Shown here in pieces: positions 1-64,000 of a DNA stretch of 64,000 bases. The translations under genes and the position numbers were made by a program. The stretch covers positions 1-64,000 of the forward strand of contig NZ_LDZY01000007.1 of assembly GCF_001029285.1 (NCBI RefSeq). Reading direction: 5' to 3'. Every line of letters starts with the position of its first letter. The first letter of the stretch is position 1. This DNA is from Desulfosporosinus acididurans (GTDB lineage Bacteria > Bacillota > Desulfitobacteriia > Desulfitobacteriales > Desulfitobacteriaceae). The notes under the pieces are model-generated. The model was not told the origin of the DNA and made no database searches. It worked only from the letters and a program-made list of their open reading frames with translations.

Positions 1-207
<207 letters not shown>

Positions 208-325
208 AAAAAGATACGTTAGCAAAGGGAACGTGGCTCAAATGGTTCCGAAAAGACGAAGCTAGAAAAAGACTCTATGTAGTTTTGAGAGAACAGAGTT
301 CGAAAAGGACAACTGAATCTCAGAG

Positions 326-442
326 ATCTGGTGATCATGCCGGAGGGGTTCCACCCGTTTCCATACCGAACACGGAAGTTAAGACCTCCAGGGCCAAGGA
401 TACTTGGGGCGCAGGCTCCTGGGAAAGTAGGTCATCGCCAGG
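326..442 (+). rRNA. 5S ribosomal RNA
   Basis: A 117-nt sequence with the canonical 5S core CCGAACACGGAAGTTAAG (366-383) and the terminal helix formed by TCTGGTGAT at the start and ATCGCCAGG at the end. It lies about 120 nt after the 23S end, as expected for a 23S-5S operon, and is followed directly by a terminator. Confidence 0.96.
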
Positions 443-452
443 TAAAACAAGC

Positions 453-484
453 AACAGACTGCCATAATGGTAGTCTGTTTGTGT
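453..484 (+). terminator. Terminator after the intact 5S gene
   Basis: The arms AACAGACTGCC (453-463) and GGTAGTCTGTT (469-479) form an 11-bp hairpin with a five-base loop, followed by a T-rich tract. It lies 10 nt after the 5S gene and probably ends the rRNA operon. Confidence 0.85.
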
Positions 485-513
485 TTCATGAAAGAAGTGA
501 AAGATATTGGGTC

Positions 514-636
514 CCACACTGCAGGAGAAGGCGTCACTGGACGCAGTGTGGCGAAAAGCTCGTACTTCGCCACGAAGTGAATCTCTAGGGTTGGTGGCTC
601 GGCGAAACCCTCCACCGGAGGCTTTCGTGCTTTTCG
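514..636 (+). repeat. Hairpin element A (CCACACTGC / GCAGTGTGG family)
   Basis: The inverted repeat CCACACTGC (514-522) / GCAGTGTGG (543-551) is followed at once by a second arm pair, CGAAAAGC (552-559) / GCTTTTCG (629-636). The same two-hairpin plan, CCACACT...AGTGTGG then CGAAAGGC...GCCTTTCG, recurs at 663-722 inside the broken 5S copy. A fragment recurs at 850-877. There is no coding potential. It looks like a short non-autonomous palindromic element. Confidence 0.6.
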
Positions 637-779
637 TATACACGAACACGGAAGTTAAGGATCCACACTGCAGGAGTATGCGTATGGGGACTTAGTGTGG
701 CGAAAGGCTCATCCGCCTTTCGTTCCAGGGCCGATAATACTTGGGGCGCAGGCCCCTGGGAAAGTAGGTCATCGCCAGG
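632..779 (+). pseudogene. Second, interrupted 5S rRNA copy
   Basis: The 5S core CGAACACGGAAGTTAAG (644-660) is followed not by the expected continuation but by a 64-nt hairpin insert (661-724). The 5S sequence then resumes from CCAGGGCC (725) to the terminal ATCGCCAGGT (771-780), nearly identical to the intact copy. The first 35 or so nucleotides of the 5S are missing, replaced by hairpin element A. The RNA could not fold as a normal 5S. The following terminator and the ATATTGG(G)TCCCACACTGCAG motif are also duplicated, so the whole 5S-terminator unit appears tandemly repeated and then damaged. Confidence 0.8.
663..722 (+). repeat. Hairpin element B inserted in the 5S pseudogene
   Basis: CCACACT (663-669) pairs with AGTGTGG (694-700), and CGAAAGGC (701-708) pairs with GCCTTTCG (715-722). 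It shares the opening CCACACTGCAGGAG and the AGTGTGGCGAAA junction with element A, but its second loop is much shorter. It sits exactly where 5S homology breaks. Confidence 0.65.
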
Positions 780-780
780 T

Positions 781-830
781 AAAACACAAAATAGACTATC
801 TCTGTCGAGGTAGTCTATTTTGTGTTTTAT
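781..830 (+). terminator. Terminator after the 5S pseudogene
   Basis: A perfect 18-bp stem, AAAACACAAAATAGACTA (781-798) with TAGTCTATTTTGTGTTTT (811-828), directly after the broken 5S. It is a diverged counterpart of the terminator at 453-484. Confidence 0.85.
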
Positions 831-888
831 ATAAGTTGAAAATATTGGTCCCACACTGCAGAAATTTGCCTTGTGGGAAAGTTTAAAT

Positions 889-1596
889 TTATAAAACAAG
901 ACCATTTGTTGATATCGTTGCGACAGTATAGGGAATTGTTTTATTGCTATTAGCTAAGGCTTTATTTGCTGCATTCACAAGTCCTCCGCAACAGGGGACT
1001 TCCATTTTTAAAATGGTAATGCTCGAAATAGAATGACGTTTCATAATTTCGCTCAATTTTTCTGAGTAGTCGATGTTATCCAGTTTAGGACAAGCAATTA
1101 GAGTGACTTTTCCGAGCATGAATTGCTGGTGAATATTTAGATATGCGAAGGCGGTACAATCGGCAGCAAGTAATATGTCGGCGTTATCAAAGTAGGGTGC
1201 ATCGATTGATACTAATTTTAACTGACATGGCCATTGGGCGAGCTGAGATTGTGAGTTTTCTGGAGATACAACCTTAGACGATTGAACTGCTTTTGGTGAG
1301 GGTTTGCACTGGGTGCTTAGAGAAATAGAGGATAAAGAGCTTTCCGTTTCTTTCGGATTGCTATTTAAGTGTATTTTAACAGCTTCCTCATCATATTCGA
1401 CGGTTTCTCGCTCTTCAAGAGTAATAGCTCCGGTGGGGCATTCAGGCAGGCAGTCGCCGAGGCCATCGCAATAGGTTTCAGAAATAAGCGTGGCTTTACC
1501 GTTAACTAATTGCAATGCTCCTTCATGACAAGCATTAACACAGAGCTTGCATCCGTTGCAAAGTTCCTGATTTATGGTAATAATTTTACGTTTCAT
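889..1596 (-). CDS. 4Fe-4S dicluster-type ferredoxin protein
   Basis: A 235-aa protein. The N-terminus carries a classical cluster motif, C13-x2-C16-x2-C19-x3-C23, then a variant second motif with C43, C49 and C53 (CDGLGDCLPECP). A low-complexity Ser-rich linker (about 85-115) leads to a C-terminal domain of about 120 residues with the motif EVPCCGG. This arrangement is known for a family of small Fe-S proteins of strict anaerobes. The function is not established; redox transfer or redox sensing is inferred. The start is set by AGAGGTG upstream of ATG 1596. It is monocistronic and convergent with the rRNA operon. Confidence 0.8.
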   Translation of the reverse strand: MKRKIITINQELCNGCKLCVNACHEGALQLVNGKATLISETYCDGLGDCLPECPTGAITLEERETVEYDEEAVKIHLNSNPKETESSLSSISLSTQCKPSPKAVQSSKVVSPENSQSQLAQWPCQLKLVSIDAPYFDNADILLAADCTAFAYLNIHQQFMLGKVTLIACPKLDNIDYSEKLSEIMKRHSISSITILKMEVPCCGGLVNAANKALANSNKTIPYTVATISTNGLVL

Positions 1597-1732
1597 TCAT
1601 AACACCTCTTGAGTTTAGTAAGGGATTATTAAGACAAAATTTTAGTAAAAAACAGAAAGCAAGAAGTTATAGATATAGAGTTATTAAACCCAACTTAGCT
1701 ATTATACAAGATGATCTGGATATATAACAGAG

Positions 1733-1783
1733 GTGAACATGCTCCCACCACTTACGTTCTGCGAACGTTGAAGTGGGGACTTC
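1733..1783 (-). repeat. Palindromic element ending in GTTCAC
   Basis: On the minus strand, CCCCACTTCAACGTTC and GAACGTAAGTGGTGGG form a long hairpin, followed by GCATGTTCAC. It resembles the other elements of this window at 6711, 8643, 45180 and 56797. It occupies the gene-free stretch 1597-1953. That stretch also holds GTTAACGGTTAAC at 1876-1888, a possible operator, and nothing else recognisable. Confidence 0.5.
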
Positions 1784-1953
1784 TTGCTAACGTGGTTAAA
1801 TCAAGTTGCTTAAGCGAAATTGTGATAGCAGAAGTTGCAATAGCACTGGAGCATATGTTCTTTTAAATACCCTTTGTTAACGGTTAACCTCAAAATATCA
1901 TACTATTTAATAAGAAGTAATTTAGTATGTGAATCAATGAGGTGTATCGTTGT

Positions 1954-2862
1954 ATGGAATGGGCTTTAGGTATTCCCAACATTGAAAAAGTATATTTTAT
2001 GGACGATCCCTGGTGTGAAAATAATGTATTTCGATCCGGCATGATAAAAGAAATTAGTGAGAACGTCTTGGGGGAAATTTTATTTACAAGGATATATTTT
2101 GGACAAGAATTTTGCGAAAGGTCAATACCTTCCTTACGCGAGGTTCTAGATGTTTATTCTCGAGCGAGAGAATACGGTCAAGAATTAACTTTAGTTACGC
2201 CTTATGTGACAGAAAATGGTCTAACAAAGCTGCGGCAGTTATTGCAAGGTTTGTCAAAGGAAGGTTTAGCATTAGAAGTTGTAGTTAATGATTGGGGAAT
2301 ATTATATTTACTCAATAAAGAATATCCTGGTTTTAAACCTATAATAGGGCGACAGTTAAATAAGGCTTGGCGTGATCCGCGAATTGGAACTCTGACCGAA
2401 AACAAGAAAAAAAGCCATAGTCAAAAATCTAGTTCTTTACCTATGACGAGCTTTGAAAGCGATATTATACAAAAGGTTTTTACGGACTTTGGGGTAAGTC
2501 ATGTTGAATTAGATATTCCGCCGAGCGGATTAAATGATTTTGAACGATGGAATAATAAAGTTTCTTTATACTTTCCATATACCGCAATAACAAGCGGCAG
2601 GATGTGTCTTTTACGGTCATGGGGATACCAAAAAGGCGATAAGTTTAAAACAACAGACAAAACCTGTGGACACACTTGCAGACAATTCTGGGTAGAACTT
2701 TCAGATAAATCAGGTCAAGTTCCTGTGTCTCCAAATTGGCATATTGTTCAAAAAGGTAATGCAATTTTTTGTGTATTTAAGGAAGGTTTCCTTAAGGATA
2801 CGCTTAATATTATATCGCGAATAGGGATTGACCGCTTAATTTTTCAACCTGAGCCCATTTGA
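1954..2862 (+). CDS. U32-family protein, UbiV-like with Fe-S cysteines
   Basis: A 302-aa protein resembling the smaller, UbiV-type members of the U32 'peptidase' family, which are TIM-barrel proteins. Cysteines at 54, 218, 238 and 242, the last pair as CGHTC, follow the order known for the 4Fe-4S ligands of E. coli UbiV (single, single, then CxxxC). The start ATG 1954 is chosen because GAGGTG lies 9 nt upstream; an in-frame GTG at 1942 overlaps that site. It is followed 18 nt later by a second U32 gene, so the two probably form a heterodimer as UbiU and UbiV do. UbiUV catalyse oxygen-independent hydroxylation in ubiquinone synthesis. Whether this pair acts on a quinone, RNA or another substrate cannot be told from the sequence. 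Confidence 0.65.
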   Translation: MEWALGIPNIEKVYFMDDPWCENNVFRSGMIKEISENVLGEILFTRIYFGQEFCERSIPSLREVLDVYSRAREYGQELTLVTPYVTENGLTKLRQLLQGLSKEGLALEVVVNDWGILYLLNKEYPGFKPIIGRQLNKAWRDPRIGTLTENKKKSHSQKSSSLPMTSFESDIIQKVFTDFGVSHVELDIPPSGLNDFERWNNKVSLYFPYTAITSGRMCLLRSWGYQKGDKFKTTDKTCGHTCRQFWVELSDKSGQVPVSPNWHIVQKGNAIFCVFKEGFLKDTLNIISRIGIDRLIFQPEPI

Positions 2863-2880
2863 GGAGAGGAGGGCTAAACA

Positions 2881-3882
2881 TTGAAAATTCTAGCCCCTTT
2901 AACTTCGTTTGAAGAGGGAAAAGCTCTTATTTCAGAAGGAGCAAAAGAATTGTATTGCGGTCTGCAACCTAATTATTGGGATTCGGTTTCCGGAGATAGG
3001 TTTTGGCTGAACCGCCGAGGTCCTAGTCAAGGCAATTTGCCAAATCTAGAGGAATTATCTAAAGTTGTTGGATTGGCCCATGCTCATGATGTGAAAGTTT
3101 TTCTAACATTGAATCAGTCTGTCTATTCAAATTCCTTGTACCAAGAAATCTTAAAGTTCGTTAGAGAAGTTTATGCGATTTGCAGCCCAGATGCTCTGAT
3201 AATTGGAGATCCTGGTCTGATGAAAATGATGAAGGAGAAAATGCCGGAAGTAACGCTTCATGCAAGCAGTTTAGGAGGAATTCTCAACACAGAGACTGCC
3301 AAGTTTTTTCGCGATTTAGGCGCGAAGAGACTGATTTTTCCAAGATATTTGGATTTAGAAGATATGGCTAATATCATTCAAAAGATCGGTTCAGATGTGG
3401 AGTATGAAGCCTTTGTACTCAATGATGGGTGTATTTTTGAAGAAGCGTATTGCTTTGCAAATCATGCTTTTAGTGGTGCGATTTGTCATAACCCCCATTG
3501 GATTTATAAACTTTATGATAAGAATGGACAATCAAGAAAAGAAGATAACTGTTCTTTTTCTCAGCATCTCATGGATTATCGTGAATTTATTTATATAGGG
3601 ATCAAAAATATGGGCGAAAGTATCAGTCCCAAAGGAGACCCTATGGGCATGTGTGGACTTTGTGCATTACCGGAACTAAAAGCAATGGGTGTATGTTCTC
3701 TTAAAATCGTTGGGAGAGAATCGTCTCTTGAAAAAAAAGCGGCGAGCGTAAGGCTGTTGAGAAAATCTCTTGCAAGTCTAGAAGGGGAGGAAAATCCCGA
3801 GATTCTCAAGTTATGTTTTCGGATGATGCGTTCTATTCCGAAATTATGTGATAGCAGTTATATGTGTTATTACCGAGACTAA
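2881..3882 (+). CDS. U32-family protein, UbiU-like partner
   Basis: A 333-aa U32-family protein. The N-terminus (KILAPLTSFEEGKALISEGA, 2-21) and the 'ELYCG' segment match the usual U32 opening. Cysteines at 184 and 191 (C-x6-C), 202, 224, 258 and 261 (CGLC) are candidates for a 4Fe-4S site; a C-x6-C pair is also part of the UbiU ligand set. It starts at TTG 2881 behind an exceptionally strong GGAGAGGAGGG site. It is co-transcribed with the preceding UbiV-like gene. The protease activity implied by the historical family name is doubtful; Fe-S-dependent modification chemistry is more likely by family analogy. Confidence 0.7.
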   Translation: MKILAPLTSFEEGKALISEGAKELYCGLQPNYWDSVSGDRFWLNRRGPSQGNLPNLEELSKVVGLAHAHDVKVFLTLNQSVYSNSLYQEILKFVREVYAICSPDALIIGDPGLMKMMKEKMPEVTLHASSLGGILNTETAKFFRDLGAKRLIFPRYLDLEDMANIIQKIGSDVEYEAFVLNDGCIFEEAYCFANHAFSGAICHNPHWIYKLYDKNGQSRKEDNCSFSQHLMDYREFIYIGIKNMGESISPKGDPMGMCGLCALPELKAMGVCSLKIVGRESSLEKKAASVRLLRKSLASLEGEENPEILKLCFRMMRSIPKLCDSSYMCYYRD

Positions 3883-4115
3883 CGGACATCAGAGTTATCA
3901 AGCAGAGTATGGGTGACAACCCTCTGTAAAGGAGAGGGTCCAGTCAAAGATGGTATATTGCATAAATCGTTAATGAGAAAGAAATCGGCAACTTGTTTTC
4001 GGTTATCCTTTTTTATGTGGGCGGGAAGATGCGTTTGTCGGACATAGTTTTGAATGTGAGTGTTATTAATATCGTCCTGACTTAATCTCTGGACAGCTTC
4101 AAGAAAAAGAGCCTC
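3879..4115 (-). pseudogene. Open frame without start, possible gene remnant
   Basis: A stop-free minus-strand frame of 78 codons runs between TGA at 4118 and TAG at 3879-3881. It has no ATG, GTG or TTG near its 5' side. The upstream end overlaps the terminator of the 91-aa gene, so it is unlikely to be an active gene. The conceptual product contains hydrophilic helix-like stretches (for example HIKKDNRKQVADFF) and could be the tail of a decayed gene. Length alone is compatible with chance. Confidence 0.2.
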
Positions 4116-4139
4116 TCACCTGAAGGTGAAAGACTCTTT
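4101..4139 (-). terminator. Terminator of the 91-aa gene
   Basis: On the minus strand, TAAAGAG...TCACCT / AGGTGA...CTCTTT forms a hairpin, followed by TTTTTCTT. It lies 20 nt after the stop codon of the gene at 4160-4435. Confidence 0.75.
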
Positions 4140-4159
4140 AGTTAAATTCATGGACTATA

Positions 4160-4435
4160 TCACTGCCGGGCGTAATTTTGAAGATCATTTTTCACACCAT
4201 GTTGCTTCTGAATTTCGTTAACATGAGGTATCCATGAAAGTAGTTTTTCCTTAACGTCACGATCACTGACTTGATCTACCAGCAGTACTTCTTTTTCATT
4301 TAACTGTATTCCAATGCGATATTGATGATTCTCAGCATCAGTACTGACTAGAATTCCTTCAAAAGGTTCCTTTGCGTAAAGAGAATTTTGAAGGAAAGCT
4401 TCTTTACTCATTAATTGACCATTGATGTTTTCCAT
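4160..4435 (-). CDS. Small conserved-looking protein of unknown function
   Basis: A 91-aa soluble protein with no family I recognise. It is acidic to neutral, has no signal peptide and no membrane segment, and contains predicted beta-strand stretches such as YRIGIQLNEKEVLLVDQV. AGGAGA lies at a good distance upstream of ATG 4435, and a clear terminator follows, so it is probably a real monocistronic gene. Function unknown. Confidence 0.6.
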   Translation of the reverse strand: MENINGQLMSKEAFLQNSLYAKEPFEGILVSTDAENHQYRIGIQLNEKEVLLVDQVSDRDVKEKLLSWIPHVNEIQKQHGVKNDLQNYARQ

Positions 4436-4513
4436 AATATAATCTCCTGTTCAATAGTATTTACCTAAGATATTTTGTGTTCGTTCAGGGTTTTTATGTG
4501 AATTTACCTTTGC

Positions 4514-4547
4514 TTGACTTTTTCACGGCAAGGAGGAATGGTATAAT
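4514..4547 (+). promoter_or_regulatory. Possible sigma-A promoter for rlmN
   Basis: A perfect -10 TATAAT (4542-4547) is preceded by TTGACT (4514-4519) at 22 bp, which is too far for a standard promoter, and by TTTTCA (4520-4525) at a workable 16 bp. It would give a leader of about 140 nt before rlmN. Confidence 0.4.
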
Positions 4548-4693
4548 TAAGTGCTAAAATACAATTTTAAAAACAATGTTCGATATTTTGGAAATATAAA
4601 AGGCGAAAAGTGTCGTCTGATTACATTTTAATTATTAAAAGAGTATGATTTTGCTCAGCGGGATTTTGTTTCCGTTGACTGTGAGGAAATAGA

Positions 4694-5755
4694 ATGAGTA
4701 AAGAATTAATTTATAGTTTAACTTTTGAACAATTAGCGGCGTATCTTTTGAAATTTGGACATAAGAAGTTCCGGGCCTTACAAGTTTGGGACTGGCTTTA
4801 TCGAAAGAATGCAACACAATTTTCAGAAATGATTGACGTCCATAAGGACTGTATTCAGCTATTGACAGATCACTTTGTCATCAATTCGTTGAGAGAATAT
4901 GAGAAACAGGAGTCTGAGGATGGAACAGTAAAATTTTTACTTAAATTACGAGATGAGCATTTAATAGAAACTGTTTTAATGAGACATAAATTTGGATTAT
5001 CGGTTTGTGTTACGACCCAGGTCGGCTGTAATATGGGGTGTAGTTTTTGTGCCAGTGGCCTTTTAGTTAAAAAACGCGATTTATCCGCCGGTGAAATTGT
5101 TGAACAGATAATGGCTGTTCAGGAGCATCTTAAGAGAAGCAACCGGCAAGAACAGGTAAGTCATGTTGTAGTCATGGGAATCGGTGAACCATTTGATAAT
5201 TTTTCAAATGTCGTTAATGCTATTCGGATTATAAAGGATCATAAAGGGCTGGCAATTCCCGCCCGTCATATTACTGTATCGACCAGTGGTTTAGCGGACA
5301 GAATTTATCAGTTCGCCGATGAGAATTTACAGGTAAATTTGGCAATTTCACTGCATGCTCCTTCGAACGAGCTGCGATCGCAAATTATGAAAATTAATCG
5401 GAGTTTTTCAATTCAAAGCATTATGGAGGCGCTTGACTATTATCGACAGAAAACGAAGCGAAGGGTTACTTTAGAATATATTCTGCTTAAAGATTTGAAT
5501 GATAAACGGGAACATGCTCTGCAAATCGCTGAATTGATCGGAGAAAAGAAGCAGCTTATAAATGTCAACTTAATTCCCTATAACCCGGTGGAGGAACATC
5601 CCCAGTATCAACGTAGTGAGCATGAAGTAATGTTGGCTTTCTATGATACCCTAAAAAAGCAAGGCATTAATTGTAGTATCCGTCTTGAGCATGGGGCAGA
5701 TATTGATGCTGCCTGCGGACAGCTGCGCAGTAAACACAGTCGCTGCTCGAGTTAG
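4694..5755 (+). CDS. rlmN: Dual-specificity RNA methyltransferase RlmN
   Basis: A 353-aa radical-SAM enzyme that methylates C2 of adenosine 2503 in 23S rRNA and of A37 in certain tRNAs. The radical-SAM cluster ligands are C112, C116 and C119 (CNMGCSFC). The C-terminal cysteine C341 (AACGQLRSK) is in the position of the mechanistic cysteine of the RlmN/Cfr family. Length matches the family. It lies at the head of a likely two-gene unit with the DegV protein, which starts 57 nt downstream. Confidence 0.95.
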
Positions 5756-5812
5756 GGTGTTAGGATTACAAGATTGCTGAAGAATAACCAACAGAGTACG
5801 GGGGAAAAGGTT

Positions 5813-6646
5813 ATGGACTACATAGTTGTCATGGACAGCGGATGTGACCTGAATGAAGATATCAAGGAGCAAATTCCTCTTCGGATAGTACCGCTTAGTG
5901 TCGTTTTAGGAGAACACGATTTTCTTGATGAAAACGTAAATTTGCAGAACTTTTTAGAAGAGATGAAACGTACAGCAGTGGCACCGCGTACTGCCAGTCC
6001 TTCACCGAGTGGGTTTCATAAATGGTTTAACGAAGCAGACAATATTTTTGTCGTAACTCTCTCCTCCAAAATTAGTAGTACCTATAATAATGCCATTTTA
6101 GCCCAAACAATGTTTTTGGAACAGCAAGGTACAGGTTTTATCCATGTCTTTGATTCTCTTACCGCTTCTGTGGGAGAGACTTTGATTGGACTAAAAATTG
6201 CGGAATTGATTCAGAATAACCTAAAGAAGGGTGAGATTGTCGAACGGGTTAATCAATATATACAGGAAATGAGGACGTTCTTCCTTCTGGATTCTTTGGA
6301 GCATTTAATTAAATCCGGACGACTGAATCGCTTTGCAGGGACAGTTGCGACTTGGCTTTCCATAAAACCCATTTTAGGTGCGTCAGATGAAGGAACCATT
6401 GACTTGATTGAGAAAGTACGAGGATCGAAAAGAGCCTTTCATCGCTTCCTTGAAGTCATTGGGGAAAAAGGAGAAAAGATGGAGGACAAAGTGTTGGGAA
6501 TTGCCCATTGTAATTGTTTAGACAAGGCCTTGGCCTTAAAAGAAGAAATACAGCAGCGATATAGTTTTAAAGATGTAATTATCGTAGAAATGGGAGCAAC
6601 GATTTCAGCCTATGCCGATGAAGGCGGGATTTTAGTTGCATATTAA
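5813..6646 (+). CDS. DegV family fatty-acid-binding protein (FakB-like)
   Basis: A 277-aa DegV protein. This family binds a fatty acid and presents it to the kinase FakA, feeding exogenous fatty acids into phospholipid synthesis. The opening DYIVVMDSGCDL and the TASPSPSGF loop (60-68) match the phosphate/carboxyl-binding Ser/Thr motif of the family. ATG 5813 is chosen because the product then starts directly with the family N-terminus; a TTG at 5774 would add 13 unrelated residues. No fakA partner is visible in this window. Confidence 0.88.
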   Translation: MDYIVVMDSGCDLNEDIKEQIPLRIVPLSVVLGEHDFLDENVNLQNFLEEMKRTAVAPRTASPSPSGFHKWFNEADNIFVVTLSSKISSTYNNAILAQTMFLEQQGTGFIHVFDSLTASVGETLIGLKIAELIQNNLKKGEIVERVNQYIQEMRTFFLLDSLEHLIKSGRLNRFAGTVATWLSIKPILGASDEGTIDLIEKVRGSKRAFHRFLEVIGEKGEKMEDKVLGIAHCNCLDKALALKEEIQQRYSFKDVIIVEMGATISAYADEGGILVAY

Positions 6647-6656
6647 TAGTTTCTTC

Positions 6657-6691
6657 AGCTCTTTGTCTTAATCGGGCAAAGGGCTTTTTGT
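6657..6691 (+). terminator. Terminator after the DegV gene
   Basis: GCTCTTTG and CAAAGGGC form a hairpin (one G-T pair) followed by TTTTTG and further T residues, directly after the DegV stop codon. Confidence 0.75.
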
Positions 6692-6710
6692 TTTAATTCC
6701 ATCAATATAA

Positions 6711-6885
6711 GTGAACTTGTTCAGCTAAATCTGAACATCAGAGCTTCGGTGACGAAAGTGTCCTATGGACAATTTCTCCGAAAGCGCCTAGCCCATAAAA
6801 AATACTATTGCGCTCAAGGATAGATTCTACCCCACCAAAGCAAGGTTGGGAACCACTTTCACTTGTGAAGTGGGAGTCTTGCGAT
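6711..6885 (-). repeat. Longest copy of the palindromic GTTCAC element
   Basis: Read on the minus strand, this gene-free stretch has a hairpin (CCCACTTCACAAG / arms at 6854-6875), then GGGGTAGAATC, a GC-rich segment with the small hairpin CTTTCGTCACCGAAG, then GTTCAGATTTAGCTGAAC (6719-6736), and ends in AAGTTCAC at 6711. The GTTCAG...CTGAAC hairpin plus (G/A)AGTTCAC end recurs at 8677-8702 and, slightly changed, at 56836-56859. GGTAGAATC recurs at 45243-45251. Two terminal hairpins and no transposase suggest a non-autonomous element of the IS200/IS605 type (inference). Confidence 0.55.
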
Positions 6886-6961
6886 TGAATAAACATTTTA
6901 ATATTTGTCGATTAATATATTAACATAGTTAACATGTATCTTAATTATATAAATATATTAA

Positions 6962-6990
6962 TTGACATTATGAATATAAAAGCTTATTAT
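6962..6990 (+). promoter_or_regulatory. Sigma-A promoter of the DUF2089/YvlB-type operon
   Basis: TTGACA (6962-6967) and TATTAT (6985-6990) with a 17-bp spacer, 45 nt upstream of the DUF2089 start, in very AT-rich DNA. Confidence 0.8.
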
Positions 6991-7034
6991 ATTCAATATA
7001 AAAGCAGTAAGTTACTTAATGAGAGGTGATAAGC

Positions 7035-7466
7035 TTGAATTATAAGATACCCCATCGTTGTCCGGTATGTGATCATGAATTAAAAATTAGTAAATTAACC
7101 TGTACTTATTGCCCGACTAAGATTGAAGGAGAATTCTCCTCTTGTAAGTTTTGCAGACTCCCAAGGGAACAGATTCTATTTATCGAGGCGTTTATTAAAT
7201 GCCGGGGGAATATTAAAGAGGTCGAAAAAGAATTGGGGATCTCTTATCCGACGGTACGCAGCCGTTTAGACAGTGTCATTGAGGCCCTTGACTACAGTTT
7301 AGAGAAAGAAAAAGAGCCTGTCTCTGAGAATGCAGCGATAACCAAAGAACAACTGCGGCGGCAAGAGATACTTGAGGCTCTCAATCGCGGGGAAATATCG
7401 GCGCAAGAGGCAGCATTTCAGATGAGGAAACAGAGAGGCTCAAATTTCGAAGAAGAAATAGATTAA
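7035..7466 (+). CDS. DUF2089 family protein (zinc-ribbon plus HTH)
   Basis: A 143-aa protein. The N-terminal part has cysteine pairs CPVC, CTYC and CKFC, fitting a zinc-ribbon. This is followed by a helix-turn-helix-like segment (EVEKELGISYPTVRSRLD) and a C-terminal acidic tail of the sort that precedes SHOCT-like proteins. DUF2089 proteins are thought to be transcriptional regulators. The start is TTG 7035 behind GAGAGGTGAT; the GTG at 7026 lies inside that site. First gene of a four-gene operon, so autoregulation is plausible but not shown. Confidence 0.82.
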   Translation: MNYKIPHRCPVCDHELKISKLTCTYCPTKIEGEFSSCKFCRLPREQILFIEAFIKCRGNIKEVEKELGISYPTVRSRLDSVIEALDYSLEKEKEPVSENAAITKEQLRRQEILEALNRGEISAQEAAFQMRKQRGSNFEEEID

Positions 7467-7483
7467 AAAGGAGTAATTCAAAT

Positions 7484-7939
7484 ATGAGCAGCGAAAAAAT
7501 GAAAATACTCGAGATGATTCAGGAGGGAAAACTAACAGCCGCGGAGGGAATGGAACTGCTTAAGGCGATGGAAGAAGAAATATCGAGTGATAGGGCTTCA
7601 GCGATGCCGGAAATCGATTTGGTTAAACCTGAAATGGCTAAGTCAAACACAGGGGATCGCTTCCTGCGGGTTCGAGTTCTAGGGGAAAAATCTCTGAAGG
7701 TTAATGTCAATGTTCCCTTGAGCCTAATACGCTCTGCGTCAAAGTTAGTGGTTTATGCTATGAGCTTTGTTCCTGCTGATAAGCGTACGGAATTAGAACA
7801 AAAAGGTCTTGATTTGCAAGCTTTGGATGTTGAGGAGCTTGTCCGCTTAGTTGAAGAAACTGTGGATGGTAAGATAGTGGATGTGGAAGTATCAGATCCT
7901 CAGGAGGGCAGAATCAAGGTGGAAGTGTGTGTGGAATAA
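7484..7939 (+). CDS. SHOCT-like/YvlB N-terminal domain protein
   Basis: A 151-aa protein opening with a short helical SHOCT-like module (MKILEMIQEGKLTAAEGMEL). This is followed by a linker and a domain of alternating beta-strands and helices (about 60-151: RVRV, VNVNVP, a helix pair, VDVEVSD, IKVEVCV). Such proteins occur with PspC/YvlC and YvlD proteins in Firmicute envelope-stress operons. It lies 17 nt after the DUF2089 gene with an AAAGGAG site. The exact role is unknown; a small-protein partner of the regulator or of the membrane protein downstream is inferred. Confidence 0.72.
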   Translation: MSSEKMKILEMIQEGKLTAAEGMELLKAMEEEISSDRASAMPEIDLVKPEMAKSNTGDRFLRVRVLGEKSLKVNVNVPLSLIRSASKLVVYAMSFVPADKRTELEQKGLDLQALDVEELVRLVEETVDGKIVDVEVSDPQEGRIKVEVCVE

Positions 7940-7952
7940 TTACACCACGTTC

Positions 7953-8255
7953 TTGATCGTCAGAGTAAAGTTGAAATGGCACCGCTGGTTTGCATTTCCA
8001 GTTCCGTTCTGGGTTGCGGATGAGTTTTGCGAAGCCTTGGCTGAATTGGCTTGGGCAGGGGAGAAGACATTAAAGTGCATTCCTTATCATAAGGATCATA
8101 AGGACCGTAAATTGGTGAGTTGGATCAATACTATTTCTCCAAGTCATCTCATGGATGGCCTGCATAATATGGTTCTGGAATTGAGTAGACAAAAAGGCTT
8201 GGATATTATCGAGGTTGAAACGGGAGAGGTTAAGGTCAAAATTAGCTTAAAGTGA
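7953..8255 (+). CDS. Unknown protein, paralogous domain of its YvlB-like neighbour
   Basis: About 100 aa, translated from TTG 7953 (start uncertain; TTG 7971 is another candidate, and no clear ribosome binding site is seen, so translational coupling to the preceding gene is likely). The order of elements, a VRVKL strand, an FPVP turn, a helix, a second helix (HLMDGLHNMVLELSR), then DIIEVETG and VKVKISLK strands, mirrors the C-terminal half of the preceding protein. It therefore looks like a free-standing copy of that domain without the SHOCT-like head. Function unknown. It overlaps the frame of the next gene's upstream region by a few bases. Confidence 0.6.
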   Translation: MIVRVKLKWHRWFAFPVPFWVADEFCEALAELAWAGEKTLKCIPYHKDHKDRKLVSWINTISPSHLMDGLHNMVLELSRQKGLDIIEVETGEVKVKISLK

Positions 8256-8269
8256 AACGGGGGTATCTG

Positions 8270-8605
8270 ATGAAACGACCTATTTACCGTATTTTAGTCA
8301 ACACGCTTGTGTTTTTGGTGGCCGCACAATTTCTCCCCATTCATGCTTCTTCGCCCCTGCATTACCTTGGAGCGGGTCTAATACTATGGATCGTAAATTT
8401 GCTGATTCGCCCAGTTTTGATTGTCTTAACCATTCCTTTAAATCTTTTAACTTTGGGGATCTTCACTCTCATCATAAATACTTGGATGATCATGCTTACG
8501 AGCGGTCTCGTACCGGGCTTTTATGTTAGGGGTTTTGGTGCTGCCTTTACAATCTCACTGATGGTATCCCTAGCTAACTGGGGAATTAAAAGAATAAACA
8601 GCTAG
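8270..8605 (+). CDS. YvlD-type four-helix membrane protein (phage holin IV family)
   Basis: A 111-aa hydrophobic protein with about four transmembrane segments and the family-typical segments NLLIRPVL and PLNLLTLGIF. The family is named after holins, but chromosomal members such as B. subtilis YvlD belong to envelope-stress operons. ATG 8270 follows a GGGGG site; a GTG at 8252 overlaps the previous gene. Last gene of the operon, with a strong terminator overlapping its stop codon. Confidence 0.85.
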   Translation: MKRPIYRILVNTLVFLVAAQFLPIHASSPLHYLGAGLILWIVNLLIRPVLIVLTIPLNLLTLGIFTLIINTWMIMLTSGLVPGFYVRGFGAAFTISLMVSLANWGIKRINS

Positions 8606-8636
8606 TAACCTTTGAAAGTTACTAGCTGCTTTTTTG
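8600..8636 (+). terminator. Terminator of the YvlD-type operon
   Basis: A 10-bp perfect stem, AGCTAGTAAC (8600-8609) / GTTACTAGCT (8618-8627), followed by GCTTTTTT. The stem begins inside the last codons of the gene. Confidence 0.9.
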
Positions 8637-8642
8637 TAATGG

Positions 8643-8702
8643 CCTCTTTTTAGAGGTCTCCATCTGAAGTCCTGATGTTCAGCTTTAGCTGAACGAGTTC
8701 AC
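8643..8702 (+). repeat. Short palindromic element ending in GAGTTCAC
   Basis: Two hairpins in tandem: CCTCTTTTTAGAGG (8643-8656) and GTTCAGCTTTAGCTGAAC (8677-8694), then GAGTTCAC ending at 8702. The second hairpin and the end are nearly identical to the reverse complement of 6711-6740. Confidence 0.55.
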
Positions 8703-8765
8703 TTTGCTTTATATTACAAGCAATTTATTATTGAATCTGTGGTTGAATAGTTTCTGCTTACTTTT

Positions 8766-11108
8766 TTAGTTTTTGGCTGTGGAACCATTGTAATAATTGT
8801 AAATCCCATGAAAAATAGCTGCGGCGACATTTTTTCGGAATGTGTCGTTCTGCAGTCTTGCTTCTTCATAGGGACTGGAAATAAAGGCGGTTTCGACTAA
8901 GACTGCAGGCATCGTTGTATATTTGATGACATAGAAATTTGCGTCTTTAACTCCTCGATTGTTGGTCTTTACCGTGTCGATCATTGCGCTTTGAATACTG
9001 CTGGCCAGCTGCTTGCTCTTCTCTTCTTGAGGGTTGCCATCGCAATAGTAGGTCGTTGTGCCTTGAACGGAGGGGTTGCTGAAGGAGTCGTTATGAATGG
9101 AGATAAAGAGGTCAGGGTTATTTTTGGCAGCATCATCAACTCGGTCTTGAAGATCATTGATTTCCGAAAAATCACTGGCTGCGGGAGAAGGGTCATTGTC
9201 CCGGGTTAAGAGAACCTTCGCCCCTGCCTGTTGCAGGACTGAATTTAAATCTTTTGCAATGGCTAAAGTATTGTCTTTTTCATACGTTCCGTTGGGGCCG
9301 ACTGCTCCGGTGTCAGGGCTTCCATGTCCAGGGTCAATCATAATGGTCTTTCCGCTTAAAGCATTGGCAGGGATTCCGGCGAAGGGATCGACAAGAATCT
9401 CTTGAGAAGGATCGTAATTCGTTGGCGTTGAAGAGGAACTGCCTGAGGAGGAGTTCCCTGAAGAAGAATTGCCTGATGAAGAGCTTCCCGAAGAGGAGTT
9501 CCCCGAAGAAGAATTGCCTGATGAAGAGCTTCCCGAAGAGGAGTTCCCTGAAGAAGAACTCCCTGAAGAGGAATTGTCTGATGAAGGTGGCTGTGTCGAA
9601 GAAGGAAGCTGAGGAAATGCTTTTAAATTTGAACTGTAATTTGAAGATGCCTTTCCTTCAATAATGGCTTGAGAAGTTGTGCTGATAATGCCTGTTCCTC
9701 CGAGAATAAAGACTTTGCCGTTCGGACTCAAGTCAATGGCAGAGGCAGAGTTTGATGTGGAGAGTGTCACATAGCTGTCTGAAACCCAACCTGTTAATGA
9801 TTGATAAGTGGTCTGATACCAATCGTTTTGGTAATTAAGAAGCTCAAGCGTTGTGTCTTGAGGTATTGTCGCCAGAAGTTTTCCCGTAGAAGAGGGTGTA
9901 TCCCTTAAATTTAATCCTGCCGAGGCATTGACGATTCCCTTTTTGGTGCTGTTGGAAGTTGATGAAGAGCTGTTTGAGGAAATTGTAATGTAAGCATCAG
10001 AAACCCAGCCGGTTTTAGATTGATAGGTTGTTTGATACCAGTGATTTTGATAGGTGCCAAGTTCAAGAGCAGCGCCGTTGGGAATAGTTCCTAGGAGATT
10101 CCCTGAAGAAGAAGGGGTGTCACGAAGATTTAATCCATTTGCAGCCGTAACGACAGCCGTTTTAGATGTGTTGCCTGAGGCAGAAGTGGAAGAAGTTGAT
10201 GCAGGTGGTTCGACGACCATATGTAAGCGCATAACGCTGTAAACAGAGGGAGGAATATCATTTTGTTCAGTAAGTAAAAGCGGGGCCTTTTCTTTTGAGG
10301 CGAGAACTGTACCGGCTACAGCGTCCGGAAAGGTGATTCCTGAAGCTAAGAAAAGGTCATTTGATTGATAGATATCTTTCATGCTGGAAACAACTTTGGC
10401 GTTGGTGTCGTAGCGGTCTTCTCCGCCAAGACGGGTTTCGATTGTAAAGTTGTTCTTCGTCAATTCCACTGAGGGAACGACAGCCTCTCCCCCTATAACG
10501 GTGATATGTTTTGGGGCATTTTCCTTTAAGTACTTCAGGACGGAGTCGGGGAGAGTCGTTGAAGTAAGTACAACGGGAATTTGTTTAATGCCGGCATACG
10601 TCGCTGCCGACAGAGCATCCGGAAAATTATCTCCATTGACTATGATCAGAGAATCTGAAGTCAAACGCTTAGCGAGTAGAACAGATGTCTCGTAACGATC
10701 AATTCCTCCTATCCGTTCCCAGTTGAAGGATAATTGCTCCAGGCCTTTTTCAATAGCGGGTGTCAAACAAGCAGTTCCACCGAGTAAGATAATTTTCTGA
10801 GGTTTCAAGCGCTGCAGTTCTTGAACCACTCTAGGGTCAAGAGCGTCTCCTCCTGTTAAAAGGATTGGGGCATTTAGGTTAACTGCATAAGGAGTAGCTG
10901 CGATAGAGTCCGGATAATCTGAGGCCTGGCATAAAATAACGGTTTGAGCAGAATCCCACCCTTTTTGAGAAATTTTCAAGGCCGTTTCGATCTGGTCTTG
11001 TCCTGCTATTCTTTCTGTTACATAAGCTAAGGGACTTGCTTGAGTAATTATTGGTAAGGCAAATATAAGTACAAGCGAAGCTATCATCGCGATGATGATT
11101 TTTTTCAC
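8766..11108 (-). CDS. Secreted N-acetylmuramoyl-L-alanine amidase with CWB2 and SH3b domains
   Basis: A 780-aa secreted wall hydrolase. Order: signal peptide (1-24); CWB2 cell-wall-binding repeat 1 (about 30-122); repeat 2 (132-216); first part of repeat 3 (227-299); two bacterial SH3 domains (about 316-376 and 391-450); the tail of CWB2 repeat 3 (459-486, with FILGGTGIIS); a Ser/Gly/Asn linker (503-560); and an Amidase_3 domain (587-775). Zinc ligands H595, E610 and H672 and catalytic E739 (VLVETAF) are present. CWB2 repeats bind wall anionic polymers in clostridia. It is monocistronic, with its ribosome binding site AGGAGAAAGG upstream of ATG 11108. Role in cell separation, turnover or sporulation cannot be told apart here. 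Confidence 0.93.
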   Translation of the reverse strand: MKKIIIAMIASLVLIFALPIITQASPLAYVTERIAGQDQIETALKISQKGWDSAQTVILCQASDYPDSIAATPYAVNLNAPILLTGGDALDPRVVQELQRLKPQKIILLGGTACLTPAIEKGLEQLSFNWERIGGIDRYETSVLLAKRLTSDSLIIVNGDNFPDALSAATYAGIKQIPVVLTSTTLPDSVLKYLKENAPKHITVIGGEAVVPSVELTKNNFTIETRLGGEDRYDTNAKVVSSMKDIYQSNDLFLASGITFPDAVAGTVLASKEKAPLLLTEQNDIPPSVYSVMRLHMVVEPPASTSSTSASGNTSKTAVVTAANGLNLRDTPSSSGNLLGTIPNGAALELGTYQNHWYQTTYQSKTGWVSDAYITISSNSSSSTSNSTKKGIVNASAGLNLRDTPSSTGKLLATIPQDTTLELLNYQNDWYQTTYQSLTGWVSDSYVTLSTSNSASAIDLSPNGKVFILGGTGIISTTSQAIIEGKASSNYSSNLKAFPQLPSSTQPPSSDNSSSGSSSSGNSSSGSSSSGNSSSGNSSSGSSSSGNSSSGNSSSGSSSSTPTNYDPSQEILVDPFAGIPANALSGKTIMIDPGHGSPDTGAVGPNGTYEKDNTLAIAKDLNSVLQQAGAKVLLTRDNDPSPAASDFSEINDLQDRVDDAAKNNPDLFISIHNDSFSNPSVQGTTTYYCDGNPQEEKSKQLASSIQSAMIDTVKTNNRGVKDANFYVIKYTTMPAVLVETAFISSPYEEARLQNDTFRKNVAAAIFHGIYNYYNGSTAKN
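9424..9600 (-). repeat. In-frame minisatellite encoding the Ser/Gly linker
   Basis: Near-identical 15-30 bp units encode the GNSSSGSSSS repeats (residues 505-560) of the amidase, for example GAGGAGTTCCCTGAAGAAGA on the plus strand. The units are close enough at DNA level to change in number by slippage, which would alter linker length without shifting the frame. Confidence 0.85.
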
Positions 11109-11175
11109 ATTAATTCATCCTTTCTCCTGCCATTATGTCGATTATATCACAGAAACCCACTCTAATTGATAGAAT

Positions 11176-11232
11176 TTGCAAAATGTAATTTTGCAAGTAT
11201 TCTGTAGGTTTAGAGAAGATTTGTGCTATAAT
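11176..11232 (+). promoter_or_regulatory. Palindrome and -10 box upstream of ilvBN
   Basis: The arms TTGCAAAAT (11176-11184) and ATTTTGCAA (11188-11196) form a perfect palindrome with a three-base centre, 31 bp upstream of a perfect -10 TATAAT (11227-11232). The -35 region is weak, which fits an activated or repressed promoter. The palindrome also lies in the divergent control region of the amidase gene, so it could serve either. The regulator is unknown. Confidence 0.5.
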
Positions 11233-11303
11233 AGAGTCTAAAAATAATTATTGTCGTAATGGCAGACACCATGGATTGTGCAGATGTATAGGGAGGGGCA
11301 AAT

Positions 11304-12992
11304 ATGATAATGACGGGTGCGGAAGCGATTATCGAATCGCTGAAAAAGGAAAACGTGGATGTAGCCTTCGGCTATCCCGGCGGGGCAGTGCTGACACTAT
11401 ATGATGCTTTATATAAAGCGAATTTCCGGCATATTTTAACGAAACATGAACAAGGTGCCGTCCATGCTGCTGATGGCTATGCCAGAGCCACGGGAAAAGT
11501 CGGAGTTGTTATTGCCACTTCCGGTCCGGGGGCAACGAATCTGGTGACGGGGATTGCTACTGCTTACATGGATTCGATTCCAATGGTAGCAATAACGGGT
11601 CAAGTTGCCGTTCCCTTAATTGGCAGAGATTCCTTTCAAGAGGCAGATATTCGGGGAATTACAACTCCAATTACTAAACACAACTATCTGGTTAAAACCG
11701 TTGAAGAGTTGCCCCGGGCTTTAAAAGAAGCCTTCTATATTGCGCGTACAGGCCGGCCTGGTCCTGTCGTTGTAGATATAGCTAAGGATGTTTTCGCAGC
11801 TACCTTTGACTACGAATATCCTTTAGAAGTTAAGCTGCGCGGTTATCATCCTGTTAATGAAGGAAATCAAACGGTCATAAATCAGGTCTTTGAGGAAGTG
11901 AGCTCAGCCAGCAAGCCTTTGCTTTTCATCGGCGGGGGAGTTAATTTATCTGATTCCTCGTCGGAACTGAGAGAATTTGTGGAACAGAGCGGTTTTCCGG
12001 TAATTACCAGTTTAATGGGTTTAGGGTGTATTCCCTTCGACCATCCTCAATTTTTGGGAATGGTTGGAATGCATGGGACATACGCCGCAAATATGGCAAC
12101 GACAGAATGCGATTTGCTTTTAGGAATCGGGGTTCGTTTTGATGATCGGGTGACAGGACTTTTGAGTGATTTTGCCTCTAAGGCTAAGATTATTCACTTT
12201 GATATAGATCCGGCGGAAATTAACAAAAATGTTATTGCTCAAATAAGGGTCATCGGAGATTTAAAATGGTCACTGCCAGCGTTAATGAAAAAAGTCGGGG
12301 GAGTATCCGGTGAATTAAAAGAACGGGTTCGGCCTTGGCGGGAAAAGGTTTTAGGCTGGAAGCAAGACTTTCCGTTGACTTATGAACAAGGGAAAGACCT
12401 TGTCATGCCGCAGGCTGTGGTTGAAAAGGTCAGTCAATTGACTCAGGGTGAGGCTGTGATCGTAACGGACGTTGGGCAAAATCAAATTTGGGCGGCTCAA
12501 TTCTACGGCTTCAAACATCCGCGTCGATTTTTAACGTCAGGTGGGTTAGGAACCATGGGATATGGTCTGCCGGCTGCCTTAGGGGCTCAATGTGGTTTGC
12601 CTGATCAAAAAGTGGTTCTTTTTGTTGGCGATGGCGGTGTGATGATGAACTGTCAAGAATTAGCAACCCTTGCCGATTGCAATTTCCCTGTGGTTGTTCT
12701 GGTTCTGAACAACCAAACCTTAGGGATGGTTGCCCAATGGCAAAGAATGTTTTATGGCGGCCGTTATTCCCATACCAGCCTCAAAGGGCATACTGATTTC
12801 GTAAAGTTGGCAGAAGCTATGGGAGTAACGGGCTTGAGAGTAAGTGAGCCTGCAGAGCTGGATAAAGTTCTTGCCCAGGCTTTAGCAGTCCAGGGTCCTG
12901 TTTTAGTGGATATACGAACTCCTGAGACGGTAGACGTCCTCCCGATGGTTCCAGCGGGAGCTCGCCTGGATCAGATGATTATGGGAGGTTAA
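11304..12992 (+). CDS. ilvB: Acetolactate synthase, large subunit
   Basis: A 562-aa thiamine-diphosphate enzyme that condenses two pyruvates to 2-acetolactate, or pyruvate with 2-oxobutyrate, as the first common step of branched-chain amino acid synthesis. It has the N-terminal Pyr domain with the catalytic Glu in TKHEQGAVHAADG, a central FAD-type domain, and the C-terminal TPP motif starting GDGGVMMN and ending LVLNNQ. Start ATG 11304 follows AGGGAGGGG. ilvN begins 5 nt after the stop. No T-box leader was seen in the short 5' region. The rest of the ilv/leu pathway is not in this window. Confidence 0.96.
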   Translation: MIMTGAEAIIESLKKENVDVAFGYPGGAVLTLYDALYKANFRHILTKHEQGAVHAADGYARATGKVGVVIATSGPGATNLVTGIATAYMDSIPMVAITGQVAVPLIGRDSFQEADIRGITTPITKHNYLVKTVEELPRALKEAFYIARTGRPGPVVVDIAKDVFAATFDYEYPLEVKLRGYHPVNEGNQTVINQVFEEVSSASKPLLFIGGGVNLSDSSSELREFVEQSGFPVITSLMGLGCIPFDHPQFLGMVGMHGTYAANMATTECDLLLGIGVRFDDRVTGLLSDFASKAKIIHFDIDPAEINKNVIAQIRVIGDLKWSLPALMKKVGGVSGELKERVRPWREKVLGWKQDFPLTYEQGKDLVMPQAVVEKVSQLTQGEAVIVTDVGQNQIWAAQFYGFKHPRRFLTSGGLGTMGYGLPAALGAQCGLPDQKVVLFVGDGGVMMNCQELATLADCNFPVVVLVLNNQTLGMVAQWQRMFYGGRYSHTSLKGHTDFVKLAEAMGVTGLRVSEPAELDKVLAQALAVQGPVLVDIRTPETVDVLPMVPAGARLDQMIMGG

Positions 12993-12996
12993 GAAG

Positions 12997-13491
12997 ATGA
13001 AGCATACATTAGCCGTTTTGGTTGAAAACCGACCGGGCGTCTTAACACATATTTCGGGATTAATCAGCCGCAGGGCCTTCAACATCGAAAGTATAGCAGC
13101 TGGTTATACCGAAGAACCGGACACAACAAGAATTACCATTGTAGTAGAAGGGGATGAGATAGAACAAGAACAAGTTGTAAACCAGTTGTCCAAATTAATT
13201 GACGTAATCAAAATCAGTGATTTAACAGCTGTTGAGTCCATCCAGCGGGAACTGGCCTTGATCAAGGTTAAAGCAAGTCTGGAGACTCGTTCGGACATTA
13301 TCAATATCGTTAATATTTTCCGAGCCAGCATTGTGGATGTCAGCCGGGAGACGATGGTGATTGAGCTTTCCGGTGATGAAACTAAGATTGATGCTCTTTG
13401 TCAAGTCCTTGAAGAGGATCATGGAATTATTGAAATTGTGCGGACTGGTAAGATCGCCCTTTCACGTGGCCCTATACCGGCAAAAGCTTAG
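12997..13491 (+). CDS. ilvN: Acetolactate synthase, small regulatory subunit
   Basis: A 164-aa regulatory subunit. An N-terminal ACT domain (KHTLAVLVENRPGVLTHISG, residues 2-21) is followed by a C-terminal ALS_ss domain of about 80 residues with LIKVKA and ALSRG motifs. It gives valine feedback sensitivity and stimulates the large subunit. It sits 5 nt after ilvB and ends at a strong terminator. Confidence 0.96.
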   Translation: MKHTLAVLVENRPGVLTHISGLISRRAFNIESIAAGYTEEPDTTRITIVVEGDEIEQEQVVNQLSKLIDVIKISDLTAVESIQRELALIKVKASLETRSDIINIVNIFRASIVDVSRETMVIELSGDETKIDALCQVLEEDHGIIEIVRTGKIALSRGPIPAKA

Positions 13492-13591
13492 TCAGCTAAT
13501 CTTGTCAATGAATCGAAGCAATCTATAGTTCAGCTTTGTGCAGTTCTTTCCGGAACCGTTTGTCGTCTGCGATATTATTTAACATTAAACA

Positions 13592-13640
13592 AAGCCCTGC
13601 ATAAGTGGTATATATCACCACTTATGCAGGGCTTATTTAT
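13592..13640. terminator. Bidirectional terminator between ilvN and an MFS gene
   Basis: A perfect 18-bp stem, AAGCCCTGCATAAGTGGT (13592-13609) / ACCACTTATGCAGGGCTT (13617-13634), with a T-run on the plus side and A residues on the other. It can serve ilvBN and the convergent MFS gene. Confidence 0.92.
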
Positions 13641-13675
13641 AAAGACGGATAGATATTCATTGTGTAACGGGCCCC

Positions 13676-14902
13676 TTATTTTGAGTGGACTCGTTCACCT
13701 CTTAATATTACATAACACAGAATTGCTCCAACTTCACATATCGCAATAACAGTTCCCATGGGAACTGCGGTATTGCCGCCTCCCAGACCCACAAGCGGGG
13801 CGACGGCTGCACCAATGACAAAAGCAAATAATCCCAGCAAGGCCGAAGCGCTTCCTGCCGAATGACCGTAATTCTCCATAGCGAGTGATGAGCCGGCTGT
13901 TGTTACAACTCCAACGCTGGATACGGCAATGAATAACGGCAGCAAAATGGCCATTAGTCCTGCTCCCAGGAGAATTGTTGTCAGTAAGCACAAACCACCC
14001 AAGGTAGCTAAGATGAGGCCTGTAATAAAGAGTTTTGTTCCGGCAATCCGGCTGGCCATTCTGCCGGTAATTTGACCAGCGATGATAATGCCCAATCCAT
14101 TAATGGCAAAAAAGAGGCTGAATAATTGCGGAGACGCACCAAAAATATTTTGGATGACAAACGGGGAGCCAGAGATATAGGCAAACATAGCGGCCATGAC
14201 GAGTCCTTGGGGTAATGCATATCCCATAAATACTCGGTCACACATTAGATCGCGAAACGTAATTAAAACGTTCTTTAGGCCTCCTTGTGAGCGGCGTTGA
14301 GGCGGCAGGGTTTCTGGTAAGGTAAAAAAGACCGCCAAGAACATAGCGATTCCTACCAGGGTTAAAACAAGAAAAACACCACGCCAAGAGGTGAACTCTA
14401 AAAGCTGTCCGCCAATAATCGGAGCTACTATTGGCCCAACACCATTAATTAACATTAAAAGAGCAAAGAACCTTGTCATTTCAGGACCAGAATAGAGATC
14501 TCTAACAACAGCTCTGGAAATGGCAATACCCGCAGAACCGGCAAAACCTTGAATGAAGCGGAGTAAAATTAGTGTCCAGATGGAGGGACTGATAACGCAG
14601 AGCAACGAAGAGACGGAGTAACAGAAAAGTCCTATGAGAAGAGGCATGCGGCGTCCACGAACATCACTCTGGGAACCCGTCAATAATTGACCAAAGGCGA
14701 GACCGAGAAGGCAGGCCGTCAGACTGAATTGAGCGAAAGAGGCGCTGGTATGCAAATCTTTAGCTAAAATAGGTAATGAAGGTAAGTACATGTCTATGGA
14801 AAGTGGTCCGAAGGCAGATAAGGCACCTAAAATAAAAGCGATCCATAGTCGGCGGGAGCGGGAGAAGGTTGCGCTGGAGCTAGAATTGAGACTATTATTC
14901 AA
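13676..14902 (-). CDS. Bcr/CflA-type multidrug efflux transporter (MFS)
   Basis: A 408-aa protein with 12 hydrophobic segments. It belongs to the Bcr/CflA (DHA1) group, recognisable from the start of helix 1 (GPLSIDMYLPSLP) and the loop 2-3 motif GSQSDVRGRRMPLL. Members export drugs such as bicyclomycin, chloramphenicol or sulfonamides, and sometimes cysteine; the substrate here is unknown. It starts at TTG 14902 behind AAGGAGG. It lies 73 nt downstream of another MFS gene in the same direction, so the two may be co-transcribed. Confidence 0.87.
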   Translation of the reverse strand: MNNSLNSSSSATFSRSRRLWIAFILGALSAFGPLSIDMYLPSLPILAKDLHTSASFAQFSLTACLLGLAFGQLLTGSQSDVRGRRMPLLIGLFCYSVSSLLCVISPSIWTLILLRFIQGFAGSAGIAISRAVVRDLYSGPEMTRFFALLMLINGVGPIVAPIIGGQLLEFTSWRGVFLVLTLVGIAMFLAVFFTLPETLPPQRRSQGGLKNVLITFRDLMCDRVFMGYALPQGLVMAAMFAYISGSPFVIQNIFGASPQLFSLFFAINGLGIIIAGQITGRMASRIAGTKLFITGLILATLGGLCLLTTILLGAGLMAILLPLFIAVSSVGVVTTAGSSLAMENYGHSAGSASALLGLFAFVIGAAVAPLVGLGGGNTAVPMGTVIAICEVGAILCYVILRGERVHSK

Positions 14903-14975
14903 AAATTTCCGGCCTCCTTAGTTTAAAGATTAAACCTAATCAAGAATAAAAATTTTACCTAATAAGGGTATACGT

Positions 14976-16208
14976 TTAGTTGCAACACCTTTCCATGTTA
15001 CCTTTTCGCTGATTATAAAGTCCCCTTCCCCAAATGATTAGACTAAGCAGGATGAGCGAGCTTCCAACCAGACAGACACCCTTCCACTGCCAGAGACTCC
15101 AAGCATGCATGCCCAAAAATGATCCCAGTGAGCCTCCGATAAAATAAGTAACCATATAGACGGTATTTAACCTGCTTTTAGCTTCAGGGACTAAAGCGTA
15201 TACACGTGCTTGGTTCGATATTTGGGCACCTTGAACGCCTAAGTCTAATAAAATAACACCTAATATTAGTCCCCATAAGTGTTTGCCGAATAACCAGAGG
15301 AAACCATAGGCTACTAATGTCACTGCCGCAGCAATTCCAACGACGATTCGGGGACCTTTTTTATCAGCTAATCGCCCGGCGACAGGAGCAAATGAGGCGC
15401 CTGCTACACCAATTAAGCCAAAAAGGCCGGCGATTTCTGTACCATAGTAATAGGGCGGCTGTTTGAGGAAGAAGGCTAAGGTTGTCCAAAAGACACTAAA
15501 CGTTCCGAAGAGGAGTCCCCCCATCAGAGAGGCTTCCCGCAATAAGGGGAGCTTCGTTGTATATTCCCATAAAGAATGAAGTGTTTGACGGTAAGATAAA
15601 CGTGATGTAGAACCGGTCTGAGGTAAGAAAGCCCACAGCGTTAGGGCCAAACTAAACATTAAAGCCGCGGCAATATAATACATTATACGCCAGCCCCAAA
15701 GACTGCCGATAATTCCGCTGATGGTTCTGGCTAATAAAATTCCAAAAAACAATCCGCTCATGACGATTCCGACAATACGGCCCTGTTGATCGGGTCTAGC
15801 CAGTTGGGCTGCCAAAGGAACGATGATTTGAGGAACGACGGTTGTTGTTCCCACGGCAAAACTGGCTGCGCCTAACATGGTGAGGTTTTCAGATATCCCT
15901 ACGGACAACAAGGAGAGCGTCACTACACCGAGTAAAATAACAATTAAGATCTTTTTTTCCTTGATATCCCCGAGCGGAACAAATAAAAAGAGACCCAAGG
16001 CATAACCTAATTGTGTAAGCGTGGAGATGCTTCCGATTTGAGCGGCAGAAGCATGGAATGTTTGAGCCATGTCAGCAAGCAGAGGCTGATTGTAGTAGAG
16101 ATTAGCGACAGACAGTCCGGAACTAATGGCAAGTATCAAGAGAAGCCCTCGTGAAAGTTCGGGATGTTGTGCTTTGCCTGAAGAGTTTGTGCTTGAATTA
16201 AGGTTCAT
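14976..16208 (-). CDS. MFS transporter, YnfM/AraJ-like
   Basis: A 410-aa, 12-helix MFS protein of the DHA1 efflux type. The first helix carries SVANLYYNQPLLADMAQTFH and loop 2-3 carries FVPLGDIKEKK, typical of the YnfM-like branch. Its substrate is unknown. ATG 16208 is preceded by GAGAGGG. It lies upstream of the Bcr/CflA gene in the same orientation, and its promoter region is shared divergently with pheA. Confidence 0.85.
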   Translation of the reverse strand: MNLNSSTNSSGKAQHPELSRGLLLILAISSGLSVANLYYNQPLLADMAQTFHASAAQIGSISTLTQLGYALGLFLFVPLGDIKEKKILIVILLGVVTLSLLSVGISENLTMLGAASFAVGTTTVVPQIIVPLAAQLARPDQQGRIVGIVMSGLFFGILLARTISGIIGSLWGWRIMYYIAAALMFSLALTLWAFLPQTGSTSRLSYRQTLHSLWEYTTKLPLLREASLMGGLLFGTFSVFWTTLAFFLKQPPYYYGTEIAGLFGLIGVAGASFAPVAGRLADKKGPRIVVGIAAAVTLVAYGFLWLFGKHLWGLILGVILLDLGVQGAQISNQARVYALVPEAKSRLNTVYMVTYFIGGSLGSFLGMHAWSLWQWKGVCLVGSSLILLSLIIWGRGLYNQRKGNMERCCN

Positions 16209-16371
16209 ACTATCCCTCTCAGTTCTAAAGTCCTATTACTTGTTCGGTTTGTTATGTTAAGTCTACGCGGTAAATGTTGCTAAGGCAAGCCAAAAGATGA
16301 CAGAAGGTTTAGACGGATAAAATCTTCGAGGGGAGACTGCAAAATAATATTCACTTTAGGAGTATATTTCT

Positions 16372-16401
16372 TCGACAGGAAAGTTCTAACAATGTTATAA
16401 T
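16372..16401 (+). promoter_or_regulatory. Promoter of pheA
   Basis: TCGACA (16372-16377) and a perfect TATAAT (16396-16401) with an 18-bp spacer, giving a leader of about 90 nt before the pheA start. Confidence 0.6.
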
Positions 16402-16498
16402 TATTTGAACTGCTTATTGCTTATTAAGGAAGGCTTAACATAACTGAACGTTAGAGAGTAGTAATTGATTTTCTGTTAGTTGGAACAGGAGGGTTATA

Positions 16499-17335
16499 TT
16501 GCATAAGATAGGCTATCTCGGACCGGAAGGAACCTTTTCCCAGCAAGCGGCTCAACATTATTGCTTTAATAAACAAGAAGCTGCTTTAGTTAGTTTGCCA
16601 AGTATTCGTGAAGTTCTTTTGTCCGTTCAACGCAATGAATTGGATTTAGCCGTTATCCCTTTTGAAAATTCCTTAGAAGGTTCAGTTAATATTGTCTTGG
16701 ATGTATTGGCCTGGGAAGTAGACCTCTTGATTGTTGATGAACTTATTTTACCCATATCTCAAACATTAATGGTTACTCCAGGGGCTGATTGGGAGAGAAT
16801 TTCTTCTGTTTATACCCATCCTCAATCCGCAGGGCAATGCCGGCTCTTTCTGGAAACTCATCTTCCCCAAGCAAAAGTATACTTGACGAGCAGCAATGCC
16901 GAGGGAGCTAATCAAGCGCAGATGTCTGGAAGAACTGCGGGTGCAATCGGACCGGAAGCTGCTGCAGATAAATTCGGACTCCAAGTAGTCTTGCGTAATA
17001 TCCAAGATAAAAATAATAACTTCACACGATTTGTGGTTGTCGGCAAAAAGTCGATCCATCTTCCGGCAGGCCGAAACAAGACTTCAATTGTTTTTTCAAC
17101 GGAACATACGCCGGGGAGCTTAGCGTGTATCCTAGACATTTTCAATTTATGGGATATTAATATGACTAAAATTGAATCGAGACCTTCTCGTGGTCAATTA
17201 GGGCGCTACATTTTTTTTATTGATATCGATGGACATTTATCTAATCCGGATGTTCGTGATGCTTTGACAATGGTACAGCGTAAAACAAATTTCTATAAAT
17301 TTTTGGGTTCTTACCCCATGGCAGAGATTGATTAA
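16499..17335 (+). CDS. pheA: Prephenate dehydratase
   Basis: A 278-aa monofunctional enzyme that converts prephenate to phenylpyruvate in phenylalanine synthesis. It opens with GYLGPEGTFSQQAA, carries the catalytic-region motif NNFTRFVVVG, and ends in an ACT domain with the allosteric ESRPSRGQLGRYIFFID segment (feedback by phenylalanine). There is no chorismate mutase domain. It starts at TTG 16499 behind AGGAGGG. It stands alone with its own promoter and terminator. Confidence 0.95.
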   Translation: MHKIGYLGPEGTFSQQAAQHYCFNKQEAALVSLPSIREVLLSVQRNELDLAVIPFENSLEGSVNIVLDVLAWEVDLLIVDELILPISQTLMVTPGADWERISSVYTHPQSAGQCRLFLETHLPQAKVYLTSSNAEGANQAQMSGRTAGAIGPEAAADKFGLQVVLRNIQDKNNNFTRFVVVGKKSIHLPAGRNKTSIVFSTEHTPGSLACILDIFNLWDINMTKIESRPSRGQLGRYIFFIDIDGHLSNPDVRDALTMVQRKTNFYKFLGSYPMAEID

Positions 17336-17395
17336 ATCATAACAGCTTATTATTTTTTCATCTTCAATGAGGAGTTCTAACTTATATTCGAACTT

Positions 17396-17430
17396 GGGGG
17401 CTTTATGTGAAAACATAAAGCCCCTTTTTG
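17396..17430 (+). terminator. Terminator of pheA
   Basis: GGGGGCTTTATGT and ACATAAAGCCCC form a 12-bp stem followed by TTTTTG. Confidence 0.9.
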
Positions 17431-17573
17431 GGCTGCGCTTGTTATGCCCAATAGCGGAAAGCTTTAGGTATGACCATAGTTCCGCAATTAAACAGCTGTA
17501 CTGTCCTTATTTTAAAAATTAATGTTAAAACGCAAAAGATAACAGAGATAGCAGAGATAGCTGAAATAGTTAT

Positions 17574-17900
17574 CTACTTAATAGATTCAAAATAGGCGAC
17601 AGCAACTTCATAAAGGAAATTAATTGGGATTGGATCTTTCCCTATTAGGAGAGCATTGAGCTTTCTGAGTATGGGTTCGGTCTCCTCTGAAGAAGTATCG
17701 AGCAGTACTGTTGGTTCGACGTCTAAGGCAGTGCCTATTCTTGCTAAGAGGTCTAATGAAGGAGACCTTAGGCCTCGTTCAAGATAGCCGATATATGAAC
17801 TACTGACATTAACAAGTTCTGCTAGCCTTTCTTGTGTAAGTCCCTTAGTCTGGCGGAATAATTTTATATTTTTTCCGACAACCTCTTGAATGTTAGACAC
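17574..17900 (-). CDS. XRE-family transcriptional regulator
   Basis: A 108-aa protein with a classical Cro/C1 helix-turn-helix at about 11-65 (TKGLTQERLAELVNVSSSYI, 19-38, is the core) and a short helical C-terminal tail. It starts at GTG 17900 behind GGAGGTGAT. It stands divergently to a lone receiver-domain gene 177 bp away. Target genes unknown. Confidence 0.88.
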   Translation of the reverse strand: MSNIQEVVGKNIKLFRQTKGLTQERLAELVNVSSSYIGYLERGLRSPSLDLLARIGTALDVEPTVLLDTSSEETEPILRKLNALLIGKDPIPINFLYEVAVAYFESIK

Positions 17901-18077
17901 TCTATCACCTCCTGTTCCAATTTTAAGGTAGTCACTTGAAACATCTTAGCGACTGTGTGTATGTAATTATATTGAAAATAACAACAAATAGTTATACAAT
18001 GTGAAAGTAATGTATTGAAATTTCATATTATAGCTAAGTTTGTAATATATCGGAGATGATTTAAAGGAGTGAGAAAG

Positions 18078-18458
18078 TTGTCAGAATATATTCTTGTTGT
18101 CGATGACCAATTTTCAGTTCGCTTATTTATCCAAAATGCTTTAGAACAGTTTGGTTACGAAGTTAAGGCAGTGGCCAGTGGATCAGAATGTTTGTGCCTC
18201 GCCACATCCCTTCACCGACCTTCGCTTATTCTTTTAGATCAAAACATGCCGGGAATGACAGGCTTACAGGTATTAGCACAAATGGCTCAGGACGATCAAG
18301 CTAAGAATATTCCAGTGATTATGATCAGCGGAGAAGAGGATCTCGAGGCTTCTGCCCGAAGTTTGGGTGTCTGCGAAATCCTGAGTAAACCTCTTGATCT
18401 GGATCATTTTTTAAAAACTGTTAGAGCAACCCTAGAAAAGGGGACGGCTAAATCTTGA
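18078..18458 (+). CDS. Single-domain response regulator (CheY/Spo0F-like)
   Basis: A 126-aa receiver domain with no output domain. The acidic pair sits in LVVDDQ, the phospho-acceptor Asp in LLDQNMPGMTG, the switch Ser in IMISGEE and the conserved Lys in LSKPLD. TTG 18078 is chosen because AAAGGAG lies 8 nt upstream; the GTG at 18069 overlaps that site. No histidine kinase is adjacent, so it probably works in a phosphorelay or with a kinase elsewhere. Confidence 0.88.
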   Translation: MSEYILVVDDQFSVRLFIQNALEQFGYEVKAVASGSECLCLATSLHRPSLILLDQNMPGMTGLQVLAQMAQDDQAKNIPVIMISGEEDLEASARSLGVCEILSKPLDLDHFLKTVRATLEKGTAKS

Positions 18459-18557
18459 TAAAAATGGATATATTTAGATTATATAACTATGATTATATAA
18501 CTATATTGATATCCTAAGTGCATTTATATACTTAATAAATGTGTCGAAAAGAAAGGG

Positions 18558-18597
18558 GCAATAGTTTGATGAAATAACTATGCGGCTCTTTTTTTGT
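18558..18597 (+). terminator. Probable terminator after the response regulator
   Basis: GCAATAGTT and AACTATGC form an imperfect stem followed by a run of seven T residues. The rest of the 18459-18754 gap is AT-rich and shows nothing else clear. Confidence 0.5.
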
Positions 18598-18754
18598 TTT
18601 CGCAGCTAATCGCGATAATACATTTAAAATACGATTCGAATCTACAATTCGAATTCCAATACCATATAGAAACAACTTTAAATTCTCCTAATGATGAAGT
18701 AGAATTAAATGAATCAATTAAGAAATAACCTAGAGTTATGAAGGGGAATATATA

Positions 18755-19798
18755 ATGTATCCAATCAATTTCAATTACCGAATGCCTGCTGAATGGTCTG
18801 AACATAGGCGGACTTTCATTTCTTGGCCTGTTCAAGCCTCTATGTGCCATCCTGAGGATTATGAAACTGTATGTAAGGGGTATACAGAGATTATCCAGGC
18901 AGTTGCTGAATTCGAACCTATCACGGTGCTTGTGAATCCTGACGATTCAAAAGCTCTGTGTTCGATTTTCACCGATAAAAGGATCGAATTTTTGGAGATT
19001 GAGCACAATGACGCTTGGCTAAGGGACAACGGCCCAACCTTTTTAGTTAATAACTTGGGGCAACTTGCTGGGGTGAATTGGCGTTTTAACGCCTGGGGCG
19101 GAAAATATGAATCCTGGGATTTAGATGACCGAGTCGCGTCTAAACTCTTAGAGTATTTCAATATCAAACGGTTTGACGCTTCTCTCGTTATGGAAGGAGG
19201 ATCGCTCCATGTTGATGGTGAAGGAACGCTCTTGACTACTGAAGAATGTTTGCTTAATCAGAATCGAAACTCTGAATTAACCAAAGAACAGATTGAAGCT
19301 GAACTTAAAAATAATCTGAATGTCCGGAAGGTAATCTGGCTGAAAAGGGGGTTGGAAGGGGATGAGACAGATGGGCATGTGGATAACATTGCCTGTTTTG
19401 CCGCCCCAGGCAAAATCCTTTTGCAAGTTTGTAATGATCCTAATGACGGAAACTATGAGATTACCCGCACAAACTTAGAGTTGCTTCAAGGGGAAACCGA
19501 TGCCAGGGGAAGATCTTTTGAAATTATCCCTATCCAGCAGCCTCCCAAATTATATGATCCTGAAACGGGAGCACGTCTAACGTTAAGTTATCTCAATTTC
19601 TATTTTGTTAATGGAGGAATAATCTTTCCGGTCTTTGGCGGCCAGGCTGCTGAAACGGATGAATTAGCTAAATTGACTCTGACGAGAATCTTTCCACAAC
19701 GGCGGATTCGTACTGTAAATGGTATGGGGGTTATCAGGGAGGGCGGAAACGTCCATTGTACTACTCAGCAAATGCCGACTGGGATCAATAGACTATAG
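18755..19798 (+). CDS. aguA: Agmatine deiminase
   Basis: A 347-aa enzyme of the peptidyl-arginine-deiminase-like fold that hydrolyses agmatine to N-carbamoylputrescine and ammonia. Family motifs include AEWSEHRRTFISWP near the N-terminus, NDAWLRDNGPTF, GDETDGHVDNIACF, and the C-terminal GGNVHCTTQQ with catalytic C335. It starts at ATG 18755. aguB begins 13 nt after its stop, so the pair forms the two-step agmatine to putrescine route. Confidence 0.95.
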   Translation: MYPINFNYRMPAEWSEHRRTFISWPVQASMCHPEDYETVCKGYTEIIQAVAEFEPITVLVNPDDSKALCSIFTDKRIEFLEIEHNDAWLRDNGPTFLVNNLGQLAGVNWRFNAWGGKYESWDLDDRVASKLLEYFNIKRFDASLVMEGGSLHVDGEGTLLTTEECLLNQNRNSELTKEQIEAELKNNLNVRKVIWLKRGLEGDETDGHVDNIACFAAPGKILLQVCNDPNDGNYEITRTNLELLQGETDARGRSFEIIPIQQPPKLYDPETGARLTLSYLNFYFVNGGIIFPVFGGQAAETDELAKLTLTRIFPQRRIRTVNGMGVIREGGNVHCTTQQMPTGINRL

Positions 19799-19811
19799 GA
19801 AAGGAACTATT

Positions 19812-20687
19812 ATGAGAACAGTAAAAGTTGCTGCAACCCAAATGAGTTGTTCGGACAACATCACTGAAAATATTGCTAAGGCTGAACGATTAGTTCGCGA
19901 GGCTGCCGGGAATGGTGCGCAAATTATATTATTGCAGGAGCTTTTCGAAACTCCTTATTTTTGTCAAAAAGAAAAGGCAGAATATTATCGCTACGCTTCT
20001 GAGCTGGAAGAAAATAAAGCAGTTCAACATTTTAAAAAGGTTGCTAAAGAGCTTCAGATTGTTTTACCCATTAGTTTTTATGAAAAGAAAAACTATGCCC
20101 GATACAATTCTTTAGCAGTTATTGACGCCAATGGAGAAGTATTAGGTAAGTATCGTAAGAGTCACATACCTGATGGTCCCGGATATGAAGAAAAGTTTTA
20201 CTTTAATCCTGGCGATACCGGCTTTAAAGTTTGGAAGACGCGTTATGCCAGGATCGGGGTAGGGGTGTGTTGGGATCAATGGTATCCTGAGGCTGCACGG
20301 TGTATGACCTTATTGGGGGCTGAGTTGTTATTTTATCCGACTGCTATAGGATCTGAGCCGCAAGACGGTACCATTGATTCCCGGGATCACTGGCAAAACT
20401 GCATGCTGGGGCATGCAGCAGCTAATTTAATACCAGTCGTTGCCTCTAATCGCGTGGGTGTTGAAGACGATGAGGATTCCAGTATTACCTTCTACGGTTC
20501 GTCGTTCATTGCCGGCCCTCAGGGAAATAAGATTGTTGAAGCCGGTCGTACAGAGGAAACTACTTTAGTGACTGAGTTTGATTTAGAACAATTAGAGATC
20601 CAAAGGTTAGAATGGGGAATTTTTCGAGACCGACGACCTGATTTATATAAAATTATTTCATCCTATGATGGTGAGATAACGATTTAA
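19812..20687 (+). CDS. aguB: N-carbamoylputrescine amidase
   Basis: A 291-aa nitrilase-superfamily hydrolase that converts N-carbamoylputrescine to putrescine, CO2 and ammonia. The catalytic triad is E43 (LLQELFETPYF), K116 (KYRKSHIPD) and C153 (GVCWDQWYPE), the last motif being typical of this subfamily. ATG 19812 follows AGGAAAGGA and fits the family N-terminus (VKVAATQM). It is co-transcribed with aguA. Confidence 0.95.
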   Translation: MRTVKVAATQMSCSDNITENIAKAERLVREAAGNGAQIILLQELFETPYFCQKEKAEYYRYASELEENKAVQHFKKVAKELQIVLPISFYEKKNYARYNSLAVIDANGEVLGKYRKSHIPDGPGYEEKFYFNPGDTGFKVWKTRYARIGVGVCWDQWYPEAARCMTLLGAELLFYPTAIGSEPQDGTIDSRDHWQNCMLGHAAANLIPVVASNRVGVEDDEDSSITFYGSSFIAGPQGNKIVEAGRTEETTLVTEFDLEQLEIQRLEWGIFRDRRPDLYKIISSYDGEITI

Positions 20688-20731
20688 ATGGTTTTGGTTT
20701 TACTGTCATATAGAGACTAAGAGACAAGTTG

Positions 20732-20766
20732 ATAGGCACTTCGCTTTCATGAAGCGAAGTGCCTAT
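20732..20766 (+). terminator. Hairpin after aguAB
   Basis: A perfect 15-bp stem, ATAGGCACTTCGCTT / AAGCGAAGTGCCTAT, with loop TCATG. The following tract is only modestly T-rich (GTTATAAATTT). It probably terminates aguAB transcription before the antiporter gene. Confidence 0.75.
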
Positions 20767-20838
20767 GTTATAAATTTGGAATCATCTGATTCCAAAAGCA
20801 AGATAATGCGGTTAATTTGGTGAAACAAGGAGGGTGTC

Positions 20839-22377
20839 ATGACAGGACTTGTTCATTCATCGGTTTTTATCTGGCTGTTGCTCTTAACCTCAGTTGTTGC
20901 AATGTTAGGACGATTTATTAAAATACCTTACACTATTGCCTTGGTATTAACCGGCTTATTTGTTGGTTATTTAAAACTTTTGCCGGGAGTTCATTTGGAA
21001 CCAGAGGTTTTATTTGCAATTTTCCTACCGCCGCTTTTGTTTGAGGCTGGGATTAATATTCACTTGGAGCCTTTGAAGAAAAATTGGAAGATTATCACTG
21101 CCTTGGCTTTACTGGGAACAGTATTATCTACCTTCGTTGTTGGCTATACGCTGCATATACTCTTGGGACTACAGTTACTGTTGGCACTCTTGTTTGGGGC
21201 AATTATCTCGCCAACGGATCCGATTTCTGTTTTAGCGATTTTTAAACGTTTAGGAGTTGCTAAACGACTGTCTGTTATTGTCGAAGCGGAGAGTCTATTT
21301 AATGATGGGATTGCCGTCATTTTATTCAGCGTTATCCAAGGTATCCTTATAACTGGAACCTTTTCTCTGGCTCAGAGTGAATTAGCCTTTATTCGAACTT
21401 TTTTCGGCGGTGCTCTTGTGGGTATTGCTATTGGAGCAGCTGCCTCCAGAATTACTCAGGAATTCGATGACCATTTATTGGAAATAACCTTAACGACAAT
21501 TACGGCTTTCGGTTCTTATATGGCTGCTGAAGGATTTCATGTTTCTGGGGTCATTTCTGTGGTTGCCGCTAGTTTAGTAGTTGGAAATTATGGAATGAAA
21601 CGTGGTATGACTCCTGTATCGCGTTTGGCGGTACTTTCGTTCTGGGAATATGCGGCTTTTGTAGCCAATTCTTTGGTATTCTTACTCGTTGGTTTGGAAA
21701 TGACGAATATATCCTTCAGAGAAAATCTTATCTCAGTGGTAATTGCTGTTATCGCTGTCTTGCTGGGACGGGCATTTTCAATCTATGGATTGTCAGGAGT
21801 TTTAAATAGGTTCGGATTATCAATCCCTAGGAATTATCAACATGTTTTAGTCTGGAGCGGTCTGCGGGGGGCTTTGTCAATGGCTATGGTCTTGGGTCTT
21901 GAGGCTTCTATACCGGAACGCAGTTTCTTAATTCCCGTTACCTTTGGGGTAGTTCTCTTTTCTTTGGTAGCACAGGGCTTGACGATAGAGCCTCTGATTA
22001 ACAAATTGGGACTGACTACTACTAATGAGGAGCTGAGAGATTACCAAAACCTGTTAGGAGAAAGTATGGCCTTACGTTCAGCTTTAGCTGAGATTGATCG
22101 TCATGTGCATATGGGGAACGTTTCCCAAATAGCCCGTGATGATGCGGTGAAATCATTACTCGAGAGACAGAAAGAAATTGACGATTTGATTAAGGAGCTT
22201 CATTTAAACAATGAGGTAATTATAGCCACAGAGCGAGATAAAGCAGGCAAAATTGTTTTGACGGCTCAACGAAATGCTTTGCAAGAGGCAGCGCGCAATG
22301 GAATTATGGACTATACTATGGCGGCCAAAATTATTGGCGATCTAGAAAATGACCATAATGAGAAACATAATGATTAG
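20839..22377 (+). CDS. CPA1-family Na+/H+ antiporter (NhaP/NhaK-like)
   Basis: A 512-aa membrane protein with about 12 N-terminal helices and a charged cytoplasmic tail from about residue 400. Diagnostic CPA1 motifs are LPPLLFEAGINI, ISPTDPISVLAIF and the ion-binding ESLFNDGIAVILF. It exchanges protons for Na+ (or K+) in pH and salt homeostasis. Start ATG 20839 follows AAGGAGGGTG. It is monogenic and convergent with the next gene, from which it is separated by only 15 nt. Confidence 0.92.
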   Translation: MTGLVHSSVFIWLLLLTSVVAMLGRFIKIPYTIALVLTGLFVGYLKLLPGVHLEPEVLFAIFLPPLLFEAGINIHLEPLKKNWKIITALALLGTVLSTFVVGYTLHILLGLQLLLALLFGAIISPTDPISVLAIFKRLGVAKRLSVIVEAESLFNDGIAVILFSVIQGILITGTFSLAQSELAFIRTFFGGALVGIAIGAAASRITQEFDDHLLEITLTTITAFGSYMAAEGFHVSGVISVVAASLVVGNYGMKRGMTPVSRLAVLSFWEYAAFVANSLVFLLVGLEMTNISFRENLISVVIAVIAVLLGRAFSIYGLSGVLNRFGLSIPRNYQHVLVWSGLRGALSMAMVLGLEASIPERSFLIPVTFGVVLFSLVAQGLTIEPLINKLGLTTTNEELRDYQNLLGESMALRSALAEIDRHVHMGNVSQIARDDAVKSLLERQKEIDDLIKELHLNNEVIIATERDKAGKIVLTAQRNALQEAARNGIMDYTMAAKIIGDLENDHNEKHND

Positions 22378-22392
22378 AACATTTAGCTTTTT

Positions 22393-23913
22393 CTAATCGT
22401 CTTCTCGCTTTTTTAAAGAATATCGGGTGAAGTCAAATTCATCAGCAAAAGTATATTTCAGGAGACCCTGTAAAAAATAACTGTTTGAAATATTACTTGT
22501 TTGTAAAAGTTCTTTTTTAAAGGTTTCGAATAGTTCTTTAAACAGGATTTCGTGTTTTTTAGATGCCTTTATGGCTTCGTGGATCTTATTCAGCAAATCC
22601 AGGGAGACTTTGACACCGCTTGGCAAAATGCGCTTTCTCCTATCGCATAAGATTGTAAAGTCAGCTAGACGCACATCGAGGGCGCGATTATTTTTGGGGA
22701 GATTTACCTCCCCGAATAATCTTCGTACATAATTACGAAAACAATTCGCTTCGGAAGGGTTATAAAGTTCGATCCCATTGGGATAAAACCTTTCGAGGAC
22801 AGCATGGTACATTTGAGAAAGGCTGATTTTATTTTTTAAATATACTTTGCCAGATAGACTGTACCCGGAAAGAATGACCGTTTTTGTGTCTTTAAAGCTT
22901 ATAGGAAGTGAGAACTTTAGCATAATTTCATGAATTAAAGGATCTACGAAATCATAATCGAGCATCTCAGGCAGTAAATTTTTATAGCCTTTTAATAGTG
23001 AATACCAATGCCCGTCTCCAATAATAAAACCGTTAAGTTCGCTGCACCATTGTAAGCTAGAGCAATCACTTTCTTTTAGGCAATAGGAAAGAACATCTGA
23101 TAAACTGCCAAAATATTCTTCGAGGGCGTTAACTGAAACATAAGTTGTAGTTTCGGCAAAGGCAGAAAGAATATAATGGGGCCAAAACGTTGCAACATAA
23201 TTATTAAAATGATTTTGCAGCGTTTTCTCGATTTGACGTACTCTTTGCCGGGTGATTCCTAAATCTAAACTGATTTCATGAAGTGTTGATCCCATGGCAC
23301 GACTTCTCATTAGTTTAAATGTTCGAGGTTTGTTAAATAATCTTTGGAGGTCATTACATAAAACCGCCATAAGGTCTTCCTTTAACCATCCCATGAATCC
23401 TCGAAGATCAGATTCATCGTCGGCACATAACCTTTGGGAGAATATCCCCTTAAGGTCACTCACAAGGGTTATGTTGATTCTTTGAAAGAGGTCGATTAGA
23501 TTTGTGGGCTGATCCTTTTTATAGGCTTTAACTAAGGAAACAGCCCTAGCCTTGTAATTGTTGCTATTAATCCTTTGGAAAAGATGATTGAGATGCTCTT
23601 TATTTTTTTTATTAATTTCATAGGTGTTTACATACGAGTCTAACAAAGTTATTAGGTTCCTGAGGTTTGAATAGTTTCGTGAACACCAGAGACAGAACTC
23701 TTCCCCCAAATCTTCTTTTGCTTTAAGAAGTTCATTGGAAGTGACGGAAGATATCCCTTGTTTTTGATCAAAATCTGCAATAGCAAATGAGAATAACCAT
23801 CCAAAAGCGGTTGCTTTTTCTGGGCTTTCAAGACAAACATTGAACATTTCCTCACCTAATACATCCCTTAGTTTATCTTGTAGTTTGTCTTGAGGTTCTA
23901 GGTTATACTTCAT
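22393..23913 (-). CDS. Large protein with a sigma-70 region 4-like helix-turn-helix
   Basis: A 506-aa soluble protein. Residues about 195-235 resemble sigma-70 region 4, ending with TLHEISLDLGITRQRVRQIE, the canonical recognition-helix motif. No region 2 (-10 recognition) is apparent. The preceding ~190 residues are helical and the ~270 after it are of unknown fold, with several aromatic Cys/Trp-containing segments. Known proteins with an isolated region-4-like motif embedded in a large body exist in Firmicutes, mostly uncharacterised. It is monogenic, convergent with the antiporter; the hairpin GATTAG...CTAATC across 22373-22399 may end both transcripts. Confidence 0.6.
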   Translation of the reverse strand: MKYNLEPQDKLQDKLRDVLGEEMFNVCLESPEKATAFGWLFSFAIADFDQKQGISSVTSNELLKAKEDLGEEFCLWCSRNYSNLRNLITLLDSYVNTYEINKKNKEHLNHLFQRINSNNYKARAVSLVKAYKKDQPTNLIDLFQRINITLVSDLKGIFSQRLCADDESDLRGFMGWLKEDLMAVLCNDLQRLFNKPRTFKLMRSRAMGSTLHEISLDLGITRQRVRQIEKTLQNHFNNYVATFWPHYILSAFAETTTYVSVNALEEYFGSLSDVLSYCLKESDCSSLQWCSELNGFIIGDGHWYSLLKGYKNLLPEMLDYDFVDPLIHEIMLKFSLPISFKDTKTVILSGYSLSGKVYLKNKISLSQMYHAVLERFYPNGIELYNPSEANCFRNYVRRLFGEVNLPKNNRALDVRLADFTILCDRRKRILPSGVKVSLDLLNKIHEAIKASKKHEILFKELFETFKKELLQTSNISNSYFLQGLLKYTFADEFDFTRYSLKKREDD

Positions 23914-23939
23914 GAGCGCATCCTCCTAACCGTAAAAAA

Positions 23940-23985
23940 GCAAAAGTGAGCCCTGTTTTCTATAGACAGAGGGCTCACTAAAACA
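23940..23985 (-). terminator. Terminator of the SLC13-type permease gene
   Basis: On the minus strand, AGTGAGCCCT and AGGGCTCACT form a stable hairpin followed by TTTGCTTTTTT. It lies about 70 nt after the permease stop codon. Confidence 0.85.
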
Positions 23986-24052
23986 CTTTATCACTACAAA
24001 TCCTGGCAAGATTTGGTGCCCGGTCGTGAAGTTTTTCAATGAAAAATTTTAA

Positions 24053-25336
24053 CTACCTCAGATATACTGCGAAAATATAAACGGTGGAAATGATAACCGA
24101 CAAAATCATTAAGGGGAAAGCTATTTTAAGGAAACCTTTGTAAGTGAGGATAACTCCGTTTTTTTCAGCTAGCCCAGCTACAATGACGTTTGCAGAAGCT
24201 CCAATAAGTGTCCCGTTGCCACCCAAGCATGCTCCCAGGGATAAAGCCCACCATAAGGGTTTTAAGTTTGTAATTCCTCCGATTTGCCCCATTTTTTGGA
24301 TAAGTGGAATCATTGCAGCGACGAAAGGGATGTTATCGATAAATGCGGACGCAATCGCGGATAACCATAAGATTAACATCGTCGTAGCAGAGATAACTCC
24401 GCCTGTAGCTTCAATAGATCTCCTGGCAACCCATTCAATCACTCCGACTTGATCTAAAGCGCCAACAATGATAAATAAGCCTGCAAAGAAAAAGAGAGTC
24501 GGCCATTCGATAGTCAGAAAGATATCTTCAGGTTCTTCCTTGGTAATTAACAATAAAAGCGTGGCTCCCCCTATGGCAATAGTCGCTGGTTCAAAATTAA
24601 GTACTTTATGCAATAGAAAGCCTAAAATTGTCAGAGTTAGGACGAACAGAGACTTCTTTAGCAAAGCAAAATCTTTTATAGCTTCGAGTTCCGGTAAATC
24701 CATAATTCGAGCCCTGGCAAGTTCCGACGCTGTTAGCTTTTTACGATAAATAACCCGTAAAATCAGCATGGTTATTAAAAATGTAGCGGCAATGGGGATG
24801 AAGAGATTTTGAGCAAAATCCAGGAAGCTCAGGCCGGAAGCACTGCCAATCATAATATTGGGAGGGTCTCCGATTAAAGTTGCGGTACCGCCGATATTCG
24901 AGGCGAGGATTTGGCTGATAAGAAAAGGTATGGGATCGATAGACAACTCAGAACAAATGGAAAATGTTACAGGTACTATCAGTAAAACCGTTGTTACATT
25001 ATCAAGTAATGATGAAGTTATTGCCGTTACTGCAGAAAGGGCCGCTAAAATTAATACTGGGTCACCTTTAGCAAGCTTGGCGGCTTTGATAGCCGTATAT
25101 TCAAAAACTCCCGTTCGACGAGTTATACCAACAATGATCATCATTCCAATTAACAGACCAATTGTATTGAAGTCAATGGCGTGAATTGCTTGTTCCTGAT
25201 TTAGAACATTAGCGAAAAGTATTAAACTAGCGCCTATTAAAGCAACAACGGTTCGGTTAAGAGTTTCTGTGATTATGAGGCCGTAGGTTAAAAGGAAGAT
25301 GACCAGGGTTATGACTAAAGGCTCAGCTAATGTCAC
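24053..25336 (-). CDS. ArsB/NhaD-type SLC13-family permease
   Basis: A 427-aa protein with about 11-12 transmembrane helices in two related halves. Each half contains an ion-transporter signature: TSSLLDNVTTVLL and NIGGTATLIGDPPNIMIG in the first, ASAFIDNIPFVAAM and CLGGNGTLIGASANVIV in the second. This places it in the ArsB/NhaD/CitM superfamily. Known substrates range from arsenite to Na+/H+ or dicarboxylates; no arsR or arsenate reductase is nearby, so I do not call it an arsenite pump. It lies downstream of the nitrogen operon but behind that operon's terminator-like hairpin. Confidence 0.82.
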   Translation of the reverse strand: MTLAEPLVITLVIFLLTYGLIITETLNRTVVALIGASLILFANVLNQEQAIHAIDFNTIGLLIGMMIIVGITRRTGVFEYTAIKAAKLAKGDPVLILAALSAVTAITSSLLDNVTTVLLIVPVTFSICSELSIDPIPFLISQILASNIGGTATLIGDPPNIMIGSASGLSFLDFAQNLFIPIAATFLITMLILRVIYRKKLTASELARARIMDLPELEAIKDFALLKKSLFVLTLTILGFLLHKVLNFEPATIAIGGATLLLLITKEEPEDIFLTIEWPTLFFFAGLFIIVGALDQVGVIEWVARRSIEATGGVISATTMLILWLSAIASAFIDNIPFVAAMIPLIQKMGQIGGITNLKPLWWALSLGACLGGNGTLIGASANVIVAGLAEKNGVILTYKGFLKIAFPLMILSVIISTVYIFAVYLR

Positions 25337-25381
25337 ATTCTGTTTCTCCTTTCCAGGTTGGCAAGAAGCTAAAATAAAGGC

Positions 25382-25411
25382 GGCTGATTATTTATTCGTA
25401 AATAATCAGCC
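25382..25411 (-). terminator. Terminator of the amt-PII operon
   Basis: A perfect 13-bp stem, GGCTGATTATTTA (25382-25394) / TAAATAATCAGCC (25399-25411). On the minus strand it is followed by a T-rich tract (GCCTTTATTTT). It lies 21 nt after the PII stop. Confidence 0.85.
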
Positions 25412-25431
25412 TTCTCTAATCTTTGCCATCG

Positions 25432-27353
<1,922 letters not shown>

Positions 27354-27462
27354 TTTTCCCTGCCCCTTTCATTAATAATAGACAATATAGACGTTTTTTA
27401 GGATGTTTCAATTTCCACGTATTAATAAAGAAATAATGGCTAACGATGAGTTTATAAAGCTG

Positions 27463-27669
27463 TTAGGATTGACTTCTAAGTCTTAAATAGGTCCTGCGCA
27501 AATGAAAACCTTTGTAGATACCGAATAAAAGAACCAACATTCCTAAAAACGATGATGGCAATGGCCGGTTAAAAGCACTTAAATAGAAGTTCGGGATTAT
27601 CAACAGCCAGGATAAACCAGAAAGTATAATAAAAATGTCTGCACCTATCAGGACCTTGAGTATTTTCAT
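27463..27669 (-). CDS. Small two-helix membrane protein of the amt operon
   Basis: A 68-aa protein with two hydrophobic segments (about 5-30 and 40-55) and a basic C-terminal tail (HLRRTYLRLRSQS). Its AAGGAGGTGA site just before ATG 27669 is one of the strongest in the window, so it is surely translated. I do not recognise the family. Its place between the leader and amtB suggests a role tied to ammonium transport, but this is only positional inference. Confidence 0.75.
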   Translation of the reverse strand: MKILKVLIGADIFIILSGLSWLLIIPNFYLSAFNRPLPSSFLGMLVLLFGIYKGFHLRRTYLRLRSQS

Positions 27670-27681
27670 GGAATCACCTCC

Positions 27682-27778
27682 TTAAAATAAAAGAGACGCT
27701 CGGACATCATTGCCCAAGCGTCTTTGCTTGAAATAAATAAGGCGCTCTCGAAATTCATTCGAGAGCGCCTTTGCTCAT
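27682..27778 (-). promoter_or_regulatory. Tandem-hairpin leader of the amt-PII operon (ANTAR-type antitermination candidate)
   Basis: Two related hairpins follow the promoter at once. P1 (27739-27771, minus strand) has 13-bp arms, AAGGCGCTCTCGA / TCGAGAGCGCCTT. P2 (27694-27723) has AGACGCT / AGCGTCT and is followed by CTTTTATTTT, so it can act as a terminator. Both stems begin with GCAAAG(G/A)CGCT and both loops contain AATGA. In P2 a hexaloop AATGAT is closed by C-G, with A at position 1 and G at position 4. Paired hairpins with A1/G4 hexaloops are the known RNA targets of ANTAR antiterminators, which control nitrogen genes in several Firmicutes. Confidence 0.6.
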
Positions 27779-27785
27779 TACGGTT

Positions 27786-27814
27786 ATTATACGGAGTAAT
27801 AGTTGTGAAGTCTA
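27786..27814 (-). promoter_or_regulatory. Promoter of the amt-PII operon
   Basis: On the minus strand, TAGACT (27814-27809) and TATAAT (27791-27786) with a 17-bp spacer. Transcription would start near 27778, just before hairpin P1. Confidence 0.65.
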
Positions 27815-27928
27815 GATACTTTCGGAAAAAACATTGTATACATTTTGAGAGTACGAATAACAAACTGGTAAATACTTGATGAGATTTTGAAATGGAAGAT
27901 TGGAGGTGAATTGTTTAAAAAATGTGTA

Positions 27929-27957
27929 TTGACAAAAATCTTGAGAATTATTATTAT
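27929..27957 (+). promoter_or_regulatory. Promoter of the LacI-type hexuronate regulator
   Basis: TTGACA (27929-27934) and TATTAT (27952-27957) with a 17-bp spacer. A perfect operator palindrome begins 7 bp downstream of the -10, across the start point, which suggests autorepression. Confidence 0.8.
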
Positions 27958-27963
27958 GGGTTA

Positions 27964-27979
27964 TGTAAACCGGTTTACA
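27964..27979 (+). promoter_or_regulatory. Operator 1 (perfect palindrome TGTAAACCGGTTTACA)
   Basis: A perfect 16-bp palindrome with the central CG typical of LacI-family operators. The same core GTAAACCGGTTTAC recurs at 29119-29132 before the transporter operon. Confidence 0.8.
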
Positions 27980-28039
27980 AAACTGATTTCTATAACTTCT
28001 TCAAAACATTAGATTGAAATTGAAGGAGGTGGGACTGAG

Positions 28040-29065
28040 ATTAAGCAAACAAAAACGACCATTGATGAAGTTGCAAGTAAAGCGGGAGTTTCCAAAACAA
28101 CGATTTCCCGCTACTTGAATGGTCATTATGAATTCATGTCTGAGGAAACACGAAAACGTATTGAAGAAGTTGTTGAAACCTTAGGCTATCGGCCAAATAA
28201 TCTGGCTAGAGGTTTAAAATCTAACAAGAGTGGATTAATTGGCGCCATAATATCAGATATCACCAATCCTTTTTTCGCAATAGTACTTAAAGGGATCGGC
28301 GATTATTGTCAAGAAAAGGGTTATCAAATAATTATTGCCAACACCGACAATGAGCCTGAGCTCGAAAAAAAATACATTCAATCCCTGATTGACAATCGAA
28401 TTGAAGGCTTAATCGTTAACAGTACAGGTCAAAATATTGATTATTTGCTTTCTCTTCAAGAACAAGGCTTACCTATTGTTTTAACAGACCGTGCCCTTCC
28501 AGAATTGAAGTTTGATACTGTAACAAGTAACAATTTTGCGATGACAACGCAGACGGTTCAATATCTTTTCGATGTTGGCTTCCAGCGAGTGGCCTTCTTT
28601 ACCGAGGAAACCAATTGGAGCAGTTCGCGTCATATCCGGCAGAATGCATTTTTGCACGCTTACCAATTGTCCCAGAATATTGAGGCTCATGACCTTGTCT
28701 ATGTCATAGATAACAGCAATCCCAAATCCATTGAGGATGCTCTGCAACGCTTTCGTATGGCAGGTGAAACAAAAAAACAGGCAGTAATGGCTGTCAATGG
28801 CGTAACCTTGCTCAATCTTCTCCAAGAAATTCGCAAATTAAATTTAGCTATGCCAGACGATTTAGGAGTTTGCGGTTATGATGATATGGGTTGGGCAACA
28901 CTAATTCCTCCCGGGATAACTGCGATTTCTCAGCCTTCTTACATGATTGGAGTTGAGAGCGCTAAAATGCTGATCAATCGAATCATAGGGAAACGACGTA
29001 AGGCAAAGCCGAAATTGCTGGAATTACCTTCGGAATTGATTGTGCGCGGTTCCACAAGTTTGTAA
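28040..29065 (+). CDS. LacI-family transcriptional regulator of hexuronate catabolism
   Basis: A 341-aa LacI/GalR protein: N-terminal helix-turn-helix (TIDEVASKAGVSKTTISRYL, about 7-26) and a periplasmic-binding-type effector domain ending in SELIVRGSTSL. The helix-turn-helix lies upstream of the first conventional start in this frame (TTG 28115). The only start compatible with a complete domain is ATT 28040, 9 nt after an ideal AAGGAGGT; no ATG, GTG or TTG occurs between the in-frame stop at 28010 and this codon. Operators flank the gene. It likely represses itself and the downstream operon until a hexuronate-derived inducer, perhaps KDG, binds. Confidence 0.9.
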   Translation: MKQTKTTIDEVASKAGVSKTTISRYLNGHYEFMSEETRKRIEEVVETLGYRPNNLARGLKSNKSGLIGAIISDITNPFFAIVLKGIGDYCQEKGYQIIIANTDNEPELEKKYIQSLIDNRIEGLIVNSTGQNIDYLLSLQEQGLPIVLTDRALPELKFDTVTSNNFAMTTQTVQYLFDVGFQRVAFFTEETNWSSSRHIRQNAFLHAYQLSQNIEAHDLVYVIDNSNPKSIEDALQRFRMAGETKKQAVMAVNGVTLLNLLQEIRKLNLAMPDDLGVCGYDDMGWATLIPPGITAISQPSYMIGVESAKMLINRIIGKRRKAKPKLLELPSELIVRGSTSL

Positions 29066-29080
29066 CAGGTAAGATAAATC

Positions 29081-29110
29081 TTTTCCACATCAACGTGGAA
29101 AAATTTTTTA
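29081..29110 (+). terminator. Terminator of the LacI-type gene
   Basis: TTTTCCAC (29081-29088) and GTGGAAAA (29095-29102) form a hairpin followed by a T-run (ATTTTTTA). Confidence 0.8.
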
Positions 29111-29117
29111 CCACTTT

Positions 29118-29133
29118 AGTAAACCGGTTTACA
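29118..29133 (+). promoter_or_regulatory. Operator 2 upstream of the hexuronate operon
   Basis: AGTAAACCGGTTTACA shares the palindromic core GTAAACCGGTTTAC with operator 1. It contains TTTACA (29128-29133), which could be the -35 of a promoter with TTAATT (29151-29156) at 17 bp. Repressor binding would block it directly. Confidence 0.75.
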
Positions 29134-29208
29134 AAACCGTTACCTAAACTTTAATTAATTTTAAATTTTTGGGGAATATAAAGAAAAGAGTTTTGGGAGG
29201 AAAAAATA

Positions 29209-30237
29209 GTGAAAATGAAAAAAGCTAAACGATTGGCAATTGTTGGATTGACGATTGCAGCTATGTTAACTCTTACGGCCTGTGGCACCTCGACCGGTCA
29301 AAGTACCGGCAGTGCTGGAAGTGCTTCAAGCGGCGCTCATATTACCTTGCGTTTAGCGGATGACCAGCCCACGAATTATCCGACAGTTGCTGGGGATCAA
29401 AAGTTTGCTGATCTTGTTAAGCAACGCAGTAATGGTCGGATTACGGTTACAGTTTATCCCAATGCCCAGTTAGGTGACGAGGCTACTGTAGCTGAGCAAG
29501 TTCAACTTGGAGCTATCGATTTTGCTCGGATTAATGCTTCACCTTTGGCCAGTTTTGATAAACAGCTTAATGTTTTAAATTTACCCTATCTCTTTAACTC
29601 CAGTCAGCAAATGTGGGACGTCCTGAATGGACCCATTGGAGACCAAATCCTTTCGACGTTATCTACGGCCAAAATGGTCGGTTTAACCTATTATGACTCT
29701 GGAGCCAGAAGCTTCTATAATTCCAAACATGCGGTGGTTCATCCCAGTGATTTAAAAGGAATGAAGATTCGCGTTCAGCAATCACCGATGTATATTGACC
29801 TGGTGAAGGCCCTGGGTGCTTCCCCTACCCCGATGGCCTATGGCGATGTTTATGGTGCTCTGCAAACAGGTGTTATCGACGGGGCAGAGAACAACTGGCC
29901 TAGTTATTACTCCACAAACCATTATCAAGTAGCCAAATATTTTACTGAAGACGATCATACCCGGACTCCGGAAATCCTCTTAGCCAGCCAAACCTCTTGG
30001 AATAAGCTTTCAGCTGCTGACCAAAAGTTAATTATGCAAGCTGCTAAGGATTCTCAAGCCGCAGAACGTACTTCCTGGACTCAATTAGAAAACAAAGCTA
30101 AACAAGAAGTTACTGCTCATGGCAATGTTATCAGCCAAGTCGATGTTGCAGAATGGCAAAAAGCAGTTCAACCTTTATATGACAAATACGGTTCTGAATT
30201 CAAAGATATCATCGCCAAAATTCGAGCTACAAAATAA
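29209..30237 (+). CDS. TRAP transporter solute-binding lipoprotein (DctP family)
   Basis: A 342-aa substrate-binding protein, anchored outside the membrane by lipid on C25 (lipobox LTAC). The mature part shows the DctP fold motifs, including QLGDEATVAEQVQLGAIDF and the GMKIRVQQSP carboxylate-binding region with the conserved Arg. A Ser/Gly/Thr linker follows the lipid anchor. Together with DctQ and DctM downstream it forms a Na+-driven importer. The context of uronate genes makes galacturonate or glucuronate the likely cargo (inference). Start ATG or GTG near 29209, behind GGGAGG. Confidence 0.93.
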   Translation: MKMKKAKRLAIVGLTIAAMLTLTACGTSTGQSTGSAGSASSGAHITLRLADDQPTNYPTVAGDQKFADLVKQRSNGRITVTVYPNAQLGDEATVAEQVQLGAIDFARINASPLASFDKQLNVLNLPYLFNSSQQMWDVLNGPIGDQILSTLSTAKMVGLTYYDSGARSFYNSKHAVVHPSDLKGMKIRVQQSPMYIDLVKALGASPTPMAYGDVYGALQTGVIDGAENNWPSYYSTNHYQVAKYFTEDDHTRTPEILLASQTSWNKLSAADQKLIMQAAKDSQAAERTSWTQLENKAKQEVTAHGNVISQVDVAEWQKAVQPLYDKYGSEFKDIIAKIRATK

Positions 30238-30245
30238 AAGGTTTT

Positions 30246-30270
30246 GGATGGCCAGATTGACTGGCCATCC
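30246..30270 (+). terminator. Intergenic hairpin between dctP and dctQ homologues
   Basis: A perfect 10-bp stem, GGATGGCCAG / CTGGCCATCC, with loop ATTGA and no T-run. It probably stabilises the 3' end of the binding-protein mRNA, or partly terminates it, so that the binding protein is made in excess of the membrane subunits. Confidence 0.6.
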
Positions 30271-30302
30271 CCTTCCACAGTTTTATATGAAAGGAGTCAG
30301 TC

Positions 30303-30791
30303 ATGTCATCCATTAAAAGAACTTTAAAAACTTTCGTCGGCGTATTTGACAATGTCGTCGAGTCTATTGGCTCCTATATGATGGCCGTAATGGTTATTAT
30401 AGTTTTCTGTCAGGTGTTTAGCCGTTATGTTTTACGTAATACACCAGCATGGTCTGAAGAAGTAGCGCTTTTGTTTATGACAGCGTATGGTTTCCTCAGC
30501 ATTGCCACTGGTATTGGCCGGAAAGTTCACTTGAGTATCACTGTTCTCTATGACCATTTTCCGTCTCCTGTTCAAAAAGCTTTGAATATATTATCTGATG
30601 TATTAAGTGTCCTCTTTGGCCTGTTTCTGATGATCGAAGGCTACAAATTTACGGTTCTAACCTGGAGTTCACAGCTTCCCGCCACAGGACTGCCTAATGG
30701 AGTTCAATATATGGTGATTCCCTTTACTGGTCTCGTTATTGTAGTTGATCGGCTCTTAGGTCCTTTCTTGGATGAAGGAGGCAAAGTATGA
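30303..30791 (+). CDS. TRAP transporter small permease (DctQ family)
   Basis: A 162-aa protein with four hydrophobic segments and the DctQ signatures VFSRYVLRNTPAWSEEVALL and FLSIATGIGRKVHLSI. It forms the small membrane subunit with DctM. ATG 30303 follows AAAGGAGTC. The stop overlaps the start of the large permease by 4 nt. Confidence 0.93.
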   Translation: MSSIKRTLKTFVGVFDNVVESIGSYMMAVMVIIVFCQVFSRYVLRNTPAWSEEVALLFMTAYGFLSIATGIGRKVHLSITVLYDHFPSPVQKALNILSDVLSVLFGLFLMIEGYKFTVLTWSSQLPATGLPNGVQYMVIPFTGLVIVVDRLLGPFLDEGGKV

Positions 30792-32080
30792 GTACAGGTA
30801 TAGCTATTGCATTATTAATAGGGACTTTTTTAATCTTAAGCTTTTTGCATGTTCCGGTAGCTCTCAGTCTTGCGGTTTCTTCAGTCTTAACGGGCATATA
30901 TCTAGGTGTTCCCCTGGAAGTTGTGGGTCAGCGTATGTTGACCGGGCTCAATTCAACCTCTATGATGGCCATTCCCTTGTTTATTTTCGCGGGTGAAATT
31001 ATGGGGGAGGGCGGCATTTCGGAAAGGCTCATTAAACTTTCCAATCTTTTAGTCGGTCGTTTCAGAGGCGGTTTAGCTATAGTGAACGTTCTCTCAACTA
31101 TGTTTTTTGGAGGAATTACAGGTTCAGCCGTAGCTGATGCTTCATCTATTGGCAGTATTATGATCCCCATGATGAGGATGCGCGGTTATGATGATGATTA
31201 CGCTGTCAGTGTAACTTGCACTGGTGCTATACAGGGAGTTTTGCTCCCGCCAAGTCATAATATGATTTTATATTCTTTAGTCGCCGGTGGAGTATCCATT
31301 GCCGGATTATTTGCGGCAGGATTAATTCCGGGAATTGCCTTGGGTTTGTCTCTGATGGTTACCAGTTATGTCATTGCAGTGCGTCGCAATTATCCACGAG
31401 GGGATGTCATTCCCAAGAATCAACGCTTGCGTGTTATTGCCGAAGGACTGTTAAGTCTGTCCACAGCAGGAATTATCATGTTAGGAGTTTTGGGCGGTGT
31501 TTTTACCGCTAATGAATCCGCAGCAATCGCGGTAGTTTATGCTTTGATTATCGTTACCTTTGTCTTTCGGGAAGTTGGACCTAAAGGTGTTCATAATATT
31601 TTAGTCAAGACCTTCCGCAAACTTTCCGTTGTACTGTTTTTGATTTCCGCATCTTCTGCTTTTTCCTGGTTTCTTTCCTATCTTCATATTCCGGATGCAG
31701 TCATGAGTTTTATCACTGGGTTATCCAGTAACCCTCATGTGGTTATTCTATTGATCGATCTTATCTTGCTTGCTTTTGCCTTAATTATGGATATGGCACC
31801 GTTAATTTTGGTAGCTACCCCAATTCTTCTTCCCATTGCTACAAAGGTTGGCGTCGATCCAATTCAATTTGGCGTTATGATGATGTTAGCTTTAGGAATG
31901 GGTCTTTTGCTGCCGCCAATCGGAGCTGCCATTTATGTCGGCTGTTCCATGGGCAATTTGAAACTTGAACAGGCCTTTAAAGCCATGTTGCCCTTTTTGG
32001 CAGTTATGTTTTGTATGTTAATGTTATTATCCTATGTGCCAGCAATTTCTTTAACGTTACCCAAAATTTTAGTTCACTAA
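30788..32080 (+). CDS. TRAP transporter large permease (DctM family)
   Basis: A 430-aa membrane protein with about 12 helices, which carries the Na+-coupled transport path. Family motifs include MMAIPLFIFAGEIMGEGGIS, FFGGITGSAVADASSIGSIM and LLLPPIGAAIYVG. ATG 30788 overlaps the dctQ stop (ATGA), with an AAGGAGG site inside dctQ. Confidence 0.95.
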   Translation: MSTGIAIALLIGTFLILSFLHVPVALSLAVSSVLTGIYLGVPLEVVGQRMLTGLNSTSMMAIPLFIFAGEIMGEGGISERLIKLSNLLVGRFRGGLAIVNVLSTMFFGGITGSAVADASSIGSIMIPMMRMRGYDDDYAVSVTCTGAIQGVLLPPSHNMILYSLVAGGVSIAGLFAAGLIPGIALGLSLMVTSYVIAVRRNYPRGDVIPKNQRLRVIAEGLLSLSTAGIIMLGVLGGVFTANESAAIAVVYALIIVTFVFREVGPKGVHNILVKTFRKLSVVLFLISASSAFSWFLSYLHIPDAVMSFITGLSSNPHVVILLIDLILLAFALIMDMAPLILVATPILLPIATKVGVDPIQFGVMMMLALGMGLLLPPIGAAIYVGCSMGNLKLEQAFKAMLPFLAVMFCMLMLLSYVPAISLTLPKILVH

Positions 32081-32103
32081 AGAGGAAACTTTGAATGCTT
32101 GTT

Positions 32104-32130
32104 GGGTGGCCATTTTAAAAATGGTCACCC
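32104..32130 (+). terminator. Hairpin after the TRAP genes
   Basis: GGGTGGCCATTTT and AAAATGGTCACCC form a 13-bp stem (one G-T pair) without a clear T-run. It may weaken read-through from the transporter genes into the catabolic genes, or protect mRNA ends. Confidence 0.55.
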
Positions 32131-32189
32131 GATTACTTATAACGCAGTTTTGGAAAAATTATAAAAATTAATACTGGTGGTGAAATAAT

Positions 32190-33251
32190 TTGAGCAAAAT
32201 AACTGAAGTTGGCTTAGTGGGTTATGGAATGGCAGGACAGGCTTTTCATGCCCCGATTATTTCTTCTGTCAACGGTTTAAATTTAAAAACGGTGGTCGAG
32301 CGTCGTGAACAAAAAGCTAAGGATCGTTATCCATGGGTTTCTTCTGTAAAGAGTGTTGAGGAACTTTTGGCTGATCCTGAGATTGAACTTGTCGTCATCG
32401 CTACCCCAAATGCAACCCACTTTGATTATGCCCGACTGGCCTTGGAAGCAGGAAAACATGTCGTTGTAGACAAACCCTTTACGGCAACGTCTGCTGAAGC
32501 TAAGACTTTGATTAAGCTGGCTCAGGAGAAAAACTGTCTGCTTAGTGTTTTTCAAAATCGACGCTGGGACGGCGATTTTCAAACAGTACGTCAGGTAATA
32601 GAGCAAGGGCTGCTGGGGCGGGTCGTCGAAGTTGAAGTTCATTATGACCGCTATATTAACTATTTGCGGCCTCACACCTGGAAAGAGGAAGAGAACCCCG
32701 GTGCCGGTATCGTTTTTGATTTAGGTTCGCATCTCATTGACCAGGCCCAAGTTCTTTTTGGCTTACCAAAGTCTGTAACCGCGGATATTCGGCGTCAAAG
32801 AGAGGATAGCCAAATTGATGATGCTTTCGAGTTAATCTTGAATTTCGAGAAGGGAATTAAGGTTACCTTAAAAGCCGGTATGTTAGTAAGAGAAAAAGGA
32901 CCCCATTTTATTGTCCACGGCACAAAGGGTTCATTTGTAAAATACGGTTTAGATCCACAAGAAGCGGCCCTGAAATTAGGACTGATGCCTAATGATGATC
33001 CTTTGTGGGGACAAGAGCCGACAGAGGATTGGGGTGTGTTAAATACGGAGGTCAATGGTTTGCATTATATAGGCAAGGTAGAAACCATCAGGGGTGATTA
33101 TCGAGCTTATTATGAAAACATCTCCGCTGCGCTCAGCCAAGGAATTAAGTTAGCAGTCAAACCCGAAGAGGCCTTGAATACTATTCGCATCATTGAGTTA
33201 GCTTTAGAAAGTCAAAAACAACAGCGTACTTTAACCTATTCTGCTGAGTGA
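32190..33251 (+). CDS. Gfo/Idh/MocA-family oxidoreductase
   Basis: A 353-aa NAD(P)-dependent sugar oxidoreductase. The Rossmann motif GLVGYGMAGQAFHAP is at the N-terminus, the EKP-type catalytic motif appears as AGKHVVVDKPF, and the C-terminal GFO_IDH_MocA domain holds the FDLGSHLIDQAQ histidine motif. It starts at TTG 32190 behind GGTGGTG. It lies inside the hexuronate operon, but its reaction is not part of the standard uxa pathway. It might feed related sugars, uronate lactones or polyols into the route. Confidence 0.88.
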   Translation: MSKITEVGLVGYGMAGQAFHAPIISSVNGLNLKTVVERREQKAKDRYPWVSSVKSVEELLADPEIELVVIATPNATHFDYARLALEAGKHVVVDKPFTATSAEAKTLIKLAQEKNCLLSVFQNRRWDGDFQTVRQVIEQGLLGRVVEVEVHYDRYINYLRPHTWKEEENPGAGIVFDLGSHLIDQAQVLFGLPKSVTADIRRQREDSQIDDAFELILNFEKGIKVTLKAGMLVREKGPHFIVHGTKGSFVKYGLDPQEAALKLGLMPNDDPLWGQEPTEDWGVLNTEVNGLHYIGKVETIRGDYRAYYENISAALSQGIKLAVKPEEALNTIRIIELALESQKQQRTLTYSAE

Positions 33252-33343
33252 AAATGATTAGTATAAATTCAGTGGGCATATTAAACAGTAGTAATATGAA
33301 TATGAAGCAGAAAGCACAAATTTACAAAAGGAAGATGGTAACA

Positions 33344-34750
33344 ATGACAACTTTCATGGATGAGAATTTCCTTTTATCAACTGAAACAGCCATCGATTTA
33401 TATCACAATTATGCCAAAACTATGCCGATCATTGATTACCATTGTCATATCAGTCCTAAGGAAATTTTCGACAACAAACAGTTTAAGAACATAACTGATG
33501 CTTGGCTCTATGGAGACCACTATAAATGGCGTGCCATGCGAAGTGTTGGCGTTGATGAAAAATTTATTACCGGGGATTCCAGTGACTACGAAAAGTTTTT
33601 GGCCTGGGCCCAAACCATGCCGAAGCTGTTGGGGAATCCTCTTTATCATTGGACCCATCTGGAATTGCAGCGCTATTTTCAAGTCTATGAAGTTTTAAAC
33701 GAAAAGACTGCACCGGCGATTTGGGAAAAGGTAAATTCCTTGCTGGCAGGGGAAGGCTTTAGGGTTAGAGATATCATCAAGAAGTCCAATGTTAAGGTGA
33801 TTTGTACCACGGATGATCCGACAGATTCCCTGGAATATCATCTCAAACTCAAAGATTGTGCCGATTTTGAGGTTAAAGTTTATCCGGCCTTTCGGCCTGA
33901 TAAGGCTCTTGGCATCGACAAGGAAGGTTTTAAAGATTGGGTGGATAAGTTAGCCCAGGTATCTAAGGTAAATATCGAAAACTACTCTGATTTTCTTGCG
34001 GCCTTAAAAAAACGCTTGGATTTCTTTCATACTGTCGGCGGAAGAGTTGCGGATCATGCTTTAGATTATGTTCCCTTCCAAGAGACCTCTGAAGCAGAAG
34101 CCAGTGGAATATTTGCCAAAACGCTCCAGGGCCAAAGAATTAGTTTTGAGGAGGAACAAAAATTCAGAACTCACACCTTGCAATTCTTAGGTCAAAAGTA
34201 CACGGAACTCGGCTGGACCATGCAGCTTCATATTAATGCCCATCGCAATAATAACTCCCGCATGCTTAAGCTGTTGGGGCCTGACACAGGTTTTGATTCT
34301 GTCAATGACAGTAAAGCTGCTTATCCTCTTTCCCGACTGTTAGACTCCTTAGAGACCCAAAATGCTCTGCCTAAGACTATACTCTACAGCTTAAATCCTA
34401 ATGATTTCTATGTTCTAGCTACCTTGATGGGATGTTTCCAAGGCAGTGGTATTGCCGGAAAGATACAGTTGGGAGCAGCTTGGTGGTTTATTGATCACAA
34501 AGAGGGTATGCTGGAACAAATGAAAACCTTGGCCAATTTAGGGGCCCTGGGTACCTTTGTTGGTATGCTGACAGATTCACGCAGTTTCCTTTCCTATACG
34601 AGACATGAGTATTTCCGAAGAATACTTTGCCAAATGCTGGGGGTATGGGCTGAAAACGGTGAAGTCCCTAAGGATCGAGAACTTCTCGGTAACTATGTTG
34701 AAAATATCAGCTTTAAAAATGCTAAAGCGTACTTTGGAATGGAATTTTAG
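33344..34750 (+). CDS. uxaC: Uronate isomerase (glucuronate/galacturonate isomerase)
   Basis: A 468-aa metal-dependent isomerase of the amidohydrolase superfamily that converts D-galacturonate to D-tagaturonate, or D-glucuronate to D-fructuronate. The opening MDENFLLSTETA and metal motif PIIDYHCHISP are diagnostic, and LGAAWWFIDHKEGM is seen near the C-terminus. ATG 33344 is chosen from the AAAGGAAG site and the family N-terminus; an in-frame GTG at 33248 would add 32 unrelated residues. Since uxaB and uxaA follow, galacturonate is the most likely substrate. Confidence 0.95.
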   Translation: MTTFMDENFLLSTETAIDLYHNYAKTMPIIDYHCHISPKEIFDNKQFKNITDAWLYGDHYKWRAMRSVGVDEKFITGDSSDYEKFLAWAQTMPKLLGNPLYHWTHLELQRYFQVYEVLNEKTAPAIWEKVNSLLAGEGFRVRDIIKKSNVKVICTTDDPTDSLEYHLKLKDCADFEVKVYPAFRPDKALGIDKEGFKDWVDKLAQVSKVNIENYSDFLAALKKRLDFFHTVGGRVADHALDYVPFQETSEAEASGIFAKTLQGQRISFEEEQKFRTHTLQFLGQKYTELGWTMQLHINAHRNNNSRMLKLLGPDTGFDSVNDSKAAYPLSRLLDSLETQNALPKTILYSLNPNDFYVLATLMGCFQGSGIAGKIQLGAAWWFIDHKEGMLEQMKTLANLGALGTFVGMLTDSRSFLSYTRHEYFRRILCQMLGVWAENGEVPKDRELLGNYVENISFKNAKAYFGMEF

Positions 34751-34776
34751 GTAAGGAATAATTGAGGTGCGGAAAT

Positions 34777-35430
34777 ATGAAGAGAATAAAAATGATTGAA
34801 AAAATCCTTGAAGCCGGGGTTATCGCTGTAATACGTGCGGAATCCAAAGAGAAAGCTATTCAAATTGTCGAGGCTGTCCAAAAAGGCGGTATTAGGGGTA
34901 TAGAATTAACGATGACTGTTCCAGGTGCAGTAGATATCATTAAAGAGCTATGTAAAGCGAATACAGACCATGAGCTGATTATCGGAGCTGGAACGGTCTT
35001 AGATACGGAAACGGCTGCAGCTTGTATAAGGGCGGGCGCGGATTTTATTGTAAGTCCCAGCCTGAATCCAGAGGTGCTTAAACTCTGCAACCGCTACCGA
35101 GTGGCTGTTATGCCTGGAGTGGTTACGGTTAGAGACGCCGTTGAAGCTTTAGAATACGGTGCGGAAATTATCAAGGTCTTTCCGGCCAGCTTATTTGGGC
35201 CGGGAATTCTCAGCGCTCTCAAGGGACCTCTTCCACAAGCTAATTTTATGCCAACCGGCGGAGTCACTTTGGACAATATTAAGGATTGGGTTAAGGCTGG
35301 TGCAGTAGCTGTTGGTATAGGCAGCGAATTGACTAAGGGAGCTAAAACAGGAGATTATGAACTTGTTGAAAAAACGGCGGCCCAGTTTGTTGGGCAGTTT
35401 CAAAAGGCTATAGCCGAGGTGAGGAAATAG
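34777..35430 (+). CDS. eda: KDPG/KHG aldolase
   Basis: A 217-aa class I aldolase that splits 2-keto-3-deoxy-6-phosphogluconate into pyruvate and glyceraldehyde 3-phosphate. Motifs: GVIAVIRAESKEKA, GIELTMTVPGA, the Schiff-base Lys in EIIKVFPASLFGP, and FMPTGGVTLDNI. ATG 34777 follows GAGGTG at 7 nt; a TTG at 34762 lies before that site. It performs the last step of the operon pathway, directly upstream of kdgK. Confidence 0.95.
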   Translation: MKRIKMIEKILEAGVIAVIRAESKEKAIQIVEAVQKGGIRGIELTMTVPGAVDIIKELCKANTDHELIIGAGTVLDTETAAACIRAGADFIVSPSLNPEVLKLCNRYRVAVMPGVVTVRDAVEALEYGAEIIKVFPASLFGPGILSALKGPLPQANFMPTGGVTLDNIKDWVKAGAVAVGIGSELTKGAKTGDYELVEKTAAQFVGQFQKAIAEVRK

Positions 35431-35432
35431 CC

Positions 35433-36380
35433 ATGGACGTCGTCAGTTTTGGAGAATCTTTGGTAGTTTTTAATCCGGATACACCTGGGCCTCTAAGGCA
35501 GGTGAATGGTTTTCGCAAATCCTTAGGCGGAGCGGAGTCAAATGTCCTTATCGCCCTTGCCAGATTAGGCCATAAGGTAGGTTGGTTTTCCAAGCTTGGT
35601 GACGATGAATTTGGACGCTATATTTTAAATTCCATACGAGCAGAAGGGGTCGACACCTCCCAGGTTAAAATGCTTAGACAGGAAAGTACAGGCTTATTAT
35701 TTAAGGAAAATTATCAAAGCGCTAATCCCAATGTCATTTATTACCGTAAAAACTCAGCTGCCAGTACCCTTAGTGTTGATGATATTAATGAAGACTATCT
35801 AAAACAAGCGAAAATACTTCATTTTACGGGAATTACTCCGGCTCTTTCCTCAAGTGCCTGCGAAGCTGTTTTTAAAGCCGTTGAAATAGCTAAAACTAAT
35901 GGAGTTTTAGTATCTTTTGACCCAAATCTGCGCCTCAAGCTTTGGAGTCTTGATGAAGCAAGAAGTACAATTTTAGAACTCGCTCATTATGCGGACATTA
36001 TTATGCCAGGTATTGATGAAGCTGAGCTTCTGCTTGGCATAAAGGATGTGGAAGCTATAGCTGACTATTTTACTGCCCAAGGCAGTAAAATAGTCGCAAT
36101 CAAGCTCGGGAGTGAAGGGTGCTATCTGCGCCAGGAATCTGAATCACGATATGTCCCTGGTTTTAAAGTAGAGAAAGTGATTGATACTGTCGGAGCCGGT
36201 GATGGGTTTGCTGCTGGTCTCTTAGCAGGAATTTTACGAAAGGAAAGCTTGGAGGAAAGCGGCAAATATGCCAATGGAATAGGGGCCATGGCTACGTTAG
36301 CGCAGGGTGATTCCGATGGCTACCCCTATTTTGAACAATTATTAGAGTTCATGGGTCGTAAACAACGTATTGAACGATAG
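35433..36380 (+). CDS. kdgK: 2-keto-3-deoxygluconate kinase (PfkB family)
   Basis: A 315-aa ribokinase-family sugar kinase that phosphorylates KDG to KDPG. The N-terminal GGAESNVLIALARLG and the C-terminal signature DTVGAGDGFAAGLLAG with catalytic Asp are clear. The start ATG 35433 is 2 nt after the eda stop. In this operon the substrate can only sensibly be KDG. Confidence 0.93.
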   Translation: MDVVSFGESLVVFNPDTPGPLRQVNGFRKSLGGAESNVLIALARLGHKVGWFSKLGDDEFGRYILNSIRAEGVDTSQVKMLRQESTGLLFKENYQSANPNVIYYRKNSAASTLSVDDINEDYLKQAKILHFTGITPALSSSACEAVFKAVEIAKTNGVLVSFDPNLRLKLWSLDEARSTILELAHYADIIMPGIDEAELLLGIKDVEAIADYFTAQGSKIVAIKLGSEGCYLRQESESRYVPGFKVEKVIDTVGAGDGFAAGLLAGILRKESLEESGKYANGIGAMATLAQGDSDGYPYFEQLLEFMGRKQRIER

Positions 36381-36410
36381 CTATAAAGACAAGTAATGGA
36401 GGTCTTGGAC

Positions 36411-37859
36411 ATGAAATTAAGCAAAGAGAGTTTTCCTGAGTATAAAAAGCATCCGGAAAGAGTTCTTCAGTTCGGAGAAGGGAACTTTTTAAGGGCTTTT
36501 GTTGACTGGCAAATCGATATCATGAATAAATCTGTAGGTTTTGACGGCAGTGTTATTGTGGTTCAGCCGATTGAACAGGGGCTTGTTGACAAGTTAAACG
36601 ACCAGGATGGTTTGTATACTCTCTACCTGCAAGGCATTAAAGAGGGAAAAGCCGTCAAAGAACATTCTGTGATTAATAGTATAAACCGGGGTATCAATCC
36701 CTACACTCAGTACGATGAGTATTTGCGAGCAGCTGAAACTCCAGAATTACGCTTTATCATTTCCAATACGACAGAATCGGGAATTGCTTTTGCGGAAAAC
36801 GATCAATTGGCTGACGCTCCTCAGAAAAGTTATCCTGGGAAGTTAACCGCCTTTTTATATCACAGGTTTAGGACCTTTGGCGGTGACAAGGATAAAGGGT
36901 TGATTATTATACCATGTGAACTGATTGACCGAAATGGTGAAAAACTTAAAGAAATCGTCCTCAAGTATGTTGAATTCTGGAAGCTTGGGGAAGAGTTTAA
37001 AACCTGGCTGGAAAATTCTAATACCTTTTGCTGTTCTCTCGTCGATCGAATTGTCACTGGGTACCCAAGGGATACGATTAAGGAGATTACAGAAGAACTG
37101 GGTTATGAGGATAATTTAGTTGTAGTCGGTGAGCAATTCCATCTCTGGGTTATTGAAGGCCCAGAGTGGGTAAAGAAGGAATTCCCGACGGAAGAGGCAG
37201 GACTTAACGTTAAGTTTGTCAGTGACATGACTCCTTATAGAACGAGAAAGGTAAGAATTTTAAACGGAGCCCACACTTCCTTGGTTCCGGTAGCTTATCT
37301 TTATGGCCTTGATACCGTCGGGCAATCTGTTGAAGACCCAATCATTGGTCAATTTATCAAAGATGTTATTTATGAAGAAATTATTCCGACCTTGGATCTG
37401 CCTCAAGAAGAGTTAAAGTATTTTGCAGGTGCTGTTCTGGAGAGATTTGCTAATCCTTTTGTCCAACACTATTTACTCAGCATTGCTTTAAACTCAATGT
37501 CTAAATTTGAAACCAGGGTACTGCCGACACTTTTAGAATATGTCAGGAGAAATCAGCAGCTGCCTGGAAAAATTGTCTTTTCCCTGGCCGCTTTAATAGA
37601 ATTCTATAAGGGCAAACGAGGGGACGAAGCAATTAAACTAGCTGATGATGCGGATATCCTGGGGCTGTATCAAGAAGCCTGGCAGAAGTGTGATGGTTCT
37701 GAGGCAGCTCTGAGTGAGCTGGTCCGCACGATCCTTGGTTACCAAAAGAACTGGAAGATGGACTTGAATGAAGTAGCGGGGCTTACTGAAGCAGTTACCA
37801 AGGACTTGACAGCTATTGAAAAACTGGGCATGTCCGAAGCCCTAAAAAACTTACTATAA
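36411..37859 (+). CDS. uxaB: Tagaturonate reductase (altronate oxidoreductase)
   Basis: A 482-aa NAD-dependent reductase of the mannitol dehydrogenase family that reduces D-tagaturonate to D-altronate. The N-terminal [19 protein letters not shown], central [11 protein letters not shown] and [18 protein letters not shown] motifs are those of UxaB rather than of UxuB. ATG 36411 is preceded by TGGAGG at 8 nt; ATG 36396 overlaps that site. Confidence 0.94.
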
Positions 37860-37871
37860 GAGTGATTGATT

Positions 37872-39362
37872 ATGAAAAAGGATTTACTGAAAATTCATCA
37901 AGCCGATAATGTCGCTATTGCCTTGCGAAAATTGAATACAGGTGACGTTGTTGATCTGGACGGCCAAGCAATCCCTATTCAGGAAGAGATTAACCGGGGG
38001 CACAAAGTTGCTGTTCAAGATATTAAACAAGGCGAAAACGTCCTGAAATATGGTTTTCCCATTGGCCATGCCTTACAAGATATTTCTGCGGGTGATCATG
38101 TTCATACCCATAATCTTAAAACCAATCTAGAAGGTATTAGTGAGTATTCCTATGAGCCGCAAGATTTCCAGCTGAAAGACTTTCAGCGTAATTTGAACTT
38201 CCTTGGCTATCGTCGGGAGGATGGCCGGGTAGGAATAAGAAATGAGCTTTGGATCGTTCCCACGGTGGGCTGTGTCAATGGAACGGCAGAACAGATTATT
38301 GAGCGTTTTAAAGAAGAAGTGAAGAATACTGCCATCGACAATATTATGGTTCTCAAGCATAACTATGGTTGTTCTCAGCTGGGTGATGATCACCTCAATA
38401 CACGGACAATCCTGGGCGACGTGGTGAAGCATCCCAATGCCGGAGGGGTTTTGATTTTAGGCTTAGGCTGTGAAAATAACACCATGACCGAATTTATAAA
38501 GTCCTTGGGGGATTATAATCAACAGAGAATTAAGTATTTGGTTTCTCAGGAAGTGTCGGATGAAGTGGCCGAAGGGGTCAACATTCTGAAACGACTTTAT
38601 GAGCAGATGGTTAAGGATCAGCGGGAGGAGATACCCCTTTCTGAACTTAAGGTTGGGCTGAAATGCGGAGCTTCCGATGGATTTTCCGGGATAACGGCTA
38701 ATCCTTTGCTGGGGAAATTCACGGATTTTTTGGTAGCTCAGGGGGGAACAGCCGTCCTCACTGAAGTTCCTGAAATGTTTGGAGCGGAGACGTTGCTCAT
38801 GGCGAGGGCCAAGGATAAAGAAGTTTTTGCTAAAACGGTGGATTTAATCAATAATTTTAAAGAGTATTTTATTGAATATAAGCAGCCGGTCTATGAAAAT
38901 CCTTCGCCGGGCAATAAAGCAGGAGGAATTACTACCCTGGAAGACAAGTCACTGGGCTGCACCCAGAAAGCAGGATCCGCCACTGTTATGGATGTTCTTA
39001 AATATGGCGATACTTTGCAAACCAAGGGATTGAATCTCCTCAGTGCACCAGGCAACGATTTAGTAGCTTCCTCAGCTTTGGCGGCAGCAGGCTGTCAGCT
39101 GGTTCTCTTTACCACAGGACGAGGAACTCCTTTTGGCAGCTTTGTTCCGACGATGAAAATATCTTCCAATAGCCAGATTTATGAGCTTAAGCCCCATTGG
39201 ATCGATTTTAATGCCGGAAGCCTGATCGAAGATGTCACATTGGATAATTTGCTTGAGGATTTCATTAATTATATCCTTGCAGTCGCCAGTGGACGCTGGG
39301 TTAATAACGAAAACAATCAATTTCGGGAGTTAGCTATTTTCAAAAAAGGTGTCACTTTGTAA
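37872..39362 (+). CDS. uxaA: Altronate dehydratase
   Basis: A 496-aa dehydratase that converts D-altronate to KDG. The N-terminal SAF domain (about 1-100, with ADNVAIALRKL) is followed by the C-terminal UxaA domain with YRREDGRVGIRNELW, LGLGCENNTM and KCGASDGFSGITANP, the last containing a metal-binding Cys region. It is full length and fused as in E. coli. The Shine-Dalgarno sequence is weak (AAGAGTGATT), so coupling with uxaB is likely. Last gene of the operon. Confidence 0.95.
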   Translation: MKKDLLKIHQADNVAIALRKLNTGDVVDLDGQAIPIQEEINRGHKVAVQDIKQGENVLKYGFPIGHALQDISAGDHVHTHNLKTNLEGISEYSYEPQDFQLKDFQRNLNFLGYRREDGRVGIRNELWIVPTVGCVNGTAEQIIERFKEEVKNTAIDNIMVLKHNYGCSQLGDDHLNTRTILGDVVKHPNAGGVLILGLGCENNTMTEFIKSLGDYNQQRIKYLVSQEVSDEVAEGVNILKRLYEQMVKDQREEIPLSELKVGLKCGASDGFSGITANPLLGKFTDFLVAQGGTAVLTEVPEMFGAETLLMARAKDKEVFAKTVDLINNFKEYFIEYKQPVYENPSPGNKAGGITTLEDKSLGCTQKAGSATVMDVLKYGDTLQTKGLNLLSAPGNDLVASSALAAAGCQLVLFTTGRGTPFGSFVPTMKISSNSQIYELKPHWIDFNAGSLIEDVTLDNLLEDFINYILAVASGRWVNNENNQFRELAIFKKGVTL

Positions 39363-39478
39363 ATATATTATGATAACAATGGTTATCCGAGAAATGGACA
39401 TTTCGCCGTTGGCCAGAGGCAGCATGGTGTATTATGCTGCTAAGACTTAAGGTTGTTTTGGGCCAAGAATAAGCAAAG

Positions 39479-39512
39479 GCGCGCTCGTATAGTACGGGCG
39501 CGCCGAATTTTG
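39479..39512 (+). terminator. Terminator of the hexuronate operon
   Basis: GGCGCGCTCGTA and TACGGGCGCGCC form a very stable stem with one G-T pair, followed by GAATTTTG. It lies about 115 nt after uxaA. Confidence 0.75.
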
Positions 39513-39584
39513 TCGGACAATAAAACTAATTTTATCGGATATATATCGGGTGTTACTAAGTTATGCTGCCATTGTTGCATCGAC

Positions 39585-42500
39585 TTAACTCAAATCAAAA
39601 AGTTCTTTAAGTTCCTCTTCCGATAATTTGGAAAGGAACGTTTCCCCCGGTTGAATCACTGAATCTACGAGAGCCTTTTTTTTAGCTTGTAAAGCACTGA
39701 TTTTCTCTTCAACAGTGCCTTGGGTAATAAGCCGAATGACCTGAACAGAGTTTTTTTGGCCGATTCGGTGAGCTCGGTCTGTGGCTTGATCTTCCACTGC
39801 GGGGTTCCACCAGGGATCATAATGAATAACCATGTCGGCACCAATTAAATTAAGGCCTGTCCCTCCAGCCTTGAGGGAAATTAAAAAGACCTGGCCGGTT
39901 CCTGCATTGAAGGAGTTGGCCATTTTTAGGCGTTCGGCAGCTTTGGTTGCTCCTGAAAGATAGAAATGCTCAATGTTCTGTGAGTTTAAAAACTTTTGGA
40001 TAAGATTCAGCATGGTTGTAAATTGGGAGAAAAGAAGGATGCGGTGACCGCTGCCCAAGGCATCTGTGAGGATTTCTTGCAAGAGCAGCATTTTTCCGCT
40101 TTCACCAGCATAATCATCGAGGAATGTGGCGGGGTGGCCGCAAATCTGCCGAAGTCTGGTAAGGGCTGCGAGAATCTTAATGTGACTTTTATTAAAGCCT
40201 ACAGCGGCCAGTTCTTGCGCTATCTGACCTTTTGCTTCTTGTAAATAGGCGAGGTATAGTTTTTTCTGTTCCTCTGTTAAAGACGCATAAAGCTGTGTTT
40301 CAATTTTATCCGGCAGTTCTTTAAGAACATCTTTTTTCAGGCGGCGTAAGATGAATGGATTTACATGGCGGCTTAGCTCGGTAAGAGGCGTGTCTTCCCC
40401 TTTGGCAATGGGTATTTCGAACTTTTGGCGGAATTCTGGGTAGGTGAGGAGATAGCCGGGCATGATGAAATTGAAAAGAGACCATAGCTCAGAAAGAGAA
40501 TTTTCGATCGGCGTTCCTGTTAAGGCAAAATATCCTTTGGCTTGAATTTGTTGAACGGATTTAGCATTCAGGGTTTGTGAGTTTTTGATATGCTGGGCTT
40601 CATCAAGAAAGCAATAAGAAAACATAACATCCTTTAAATTGTCAATTTCGCGGCGAATGATAGGATAGGAGATAACAACAAGATCCCACTGGCCGATACG
40701 TTCTATTTGAGCCTGCCTTTCCTGTGGTGTTCCATCGATGACAAGAATTTTTAAAGAGGGGGTAAACTTTTGAGCTTCTGTCTGCCAGTTATAAATCAGT
40801 GAGGTCGGGGCTATAACCAGGGCAGGATCTGGTGAAGCCTCTTTTTCGGATAAAATGAATGAAAGAATTTGGAGAGTCTTGCCCAGGCCCATGTCATCGG
40901 CCAGAATACCGCCTAAACCGCAGGCAGCTAAAGTCTTTAACCATTGAAACCCAGTTTTTTGGTAATCTCTCAAAACATGACTCACGGCTGCGGGAATTTC
41001 ATAGTCGCCATCCTGTGGCTCAAGAACGCTTTGCACGAGTTGTTTAAAAGCCTTGTTGCGCTGCATTCCGGGGAGATTAGCCTGACGAAGAAAACTGTCA
41101 ATATACATGGCACGGTATTTGGGAATATTAATAAGTTTTTGATCCAGATCTTTGACATTGAGATTTAAATTATCAAAGAGCTGAGCTACTGAAGTTAACT
41201 CAGGTTGGTTTAAATCAAGAAAGGAACCATCGCGAAGGCGATGGTATTTTTTCTTTAAATGAAGGGAATGAAATAAATCTGTCAATTCGCTGGGATCAAT
41301 ATCGTTGTATTGAAAGGATATTTCAAGGATGTCTGAGGTTTCATTGAAACGAACTTGGCCGAAAAAGGCCGGAGCGGAACGAATTTTGAGTTTGAATTGA
41401 TCGGAATAGTATATCTCGGCCAGATTCTGAAGCAGAGGGAGTCCTTTGGCTATGAATTGAAAGATTTTATCGTCGTCATCAAGGTAAATGCGTCCTTTGG
41501 AAACGATAAATTCGGCCTGCTCCAGAATACTAAGGATTGTCCGCTCTTGGGTGATGGAGCGAATGAGGATGGTTTCATCGGCAGAGTTATTGATAATGTC
41601 TCGAGTTGAGGTAAAAGGGTTTATGGCAACATTTCCGTAATGAAATTCTAAGCGGGCTGTAATGCCCAGATCTTCAGAGCGATCAAAGAATAGTTTGGCT
41701 TCTAACGCATCTTGACTGAATTTATCTTCTAAGATGGGGTCTATAGAGACCGTTCCTATTTTTTCAATCATGGGCAAGGATTCAGAGACAAACGTTTCTT
41801 TCTGAGCTGCCGGAATAACAATGTCTGTCACAGCATTCCTGTCAAGGCTGCTTATAAGGGATGGGAGCAGGTCTCTTTGAGCTGTAGTTGCCTGATAAAT
41901 CGTTTGTCGGTACAAATAATAGCTGCCGTCAGCAGTTAATTGCAGAGGGATATCAGCGGACTCCAGGGTCAAGGAGAGGTCTTGATCTAGGGAATTCAAA
42001 GAAAATTCCAAGGACAGACCGTCTCTGACAATCCGCATTCTTTGCGGGCTCAAACTATTAACTTGGCAAAGAAATTCTTTATTGCCCATTGCATCTAAAA
42101 ATTTCGTCAGATAATAGCCGGATAAAGGCAGGGGTCTTTGTTTAAACAAACTTGAACTATAATAGCTTCCCTGCATTTCAAGAAGAGAAGCGTGCTGTTC
42201 ATACATCTTAATTAACATGGAAACCAGCGCTTGATCTTCTGGCTTAAATGTTTGACGCTGAGGCTCAAAGGTGAATTGTTTGCCAAATTCCAGAGATTGG
42301 CCTGTTTTAAGAGCAGTAAGGAATTGCTCTAAGTCTTTAATGACATAAAGGCGCTGCAGCCCAATTTTAAGCTGTAAATCAGCCGATAAGTGATAGCCGG
42401 TCATAATAGTGAGCTCTGCATTTAAGGTTAGCTCTTCTAAATGAAAGTCCCGCTGCTGATGAGAAAAGGCTTGAAGGAATTTCTCCACAGCCTGATTCTG

Positions 42501-42818
42501 TTTCGAGGACTTAGACCAGGACATTGTTTTTTGCAGAATAGTTTTTAGAACGGCAATGACGTGTTTACATGCGCCGTGATATTCGGCAAAGGCAGGGCAG
42601 GTACAGTAATAGGAGTGTAAGGCACCCTCTTTGGCGAAGACTAACTGGACTTCATAACGTAAATTGCCGATGACAGAAGCGCTGACAGTACCTTTCTCAG
42701 GGTCATAGTTACAATCGCGAACTCTATTGGTTAAGAAATAGGAAACTCCCTTCTTATAGACACGGTCATTATCAGCCAGTTTCATAATTTGGGGTTCTGA
42801 GATTGAAAAACGAGGCAT
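39585..42818 (-). CDS. SWIM-domain SNF2/RapA-like helicase
   Basis: A 1077-aa protein. A SWIM zinc finger near the N-terminus has C72-x-C74-x9-C84-x-H86. A long middle region of about 500 residues of unknown fold follows. The SNF2 motor starts near 610, with Walker A ADDMGLGKT at about 639-647 and DEAQH at about 739-743, and ends with the helicase C domain (QVFLISLKAGGTGLNLIGAD and DRAHRIGQ). It is a DNA translocase of the SNF2/Rad54 type found widely in Firmicutes. The cellular role (chromosome maintenance, transcription recycling or defence) is not settled. Monogenic, convergent with uxaA. Confidence 0.92.
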   Translation of the reverse strand: MPRFSISEPQIMKLADNDRVYKKGVSYFLTNRVRDCNYDPEKGTVSASVIGNLRYEVQLVFAKEGALHSYYCTCPAFAEYHGACKHVIAVLKTILQKTMSWSKSSKQNQAVEKFLQAFSHQQRDFHLEELTLNAELTIMTGYHLSADLQLKIGLQRLYVIKDLEQFLTALKTGQSLEFGKQFTFEPQRQTFKPEDQALVSMLIKMYEQHASLLEMQGSYYSSSLFKQRPLPLSGYYLTKFLDAMGNKEFLCQVNSLSPQRMRIVRDGLSLEFSLNSLDQDLSLTLESADIPLQLTADGSYYLYRQTIYQATTAQRDLLPSLISSLDRNAVTDIVIPAAQKETFVSESLPMIEKIGTVSIDPILEDKFSQDALEAKLFFDRSEDLGITARLEFHYGNVAINPFTSTRDIINNSADETILIRSITQERTILSILEQAEFIVSKGRIYLDDDDKIFQFIAKGLPLLQNLAEIYYSDQFKLKIRSAPAFFGQVRFNETSDILEISFQYNDIDPSELTDLFHSLHLKKKYHRLRDGSFLDLNQPELTSVAQLFDNLNLNVKDLDQKLINIPKYRAMYIDSFLRQANLPGMQRNKAFKQLVQSVLEPQDGDYEIPAAVSHVLRDYQKTGFQWLKTLAACGLGGILADDMGLGKTLQILSFILSEKEASPDPALVIAPTSLIYNWQTEAQKFTPSLKILVIDGTPQERQAQIERIGQWDLVVISYPIIRREIDNLKDVMFSYCFLDEAQHIKNSQTLNAKSVQQIQAKGYFALTGTPIENSLSELWSLFNFIMPGYLLTYPEFRQKFEIPIAKGEDTPLTELSRHVNPFILRRLKKDVLKELPDKIETQLYASLTEEQKKLYLAYLQEAKGQIAQELAAVGFNKSHIKILAALTRLRQICGHPATFLDDYAGESGKMLLLQEILTDALGSGHRILLFSQFTTMLNLIQKFLNSQNIEHFYLSGATKAAERLKMANSFNAGTGQVFLISLKAGGTGLNLIGADMVIHYDPWWNPAVEDQATDRAHRIGQKNSVQVIRLITQGTVEEKISALQAKKKALVDSVIQPGETFLSKLSEEELKELFDLS

Positions 42819-43095
42819 GAATTTACTCCTTTAGCGGCAAAATGCCACTAGACTAATTTTTACAGGAATCGAGTTAAGAATATCATAAATGAGGTTAGGC
42901 GTCTAACTTGAAATTATACTGTTTTCTTCGTCAAGACGGGTCGAAATTGCTCTTCATTGTGAGGATTGAGACCGTTTTTTTGTGAATCTTGTTAAATCAT
43001 CAGGATAATGTCACTGCTTCTGTTGCAGGATAAATGAGCCTATATGTAGAAGAGGTAGACAAGCTATAATACGAAGCTTTGGGGGGAGATGTGCT

Positions 43096-43683
43096 ATGCT
43101 TATCACTTGTGACAACAATATGCAAATGGGCTATATTTACTTGATGCCCAATGATACAACTGTTGAGTATACCCTCGAGGAAAGCGACATTGGATTATAT
43201 TACGACCTCAAAAGTCTCAGTATACCAAGAATAAAATGGCCAGGCATGGGCCAACTTTTAAATCAGATGCGCTTGTCGGTAAAAACCTATCGAGAGGCAG
43301 TCAATAATGTGTTTCATTGCGAGTATTGGAATGATCTTGATGGTGAAGGTTATATGATGGGGATTGAACTATATTTAACAGAGGACATCCTTTTACCCCT
43401 TGTGGCTCATCAGGCCTTTAAGCTTTACGATGTGCGGTGGCGGAATCAAGATTTCAGAGTGCTGACGTTGGACGCTTATCTGGATGTTTTAAATAAGGAC
43501 AACGTTATTTATCCCTTAACTGCAGACAAAGATGTCTTTGTTATTCTTTCAATAGATCCCCTTTCCAATGTGGCTAGAGTCATGGCTTTAATTTCTGGAA
43601 GAGATGATCTTTATCCGGTGGACTATCTCCGGCAGCCGCTGTTTATTCTGGCTAATTCAAGCCGCAGTTTTGAAAGTCAGTAA
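43096..43683 (+). CDS. Protein of unknown function, 195 aa
   Basis: A soluble protein without signal peptide or membrane helices. It starts at ATG 43096 behind a strong GGGGGGAGATG and ends before a good terminator, so it is expressed alone. I do not recognise a family. The first 45 residues (ending near DIGLYYDLKS) have a weak resemblance to the short DUF2283 beta-domain, not enough for a call. The remainder is mixed alpha/beta with many aromatic residues. Confidence 0.65.
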   Translation: MLITCDNNMQMGYIYLMPNDTTVEYTLEESDIGLYYDLKSLSIPRIKWPGMGQLLNQMRLSVKTYREAVNNVFHCEYWNDLDGEGYMMGIELYLTEDILLPLVAHQAFKLYDVRWRNQDFRVLTLDAYLDVLNKDNVIYPLTADKDVFVILSIDPLSNVARVMALISGRDDLYPVDYLRQPLFILANSSRSFESQ

Positions 43684-43842
43684 GTTTAGGGCTTATAATG
43701 CTATGAATTTAACATCTTATTAAATGGTAAATGAATCAAATCAGAAATGGTTTTTCAAGAAGGCGGCACAGTATATAGGTTGCTAATTTGATTTTTAGGT
43801 ATAATGAAGTTGATTCGGATTGACACGTGAAAAATTATAGAA

Positions 43843-43895
43843 AAGGGTTGTAACAGGTTCATTTTCTGAATCTGTTACAACCCTTATATTTTTAA
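43843..43895. terminator. Bidirectional terminator
   Basis: A perfect 14-bp stem, AAGGGTTGTAACAG (43843-43856) / CTGTTACAACCCTT (43872-43885), extended by GTTC/GAAT pairs. T residues follow on both strands. It serves the 195-aa gene and the convergent aldo/keto reductase. Confidence 0.88.
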
Positions 43896-43897
43896 AC

Positions 43898-45043
43898 TTA
43901 AGAGGGGTTTGGCTCAAAGGCTTTTTGAACTTCCTTCAAGTGTTCTCGAATGGGAAGCTGCTGAGGACAGGCTTCTTCACAGGCACCGCATTCAATACAG
44001 GCAGAAGCTTTACTTTCCGGGGTAAAGAAGGTGTTATACGCAAAACGGGAAGAACTAAAATCATCATATATATGGGCGTCATTATAAAGGGCGAAGTTGT
44101 TGGGGATATTTACGCCGGAAGGACAGGGCTGGCAATAGCCGCAGGCAGTACAGTCAACCTTGTTTAGGGATAAGTACTGTTTTCTAACCTCGTCTATTAA
44201 TTTATGTTCTTTGTCTGTCAGGGAGTCGGCTTCGGAATTACCCGCCAGGCGCAAATTCTCGTCAACTTGCTCCTTAGTACTCATTCCGCTTAAGAGTATG
44301 GTCACCTCAGGATGGTTCCAAACCCAGCGTAATGCCCACTCCGCAGGCGATCGTTTGACCTCCGCCTTGTCCCAAATGTTAAGTATGGAAGACGGAGGAT
44401 TTTTAACAAGCTTGCCGCCCTTCAGAGGTTCCATAACGATGACGGCGAGTCCTTTTTCTGCCGCATACTTTAGCCCCTTATTGCCCGCTTGAAACTCCGT
44501 ATCCATGTAATTATATTGGATTTGACAGAAAGTCCAAGGGTAGGCGTCGACAATTTCCTGAAAAACGGGGAATTTATCATGGAAGGAAAATCCGACATGT
44601 TTTATTCGTCCGTCTGCCAAAGCTTTTTTGAGAAAGTCTGCAAAGTCAAAGCTCTTGGCCTTTTCCCAGGTGGCTTTGTTAAGGCCGTGTAAAAGATAGA
44701 AGTCAATGTGATCCGTTTGAAGTTTTTTTAATTGTTCGTTGAGGATGAGGTCAAAGTCTTCACGACTTTGGCAGCGAAAAAGAGGGAGCTTCGTAGCAAG
44801 CTTAACTTTTTCCCGGTAACCGTTTTGCAGCGCTTTTCCGACTAATACTTCACTTTGTCCTTGATGGTAGGGATAGGCCGTATCAATGTAGTTAACTCCG
44901 TTGTCGATAGCATAACGGATTAAGGAGATCGCTTCCGGCTCATTGATTTTGCCGGGATCTCCATTCAGGACCGGGAGACGCATACAGCCAAATCCCAGAA
45001 TTGAAGCTTGATAATCTAAACTGCCAAATTTACGGTATTTCAT
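43898..45043 (-). CDS. Aldo/keto reductase with C-terminal ferredoxin domain
   Basis: A 381-aa protein. An N-terminal AKR barrel (about 1-280) carries the motif NYIDTAYPYHQGQSE with the catalytic Asp and Tyr, and a Lys in KLATKLP. The C-terminal 90 residues hold two 4Fe-4S motifs: CTACGYCQPC...(CP)SGVNIP and CIECGACEEACP. Fe-S AKRs of anaerobes probably exchange electrons between ferredoxin and a carbonyl substrate; the substrate is unknown. ATG 45043 fits the family N-terminus (MKYRKFGS); a further in-frame start at 45106 would add 21 unrelated residues. Confidence 0.9.
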   Translation of the reverse strand: MKYRKFGSLDYQASILGFGCMRLPVLNGDPGKINEPEAISLIRYAIDNGVNYIDTAYPYHQGQSEVLVGKALQNGYREKVKLATKLPLFRCQSREDFDLILNEQLKKLQTDHIDFYLLHGLNKATWEKAKSFDFADFLKKALADGRIKHVGFSFHDKFPVFQEIVDAYPWTFCQIQYNYMDTEFQAGNKGLKYAAEKGLAVIVMEPLKGGKLVKNPPSSILNIWDKAEVKRSPAEWALRWVWNHPEVTILLSGMSTKEQVDENLRLAGNSEADSLTDKEHKLIDEVRKQYLSLNKVDCTACGYCQPCPSGVNIPNNFALYNDAHIYDDFSSSRFAYNTFFTPESKASACIECGACEEACPQQLPIREHLKEVQKAFEPNPS

Positions 45044-45179
45044 AGACCTACTTCCCTTCTTTCGTCGTTTGGAATTAATAGTTATAGCGTATACTCTTGA
45101 AAACAAGATTTCAAGGGGGCGCTAATTCTTTGATCCAATCGTAAGAGGGGACGTGTAAACTTAACTTTAAAAATAAAAA

Positions 45180-45262
45180 GTGGGTTCAGATAGCGAAAGG
45201 TGATCTCGCTTCACTGATATTGTGGAGTGAGATCGCGGTGGGGGTAGAATCCCACGAGTTCA
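45180..45262 (+). repeat. Palindromic element ending in GAGTTCAC
   Basis: The inner arms GATCTCGCTTCAC and GTGGAGTGAGATC fold with a few G-T pairs, enclosed by GTGGG (45180-45184) / CCCAC (45251-45255). The right end reads GGGGTAGAATCCCACGAGTTCA then C, sharing GGTAGAATC and GAGTTCAC with other copies. It sits in the 45044-45426 gap, which otherwise shows only upstream DNA of the divergent AKR and aspartate kinase genes. Confidence 0.5.
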
Positions 45263-45426
45263 CTAGAGAAAAATGAGTAAGAGTAGAACAGTACTGTCAG
45301 GGGAGTGTGCATTAAGGTGGACAATTACTGCCGATCGAGGTATAACTAAGATACGACTGTTATTATATAGTCTTAAAATTGGGATTTCTGTATTTTGCAA
45401 TTAAGAAGAGGGGTTCAGGATTAACT

Positions 45427-46815
45427 ATGTTAACTGTAGAAAAAATTGGCGGCACATCTATGTCTCAATTTCAAAATGTGCTTAATGACATTATTGGTTA
45501 CCCGGGTTCAGAGGGCTTTCACTACGGCAGAGTCTTTGTAGTCTCCGCTTATGCCGGGGTAACGAATTGGCTGTTAGAAGATAAAAAGACTAAAGCGCCT
45601 GGAGTTTACCAACATTTTATTAAAGGAGAAGATTATGAAACTTCCATAAATCAGTTATTGGAACGGCTGCTTCAGATTAACGAATCTTTCGTGGAAATTG
45701 GTTTGGACTATCAAGTCTGCCGTGATTTCTTAGTGGAGCGGATTAATCAGACCAAATCCTATTTGAGCAGTATGGAAGATATTATTGCTTCAGGGTATGT
45801 CGAACGGGGAAGTATCTTATCGGCAGCCAGGGAACTTTTGGCATCTATTGGAGAAGCCCATTCGGCCTTTAATACGGTTAATATTCTACGCAATCGGGGG
45901 ATTCGTGCCGAACTTGTGGATCTTACCGGTTTTAGGGATCCAAAGCAGCTTTCCATTAGCGAGCGCATTGAAAGAACATTTAAAAATATTAATCCCTTTG
46001 ACGCCATTATCGTGGCAACAGGCTATACTAAAGGAGTCGAAGGGATTATGCGGCAATATGAACGAGGATATTCGGAAATTACTTTTTCCAAGATAGCAAC
46101 GCATTTACAAGCAAATGAAGCGATTATTCATAAAGAGTTTCATCTGTCCTCAGCAGATCCTAAGATCGTCGGAGTTGAAAAGGCTGTTCCCGTCGGCAAG
46201 ACGAATTATGACGTTGCTGATCAGCTGGCAGATATCGGAATGGAGGCCATTCATCCTAATGCTTCCAAACCTTTGGAAATGGCCGGAATTAATTTGCGCA
46301 TCAAGAACACCTTTGAACCGAACCATCCGGGAACCCTTATTTCCAAGGATTATATTGGACCCAAGGCCAGAATAGAAATCGTCGCCGGTTCTGACAAGAT
46401 TGTGGTCTTAGAGATTCATGATACTTTAATGGTCGGGGAGATTGGCTTTGACTATGAAATCATGAAGAAGTTTAAGGAACACAACATTAGTTATATTACC
46501 AAAGCAACAAATGCCAATAGCATTTCTCTCGTGATTTGGGAATCAGATCTTAATGATCAATTAGTTGCAGAGCTGAAAAAAAATTATCAGACAGTAACAG
46601 TTCAAGAGGCTGCTATTGTCTGTGTCATTGGTTCAAATATCGCGATGCCAAAAATTTTAGCACGAGCAGCAAACGCTTTGGCTAAAAATGATATTAATAT
46701 CAAATGTGTCGCTCAGTCCTTACGGCAGGTCAATATGCAATTTGTCATTGATCGAAAAATGTATGCCAAAGCTATTGCTTGCCTGAATGAAGATTTGTGT
46801 GTCGCTGAATATTAG
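45427..46815 (+). CDS. Aspartate kinase, ectoine-cluster type
   Basis: A 462-aa aspartate kinase (aspartate to 4-phosphoaspartate). It opens with VEKIGGTSMSQF and has VFVVSAYAGVTN instead of the usual KFGGTS... layout, which matches the Ask_Ect group known from ectoine clusters. The C-terminal ~140 residues form two ACT domains. ATG 45427 is taken as start from the family N-terminus; a start at 45379 would add 16 residues. No ectABC genes lie nearby. The neighbour is a YbaK deacylase 9 nt downstream. Confidence 0.85.
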   Translation: MLTVEKIGGTSMSQFQNVLNDIIGYPGSEGFHYGRVFVVSAYAGVTNWLLEDKKTKAPGVYQHFIKGEDYETSINQLLERLLQINESFVEIGLDYQVCRDFLVERINQTKSYLSSMEDIIASGYVERGSILSAARELLASIGEAHSAFNTVNILRNRGIRAELVDLTGFRDPKQLSISERIERTFKNINPFDAIIVATGYTKGVEGIMRQYERGYSEITFSKIATHLQANEAIIHKEFHLSSADPKIVGVEKAVPVGKTNYDVADQLADIGMEAIHPNASKPLEMAGINLRIKNTFEPNHPGTLISKDYIGPKARIEIVAGSDKIVVLEIHDTLMVGEIGFDYEIMKKFKEHNISYITKATNANSISLVIWESDLNDQLVAELKKNYQTVTVQEAAIVCVIGSNIAMPKILARAANALAKNDINIKCVAQSLRQVNMQFVIDRKMYAKAIACLNEDLCVAEY

Positions 46816-46824
46816 GAGGAAGTT

Positions 46825-47280
46825 ATGTCTGTTGAACTTGTCAAGGAGTTTTTAAAAGAGAACAAGCAAGATATTGAAATCTTAACCTTTGAAGATACCA
46901 GCACCGTTGCTAAAGCGGCAGAATCCTTAAAGGTAACCCCCGGAGAAATTGCTAAATCCTTGCTCTTTAAAACTAAAGAGCAATTTGTTATGATTTTGAT
47001 GGCCGGCGATAAACGTTTGGATAATAGGAAATTTAAAGGCGTCTTTGCGACAAAGGCTAAGATGCCTGAGGCTGAAGAAGTGATAAGTGTCACCGGGCAT
47101 CCGGTCGGCGGTGTTTGTCCCTTCGGCTTAAAGAAACCTATTCCGGTCTATTTGGATTATTCACTGCAAGCCTATACTCATGTGTTTCCTGCGGCCGGTG
47201 AACCCAATACGGCCATTAAGTTAACAGTGGATGCTCTGCAGGAACTAACCTGTGGACAATGGATTGATGTTGCTCAGTGA
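46825..47280 (+). CDS. YbaK/EbsC-family aminoacyl-tRNA deacylase
   Basis: A 151-aa single-domain protein of the YbaK/ProX superfamily, which hydrolyses mischarged tRNA, typically Cys-tRNA(Pro). The core motifs TVAKAAESLKVTPGEIAKSL, VTGHPVGGVCPFG and VFPAAGEPNTAIKLT are present. Its start is 9 nt after the aspartate kinase stop, with GGAGGAAG overlapping that region, so the two are co-transcribed. Confidence 0.92.
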   Translation: MSVELVKEFLKENKQDIEILTFEDTSTVAKAAESLKVTPGEIAKSLLFKTKEQFVMILMAGDKRLDNRKFKGVFATKAKMPEAEEVISVTGHPVGGVCPFGLKKPIPVYLDYSLQAYTHVFPAAGEPNTAIKLTVDALQELTCGQWIDVAQ

Positions 47281-47289
47281 ATTTGTATG

Positions 47290-47328
47290 GGACCCACTCC
47301 CACTTTGTTGAAGTGAGAGTTTTACTAA
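47290..47328 (+). terminator. Hairpin between ybaK and topB
   Basis: CTCCCACTT and AAGTGAGAG form a 9-bp stem with one mismatch and a TGTTG loop, followed by TTTTA. Either a weak terminator or a derivative of the CCCACTT palindromes seen elsewhere in the window. Confidence 0.5.
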
Positions 47329-47340
47329 AAGGAGTATGAC

Positions 47341-49524
47341 ATGGCAAAAACCTTAGTATTAACTGAAAAACCTTCCGTTGGCCGCGAAGTAGCAAAAATT
47401 TTAAACTGTTCCCAGAAGGGAAATGGTTGCCTTATAGGAGCAAAATTTATTGTTGCCTGGGCTTTGGGCCATTTGGTAACTTTGGCTGATCCCGAAGTTT
47501 ATGATGCGGGCTACAAGACTTGGAGAGCCGAAGATCTCCCTATGCTGCCGTCAAAAATGGAATTGGTAGTCATCAAAGAAACTGCTAAACAGTTTGGGGC
47601 TGTTAAGAGTTTAATGAGAAGTCCGGAAGTGAATGAGTTGATTATCGCCACTGATGCAGGGCGTGAAGGCGAACTGGTGGCACGCTGGATTATCAAGAAA
47701 GTTGGCTGGCGCAAACCGATTAAACGGTTGTGGATCTCATCTCTGACCGAGAAGGCAATCAGAGACGGATTTAATCACTTACGGCCCGGTAAAGATTTTG
47801 ACGCGCTGTATTCGGCAGCGGAATGTCGTGCAGAAGCCGATTGGCTGGTAGGTTTAAACGTTACCCGCGCGTTAACCTGTAAGTTCAATGCCCAGCTTTC
47901 AGCCGGTCGTGTCCAAACGCCCACCTTGTCTATGGTCGTTGAACGGGAAAGAGAAATTAAGGAATTTGTTCCGCAAGAATATTGGTCGGCGATTGCCTCC
48001 ACAGGAACCTTTGATCTGCGCTGGCAGGGCCAAAATGGTCAAACCCGCATTTTTGACTTCCAAAAGGCGAATGACATTTTAACGAAAGTAAAGGGTCAAG
48101 TTGGAGAAATTGTTGACGTAAAAAAAGAGGCTAAGAAAGAGCTGCCCCCCCTAGCTTACGATCTTACAGAACTACAGCGGGATGCTAACCGTAAATTTGG
48201 CTTTTCTGCCAAAACAACGTCGAACATTATGCAGCAGCTTTATGAAAATCATAAGTTGGTGACTTATCCGCGCACTGATTCGCGTTATATCAGTGAGGAT
48301 ATCGTACCGACACTATCTGAACGCTTGAAAAGTGTTGCCCAGGGTCCTTACGTTAATTTGGCTCGAGGAATCTTAAGAAATAAACTCAACATTAGCAAAC
48401 GTTTTGTTGATAATTCTAAAGTTTCGGATCATCATGCAATCATTCCCACAGAACAGCCCGCTATGTTGAATAGGCTTAGTTCAGAAGAACTTAAGATTTA
48501 TGATTTAATTGTGCGCAGGTTTTTGGCCGTTCTTTCGCCGGCCTTTGAATATCAGCAAACGACCATTAAGATGAGAGTCAATGGCGAAATATTTACTACA
48601 AAGGGGAGAATTGTCCTCAAAAAAGGCTGGAAAGATGTCTATTCGACTTACTCAGGGGCAGAGGATGAGGATGAAGGAGAAGATCAGGGGCTGCAGACCT
48701 TACCCCAAATCAGTCCTGGTGACACGCTGAGGAATTTGTCAATACATCTGGAAGCCAAGAAAACGAAGCCTCCGTCGAGACATACGGAAGCCAGCTTGCT
48801 CTTTGCTATGGAACATCCCGGTAAGATGATTGAAGACCGGCAGTTGAGAGAGGTAATGGATCAAAGTCATGGCCTTGGTACTCCGGCAACACGGGCCGAG
48901 ATCATTGAAAAGCTCTTTAACTCGTTTTATATGAGCAGGCAGGGTCAGGAAATTATGCCGACGTCCAAAGGAATTCAATTGATTAACTTAGTTCCTCCGG
49001 AACTTAAATCACCGGAGTTAACCGCCCAATGGGAACAACAATTAAATGAGATCAGCAAAGAGCGGGCAAATTCTCAGACTTTCTTAAAGGAAATGCGGGA
49101 GTACGCCACTCAGCTTGTTGCTACGGTCAACGGCAGCACTCAATCCTTTAAACATGATAACTTAACTAGAACAAAGTGCCCTAATTGCGGTAAGTTCCTC
49201 TTACAGGTGAAGGGCAAGAAAGGGGAAATGTACGTCTGTCAAGACCGCGAATGCGGTTACAGGCAGGCTATTTCCCAAGTATCTAATGCGCGCTGCCCGG
49301 AATGCCACAAGAAAATGGAGATTCGGGGAGAGAGCGACAATAAATTGTTCGTTTGTGTCTGCGGTTACCGGGAAAAACTCTCTGCTTTTAAGAAACGCAA
49401 AGAGGCTGACAAGAGTACCGGCAATAAAAAGGAAGTTCACGCTTATTTGAAAAGGCAAAATGATGAAACTCTAAAAAATACAGCCTTAGCGGATGCTTTA
49501 GCGAAATTGCAAGTGAAGAAATAA
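47341..49524 (+). CDS. topB: DNA topoisomerase III (type IA)
   Basis: A 727-aa type IA topoisomerase that decatenates DNA. TOPRIM motifs TEKPSVGREVAKIL and ATDAGREGEL; the catalytic tyrosine is Y309 in TYPRTDSRY. The C-terminus has two zinc-ribbon repeats (CPNC...CQDRECGY and CPEC...CVCGY) as in Firmicute TopB. ATG 47341 follows AAAGGAG. Confidence 0.95.
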   Translation: MAKTLVLTEKPSVGREVAKILNCSQKGNGCLIGAKFIVAWALGHLVTLADPEVYDAGYKTWRAEDLPMLPSKMELVVIKETAKQFGAVKSLMRSPEVNELIIATDAGREGELVARWIIKKVGWRKPIKRLWISSLTEKAIRDGFNHLRPGKDFDALYSAAECRAEADWLVGLNVTRALTCKFNAQLSAGRVQTPTLSMVVEREREIKEFVPQEYWSAIASTGTFDLRWQGQNGQTRIFDFQKANDILTKVKGQVGEIVDVKKEAKKELPPLAYDLTELQRDANRKFGFSAKTTSNIMQQLYENHKLVTYPRTDSRYISEDIVPTLSERLKSVAQGPYVNLARGILRNKLNISKRFVDNSKVSDHHAIIPTEQPAMLNRLSSEELKIYDLIVRRFLAVLSPAFEYQQTTIKMRVNGEIFTTKGRIVLKKGWKDVYSTYSGAEDEDEGEDQGLQTLPQISPGDTLRNLSIHLEAKKTKPPSRHTEASLLFAMEHPGKMIEDRQLREVMDQSHGLGTPATRAEIIEKLFNSFYMSRQGQEIMPTSKGIQLINLVPPELKSPELTAQWEQQLNEISKERANSQTFLKEMREYATQLVATVNGSTQSFKHDNLTRTKCPNCGKFLLQVKGKKGEMYVCQDRECGYRQAISQVSNARCPECHKKMEIRGESDNKLFVCVCGYREKLSAFKKRKEADKSTGNKKEVHAYLKRQNDETLKNTALADALAKLQVKK

Positions 49525-49530
49525 ATTTTG

Positions 49531-49570
49531 AAAAAGGTTTTTCGGTGTAGACTGAAAAACCTTTTTTTAT
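49531..49570 (+). terminator. Terminator of topB
   Basis: AAAAAGGTTTTTC (49531-49543) and GAAAAACCTTTTT (49554-49566) form a stem that ends in a T-run. It separates topB from the cyclase gene. Confidence 0.9.
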
Positions 49571-49588
49571 TTCCAATGTTTCAGAGGT

Positions 49589-49617
49589 TTGACATGAGAA
49601 AAGGAAAAGAAGACTAT
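49589..49617 (+). promoter_or_regulatory. Possible promoter of the cyclase gene
   Basis: A perfect TTGACA (49589-49594) with GACTAT (49612-49617) at 17 bp. The -10 is poor, so this is tentative; it lies between the topB terminator and the cyclase start. Confidence 0.4.
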
Positions 49618-49680
49618 TGGAACGATTATCCCTCTCCAAACATAAATCATATTATGGGATGCCTTAAAGGAGAGGGTGCT

Positions 49681-51273
49681 ATGGAGCTAAAAGGTGATGT
49701 TAACGAATGTCTTGCTAAAGCCAGGAGCTATGTAGCAGAGGGCATAGAACAAATTGTAACAGGAAATCTTGATGAAATGCACGGAGTATCTCCAAGTCCG
49801 GGAGCTTCAGCCCTCGCTGCTCTTGCCCTTCTGGCAATAGGAAGAGGGTTTGAAAGCGCCCAAAGGCAAGGAGTTCAGTGGTTATGGCAAAATCGCCGCG
49901 GAGGTTGGGGGAAATTTCCCGGCGACCAGCCTGATCCGGAAATAACTCAGATCGTTAATTCAGTTATACAAGGAAGTGAGGGGGGCTGGAGAGCTAAAAT
50001 CCGGCTTTTATCTCAGGCCCGGCAATTTTCAGAGATGATATTATCTTTAGGTCAAAGGGTTGTGCCAGGTTTAGAAGGACCTACTCCGGAAGAAATCTTG
50101 CTTCCCAATATTCTTCAAGACCAAGTTTTGACCAAATTACCTCTCTATGGTCGTCCGGTCGTCGTTGCAGCATCAATTCTTGCTTCCGATTCCCCAGAGG
50201 GAATCAGCCAAGGAGTCAACTATCTTCTGGAAACGCAAATGTCTGACGGTTCCTGGGCCGAGGATATTGTGGCTACAAGTTTAGGTATCTTAGCTCTCCT
50301 GCGGCGGGGCGGCAATAGTAAACGCGCTGAGAAAGCAGGGCAATGGTTGGTTTCCAAGCAGTACTCCAGCGGCGGCTGGCCGGCCTTCGACCAGCTTAAA
50401 GTCTGGGCGGTGGGCTGGGCAGTATGTGTTTTTGGCGAACAGCTGAAAAGGAATGAAACGTATCCTTGGCTTTCTCAGGCAGTGGATTATCTTAAGCAAG
50501 GGCAGAATTCCGACGGGAGTTACGGAAGCACTCCTCCGCATACTCATCCGGATCTGGACGATACCTCTGTTGCCATAATGGCTTATCATCAGATGCTTGG
50601 TAAGCAGAATAAGCAGGGCGTAGAGCTGCTGAGAAGACTGCAAAATTCTGATGGAAGCTGGGGAACATTTCCCAGCTTTACTGGAGCCCCCCCCGCTGTC
50701 TCCTCGGATTTTCCTGTCTATATCTCAAGTGTTGATGTGACGATTCATGTTTTGGAAGCGTTATGGAGTTTCTCCCGAGGGCAAAATGAAACAATTTGGC
50801 GAGGACTTAATTGGCTGATTTCTCAACAAGATAAGGAGGGCGGTTTTCCGGCCTCTTGGTTTGAAGGGAGAGTCTACAGCACGGCTCAGGTCCTCGAACT
50901 TCTTAGTAAATGGAGAATTAGCTGGGAACGCTGGACAATTCCGCGTAATATTCAAGCGGCTCGCAAAAAGGGATTGGAGTTTTTGCTCAAAGCTCAGAAT
51001 CAAGGAGACTGGGGTTCGATTGTGGAGACGGGATTGGCCTTATCGGGATTATGGAGGTATGGCCAATTCGTACCCAAGGAGGTCATAGATAAGGGTATCC
51101 AGAATCTTCTTAGTGCGCAAAAAGCCAATGGTTCCTTTCGGCCGTCATATCGCGGAATCTATGCTAAAGGCTGGAATTATGAGGAACCCCTGACAACGGC
51201 TTTAACTGCTATTCGGGCCTTACAGCGATATCAGATCATAAATACTCCCAAACGATCGTTTTTGGGTTTCTGA
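49681..51273 (+). CDS. Squalene-hopene cyclase/sporulenol synthase-like terpene cyclase
   Basis: A 530-aa protein made of QW-type repeats (QMSDGSW, QNSDGSY, QNSDGSW, QQDKEGGF, QNQGDW, QKANGSF), the mark of class II terpene cyclases and prenyltransferases. The protonating DXDD motif is present as D291-L-D293-D294. At 530 residues it is about 100 shorter than hopene cyclases, mainly at the N-terminal side. ATG 49681 follows AAAGGAGAGGG; the upstream open frame would cross the topB terminator and is rejected. Probable cyclisation of a long polyprenyl chain at the membrane; substrate and product are unknown. A terminator separates it from the next operon, but the theme (isoprenoid, UbiB, methyltransferase) suggests a link. 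Confidence 0.8.
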   Translation: MELKGDVNECLAKARSYVAEGIEQIVTGNLDEMHGVSPSPGASALAALALLAIGRGFESAQRQGVQWLWQNRRGGWGKFPGDQPDPEITQIVNSVIQGSEGGWRAKIRLLSQARQFSEMILSLGQRVVPGLEGPTPEEILLPNILQDQVLTKLPLYGRPVVVAASILASDSPEGISQGVNYLLETQMSDGSWAEDIVATSLGILALLRRGGNSKRAEKAGQWLVSKQYSSGGWPAFDQLKVWAVGWAVCVFGEQLKRNETYPWLSQAVDYLKQGQNSDGSYGSTPPHTHPDLDDTSVAIMAYHQMLGKQNKQGVELLRRLQNSDGSWGTFPSFTGAPPAVSSDFPVYISSVDVTIHVLEALWSFSRGQNETIWRGLNWLISQQDKEGGFPASWFEGRVYSTAQVLELLSKWRISWERWTIPRNIQAARKKGLEFLLKAQNQGDWGSIVETGLALSGLWRYGQFVPKEVIDKGIQNLLSAQKANGSFRPSYRGIYAKGWNYEEPLTTALTAIRALQRYQIINTPKRSFLGF

Positions 51274-51292
51274 GTTAAAGATTAAAATCAAT

Positions 51293-51345
51293 ACTATCCA
51301 GGCCGGATTTTTAGCAATAAAGATTTTGGCCTGGATAGTTTAGTT
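51293..51345 (+). terminator. Terminator of the cyclase gene
   Basis: A perfect 12-bp stem, ACTATCCAGGCC (51293-51304) / GGCCTGGATAGT (51328-51339), with a 23-nt loop and T-rich continuation. Confidence 0.75.
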
Positions 51346-51470
51346 TGTTTCCTTGAGATGATTGTAAGAACTTTGGAAATTAGTGTGAGTTAGAAAAAGA
51401 GTCATAATTGGGTATCTTGGAATATTATAGATTATGACGTTGAGGAAGGTTAAAAAGGAGCGCTTTTCCC

Positions 51471-52817
51471 GTGCTTGAAATGATTTTTCAGCATTTTGGC
51501 CGATATCAAGAGATTGTTTCCGTGCTGATTCGCCATGGATTTGGCTTTATTCTCTTTGAAAGCAAGGGCCTAAAAAGCCAGGGGAAAAATGAAGTTGTCA
51601 TGGCACATCTTGGTCAGCGGATTCGCCGAGTTTTGAACGAGCTAGGTCCAACGTTTATAAAACTTGGTCAGTTTGCGAGCACACGCCCGGATATTATCCC
51701 TTTACCCATTATTCATGAGTTGGAGCAGCTTCAAGACAGGGTTCCTCAGGTTCCCTTTGCTCTTATTAGCCGTACTATCGAGCAGGAGTTAGGAGCTCCA
51801 ATCCAAGAAATATTTCAGGACATTACGCCTTCTCCCTTAGCATCGGCTTCGATTGGCCAAGTCCATGTCGGCCGCTTGAAATCCGGCGCACCGGTTGCCG
51901 TTAAAGTCCAGCGCCCCGATACGGGAGTCATTGAAACGGATTTGGAAATTTTGAGAGAAATCATTCCTGTCGTGGAGTATCGTTTCCCAAACTTAAAACG
52001 CTATTACCTCCGGGGCATACTTGCGGAATTTTCGAGATGGCTGCAAGAAGAACAGGATTATTTAGCGGAGGGCAAAAACGCTGAGAGGATGGCACAGGGA
52101 TTCAGCAAAGATCCGCATGTAATTTTTCCACAAATCTATTGGGCTCATACAACCAAAAAGGTTCTGACTATGTCCTATCTTGAAGGAATAAAACTTAATG
52201 AACGACAGAAAATCTTAACTCTTTATGATGGCAGAACAATCGCTGAGCTTTTAGGGCGGGCATTACTCCTGCAAATTTTAAGGGACGGTTTTTTCCATGG
52301 AGACCCCCATCCCGGAAACATTATCGTTTTATCCGGAGGAAGGATTGGATTTATCGATTTCGGGATTGTAGGAGTTTTAAATCCGCGTTTAAAACGACAG
52401 TTGTTGAAGGCAATCTTGGCCTTAAGACGGCGTAATTCTCAAGCCTTGGCTGGAGCTATATTGCGGTTGGGAGTTTCTTCGAAAAGGGTTGACTTTGCAA
52501 GCTTATGTCAGGACCTTGCGGAGATACAACGAAGACATTTGGACGTTCCCTTTGGTCAAGTGGATTTGCAGAAGGTCATTAACGACTGTATGAATCTGGC
52601 TTTTCAATATGAGCTTGAATTCCCTCCTGAGTTTATCCTCTTAGGTAAATCACTGTTAATTCTTGAAGGAATTATTCATGAACTCGATCCTTCCATGAGT
52701 TTAGCAGAGTTAATCAAACCCTTGCGGCGTTTTTGGCTTTGGGAGCAGTGGAGCATAAAAGACTGGTTCAAAAAAGTATTGACGTCTAAGAAGGTGTTAA
52801 ACCATGATTCAGGTTAA
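51471..52817 (+). CDS. UbiB/ABC1-family atypical kinase
   Basis: A 448-aa protein of the UbiB/Coq8/ABC1 family. The family-specific KxGQ motif is K64-L-G-Q67, and the catalytic-loop HGDPHPGNI at about 276-284 and FIDFG at about 297 are intact. Unlike E. coli UbiB, no C-terminal membrane helices are seen, and the protein is about 100 residues shorter. Family members are ATPases that support quinone or isoprenoid-lipid metabolism. It starts at GTG 51471 behind AAAGGAG, and its end overlaps the next ATPase gene by 14 nt. First gene of an operon with an ABC transporter and methyltransferase. Confidence 0.9.
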   Translation: MLEMIFQHFGRYQEIVSVLIRHGFGFILFESKGLKSQGKNEVVMAHLGQRIRRVLNELGPTFIKLGQFASTRPDIIPLPIIHELEQLQDRVPQVPFALISRTIEQELGAPIQEIFQDITPSPLASASIGQVHVGRLKSGAPVAVKVQRPDTGVIETDLEILREIIPVVEYRFPNLKRYYLRGILAEFSRWLQEEQDYLAEGKNAERMAQGFSKDPHVIFPQIYWAHTTKKVLTMSYLEGIKLNERQKILTLYDGRTIAELLGRALLLQILRDGFFHGDPHPGNIIVLSGGRIGFIDFGIVGVLNPRLKRQLLKAILALRRRNSQALAGAILRLGVSSKRVDFASLCQDLAEIQRRHLDVPFGQVDLQKVINDCMNLAFQYELEFPPEFILLGKSLLILEGIIHELDPSMSLAELIKPLRRFWLWEQWSIKDWFKKVLTSKKVLNHDSG

Positions 52818-53757
52818 AGGATTATCGAAGATTTATACAAAAGCTCGGGGAAAGAATAAGGAGGCAATTTCAAACAGCATTGTTGGGCTTAAAGATGTCA
52901 CCTTTCATGTTCGGCTGGGTGAAGTATTTGGCTTATTAGGACCCAATGGCGCAGGGAAGACCACGGTAATCCGCCATTTAATGGGTTTTCTAAAACCGGA
53001 CGCCGGATTTGCCCGGATCAAGAGCTTAGATTGTTGGGAAGAGTCCAAGGAGGTTAAAGCTTTCGTGGGGTATCTTCCCGGAGAAATGAATTTTCTTAAA
53101 GAGATGTCTGGACTTGAGTTTTTGAATCTAATGGCAGGAATGCATGGGAACCGTCTCGTTTTTTCAAGGCGGCGAGATGCTTTAGCTGAGCACTTGGATC
53201 TTAACTTAAAACAGCCTATTAAAAAAATGTCCAAAGGGATGAAACAAAAATTAGGGATTATTAACACGATGATGTTGGATGCCGAGGTTTTAATTTTAGA
53301 TGAACCTACCTCTGGTCTCGACCCCCTGATGCAAAAAGTATTTATCGATTTAGTTTTAGAGGAAAAGAACCGTGGAAAAACCATCTTAATTTCTTCACAT
53401 ATGTTTCCGGAGATAGAACGGACATGTGACAGGGTAGGGATCATTCGGGCAGGGAAGCTGGCCGCTGTCGAAGGTATTCAAAAACTGCGGCAGGAACAAC
53501 GCCGGACTTTTGAAATTACGCTGGAAACTCCTGAACAAGCTCAACTTATCTGTGAAAGCGGTTTAAAAGCTGGCCGAATCGGCGCTAATCAAGTTTTCGT
53601 TGAAATTCAGGGTGATATGAATCCGCTTTTAAAGGTTTTAGCTCAAGTTCAGGTTAAGGATTTTTTGCAGAGGATGACGGAATTAGAAGAGGCATTTATG
53701 CAGTTCTACGAAAGGGGGGAGGCGGTTGAACAGAGCATTATTTCGAGCCATGTTTAA
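52804..53757 (+). CDS. ABC transporter ATP-binding protein
   Basis: A 317-aa ATPase of the ABC-2 export type. Walker A GPNGAGKT (46-53), signature MSKGMKQKL, and Walker B LILDEPTSGLDP with D166 and E167. A C-terminal extension of about 100 residues resembles the accessory domain of drug/lipid-type exporters. It starts inside the end of the UbiB-like gene (14-nt overlap) and overlaps the permease gene by 32 nt. One ATPase thus serves two different membrane subunits. Confidence 0.93.
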   Translation: MIQVKGLSKIYTKARGKNKEAISNSIVGLKDVTFHVRLGEVFGLLGPNGAGKTTVIRHLMGFLKPDAGFARIKSLDCWEESKEVKAFVGYLPGEMNFLKEMSGLEFLNLMAGMHGNRLVFSRRRDALAEHLDLNLKQPIKKMSKGMKQKLGIINTMMLDAEVLILDEPTSGLDPLMQKVFIDLVLEEKNRGKTILISSHMFPEIERTCDRVGIIRAGKLAAVEGIQKLRQEQRRTFEITLETPEQAQLICESGLKAGRIGANQVFVEIQGDMNPLLKVLAQVQVKDFLQRMTELEEAFMQFYERGEAVEQSIISSHV

Positions 53758-54526
53758 AAGACAAAGTAAAAAAACCTGCAGCTATGCCTTGGGTCTGTCC
53801 CTTTATAATCTTTTGTTGATTGGGGTTTTCCCGGCCTTGTCTCAGTCGAGTAGTATAACTAAACTATCTCAGAACTTGCCGAAATTGGCGCGGGTTTTTA
53901 GGCTGACTTCAGATTATGCTCTCAGTCGTTTTGAATCTTTTGCTGCCAGTCAATGCTTCGGGCAGGTTTGGGTCCTGGTTATGGGAATCTACACCATAAG
54001 TACGGCTAACGAATTAATAGCCCAATATGTTTCCGAGGGTGGAATGGCCTATTTGCTGTCCTCTCCTGCAGGACGGCGGGAGGTTTTTTTAACCCAGGCT
54101 GCGGTGCTCATCAGTGGATTGGTTCTTATAGTTCTTCTGACGGAGTTGGGGATATGGGCAGAAGCAAAACTATTTGCCTTATCGTTGGCCAAAAAAGCCT
54201 ATCTTAGTCTGGGAGTCCTGGCTGTTGCCCTGTTTCTCACCGTAGGCTCCTACAGCTTATTCTTTTCAACCCTTTTTAATAATGAGGAATACGTTATTCT
54301 GAGTGCTGCTTGTTTGGCGTTTAGCGGTTATGCCCTCGACATTTTTTCGGGTCTTGATGATCGCTTTGCCTGGGTTAAATATCTTACGATCTTTGGCTGG
54401 TTTCGTCCTCAAGAAGTACTGGAAGGAGACACGCCCGCTTGGCAAACCGTTTCATTAATGACCCTTTCAACGGCCTTTTTGACCCTTGCCTGTTATGTTT
54501 TTGAGAGGAAGGATCTCTGCATTTAG
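53726..54526 (+). CDS. ABC-2-type permease, subunit A
   Basis: A 266-aa membrane protein with about six hydrophobic segments. It starts at TTG 53726 behind GGGGGGAGG, inside the ATPase gene. It is paralogous to the permease at 55624: both have a motif near MAY(L/P)LS(S/A)P, a FRPQEVL segment before the last helix and a final F.RK.L.I. The pair most likely forms a heterodimeric export channel. Cargo unknown. Confidence 0.85.
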   Translation: MNRALFRAMFKRQSKKTCSYALGLSLYNLLLIGVFPALSQSSSITKLSQNLPKLARVFRLTSDYALSRFESFAASQCFGQVWVLVMGIYTISTANELIAQYVSEGGMAYLLSSPAGRREVFLTQAAVLISGLVLIVLLTELGIWAEAKLFALSLAKKAYLSLGVLAVALFLTVGSYSLFFSTLFNNEEYVILSAACLAFSGYALDIFSGLDDRFAWVKYLTIFGWFRPQEVLEGDTPAWQTVSLMTLSTAFLTLACYVFERKDLCI

Positions 54527-54571
54527 AATGAAGAAACAATTTGCTTGGAAAAGTATGGAGGAGTGAGACGC

Positions 54572-55618
54572 TTGGACGTAAGTATGTTGTCCTTGCTGGC
54601 AAAAACCACCAGTATGATGGAATACCTTGGTTTTTTGTGGGTGGTTCAAACCGGTTTAGAGCTAAATCTTTGGGCGGAGATGGAAACAGCAAGAAGTTTA
54701 AAAGAACTTATGATCATACATCCTGAGTGGGATGAAATCTTGTTAGATCATTGGTTAGAACAAGCTCACTATATGGAGCTGCTAACCAAGAAGAATGATT
54801 TTTTTCAAGCGACGAAATTAGCAAAAGCTATTAATAAATATAGAAGCCTTGGCTTAGAGGCCTTATATAAGGAACTCGTAGAGCATTGGGCCATAGGCTT
54901 TGCCGAACTTCCTCGTCTGATTACCAAACAACGCGCAAAATTAACGTTAGAGAAAGATATGGAAGAAGAACTGATTGCCAAAGCGTCCATCGCCTCTGAG
55001 CCATTCGTCTGGCCCTACTTGCGCAGTAAGTGTCAAAAAGAACAATGGAAGAGTGTCTTGGATCTGGGTTGCGGAGAAGGACGTTATTTAAAGATCTTAG
55101 GCAGCGAATTTTCAGATCTATGCGGAGTAGGTATTGAAATGAATCCTGCCGTTGCTGAAAGAGCGCAGGAAAAAGTTAAAGAACATGACGGAAGAATCCG
55201 GATTCTCTGTCAGGATATTTTCTCCTTAGTTTATCAGCAAAAAGACTCTCTCTTGGAATTAGGTAACTTCGATCTTTGCCTGCTCAACAATAGTATCTAC
55301 TATTTCACCCAGGAACAACGAATTCAACTTCTGGGAAGCATTAGGGAATTTTTAAAGCCGGGCGGCCAAGTAGGGATCTTAACAGCAGTACGCAAGGGCT
55401 CTCCTGTTCGAGTTTTTCGGACTCATCTTCCTCAAAATCTTATGAGCTTCTTTCTGGCCTGCCATCAGGGCTTCGAGGGACTTCCCACCACAGAGGAAAT
55501 TAGATCTTTATTGCTCCAAACCGGATACGACGATGTTGATATGGCGGTTATGCCTTTGGGAACGTCCCACTATTTCTTTGCCAGAAAAACGGATGAGTGT
55601 CAGGAAACGTCGAGGTGA
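54572..55618 (+). CDS. SAM-dependent methyltransferase, class I
   Basis: A 348-aa protein. The N-terminal ~155 residues are helical, resembling the dimerisation/winged-helix part of small-molecule O-methyltransferases. The Rossmann domain follows, with the SAM motif VLDLGCGEG (about 161-169) and acidic loop GVGIEMN, and later LLNNSIYYF and FLKPGGQVGIL. TTG 54572 is preceded by GGAGGAG. It sits between two paralogous permease genes in the same operon and overlaps the start region of the second. It may methylate the molecule that the transporter exports (inference). Confidence 0.85.
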   Translation: MDVSMLSLLAKTTSMMEYLGFLWVVQTGLELNLWAEMETARSLKELMIIHPEWDEILLDHWLEQAHYMELLTKKNDFFQATKLAKAINKYRSLGLEALYKELVEHWAIGFAELPRLITKQRAKLTLEKDMEEELIAKASIASEPFVWPYLRSKCQKEQWKSVLDLGCGEGRYLKILGSEFSDLCGVGIEMNPAVAERAQEKVKEHDGRIRILCQDIFSLVYQQKDSLLELGNFDLCLLNNSIYYFTQEQRIQLLGSIREFLKPGGQVGILTAVRKGSPVRVFRTHLPQNLMSFFLACHQGFEGLPTTEEIRSLLLQTGYDDVDMAVMPLGTSHYFFARKTDECQETSR

Positions 55619-55623
55619 CGATG

Positions 55624-56430
55624 ATGAACGATGCATTGTATTGGTCAATGCTTAAATATGAAGGTAAAAAGGTCATAGGTTATTCCCTTGGTCTGATGCT
55701 TTATGAGTGGCTGATAACCTGGGTTTATCCGATTCTTATTGAATCACCTGTGATCGAAGATCTTCCAAACAGTTTTCCAACACCGGTTAAACGAGCGTTT
55801 GGCGTTTCCGAGGAAGAAACAGATATATCTTATGAATCCTATATCTCGGCGCAATTATTAGGAAGGTTCTGGACGCTGCTTATTTCCGTTTACGGAATAA
55901 GCGCATCAAATGCTCTGACTGCGCATATGCTTGAACAAGGTTTTATGGCTTATCCTTTGTCAGCACCAGTGTCCCGCTCAGAAATCATCAATACCCAAAT
56001 TGGAGTGCTTTTAACGGAATTAATGATGGTAACCGGTGCTACGGTGGGAGGGATATATTCTGCAGCAGCTTTTTTTAAGGTAACCATTGACAGGTGGGGA
56101 TTTTTCAGAATGGGAATCTTAGGGTTTTGCTTGAGTACGGTGGTCAGTGGCTACAGCATGCTCTTTGGTGTGTCCCTAAACTCAGAAGAAGTATCTGTTC
56201 CTTTGGTAAGCGCTTTAACTGTAATTTTTTATGGGCTCGACGTTATGTCATCTCTCAGTGAACGATTTGCTGGCTTGCAAAACGTAACGCCCTTTGCTCT
56301 GTTTCGCCCCCAAGAAGTTCTTCGGGGGAAATTGCTGCCGACAAAAGAATGCCTTATCTTGAGCTGTATTTCAGGAACTTGTCTGTTTCTTTCAGGGTTC
56401 GTATTCCGACGAAAGAATTTGGCAATTTAA
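55624..56430 (+). CDS. ABC-2-type permease, subunit B
   Basis: A 268-aa membrane protein with about six hydrophobic segments, a diverged paralogue of subunit A at 53726 (shared MAY(P/L)LS(A/S)P, FRPQEVL and terminal RRKNLAI features). ATG 55624 is preceded by GAGGTGACG at a normal distance; ATG 55621 and GTG 55597 are alternatives. The initiation region follows the methyltransferase stop directly. Last gene of the operon. Confidence 0.85.
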   Translation: MNDALYWSMLKYEGKKVIGYSLGLMLYEWLITWVYPILIESPVIEDLPNSFPTPVKRAFGVSEEETDISYESYISAQLLGRFWTLLISVYGISASNALTAHMLEQGFMAYPLSAPVSRSEIINTQIGVLLTELMMVTGATVGGIYSAAAFFKVTIDRWGFFRMGILGFCLSTVVSGYSMLFGVSLNSEEVSVPLVSALTVIFYGLDVMSSLSERFAGLQNVTPFALFRPQEVLRGKLLPTKECLILSCISGTCLFLSGFVFRRKNLAI

Positions 56431-56503
56431 GACGATTAACCTAATGGTTTCCTTCCTTATATATAACACGCATAAAGTATAATGTATATTAGGTAATAAA
56501 TTA

Positions 56504-56532
56504 TTGACAGAGCTGCTATTGCACTATATCAT
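56504..56532 (+). promoter_or_regulatory. Promoter far upstream of livJ
   Basis: TTGACA (56504-56509) and TATCAT (56527-56532) with a 17-bp spacer. If this drives livJ, the leader is about 470 nt long. The gap 56431-57007 also carries a palindromic element (56797-56859) and AT-rich DNA; no gene was recognised in it. Confidence 0.55.
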
Positions 56533-56796
56533 CATATTAAATATGTTTTAAAAGAAATGTATTTGTAAATTTGACAGTTTTTGAGGAAACAACGTTGTTT
56601 ATCAAGAACAAGGCGGAGTATTAGATTATAGAATATTGCCATATTTTTACTATATAACCTGTTATGCCTAATTGTTTTATAAAAGTTCCGGTGCTGCTTT
56701 TGAGTGGTACCTTACCTTATTTATGATTTCTTTACCTTTGGCTGATTCGGCTTGTTATCAATAGCTAAGCTGAGGTTATTTTGATCCAGTTTTTAA

Positions 56797-56859
56797 GCCC
56801 CCCACTTTTATAAGTGGGGGTAGGTACTTCATTAATCAGCTTTAGCTGAACGAGTTAAC
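56797..56859 (+). repeat. Palindromic element ending in GAGTTAAC
   Basis: A first hairpin has arms CCCCCACTTTT / ATAAGTGGGGG-type (56798-56820). It is followed by TCAGCTTTAGCTGA (56836-56849) and the end CGAGTTAAC. The layout matches 8643-8702: one hairpin, a short spacer, the CAGCTTTAGCTG hairpin, then GAGTT(C/A)AC. It lies in the leader or upstream region of livJ. Confidence 0.55.
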
Positions 56860-57007
56860 TGCGGTTTTCTGCATCTAACTAGGTCTGAATATTTGCGTAA
56901 TTCTGGTCATTTGGGGGGCAAGAGTTTAGATCCGGAAATAGGAGGTGATGTTTAGCTTGTAATTACAACGGAATGCAACCTACATAAATGAGGAGGGGAA
57001 ATTTGAA

Positions 57008-58168
57008 ATGTCCAAAAAGTTTCTTAGTGTACTTGCGGTGACACTTCTATCCTTTACGGTAATTGTTTCAGGCTGCGGTACCCAATCCAGTGCATCGTCA
57101 TCAGGTTCATCCGATCAGTCAACAGCAAGCAGCGGAGATATTAAGATCGGCGTACCTTTACCCATGACCGGTTCTGAGGCGACCTACGGTAAAGATATGG
57201 AAAATGCTATCAAAATGGCTGTCGCCGAGGTGAATGCCAAAGGCGGAATTAATGGTAAAACATTAGGAACCGTTACAGGTGATGATGCCTGTGATCCCCA
57301 GCAAGCAACGGCAGCTGCTAATAAGTTAGTTTCTGAAGGGGTAGTTGCCATTGTCGGAGGATATTGCTCTGGCGCAGTTGTTCCAACCTTAACAATCTAC
57401 AACGAGAAAAATATTCCGTATATCGTTGAAGCTGCCAACTCATCAAAAATTACGGATGAAAATCCCGGAAATACCTTCCAAATTAATGGTACGGCTGTAC
57501 ACCAGACTCAAAAAGCAGTCGAACTCTTTAAAAAGCTGGGAGCTAAAAATGTTGCCATCGTAGAACAAGGGGATGCATATTCCTCTGATTTGGCAAAGCA
57601 AACCGAAGCTGCTTGGAAAGCCGCAGGAAATACAGTAGTTTCTCATGACGTTACTACTAAAGGAGAACAGGATTTTTCATCCTTAGTAACAAGTTTGAAA
57701 TCTAAAAATACGGATTTGGTATTTTGGACTGCCTACTATGCAGACGGTGCCCTCTTAATTAAGCAATTGCGTCAAGGCGGTTATAAAGGAGCTATTGTTG
57801 TTGGTGACGGCAGCAGCGATCCTAAACTTATCCAGATGGCCGGAGCTGCCGGAGAAGGCACCTATGTACTGTCGCCTCCCGTTGCCGAATTCCTCCCGAC
57901 GGCAAAACAGTTTGCCGATGCTTATAAAGCGAAATATGGTCAGACCCCCGGAGCTTATGCCCCGTTGGCTTATGACGGGATAAACTTGCTGGCAGATGCT
58001 ATGAAACGAGCTGGAAATACTGATGGCAAGGCGATCATTAAGGCCTTGATCGAAACCAAGGATTTCCAGGGCTTGGCCGGCAAAGTAACCTTTGCTCCCA
58101 ATAAGACGTTACAAGAGAGTAACTTTATCGTCTTGCAAATCAAGAACGGACAATTTGTTCTGCAATAA
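57008..58168 (+). CDS. livJ: Branched-chain-type amino acid ABC transporter, binding lipoprotein
   Basis: A 386-aa periplasmic-binding-type lipoprotein of the LivJ family. The lipobox VSGC puts lipid on C23; a Ser-rich linker follows, then the ligand-binding fold (GVPLPMTGSEATYGKDM and DDACDPQQATAAANKLV). Start ATG 57008 follows GAGGAGGGG. It is the first gene of livJHMGF. Since glycyl-radical genes for an amino-acid-type substrate follow, the actual ligand might be hydroxyproline or a related compound rather than leucine (inference). Confidence 0.93.
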   Translation: MSKKFLSVLAVTLLSFTVIVSGCGTQSSASSSGSSDQSTASSGDIKIGVPLPMTGSEATYGKDMENAIKMAVAEVNAKGGINGKTLGTVTGDDACDPQQATAAANKLVSEGVVAIVGGYCSGAVVPTLTIYNEKNIPYIVEAANSSKITDENPGNTFQINGTAVHQTQKAVELFKKLGAKNVAIVEQGDAYSSDLAKQTEAAWKAAGNTVVSHDVTTKGEQDFSSLVTSLKSKNTDLVFWTAYYADGALLIKQLRQGGYKGAIVVGDGSSDPKLIQMAGAAGEGTYVLSPPVAEFLPTAKQFADAYKAKYGQTPGAYAPLAYDGINLLADAMKRAGNTDGKAIIKALIETKDFQGLAGKVTFAPNKTLQESNFIVLQIKNGQFVLQ

Positions 58169-58190
58169 AAAAGTATAAAAATAACTGATG

Positions 58191-58228
58191 CTAAGGACGA
58201 CCGGGTACTTTTTCCCAGTCGTCCTTAG
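58191..58228 (+). terminator. Hairpin between livJ and livH
   Basis: CTAAGGACGACCGGG (58191-58205) and CCCAGTCGTCCTTAG (58214-58228) form a long stem with one mismatch. As in many ABC operons it probably gives extra binding-protein mRNA by partial termination or protection of the 3' end. Confidence 0.75.
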
Positions 58229-58272
58229 ACAATCTTTGTCTTTAGTTCAAAGAGGGTGAAGGGGTGCACGTT

Positions 58273-59193
58273 ATGACAGATTTTTATATTATTATTCAAC
58301 AACTTGTGAATGGATTAATTTTAGGTTCTTTTTATAGCCTTGTAGCTCTCGGTTATTCCATGGTTTACGGCATTATAAAACTTCTTAATTTTGCCCACGG
58401 GGATATTTATATGGTAGGGGCCTTTGTGGGATTTGGGGCTCTCGGTCTTTTTGGAAGTGTTTTGGGGATCGGTTGGTTAGGAATTACTGCCGCTTTGGTG
58501 ATCAGTATGGTTCTTGTGGGATTCCTAGGAATAGTAATACATAGGGTTGCCTACCAGCCCCTCTTAAATAAAAATGCCCCACGTATGTCTCTCTTAATTA
58601 CGGCGGTAGGTGTATCCTTTACCTTATTCAACGCCGTCATGGTTATGACGAGCGGGGAATATAAAGCCTTCACAACCAGTCTGAGCTATGACGGAATCAG
58701 TGTTGGGCCTCTGAATATAACCTATACTCAGATAATTATGGTGGTTGCGACGGCTGTTCTGATGCTTGGCTTATATTGGTTTATCAATCGCACTATGTAT
58801 GGCAAAGCCATGCGCGCCATAGCCCTTGATCAGGATGCCTGCCGCCTGATGGGAATTAATGTCACTAAGACCATCAGCTTAACCTTTTTCGTCGGCTCAG
58901 CCTTGGCTGCTGCTGCCGGTGTCATGGCAGGAGTTTATTATGGAAGCATTCATTTTTACATGGGTTTTATCATTGGCTTAAAGGCATTTACCGCAGCAGT
59001 TATCGGCGGAATCGGCAGTATACCGGGAGCAATGCTCGGGGGCCTTATTTTAGGCCTTTTGGAAACGGCCGGAACGCAGCTTCCTTTTGTAGGATCTGCT
59101 TGGAAAGACGTTTTTACGTTTGGCATCTTAATCCTATTGCTGGTTACAAAACCGACCGGAATTTTGGGTAAAAGCGAGATTGAGAGGATGTAG
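58273..59193 (+). CDS. livH: Branched-chain-type ABC transporter permease LivH
   Basis: A 306-aa permease with about eight transmembrane helices and the LivH signatures GYSMVYGIIKLLNFAHGDIY and AVIGGIGSIPGAMLGG. ATG 58273 is chosen with GAAGGGG 8 nt upstream; the GTG at 58264 lies in that site. Forms the channel with LivM. Confidence 0.94.
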   Translation: MTDFYIIIQQLVNGLILGSFYSLVALGYSMVYGIIKLLNFAHGDIYMVGAFVGFGALGLFGSVLGIGWLGITAALVISMVLVGFLGIVIHRVAYQPLLNKNAPRMSLLITAVGVSFTLFNAVMVMTSGEYKAFTTSLSYDGISVGPLNITYTQIIMVVATAVLMLGLYWFINRTMYGKAMRAIALDQDACRLMGINVTKTISLTFFVGSALAAAAGVMAGVYYGSIHFYMGFIIGLKAFTAAVIGGIGSIPGAMLGGLILGLLETAGTQLPFVGSAWKDVFTFGILILLLVTKPTGILGKSEIERM

Positions 59194-59196
59194 CAG

Positions 59197-60153
59197 ATGG
59201 TTAATTCTGTTGGTTTTAAAGATCGTGTGACTGAAACGATAAAGGGCAAAAAAACGCGTGTTTTATTCCTGTCCCTATTGGTTATAATCGTTGCCTTACT
59301 GCCTCTGGGTGTCAATAACTATATAGAAGAAGTTATGACGAATACGTTTTTCTATATTATTCTGGCTCTGGGATTAAACATCGTTATTGGTTATGCCGGC
59401 TTAGTTGACCTTGGCTATGCAGCCTTTTTTGCTGTAGGAGCCTATACAACGGGAATCCTTATGAGATACGGCCTGAACTTTTGGCTTACCATACCTATCG
59501 CCGTTATCTTTTGTGTTATAGCCGGGATTATCATCGGGGGACCGACCTTAAGACTGCGCAGCGATTACTTAGCTATCGTAACCTTGGGATTCGGGGAAAT
59601 TACCCGTATCACCGCCCGCAACTTAAAGGTTACAGGCGGGGCAAGTGGTTTGGTAGGTATTCAACGGCCGACTATCTTTGGCCATAAGCTGTATCAAATT
59701 ACTGATTTTTATTATACATTTTTCATCTTAGTAATTTTGGCGATTATCGTGTCTCTGCGCATCTATCATTCTCGTCTGGGACGAGCTTGGCAATATATTC
59801 GCGAAGATGAAGATGCTGCTGAAGCAATGGGCATTGATCCCGTAAAAACAAAACTCTATGCTTATATGATTGGAGCTGCTTTTGGCGGTGTGGCGGGTGC
59901 GTTTTTTGCAGTTAAGATGACCGCTATTTCACCGGAGACCTTTGCCTTTACTCAATCGGCGATGATTCTTCTGGCTGTAATCTTAGGAGGAATGGGTAAG
60001 ATTCCCGGTGCGATTCTGGGAGCCGTATTCCTGGTTTTCTTCCCGGAGATATTTCGGGAAATTGGTCAGATGCGGATGCTCTTATTTGGTATTCTCCTGG
60101 TTATTATTATGGTATTTCGCCCACAAGGTCTTTGGCCGGAACGAAAAAGCTAG
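59197..60153 (+). CDS. livM: Branched-chain-type ABC transporter permease LivM
   Basis: A 318-aa permease with about nine transmembrane helices; signatures LNIVIGYAGLVDLGYAAFFA and LGGMGKIPGAILGA. It starts 3 nt after livH. Its partner ATPases follow after a 112-nt gap. Confidence 0.94.
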   Translation: MVNSVGFKDRVTETIKGKKTRVLFLSLLVIIVALLPLGVNNYIEEVMTNTFFYIILALGLNIVIGYAGLVDLGYAAFFAVGAYTTGILMRYGLNFWLTIPIAVIFCVIAGIIIGGPTLRLRSDYLAIVTLGFGEITRITARNLKVTGGASGLVGIQRPTIFGHKLYQITDFYYTFFILVILAIIVSLRIYHSRLGRAWQYIREDEDAAEAMGIDPVKTKLYAYMIGAAFGGVAGAFFAVKMTAISPETFAFTQSAMILLAVILGGMGKIPGAILGAVFLVFFPEIFREIGQMRMLLFGILLVIIMVFRPQGLWPERKS

Positions 60154-60265
60154 AGAGGCATTTGGGTTTCAATGAACTTAGAAGTTTAATGTTTTTTACC
60201 TTCCTTATAGAAACGTTGAGAAAGCGACTTGCATGTCCGGAACTTTAAAAAAAAGGATGAGTATA

Positions 60266-61036
60266 ATGCCTATCTTAGAAGTGAAAAAGTTAACTCTTCG
60301 TTTTGGCGGGTTAACAGCAGTAAATAACCTTAGTTTCGATATGGATGAGAATTCAATTGTAAGTCTGATAGGACCCAATGGTGCAGGAAAAACGTCAGCG
60401 TTTAATTGTCTGACGGGTTTTTATAAAGGCAGTGAAGGCGATATCTTATTTCAAGGCCAAAGTATCTTTCGGCAGAAGCCGTATAAAATTACAAAATTGG
60501 GTATGGCGAGAACTTTTCAGAATTTGCGTTTATTCAAAGATATGACGGTTTTGGAAAATGTCATGTCCGGCATGCACAGCCGAACGTCTGCCGGTGTCCT
60601 GGGAGCTGTTTTAAGACTTCCCAGTCAGCGTCAGGAAGAAAAGAAAATTCGGCAGGTCAGTGAAGAGTGTCTTGACTTTGTAGGTATTTTAGATAAACAA
60701 GACCGTTTGGCCCGTAATTTGGCCTATGGTGACCAACGTCGTGTAGAGTGGGCCAGAGCTTTGGCTACTCATCCAAAACTTATTTTATTGGATGAACCGG
60801 CTGCCGGTCTCAACCATGATGAAAAAGACCAGTTAGTAGACTTAATACGACGCATTCAGAAGGATTTAGGTATCACAGTACTGTTGATAGAACATGATAT
60901 GGGGCTGGTCATGAAAGTTTCGGAAAAAATTGTGGTCATTGACTATGGCCAGAAAATAGCTGAAGGATCTTCTGAAGAAGTCAAGAACAATCCCAAAGTT
61001 ATCGAAGCCTACTTGGGTAAGGAGGATGAGGAATGA
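60266..61036 (+). CDS. livG: Branched-chain-type ABC transporter ATPase LivG
   Basis: A 256-aa ATPase: Walker A GPNGAGKTSAFN, signature LAYGDQRRVEWARAL, Walker B LILLDEPAAGLN, and the LivG-specific IEHDMGLVM. ATG 60266 is preceded by AAGGATGAG; upstream in-frame starts at 60257 and 60233 would add residues that do not match the family. It overlaps livF by 4 nt. Confidence 0.94.
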   Translation: MPILEVKKLTLRFGGLTAVNNLSFDMDENSIVSLIGPNGAGKTSAFNCLTGFYKGSEGDILFQGQSIFRQKPYKITKLGMARTFQNLRLFKDMTVLENVMSGMHSRTSAGVLGAVLRLPSQRQEEKKIRQVSEECLDFVGILDKQDRLARNLAYGDQRRVEWARALATHPKLILLDEPAAGLNHDEKDQLVDLIRRIQKDLGITVLLIEHDMGLVMKVSEKIVVIDYGQKIAEGSSEEVKNNPKVIEAYLGKEDEE

Positions 61037-61749
61037 ACGACTTAGCACTCGTCCTGCAAAATGTTGAAACGTTTTATGGGAAAATTCATGCTCTTAAAGG
61101 AGTAAGTCTGGAAGTGCCCAAGGGTAAGATCGTGACCCTGCTTGGCTCCAATGGTGCCGGAAAGACAACAACGTTAAAGACGATTTCCGGATTGATTCAA
61201 GCATCTGCAGGCAAAATCGAGTTTTATGGCCGGGATATAAGTAAAGAGAAAGCCCACAAGATTGTCAGCATGGGTTTAATCCATGTTCCCGAAGGACGGC
61301 GTATTTTCAAGGATTTAGCGGTTAAGGAAAATCTTGAACTAGGGGGATTTACCCTTAAAGATGAATCCTTGCGCCGTAAGCGAATTGAACACGTTTTTGA
61401 AATGTTTCCCCGTTTAAAAGATCGGCAAAAACAAATCGGAGGAACTCTCTCTGGTGGGGAACAGCAAATGTTAGCCATAGGCCGCGCTATGATGACTGAC
61501 CCCAAGCTTCTTTTGTTAGACGAGCCTTCCATGGGATTGGCTCCTTTGATTGTTCAAGATATTATGCGGATTATTAAGCAGCTGAATTCTGAAGGAACTA
61601 CAATCTTGCTTGTCGAGCAAAATGCTAAGATAGCCCTAAAATTAGCGGATTATGGCTATGTCTTAGAGACCGGTGAGCTGGTCATGGAAGGGGACAGTAC
61701 CGAGCTCAGGCAAGATGAGAGAATAACAAAGGCTTATCTGGGAGAATAG
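61033..61749 (+). CDS. livF: Branched-chain-type ABC transporter ATPase LivF
   Basis: A 238-aa ATPase: Walker A GSNGAGKTTTLK, signature LSGGEQQMLAIGRAM, Walker B LLLLDEPSMGLAP, and VEQNAKIALKLAD. Its start overlaps the livG stop (ATGA), so the two ATPases are translationally coupled. Confidence 0.95.
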   Translation: MNDLALVLQNVETFYGKIHALKGVSLEVPKGKIVTLLGSNGAGKTTTLKTISGLIQASAGKIEFYGRDISKEKAHKIVSMGLIHVPEGRRIFKDLAVKENLELGGFTLKDESLRRKRIEHVFEMFPRLKDRQKQIGGTLSGGEQQMLAIGRAMMTDPKLLLLDEPSMGLAPLIVQDIMRIIKQLNSEGTTILLVEQNAKIALKLADYGYVLETGELVMEGDSTELRQDERITKAYLGE

Positions 61750-61756
61750 AAGGATT

Positions 61757-61900
61757 ATGGATGAAATCTCCTTTTTTTATTCGGGCGGCGGTGTTACTAT
61801 TAGTGGGGGAGAGCAGCTTTCCTGCCTCCTTTGAGCGTATTTTGGAAGTTGTGCCTTGGATCATTCTTTGCAAGATGTGCTGCTGCCGGTGAGTTAATAG
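61757..61900 (+). pseudogene. Fragment of a glycyl-radical activase gene
   Basis: From ATG 61757 the frame reads DEISFFYSGGGVTISGGEQL before a TGA at 61832. The SGGGVT(I/L)SGGE segment is the signature of glycyl-radical-enzyme activases. Past the stop, a shifted frame continues with FPASFERILEVV, in the position of the segment that follows SGGE in intact activases. The radical-SAM cysteine part is missing. It is therefore a small internal fragment of a second activase, next to the intact one at 61923. Confidence 0.6.
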
Positions 61901-61922
61901 CAAGACAGACGGAGTGTTGAAG

Positions 61923-62828
61923 GTGACAGATGGTAAGATCATCAATATTATGAAATATTCTATTCATGATGGCCCAGGTATTCGAACGGCAGTTTTCTTT
62001 AAGGGCTGCCCTCTCAATTGTCTTTGGTGTCATAATCCGGAAAGTCAAAAGTATGACCAAGAGCTGTTCTATTGGCCGGATCGCTGTATCGGCTGCGGTC
62101 GGTGCCTGGAAAGTTGTTCCAGAGACGCAATTAGGCTGACGTCCGGTAAGCTGGAATATAAGCGCGCTCAGTGCAAGGTGTGCGGGGATTGCTGTAAAGT
62201 CTGTCATGCCGGAGCGAGAGAACTGGTGGCAAAAACTATGTCTGTTGGCCAGGTTATGGCTGAGATTGAAAAAGATTTGGTCTTTTATGATGAATCGGGA
62301 GGAGGGGCTACTTTTTCAGGAGGAGAAGCCTTGATGCAGCCTACCTTTCTAACAGAACTGCTTCAAGACTGTCAAAAGAAGGAGATAAACACAGCGGTAG
62401 AGACTTGCGGCTATGTTAAGTCTGAAATCCTCCAAACGATCAGCCCCTATGTTAATCTCTTTTTATACGATTTAAAACTCATGGATTCCCAGAGACACCA
62501 ATACTACACCGGGGTGCCTAATGAACTTATTCTGGACAATCTGCGCTGGCTGACAGAGCACCATCCTAAGGTTCTTGTTCGTGTACCGATCACTCCCGGC
62601 TGTAATGATGATAAAGAAAACCTTCACCAACTTGGAGAATTCGTTGCCTCCTTGAAAAGAGTTCAAGAACTTCATTTGCTGCCCTATCACCGGGCTGGTG
62701 TGGATAAATACAAACGGTTGGGCCTGGAATATCAGCTGCCGGATATCCAGGCTCCTGAGAGTGAGCAGATGGAGCGGATCAAGGGCGAGCTGGAACAGTA
62801 TGGCTTAAAGGTTAAAATCGGTGGTTAG
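61923..62828 (+). CDS. Glycyl-radical enzyme activase (radical SAM)
   Basis: A 301-aa activating enzyme that abstracts a hydrogen from the glycine of its partner. The radical-SAM site is C29-x3-C33-x2-C36 (CPLNCLWC). A two-cluster ferredoxin insert follows (CIGCGRCLESC and CKVCGDCCKVC), as in activases of the HypE/CutD/PflC type. Then come SGGGATFSGGEAL and the C-terminal barrel (LLPYHRAGVDKYKRLG). GTG 61923 is chosen with GGAG 9 nt upstream; GTG 61914 and TTG 61917 overlap that site. The glycyl-radical enzyme begins 100 nt downstream. Confidence 0.9.
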   Translation: MTDGKIINIMKYSIHDGPGIRTAVFFKGCPLNCLWCHNPESQKYDQELFYWPDRCIGCGRCLESCSRDAIRLTSGKLEYKRAQCKVCGDCCKVCHAGARELVAKTMSVGQVMAEIEKDLVFYDESGGGATFSGGEALMQPTFLTELLQDCQKKEINTAVETCGYVKSEILQTISPYVNLFLYDLKLMDSQRHQYYTGVPNELILDNLRWLTEHHPKVLVRVPITPGCNDDKENLHQLGEFVASLKRVQELHLLPYHRAGVDKYKRLGLEYQLPDIQAPESEQMERIKGELEQYGLKVKIGG

Positions 62829-62928
62829 TATTGCTGCTTATTCATCTAAAACATTATATTTAGTATTGATATATTGAGCATTAAATTAATAAAGTATCAA
62901 GAAGTTTCCGAGGGGAGGAGAGGCCGAA

Positions 62929-64000
62929 ATGAATGAACGAGTAACCATGCTCAGGCAGCAGAGTTTAGAAACTGAAGCCTATATTTCTGCGGAAAGGGCG
63001 GAATTGATGACGGAATTTTATCGTCAAGCCGGCAATACCTCCGTGCCTGTCCGCAGAGCGTTGGCCTTTAAATACGTGCTGGAACGCAAAGAGATATGTC
63101 TCAATCCAGGAGAATTGATCGTAGGGGAGCGAGGACCTGCGCCTAAGGCGACTTATACGTATCCTGAACTTTGCTGTCACTCCCTTGAGGATTTGGATAT
63201 TCTTGACTCACGACCCAAGATTTCTTTTAAAGTAAGTCAGGTGGTTCGTGATGCTTACGAACAGGAAATTATTCCTTACTGGCAAGGAAATTCCATGCGC
63301 GATCTAATTTTTCAGGAGATGTCCGAGAAATGGAAAGCGGCTTATGATTCGGGTATTTTCACGGAGTTTATGGAGCAGAGGGCACCGGGCCATACCGTTC
63401 TTGATGATAAAATCTATCGCTTCGGCTTTTTGGATTTTATTCAGAAAATTGACGATCACTTGGCAAGGCTGGATTATTTAAACGATGCAGAAGCGTATCA
63501 GAAGCAGGAAGAACTAAAAGCCATGAGGATCTGCGCTGAAGCAATCATTACATTTGCTGAGCGGTATGCCCAAAAGGCTAAGGAAATCGCTCAAACTGAA
63601 AAAGACCCGCTGCGCAAGGCGGAACTGGAAATCATTTCCGAAGTATGCTCCCATGTTCCTGCCCATGCCCCGGAAAATTTCTGGGAGGCTCTGCAGGCTT
63701 ACTGGTTTGTGCATCTCGGTGTTATCCTGGAACTTAACACTTGGGATGCCTTTAATCCTGGAAGGCTGGATCAGCATTTATATCCTTTTTATAAGCAAGG
63801 GTTAGCTGATGGGACCTTGACCGAAGAAAAAGCTAAGGAACTTTTGCAGTGTTTTTGGGTTAAATTTAACAACCAGCCGGCACCGCCTAAAGTAGGGGTA
63901 ACTGCAGCGGAAAGCGGAACGTATACGGATTTTGCCAATATCAACAGTGGCGGACTAAAAGCGGATGGCTCGGATGGGGTTAATGACGTCACTTACCTCG
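62929..64000 (+). CDS. Glycyl-radical enzyme, trans-4-hydroxyproline dehydratase-like (partial)
   Basis: The first 357 residues of a PFL-family glycyl-radical enzyme, cut by the right window edge. Segments such as ELIVGERGPAPKATYTYPE, CCHSLEDLDIL, MEQRAPGHTV, NTWDAFNPGRLDQHLYPFY and KFNNQPAPPKVGVTAAESGT are very close to what I recall of trans-4-hydroxy-L-proline dehydratase (HypD), which makes pyrroline-5-carboxylate. The catalytic Cys-x-Glu site and the C-terminal glycine loop lie outside the window, so the reaction cannot be confirmed. ATG 62929 follows GGGGAGGAGAGG. It forms a unit with the activase upstream. Confidence 0.8.
   Translation, partial: MNERVTMLRQQSLETEAYISAERAELMTEFYRQAGNTSVPVRRALAFKYVLERKEICLNPGELIVGERGPAPKATYTYPELCCHSLEDLDILDSRPKISFKVSQVVRDAYEQEIIPYWQGNSMRDLIFQEMSEKWKAAYDSGIFTEFMEQRAPGHTVLDDKIYRFGFLDFIQKIDDHLARLDYLNDAEAYQKQEELKAMRICAEAIITFAERYAQKAKEIAQTEKDPLRKAELEIISEVCSHVPAHAPENFWEALQAYWFVHLGVILELNTWDAFNPGRLDQHLYPFYKQGLADGTLTEEKAKELLQCFWVKFNNQPAPPKVGVTAAESGTYTDFANINSGGLKADGSDGVNDVTYL

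Follow-up and report, generated by a model that had tools for sequence, protein, structure and literature searches.

A family of paired U32-like proteins in Desulfosporosinus acididurans and other bacteria, with a proposed role in oxygen-independent hydroxylation of aromatic rings

We describe pairs of adjacent genes, A and B, that encode U32-like proteins with conserved cysteines and that were found in Desulfosporosinus acididurans and other genomes, in part within operons for quinohemoprotein amine dehydrogenase (qhp). The interpretation that we favor, with moderate confidence, is that these pairs are Fe-S heterodimers of a new U32 family and would hydroxylate aromatic rings without O2, the substrate being a peptidyl tryptophan in the branch associated with qhp operons. 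Based on genome context, the novelty would reside in the family itself and in the replacement of QhpG, the O2-dependent dihydroxylase of these operons. Our literature search, in a library with limited coverage of subscription journals, did not find, among the papers listed, any link between tryptophylquinone and UbiU or between U32 proteins and QhpG.

A conserved pair of adjacent genes

The window is the whole 64,000-nt stretch of D. acididurans DNA that was analyzed, and it presents the pair near its beginning:

1954..2862, + strand: gene A, 302 aa, intact ORF with an ATG start at 1954 and a stop at 2862; UbiV-like partner in the proposed paired family, with putative 4Fe-4S ligands C54, C218, C238 and C242
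2863..2880, + strand: A-B spacer, 18 nt, with a probable ribosome-binding site for B, GGAGAGGAGGG (motif judged by eye)
2881..3882, + strand: gene B, 333 aa, intact ORF with a TTG start at 2881 and a stop at 3882; UbiU-like U32 protein with cysteines C184, C191, C202, C258, C261, C323 and C329

The ORFs, both on the + strand, confirm the adjacency and the 18-nt gap reported by the first-pass annotation of this DNA, and the cysteines were found where it had placed them: C54, C218, C238 and C242 in A (with a CxxxC) and C184 and C191 in B (C-x6-C). An in-frame GTG is also present at 1942, but it overlaps the probable ribosome-binding site.

Gene A was found in 11 of the 60 relatives that were searched (the window's own genome included), in 16 of 82 genomes of the class and in 10 of 398 genomes of the phylum. 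One of the class matches, a 57-residue stretch in G056 that contains a stop, was dropped, and loci L055, L061 and L068 lie outside the further comparison. At each of the 27 loci compared, A directly precedes B on the same strand, with spacings of 10-372 nt, and this identical arrangement indicates that the pairing is not due to chance. The distances of A and B are correlated (r = 0.95), and none of 2000 permutations reached a value as high. The A protein of G008, a genome of the same genus group, is 92% identical to that of the window; Desulfosporosinus belongs to Bacillota. No close relative of A was found in the plasmid, phage and viral collections. These collections yielded a partial match on a faecal contig labelled Bacteriophage, and a divergent A-B pair on a plasmid of Roseburia sp. 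831b (L067, 4482-7170), whose A presents a long N-terminal extension and whose surroundings include genes for a heavy-metal ATPase and for a cysteine desulfurase.

Relationship of A and B to known U32 proteins

The description of A and B as two U32-family genes is directly shown for B, which matches PF01136 with 127 bits against a Pfam cut-off of 22.4, but not for A, for which profile searches returned no Pfam or NCBIfam match, PF01136 included. The U32 kinship of A appears solely through profile-profile comparison, where a profile of 27 trimmed A-type rows was joined to UbiV with a probability of 80% (E-value 1.3e-5). This probability grew with depth, from 1.3% (11 rows against a single UbiV) to 47% (20 rows) and then 80%. 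The local match spans residues 46-139 of A and places C54 opposite C39 of UbiV, and the global alignment (34%) extends over the full length of the proteins and superposes their CxxxC pairs. The A profile scored 8.5% against UbiU and 76% against the B-type proteins. Because the latter value is near that obtained for UbiV, A is best regarded as a U32-like protein for which UbiV is the best but not the sole candidate, and we favor UbiV only moderately as its kin. By sequence, the link between A and UbiV is weak.

The four-cysteine set that is typical of UbiV (C54, C218, C238 and C242 in A) is kept in all 27 loci, with a second-to-third spacing of X19 in A versus X12 in the UbiV pattern CXnCX12CX3C. 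The invariant core of A further includes N112, W114, G115, D141, P142 and R143 (18/18 aligned rows). A sequence search of the PDB yielded nothing useful for A or B, and an AlphaFold model of A built from a two-sequence alignment has a pLDDT of 36.

Protein B matches the UbiU profile with a probability of 99.9% and falls below the NCBIfam equivalog cut-offs of both UbiU (82 bits versus 440) and TrhP (82 bits versus 534). We built a tree of 37 proteins (27 B-type, 6 UbiU, 2 TrhP and 2 RlhA rows), in which all B-type proteins fall into a single clade (100/100, stem of 2.52) apart from UbiU, TrhP and RlhA, and in which UbiU is monophyletic (100/97). B does not group with TrhP or RlhA. The other U32 genes of the window's genome, one TrhP-like and one RlhA-like, do group with the corresponding E. 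coli proteins. Six cysteines of B (C184, C191, C202, C258, C261 and C329) are kept in 27/27 loci and C323 in 26/27. The first three correspond to those of the UbiU pattern CX6CX16CX38C, and the fourth would be C258 or C261, in another register of the alignment. In the alignment, E. coli UbiU and TrhP have nothing equivalent to C258/C261 (CGLC) or to the C-terminal C323/C329, and these extra cysteines may stand in for the fourth ligand and coordinate an additional cluster. We consider a new U32 family to be the best explanation of these results, set apart from the UbiU, TrhP and RlhA proteins compared here; Kimura et al. (PMC6747719) list unnamed U32 groups as well, PepU32#1-#6.

The pair thus resembles UbiU/UbiV (YhbU/YhbV), the anaerobic ubiquinone hydroxylase, which is likewise a pair of adjacent U32-like proteins. 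The proposal of a paired U32-like Fe-S protein, with cysteines of the UbiV type in A and of the UbiU type in B, is supported by these comparisons. In contrast, several features set A-B apart from a UbiU/UbiV pair proper: the order of the genes is reversed relative to E. coli (A, the V-like gene, precedes B, the U-like gene), the B proteins form their separate long-stemmed clade with additional invariant cysteines, the genomic contexts differ, and no convincing SCP2 partner was found near 16 lone pairs.

Pairs within qhp operons

Eight of the 27 pairs, all from Bacillota, are located inside qhp operons, between qhpB and qhpF. They represent every Bacillota qhp locus with full flanks (8/8), and at each of them QhpA, C, D and E are present and QhpG is missing (0/8). 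The genomes were surveyed for QhpC using PF08992, which yielded 1 of 82 genomes of the class (G075), 3 of 398 genomes of the phylum (G269, G202 and G212) and 7 of 299 genomes in the order of G269, itself included. The match of G212 was rejected as spurious, being below the cut-off and interrupted by internal stops. Nine genomes possess a true QhpC (G075, G202, G269, G479, G503, G505, G555, G621 and G635) and the CWW cofactor motif is kept in all nine Bacillota loci. A genome-wide search for QhpG, run without a positive control, gave no match in G075, G269, G202, the window's genome (G000) or G227; for G479, G503, G505, G555, G621 and G635, its absence was judged within stretches of 16-19 kb.

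The reverse was observed in Proteobacteria. Among seven proteobacterial qhp controls, taken from 26 plasmid records that were found, six carry QhpG and none carries the pair. The QhpG query matches 7CTQ, the peptidyl tryptophan dihydroxylase, with an E-value of 3.8e-41, and recovers QhpG at 33-58% identity in five of the six other proteobacterial loci. The locus without a match, L066, is a qhp operon of Novosphingobium sp. RL4 in which neither QhpG nor a U32 pair occurs over ~16 kb, and the corresponding tryptophan hydroxylase may be encoded at another site. QhpG has been shown experimentally to be a dihydroxylase that introduces two O2-derived oxygens onto the tryptophan precursor of CTQ (PMC7876137). 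The presence of the pair where QhpG is missing, and vice versa in the proteobacterial operons, suggests that it has a hydroxylase role in the qhp branch, where it would fill the place of QhpG. QhpG, however, is an FAD- and O2-dependent enzyme of another fold, whereas the pair is presumed to rely on Fe-S clusters and to be independent of O2.

The qhp-linked B proteins form a single subclade (98/85). The eight loci are related, and this distribution possibly reflects a single replacement event. One genome, G202, presents QhpC, QhpA and a partial QhpD with no match to the pair or to QhpG. It could be an exception, but it does not decide the matter, as its contig breaks off within QhpD and the genome has a completeness of 83%.

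A RiPP-like locus

Another pair is located in L054, from the complete genome G227, where it is flanked by a radical-SAM/SPASM protein that resembles PapB and QhpD and by a B12-binding radical-SAM protein. A Trp-rich ORF of 40 codons with a ribosome-binding site, ending in GGSGGVTAQHYWAWTEPE, precedes the radical-SAM gene by 72 nt and presumably encodes a precursor peptide. This locus (L054, 5390-13088) is possibly a RiPP cluster. Its pair forms a long branch in the tree and has an uncertain position.

Stand-alone pairs

Lone pairs account for 17 of the 27 loci (the window and 16 others), and their neighbors vary. Across the 16 lone loci with long enough flanks, no neighbor was shared between clades besides A, B and generic families, which we named by eye as ABC ATPases, response regulators, MFS transporters, integrases and surface-repeat proteins. 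Inspection by eye of the DNA up to 1.5 kb from 16 lone pairs revealed no conserved small precursor ORF, and no family specific to quinone synthesis was recurrent in their flanks. The best match to a UbiT-like (SCP2) gene near these pairs has an E-value of 0.41 and is not meaningful. In addition, QhpC gave no match in the genome of the window. The negative results for QhpC and for a small precursor weigh against our proposal in the window branch, where a peptide substrate is a hypothesis.

Proposed function and alternative explanations

UbiU and UbiV each bind a [4Fe-4S] cluster through cysteines that match those of A and B (PMC6747719), and the hydroxyl source reported for the class of U32 hydroxylases is prephenate (PMC11574389). 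On these grounds, we propose that A pairs with B in a heterodimer whose two U32-like barrels would each carry a [4Fe-4S] cluster, as judged from the ligand positions, and that this heterodimer would transfer a hydroxyl group to aromatic rings without O2. If the analogy with UbiUV applies, the donor would be an organic molecule such as prephenate. In the qhp branch, the target ring would be the CTQ-precursor tryptophan of cross-linked QhpC, with the pair substituting for QhpG. In the RiPP-like branch, the target would probably be a tryptophan or tyrosine of the short precursor. The window branch would most likely act either on an aromatic side chain in a protein or peptide whose gene is located elsewhere, or on an aromatic small molecule. 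That its chemistry is the same is suggested by the invariant core of A. The idea of a distinct Fe-S hydroxylase, raised by the first-pass annotation, gains support from the qhp and RiPP-like operons of relatives, and a substrate other than a ubiquinone precursor now appears probable.

We advance a broader version of this proposal more tentatively, as one that may well prove wrong: paired U32 Fe-S enzymes would need no oxygen to hydroxylate aromatic peptides and to make protein-derived quinone cofactors, with an O2-free route to CTQ in Bacillota, and the lone Desulfosporosinus branch would act likewise on a protein or peptide yet to be discovered, which could provide this strict anaerobe with a quinone cofactor of a new kind. 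The known substrates of U32 hydroxylases are quinones and RNA, and ribosomal peptides would constitute a third class if the proposal is true. Tryptophylquinone cofactors would then not need to depend on O2. The qhp operons that carry the pair in place of QhpG offer a clean system in which the source of oxygen and the mechanism can be tested.

Alternatively, it is conceivable, although rather unlikely, that the substrate of the window pair, like that of UbiUV, is a small aromatic compound (quinone precursor or secondary metabolite), and that only the qhp and RiPP-like branches moved to peptides. The kinship of A and B to UbiU and UbiV is in line with this scenario, and the many pairs that stand alone without a conserved neighbor would suit a diffusible substrate. 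However, the flanks of the lone pairs contain neither a credible UbiT-like gene nor a recurrent family for quinone synthesis, and the patchy presence of A among relatives is unlike that of a core respiratory quinone pathway. Ubiquinone biosynthesis by a true UbiU/UbiV pair is barely credible: the order of the cysteines matches, but the separate clade and its long stem, the reversed gene order and the lack of a convincing SCP2/UbiT neighbor all argue against it. Ubiquinone synthesis is not known in members of Bacillota, which also counts against it.

An accessory function appears improbable. The pair could serve QhpD in the qhp operons, for example as an Fe-S donor or chaperone, and the window pair could take part in Fe-S assembly or electron transfer; both proteins carry candidate Fe-S ligands, and a radical-SAM enzyme of the peptide-maturase type is found near the pair in nine of the 27 loci (eight qhp and one RiPP-like). 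Yet the pair is missing from the proteobacterial qhp operons, which have the same QhpD; since six of these seven operons carry QhpG instead, the role left empty in Bacillota would be hydroxylation. The suggestion of an RNA-modifying complex, also made by the first-pass annotation, is disfavored, and we regard an RNA hydroxylase resembling TrhP and RlhA as very improbable. B scores about equally on the TrhP and UbiU models, and these enzymes share a U32 domain and conserved cysteines of the Fe-S type with the pair (PMC6747719); their O2-independent hydroxylation, in which prephenate is implicated (PMC11574389), would be another common trait. But TrhP and RlhA are both single-gene RNA hydroxylases of a different clade, the window's genome has separate homologs of each, and relatives of the pair lie within operons for peptide or protein maturation.

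Surroundings of the pair in the window

One neighbor of the pair might be related to its activity:

889..1596, - strand: two-cluster ferredoxin-like protein with a C-terminal domain, 235 aa, Fer4 domains; divergent from the pair

Of 16 lone loci, three have this gene next to the pair, namely the window and its two nearest relatives (G008 and G009), and its product is a possible electron donor. A prephenate dehydratase-like gene, recognized by eye, lies at 16499-17335 (+), ~12.6 kb from the pair. Prephenate is the hydroxyl donor presumed here, but a link between this gene and the pair is speculative.

The contig starts inside an rRNA operon, with the 3' end of the 23S rRNA at 1-208 and a 5S rRNA at 327-443, so the pair lies ~1.5 kb downstream of both the rRNA operon and the assembly break. 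A repeat of 28-48 nt occurs at 514, 663 and 851. Positions 724-797 hold a second copy of part of the 5S region (89%), which perhaps represents a degraded or duplicated 5S; a single 5S scores above the Rfam cut-off.

Follow-up and report, generated by a model that had tools for sequence, protein, structure and literature searches.

The locus described here raises the question of whether a class II terpene cyclase gene and the exporter operon downstream of it belong to one system, and what such a system would make. The locus lies in a 64,000-nucleotide stretch of Desulfosporosinus acididurans DNA (the window), which is part of a 4.64 Mb genome (G000 in the genome set). Desulfosporosinus is a spore-forming, sulfate-reducing genus. 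A search of open papers, with subscription journals mostly outside its coverage, returned nothing on this cyclase-exporter system.

Organization of the Locus

Six ORFs are present, all on the + strand, in the order class II cyclase, UbiB, ABC ATPase, permease A, methyltransferase, and permease B (Table 1). The genes downstream of the cyclase overlap by 14 nucleotides (UbiB/ATPase), 32 nucleotides (ATPase/permease A), and 22 nucleotides (methyltransferase/permease B). The first-pass annotation had described an operon with overlapping genes and a set of motifs, and the genes, overlaps, and motifs all agree with it. The Pfam E-values of the encoded proteins range from 1e-7 to 1e-70, with the exception of permease B alone, which has an E-value of 2e-5 and is under its cut-off. 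Judged by these E-values, the sequence features of the locus are far beyond chance.

Table 1. Features of the cyclase-exporter locus in the window.
Feature	Position	Strand	Remarks
GGAAC-N17-CATAnnTnATAnTATG promoter-/operator-like element before cyclase	49619..49656	+	Conserved among cyclase orthologues
Class II (DXDD) terpene cyclase, 530 aa, beta-gamma didomain	49681..51273	+	Pfam SQHop_cyclase_C 2.7e-23
Terminator-like hairpin 3' of cyclase	51293..51339	+	-27.7 kcal/mol, z -7.3
UbiB/ABC1-family ATPase-kinase, 448 aa	51471..52817	+	Pfam ABC1 3.1e-70
ABC ATPase, DrrA-like, ABC-2 exporter type	52804..53757	+	Pfam ABC_tran 1.3e-25
ABC-2 permease A	53726..54526	+	ABC2_membrane_2 31.7 bits, above cut-off
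SAM methyltransferase, O- or C-methyltransferase type	54545..55618	+	Methyltransf_25 3.4e-14; exact start codon unsure
ABC-2 permease B	55597..56430	+	Permease A paralogue; ABC2_membrane_2 24.3 bits, just below cut-off

The Cyclase

The cyclase start at position 49681 is the right one and has a strong ribosome-binding site, AAAGGAGA, upstream. A longer mechanical ORF starting at position 49528 was rejected because it begins within the terminator hairpin of the upstream gene. Numbered from 49681, the DLDD motif is located exactly at residues 291-294, and the protein contains six QW-like repeats. The motif position, the repeats, and the Pfam domain bear out the earlier reading of a cyclase-like protein. 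The DLDDT sequence is invariant in 26 of 26 aligned relatives, as are many of the surrounding positions, and a C-terminal YA...YEEP segment is also kept in this alignment. Weak hits aside, the Pfam model identifies one clear cyclase per genome.

Compared with known structures, the AlphaFold model of the cyclase (pLDDT 84, pTM 0.88) matches class II cyclases along its full length (residues 12-531). A drimenyl diphosphate synthase ranks first, with a Z score of 32.5 for 448 residues, and squalene-hopene cyclase follows with 30.8 for 467 residues. The chain-wide matches also include MstE and copalyl diphosphate synthase. Because the whole-chain fold matches, the class II assignment is well supported, and the predicted fold is the two-domain alpha-alpha barrel of these enzymes.

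The squalene-hopene cyclase of Alicyclobacillus acidocaldarius (1SQC/2SQC) has the DXDD motif, the QW repeats, and the two alpha-alpha barrel domains in common with the protein described here. It is about 630 residues long versus 530, the two share 22% identity in structural alignment, and the squalene-hopene cyclase model TIGR01507 scores the window protein at 48.7 bits, below its cut-off of 431.1. The drimenyl diphosphate synthase SsDMS of Streptomyces showdoensis (7XQ4 and relatives) is a class II cyclase of similar length in which DVDDT aligns with DLDDT. It is 18-19% identical to the cyclase, and its own substrate is farnesyl diphosphate. To our knowledge, SsDMS is not linked to ABC, UbiB, or methyltransferase genes.

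The Exporter

The ABC ATPase carries GPNGAGKT (Walker A) and LILDEPT (Walker B). Together with an ABC-2 permease these make up an ABC-2 exporter, with permease B alone just below the Pfam cut-off. The best NCBIfam match of the ATPase is drrA, at 181.6 bits versus a cut-off of 312.5. Like DrrAB-like exporters, the locus has one ATPase and ABC-2 permease, but here two paralogous permeases are split by the methyltransferase gene. This arrangement had been noted in the first-pass annotation; the gene order was confirmed, and permeases A and B are 35% identical. Comparison of the ABC subunits with known export families matched no specific family. The ATPase-permease pair falls in a broad, unnamed ABC-2 group of the phylum.

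The permease tree places all permeases of the order in a single clade (100/100), to which the related ABC-2 permeases of other clostridia do not belong. The A and the B permeases of the window's clade make up a branch each, and both branches fall outside the group of single permeases found in a second family (f3) and in most of the genus. The window genome has no permease of this kind other than A and B, so the pair stands in for the single permease. A single permease is found in most relatives, and the split exporter is a local trait. The possibility that the f3 exporter is a chance ABC neighbor was rejected by this tree. A permease profile search of other clostridia returned related ABC-2 pairs, and the short regions flanking the best of them contained no match to the cyclase or methyltransferase.

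UbiB and the Methyltransferase

The operon UbiB contains KLGQ (residue 64), HGDPHPGN (residue 276), DFG, and an ABC1 domain, which place it in the UbiB/COQ8 family. It scores 385.8 bits against the UbiB model, under the cut-off of 487.6. By hydropathy it has no C-terminal membrane helices and is therefore not a full-length UbiB, unlike the second UbiB of the genome (on C13), a 561-residue frame with helices at 498-516 and 537-555.

The methyltransferase has a DLGCGEG motif and a Rossmann fold, as expected of a class I SAM methyltransferase, and its N-terminal part is helical/winged-helix. Its fold matches C- and O-methyltransferases with Z scores of 23.8 to 19, with both types ranking together.

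Gene Order in Related Genomes

Forty neighborhoods were compared after their proteins had been clustered. The full six-gene order, flanked by the same genes, is present only in G000, G024, G008, and G016. By their named matches these four species belong to one genus, Desulfosporosinus. The same operon occurs in two further genomes, G023 and G033, but lacks the cyclase there. In the rest of the genus, the order is mostly UbiB, methyltransferase, ATPase, and single permease, with the cyclase elsewhere. The distant cyclase then lies in another conserved neighborhood, which contains a GNAT acetyltransferase, a histidine kinase, and a small protein with TPR matches.

In family f3, cyclase, ATPase, and permease are adjacent in G058, G069, G072, and G073. 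In a further f3 genome (G056) the order is methyltransferase, cyclase, and ATPase, with a broken permease adjoining, and a polyprenyl synthase gene adjoins the cluster. In the cyclase tree these two adjacency sets are separated by well supported lineages without adjacency, so at least two changes are needed. The f3 cyclase loci have no UbiB, which makes UbiB an addition and not part of the core, and UbiB does not track the cyclase outside the genus.

Named relatives are Desulfosporosinus (the strain FKB cyclase, up to 95% identical), Paradesulfitobacterium, Acididesulfobacillus, Candidatus Dichloromethanomonas, and other Peptococcaceae. In a class-wide search, every match was within one order. 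A conserved-peptide scan of species genomes returned only members of this group and Bacillota or Clostridiales.

The first-pass annotation had proposed one six-gene locus and had made the proposal depend on the cyclase being conserved next to the operon in related genomes. Since the two are apart in most of the genus, the strict claim does not hold for gene order, which is shared by four species only. What stands is the evolutionary linkage of the cyclase with the exporter and the methyltransferase; UbiB is not core, and the split permease is local. The same annotation had taken the cyclase to be the weakest member. It is instead among the better supported ones, through co-occurrence and through adjacency in two separated lineages.

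Co-Occurrence of Cyclase and Exporter

Across 74 genomes of the order, 35 have both cyclase and permease, nine the cyclase only, two the permease only, and 28 neither (Fisher 3.6e-10, a value that ignores shared ancestry, which inflates the counts). Some of the nine cyclase genomes without a permease are incomplete. Outside the genus the corresponding counts are 12, 7, 0, and 25, and in f3 they are 6, 0, 0, and 19. The lists were compiled by hand, and neither the weak G044 cyclase hit nor the G007 permease fragment was counted. In three f3 genera, presence and absence of cyclase and permease differ together between congeneric species. The methyltransferase is present in 25 of the 74 genomes, all 25 of which have the cyclase. 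The co-occurrence check proposed with the first-pass annotation thus came out in favor of a link, with cyclase and permease together in 35 of the 74 genomes and the methyltransferase never without a cyclase. Safer evidence than the p-values comes from the contrasts within genera and from the double adjacency.

Upstream Element and Hairpin

Comparison of the cyclase upstream regions identified a conserved element, GGAAC-N17-CATAnnTnATAnTATG, at most about 70 bases from the cyclase start. Of 24 cyclase orthologues, 15 have a clear full-length copy, among them members of both families and of both gene contexts, and two more have a divergent form. The element scores 17.7-27.1 bits at cyclases versus 15.4 bits for the next best non-cyclase match in about 1 Mb. 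The matrix was trained on the same sites it scores, so the weight rests on the absence of comparable sites elsewhere. The window copy is the only perfect match in the whole genome. In the scan of about 1 Mb of loci no copy was found before the UbiB-ABC operon, and shared regulation of cyclase and operon was rejected on this ground. A scan for sporulation sigma-factor consensus sequences upstream of the cyclase and UbiB returned scattered hits only. As the element is neither a clean sigma-K, a clean sigma-E, nor an ECF promoter, no regulator is claimed.

The hairpin 3' of the cyclase, which the first-pass annotation took for a terminator, is real. It has a weak T tract and is kept in G024, though it is absent from the same operon of G008.

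Candidate Substrates

No squalene/phytoene synthase (SQS_PSY family) was found in any of the 74 genomes; the control genomes were positive in seven of 14 cases. Squalene was rejected as the substrate for this reason. YtpB (DUF2600) is present in G000 (C4:356095-357078), where a polyprenyl synthase gene adjoins it. Nearly all genomes of family f1 have YtpB as well, several of them without the cyclase. It is absent from all f3 genomes, including the six of six that bear a cyclase, and strict dependence on YtpB was rejected on this account. With no squalene/phytoene synthase and with YtpB missing from f3, squalene is unlikely, and tetraprenyl-beta-curcumene, a possible substrate in f1, is not general across the families.

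In Bacillus subtilis, YtpB and SqhC lead to the tetraprenyl curcumene and sporulene of spores (PMC11708026). As in the window genome, a class II cyclase and YtpB occur in one spore-forming genome and squalene is not needed. Here, YtpB is unlinked to the cyclase, and the B. subtilis pathway as described (PMC11708026) is without an exporter or methyltransferase, unlike the locus.

A sporulenol-type pathway is a doubtful explanation. YtpB would convert heptaprenyl diphosphate to tetraprenyl-beta-curcumene, the cyclase, like SqhC, would turn this into a pentacyclic C35 spore lipid, and the exporter and methyltransferase would deliver and decorate it at the spore. The setting of YtpB in G000, its near-universal presence in f1, the lack of squalene/phytoene synthase, and the status of the cyclase as the only clear one of its genome are consistent with this pathway. 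All clear cyclase genomes have spoIVA as well, which is uninformative on a sporulation link since 67 of the 74 genomes have it. The f3 cyclase genomes without YtpB and the f1 genomes with YtpB alone argue against it, as does the cyclase itself, which is far below the hopene-cyclase type models and roughly 100 residues shorter than squalene-hopene cyclase.

It is similarly improbable that the cyclase is of the drimenyl/copalyl diphosphate synthase type and yields a smaller secreted terpenoid, a signal or antibiotic, which the exporter would pump out. The S. showdoensis enzyme is the best structural match, and its profile match is co-linear over the DVDDT region. Such a route would need neither squalene synthase nor YtpB, which fits f3, and the best named model of the ATPase is a drug exporter, drrA, under its cut-off. 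The Z score gap to squalene-hopene cyclase is, however, less than 2, squalene-hopene cyclase scores higher by sequence profile, and genus-wide conservation is less usual for an antibiotic.

Interpretation

Very unlikely is a pair of unrelated units, in which the UbiB-ABC-methyltransferase genes act on a different substrate, either quinone intermediates or a drug to be pumped out, and only chance has placed the cyclase next to them in one small clade: the separation of the two in most of the genus, the cyclase's own element and hairpin, and the occurrence elsewhere of the broad ABC-2 group without a cyclase would fit, but the second, separate adjacency in f3, the strong co-occurrence in f3 and the whole order, and the restriction of the methyltransferase to cyclase genomes argue against it.

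The cyclase-exporter link is real and coherent. The core consists of the cyclase and the exporter; the methyltransferase is strongly linked, and UbiB is linked only within the genus. The methyltransferase and the helix-free UbiB are lineage-specific additions. What the recurrent linkage points to is the synthesis of a ring-shaped lipid, its probable modification, and its export. The chances are about even that a cyclic isoprenoid lipid is the product of the locus, made and moved through cyclase, ABC-2 exporter, methyltransferase, and UbiB steps. In favor of this reading are the invariant DLDDT and the chain-wide fold match, the co-occurrence and adjacency data, the restriction of the methyltransferase to cyclase genomes, the single permease clade of the order, the one cyclase per genome, and the polyprenyl synthase gene at the G056 cluster. 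Against it stand the distance between cyclase and operon in most Desulfosporosinus genomes, where the two have no upstream element in common, the nine genomes with the cyclase only and the two with the permease only, and the failure of UbiB to track the cyclase outside the genus.

From the protein families we infer a possible course of these steps. The DLDD motif of the cyclase would protonate a double bond of a long prenyl chain and close the rings. The methyltransferase, where present, may modify the product or a precursor. The ABC-2 exporter, probably an A/B permease heterodimer here and a single-permease form in most relatives, would carry the product outward, either into the outer leaflet or beyond the cell. 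The role of the UbiB-type ATPase may be to help release a very hydrophobic intermediate from the membrane for the enzymes.

A more specific form of the cyclic isoprenoid lipid reading is offered tentatively and is unlikely to hold. The pathway would be specific to the order and use neither squalene nor tetraprenyl-beta-curcumene. The lipid would be cyclized directly from a polyprenyl diphosphate, a polyprenol, or a quinone tail and then methylated. A dedicated ABC exporter would deliver it to the outer leaflet or the spore, with the soluble UbiB as a lipid extractor.

Among bacterial sterol surrogates and geological biomarkers, hopanoid-like lipids are the best known, and squalene-based genes are used to recognize the organisms that make them. 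This rule would overlook a cyclase family whose hosts are spore-forming anaerobes lacking squalene synthase. Through a genetically linked exporter, the passage of such lipids across or out of a membrane would become accessible to study. The molecular task of UbiB is debated, and the locus would give UbiB a partner outside quinone synthesis.

Upstream Element and Flanking Genes

The element in front of the class II terpene cyclase gene has the form GGAAC-N17-CATAnnTnATAnTATG, and only one perfect copy is present in the D. acididurans genome. Copies also occur at loci L079, L081-L087, L095, L097, L098, and L100. A near-palindrome exists in the upstream element of some relatives, where GGAAC is followed by TTCC. 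The branched-chain amino acid type uptake operon is retained in all four species having the six-gene order.

Features of the window and of D. acididurans contig C4
Feature	Location	Remarks
23S rRNA gene end and 5S rRNA gene	window 1-443	left edge of window
GGAAC-N17-CATAnnTnATAnTATG element	window 49619-49656	upstream of cyclase; conserved across two families
ABC uptake operon, branched-chain amino acid type	window 57008-61749	directly downstream of six-gene locus
YtpB-type and polyprenyl synthase genes, convergent	L105:9527-11589 (contig C4, about 356000-358100)

Variant Loci and UbiB Copies

The operon of relative G034 (L118) is composed of UbiB, ATPase, permease A, and permease B and lacks the methyltransferase; the cyclase was not found in this genome, which is 92% complete. 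In G049 (L116:8740-9440), the N-terminal part of the cyclase is joined directly to the C-terminal part of a permease, an arrangement that a deletion or a misassembly would produce.

Two C-terminal membrane helices are present in the other D. acididurans UbiB (L205, a 561-residue frame) and missing from the operon UbiB (window 51471-52817). The methyltransferase-adjoining UbiB of G014 (L012, contig C68) appears to be interrupted by stops and frame shifts, and a further UbiB copy lies elsewhere in that genome.

YtpB and Polyprenyl Synthase Pair

The convergent YtpB-type and polyprenyl synthase gene pair is kept within the family, and is also present in G007, a genome without any class II cyclase. 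This pair possibly represents an orphan C35 terpene route.
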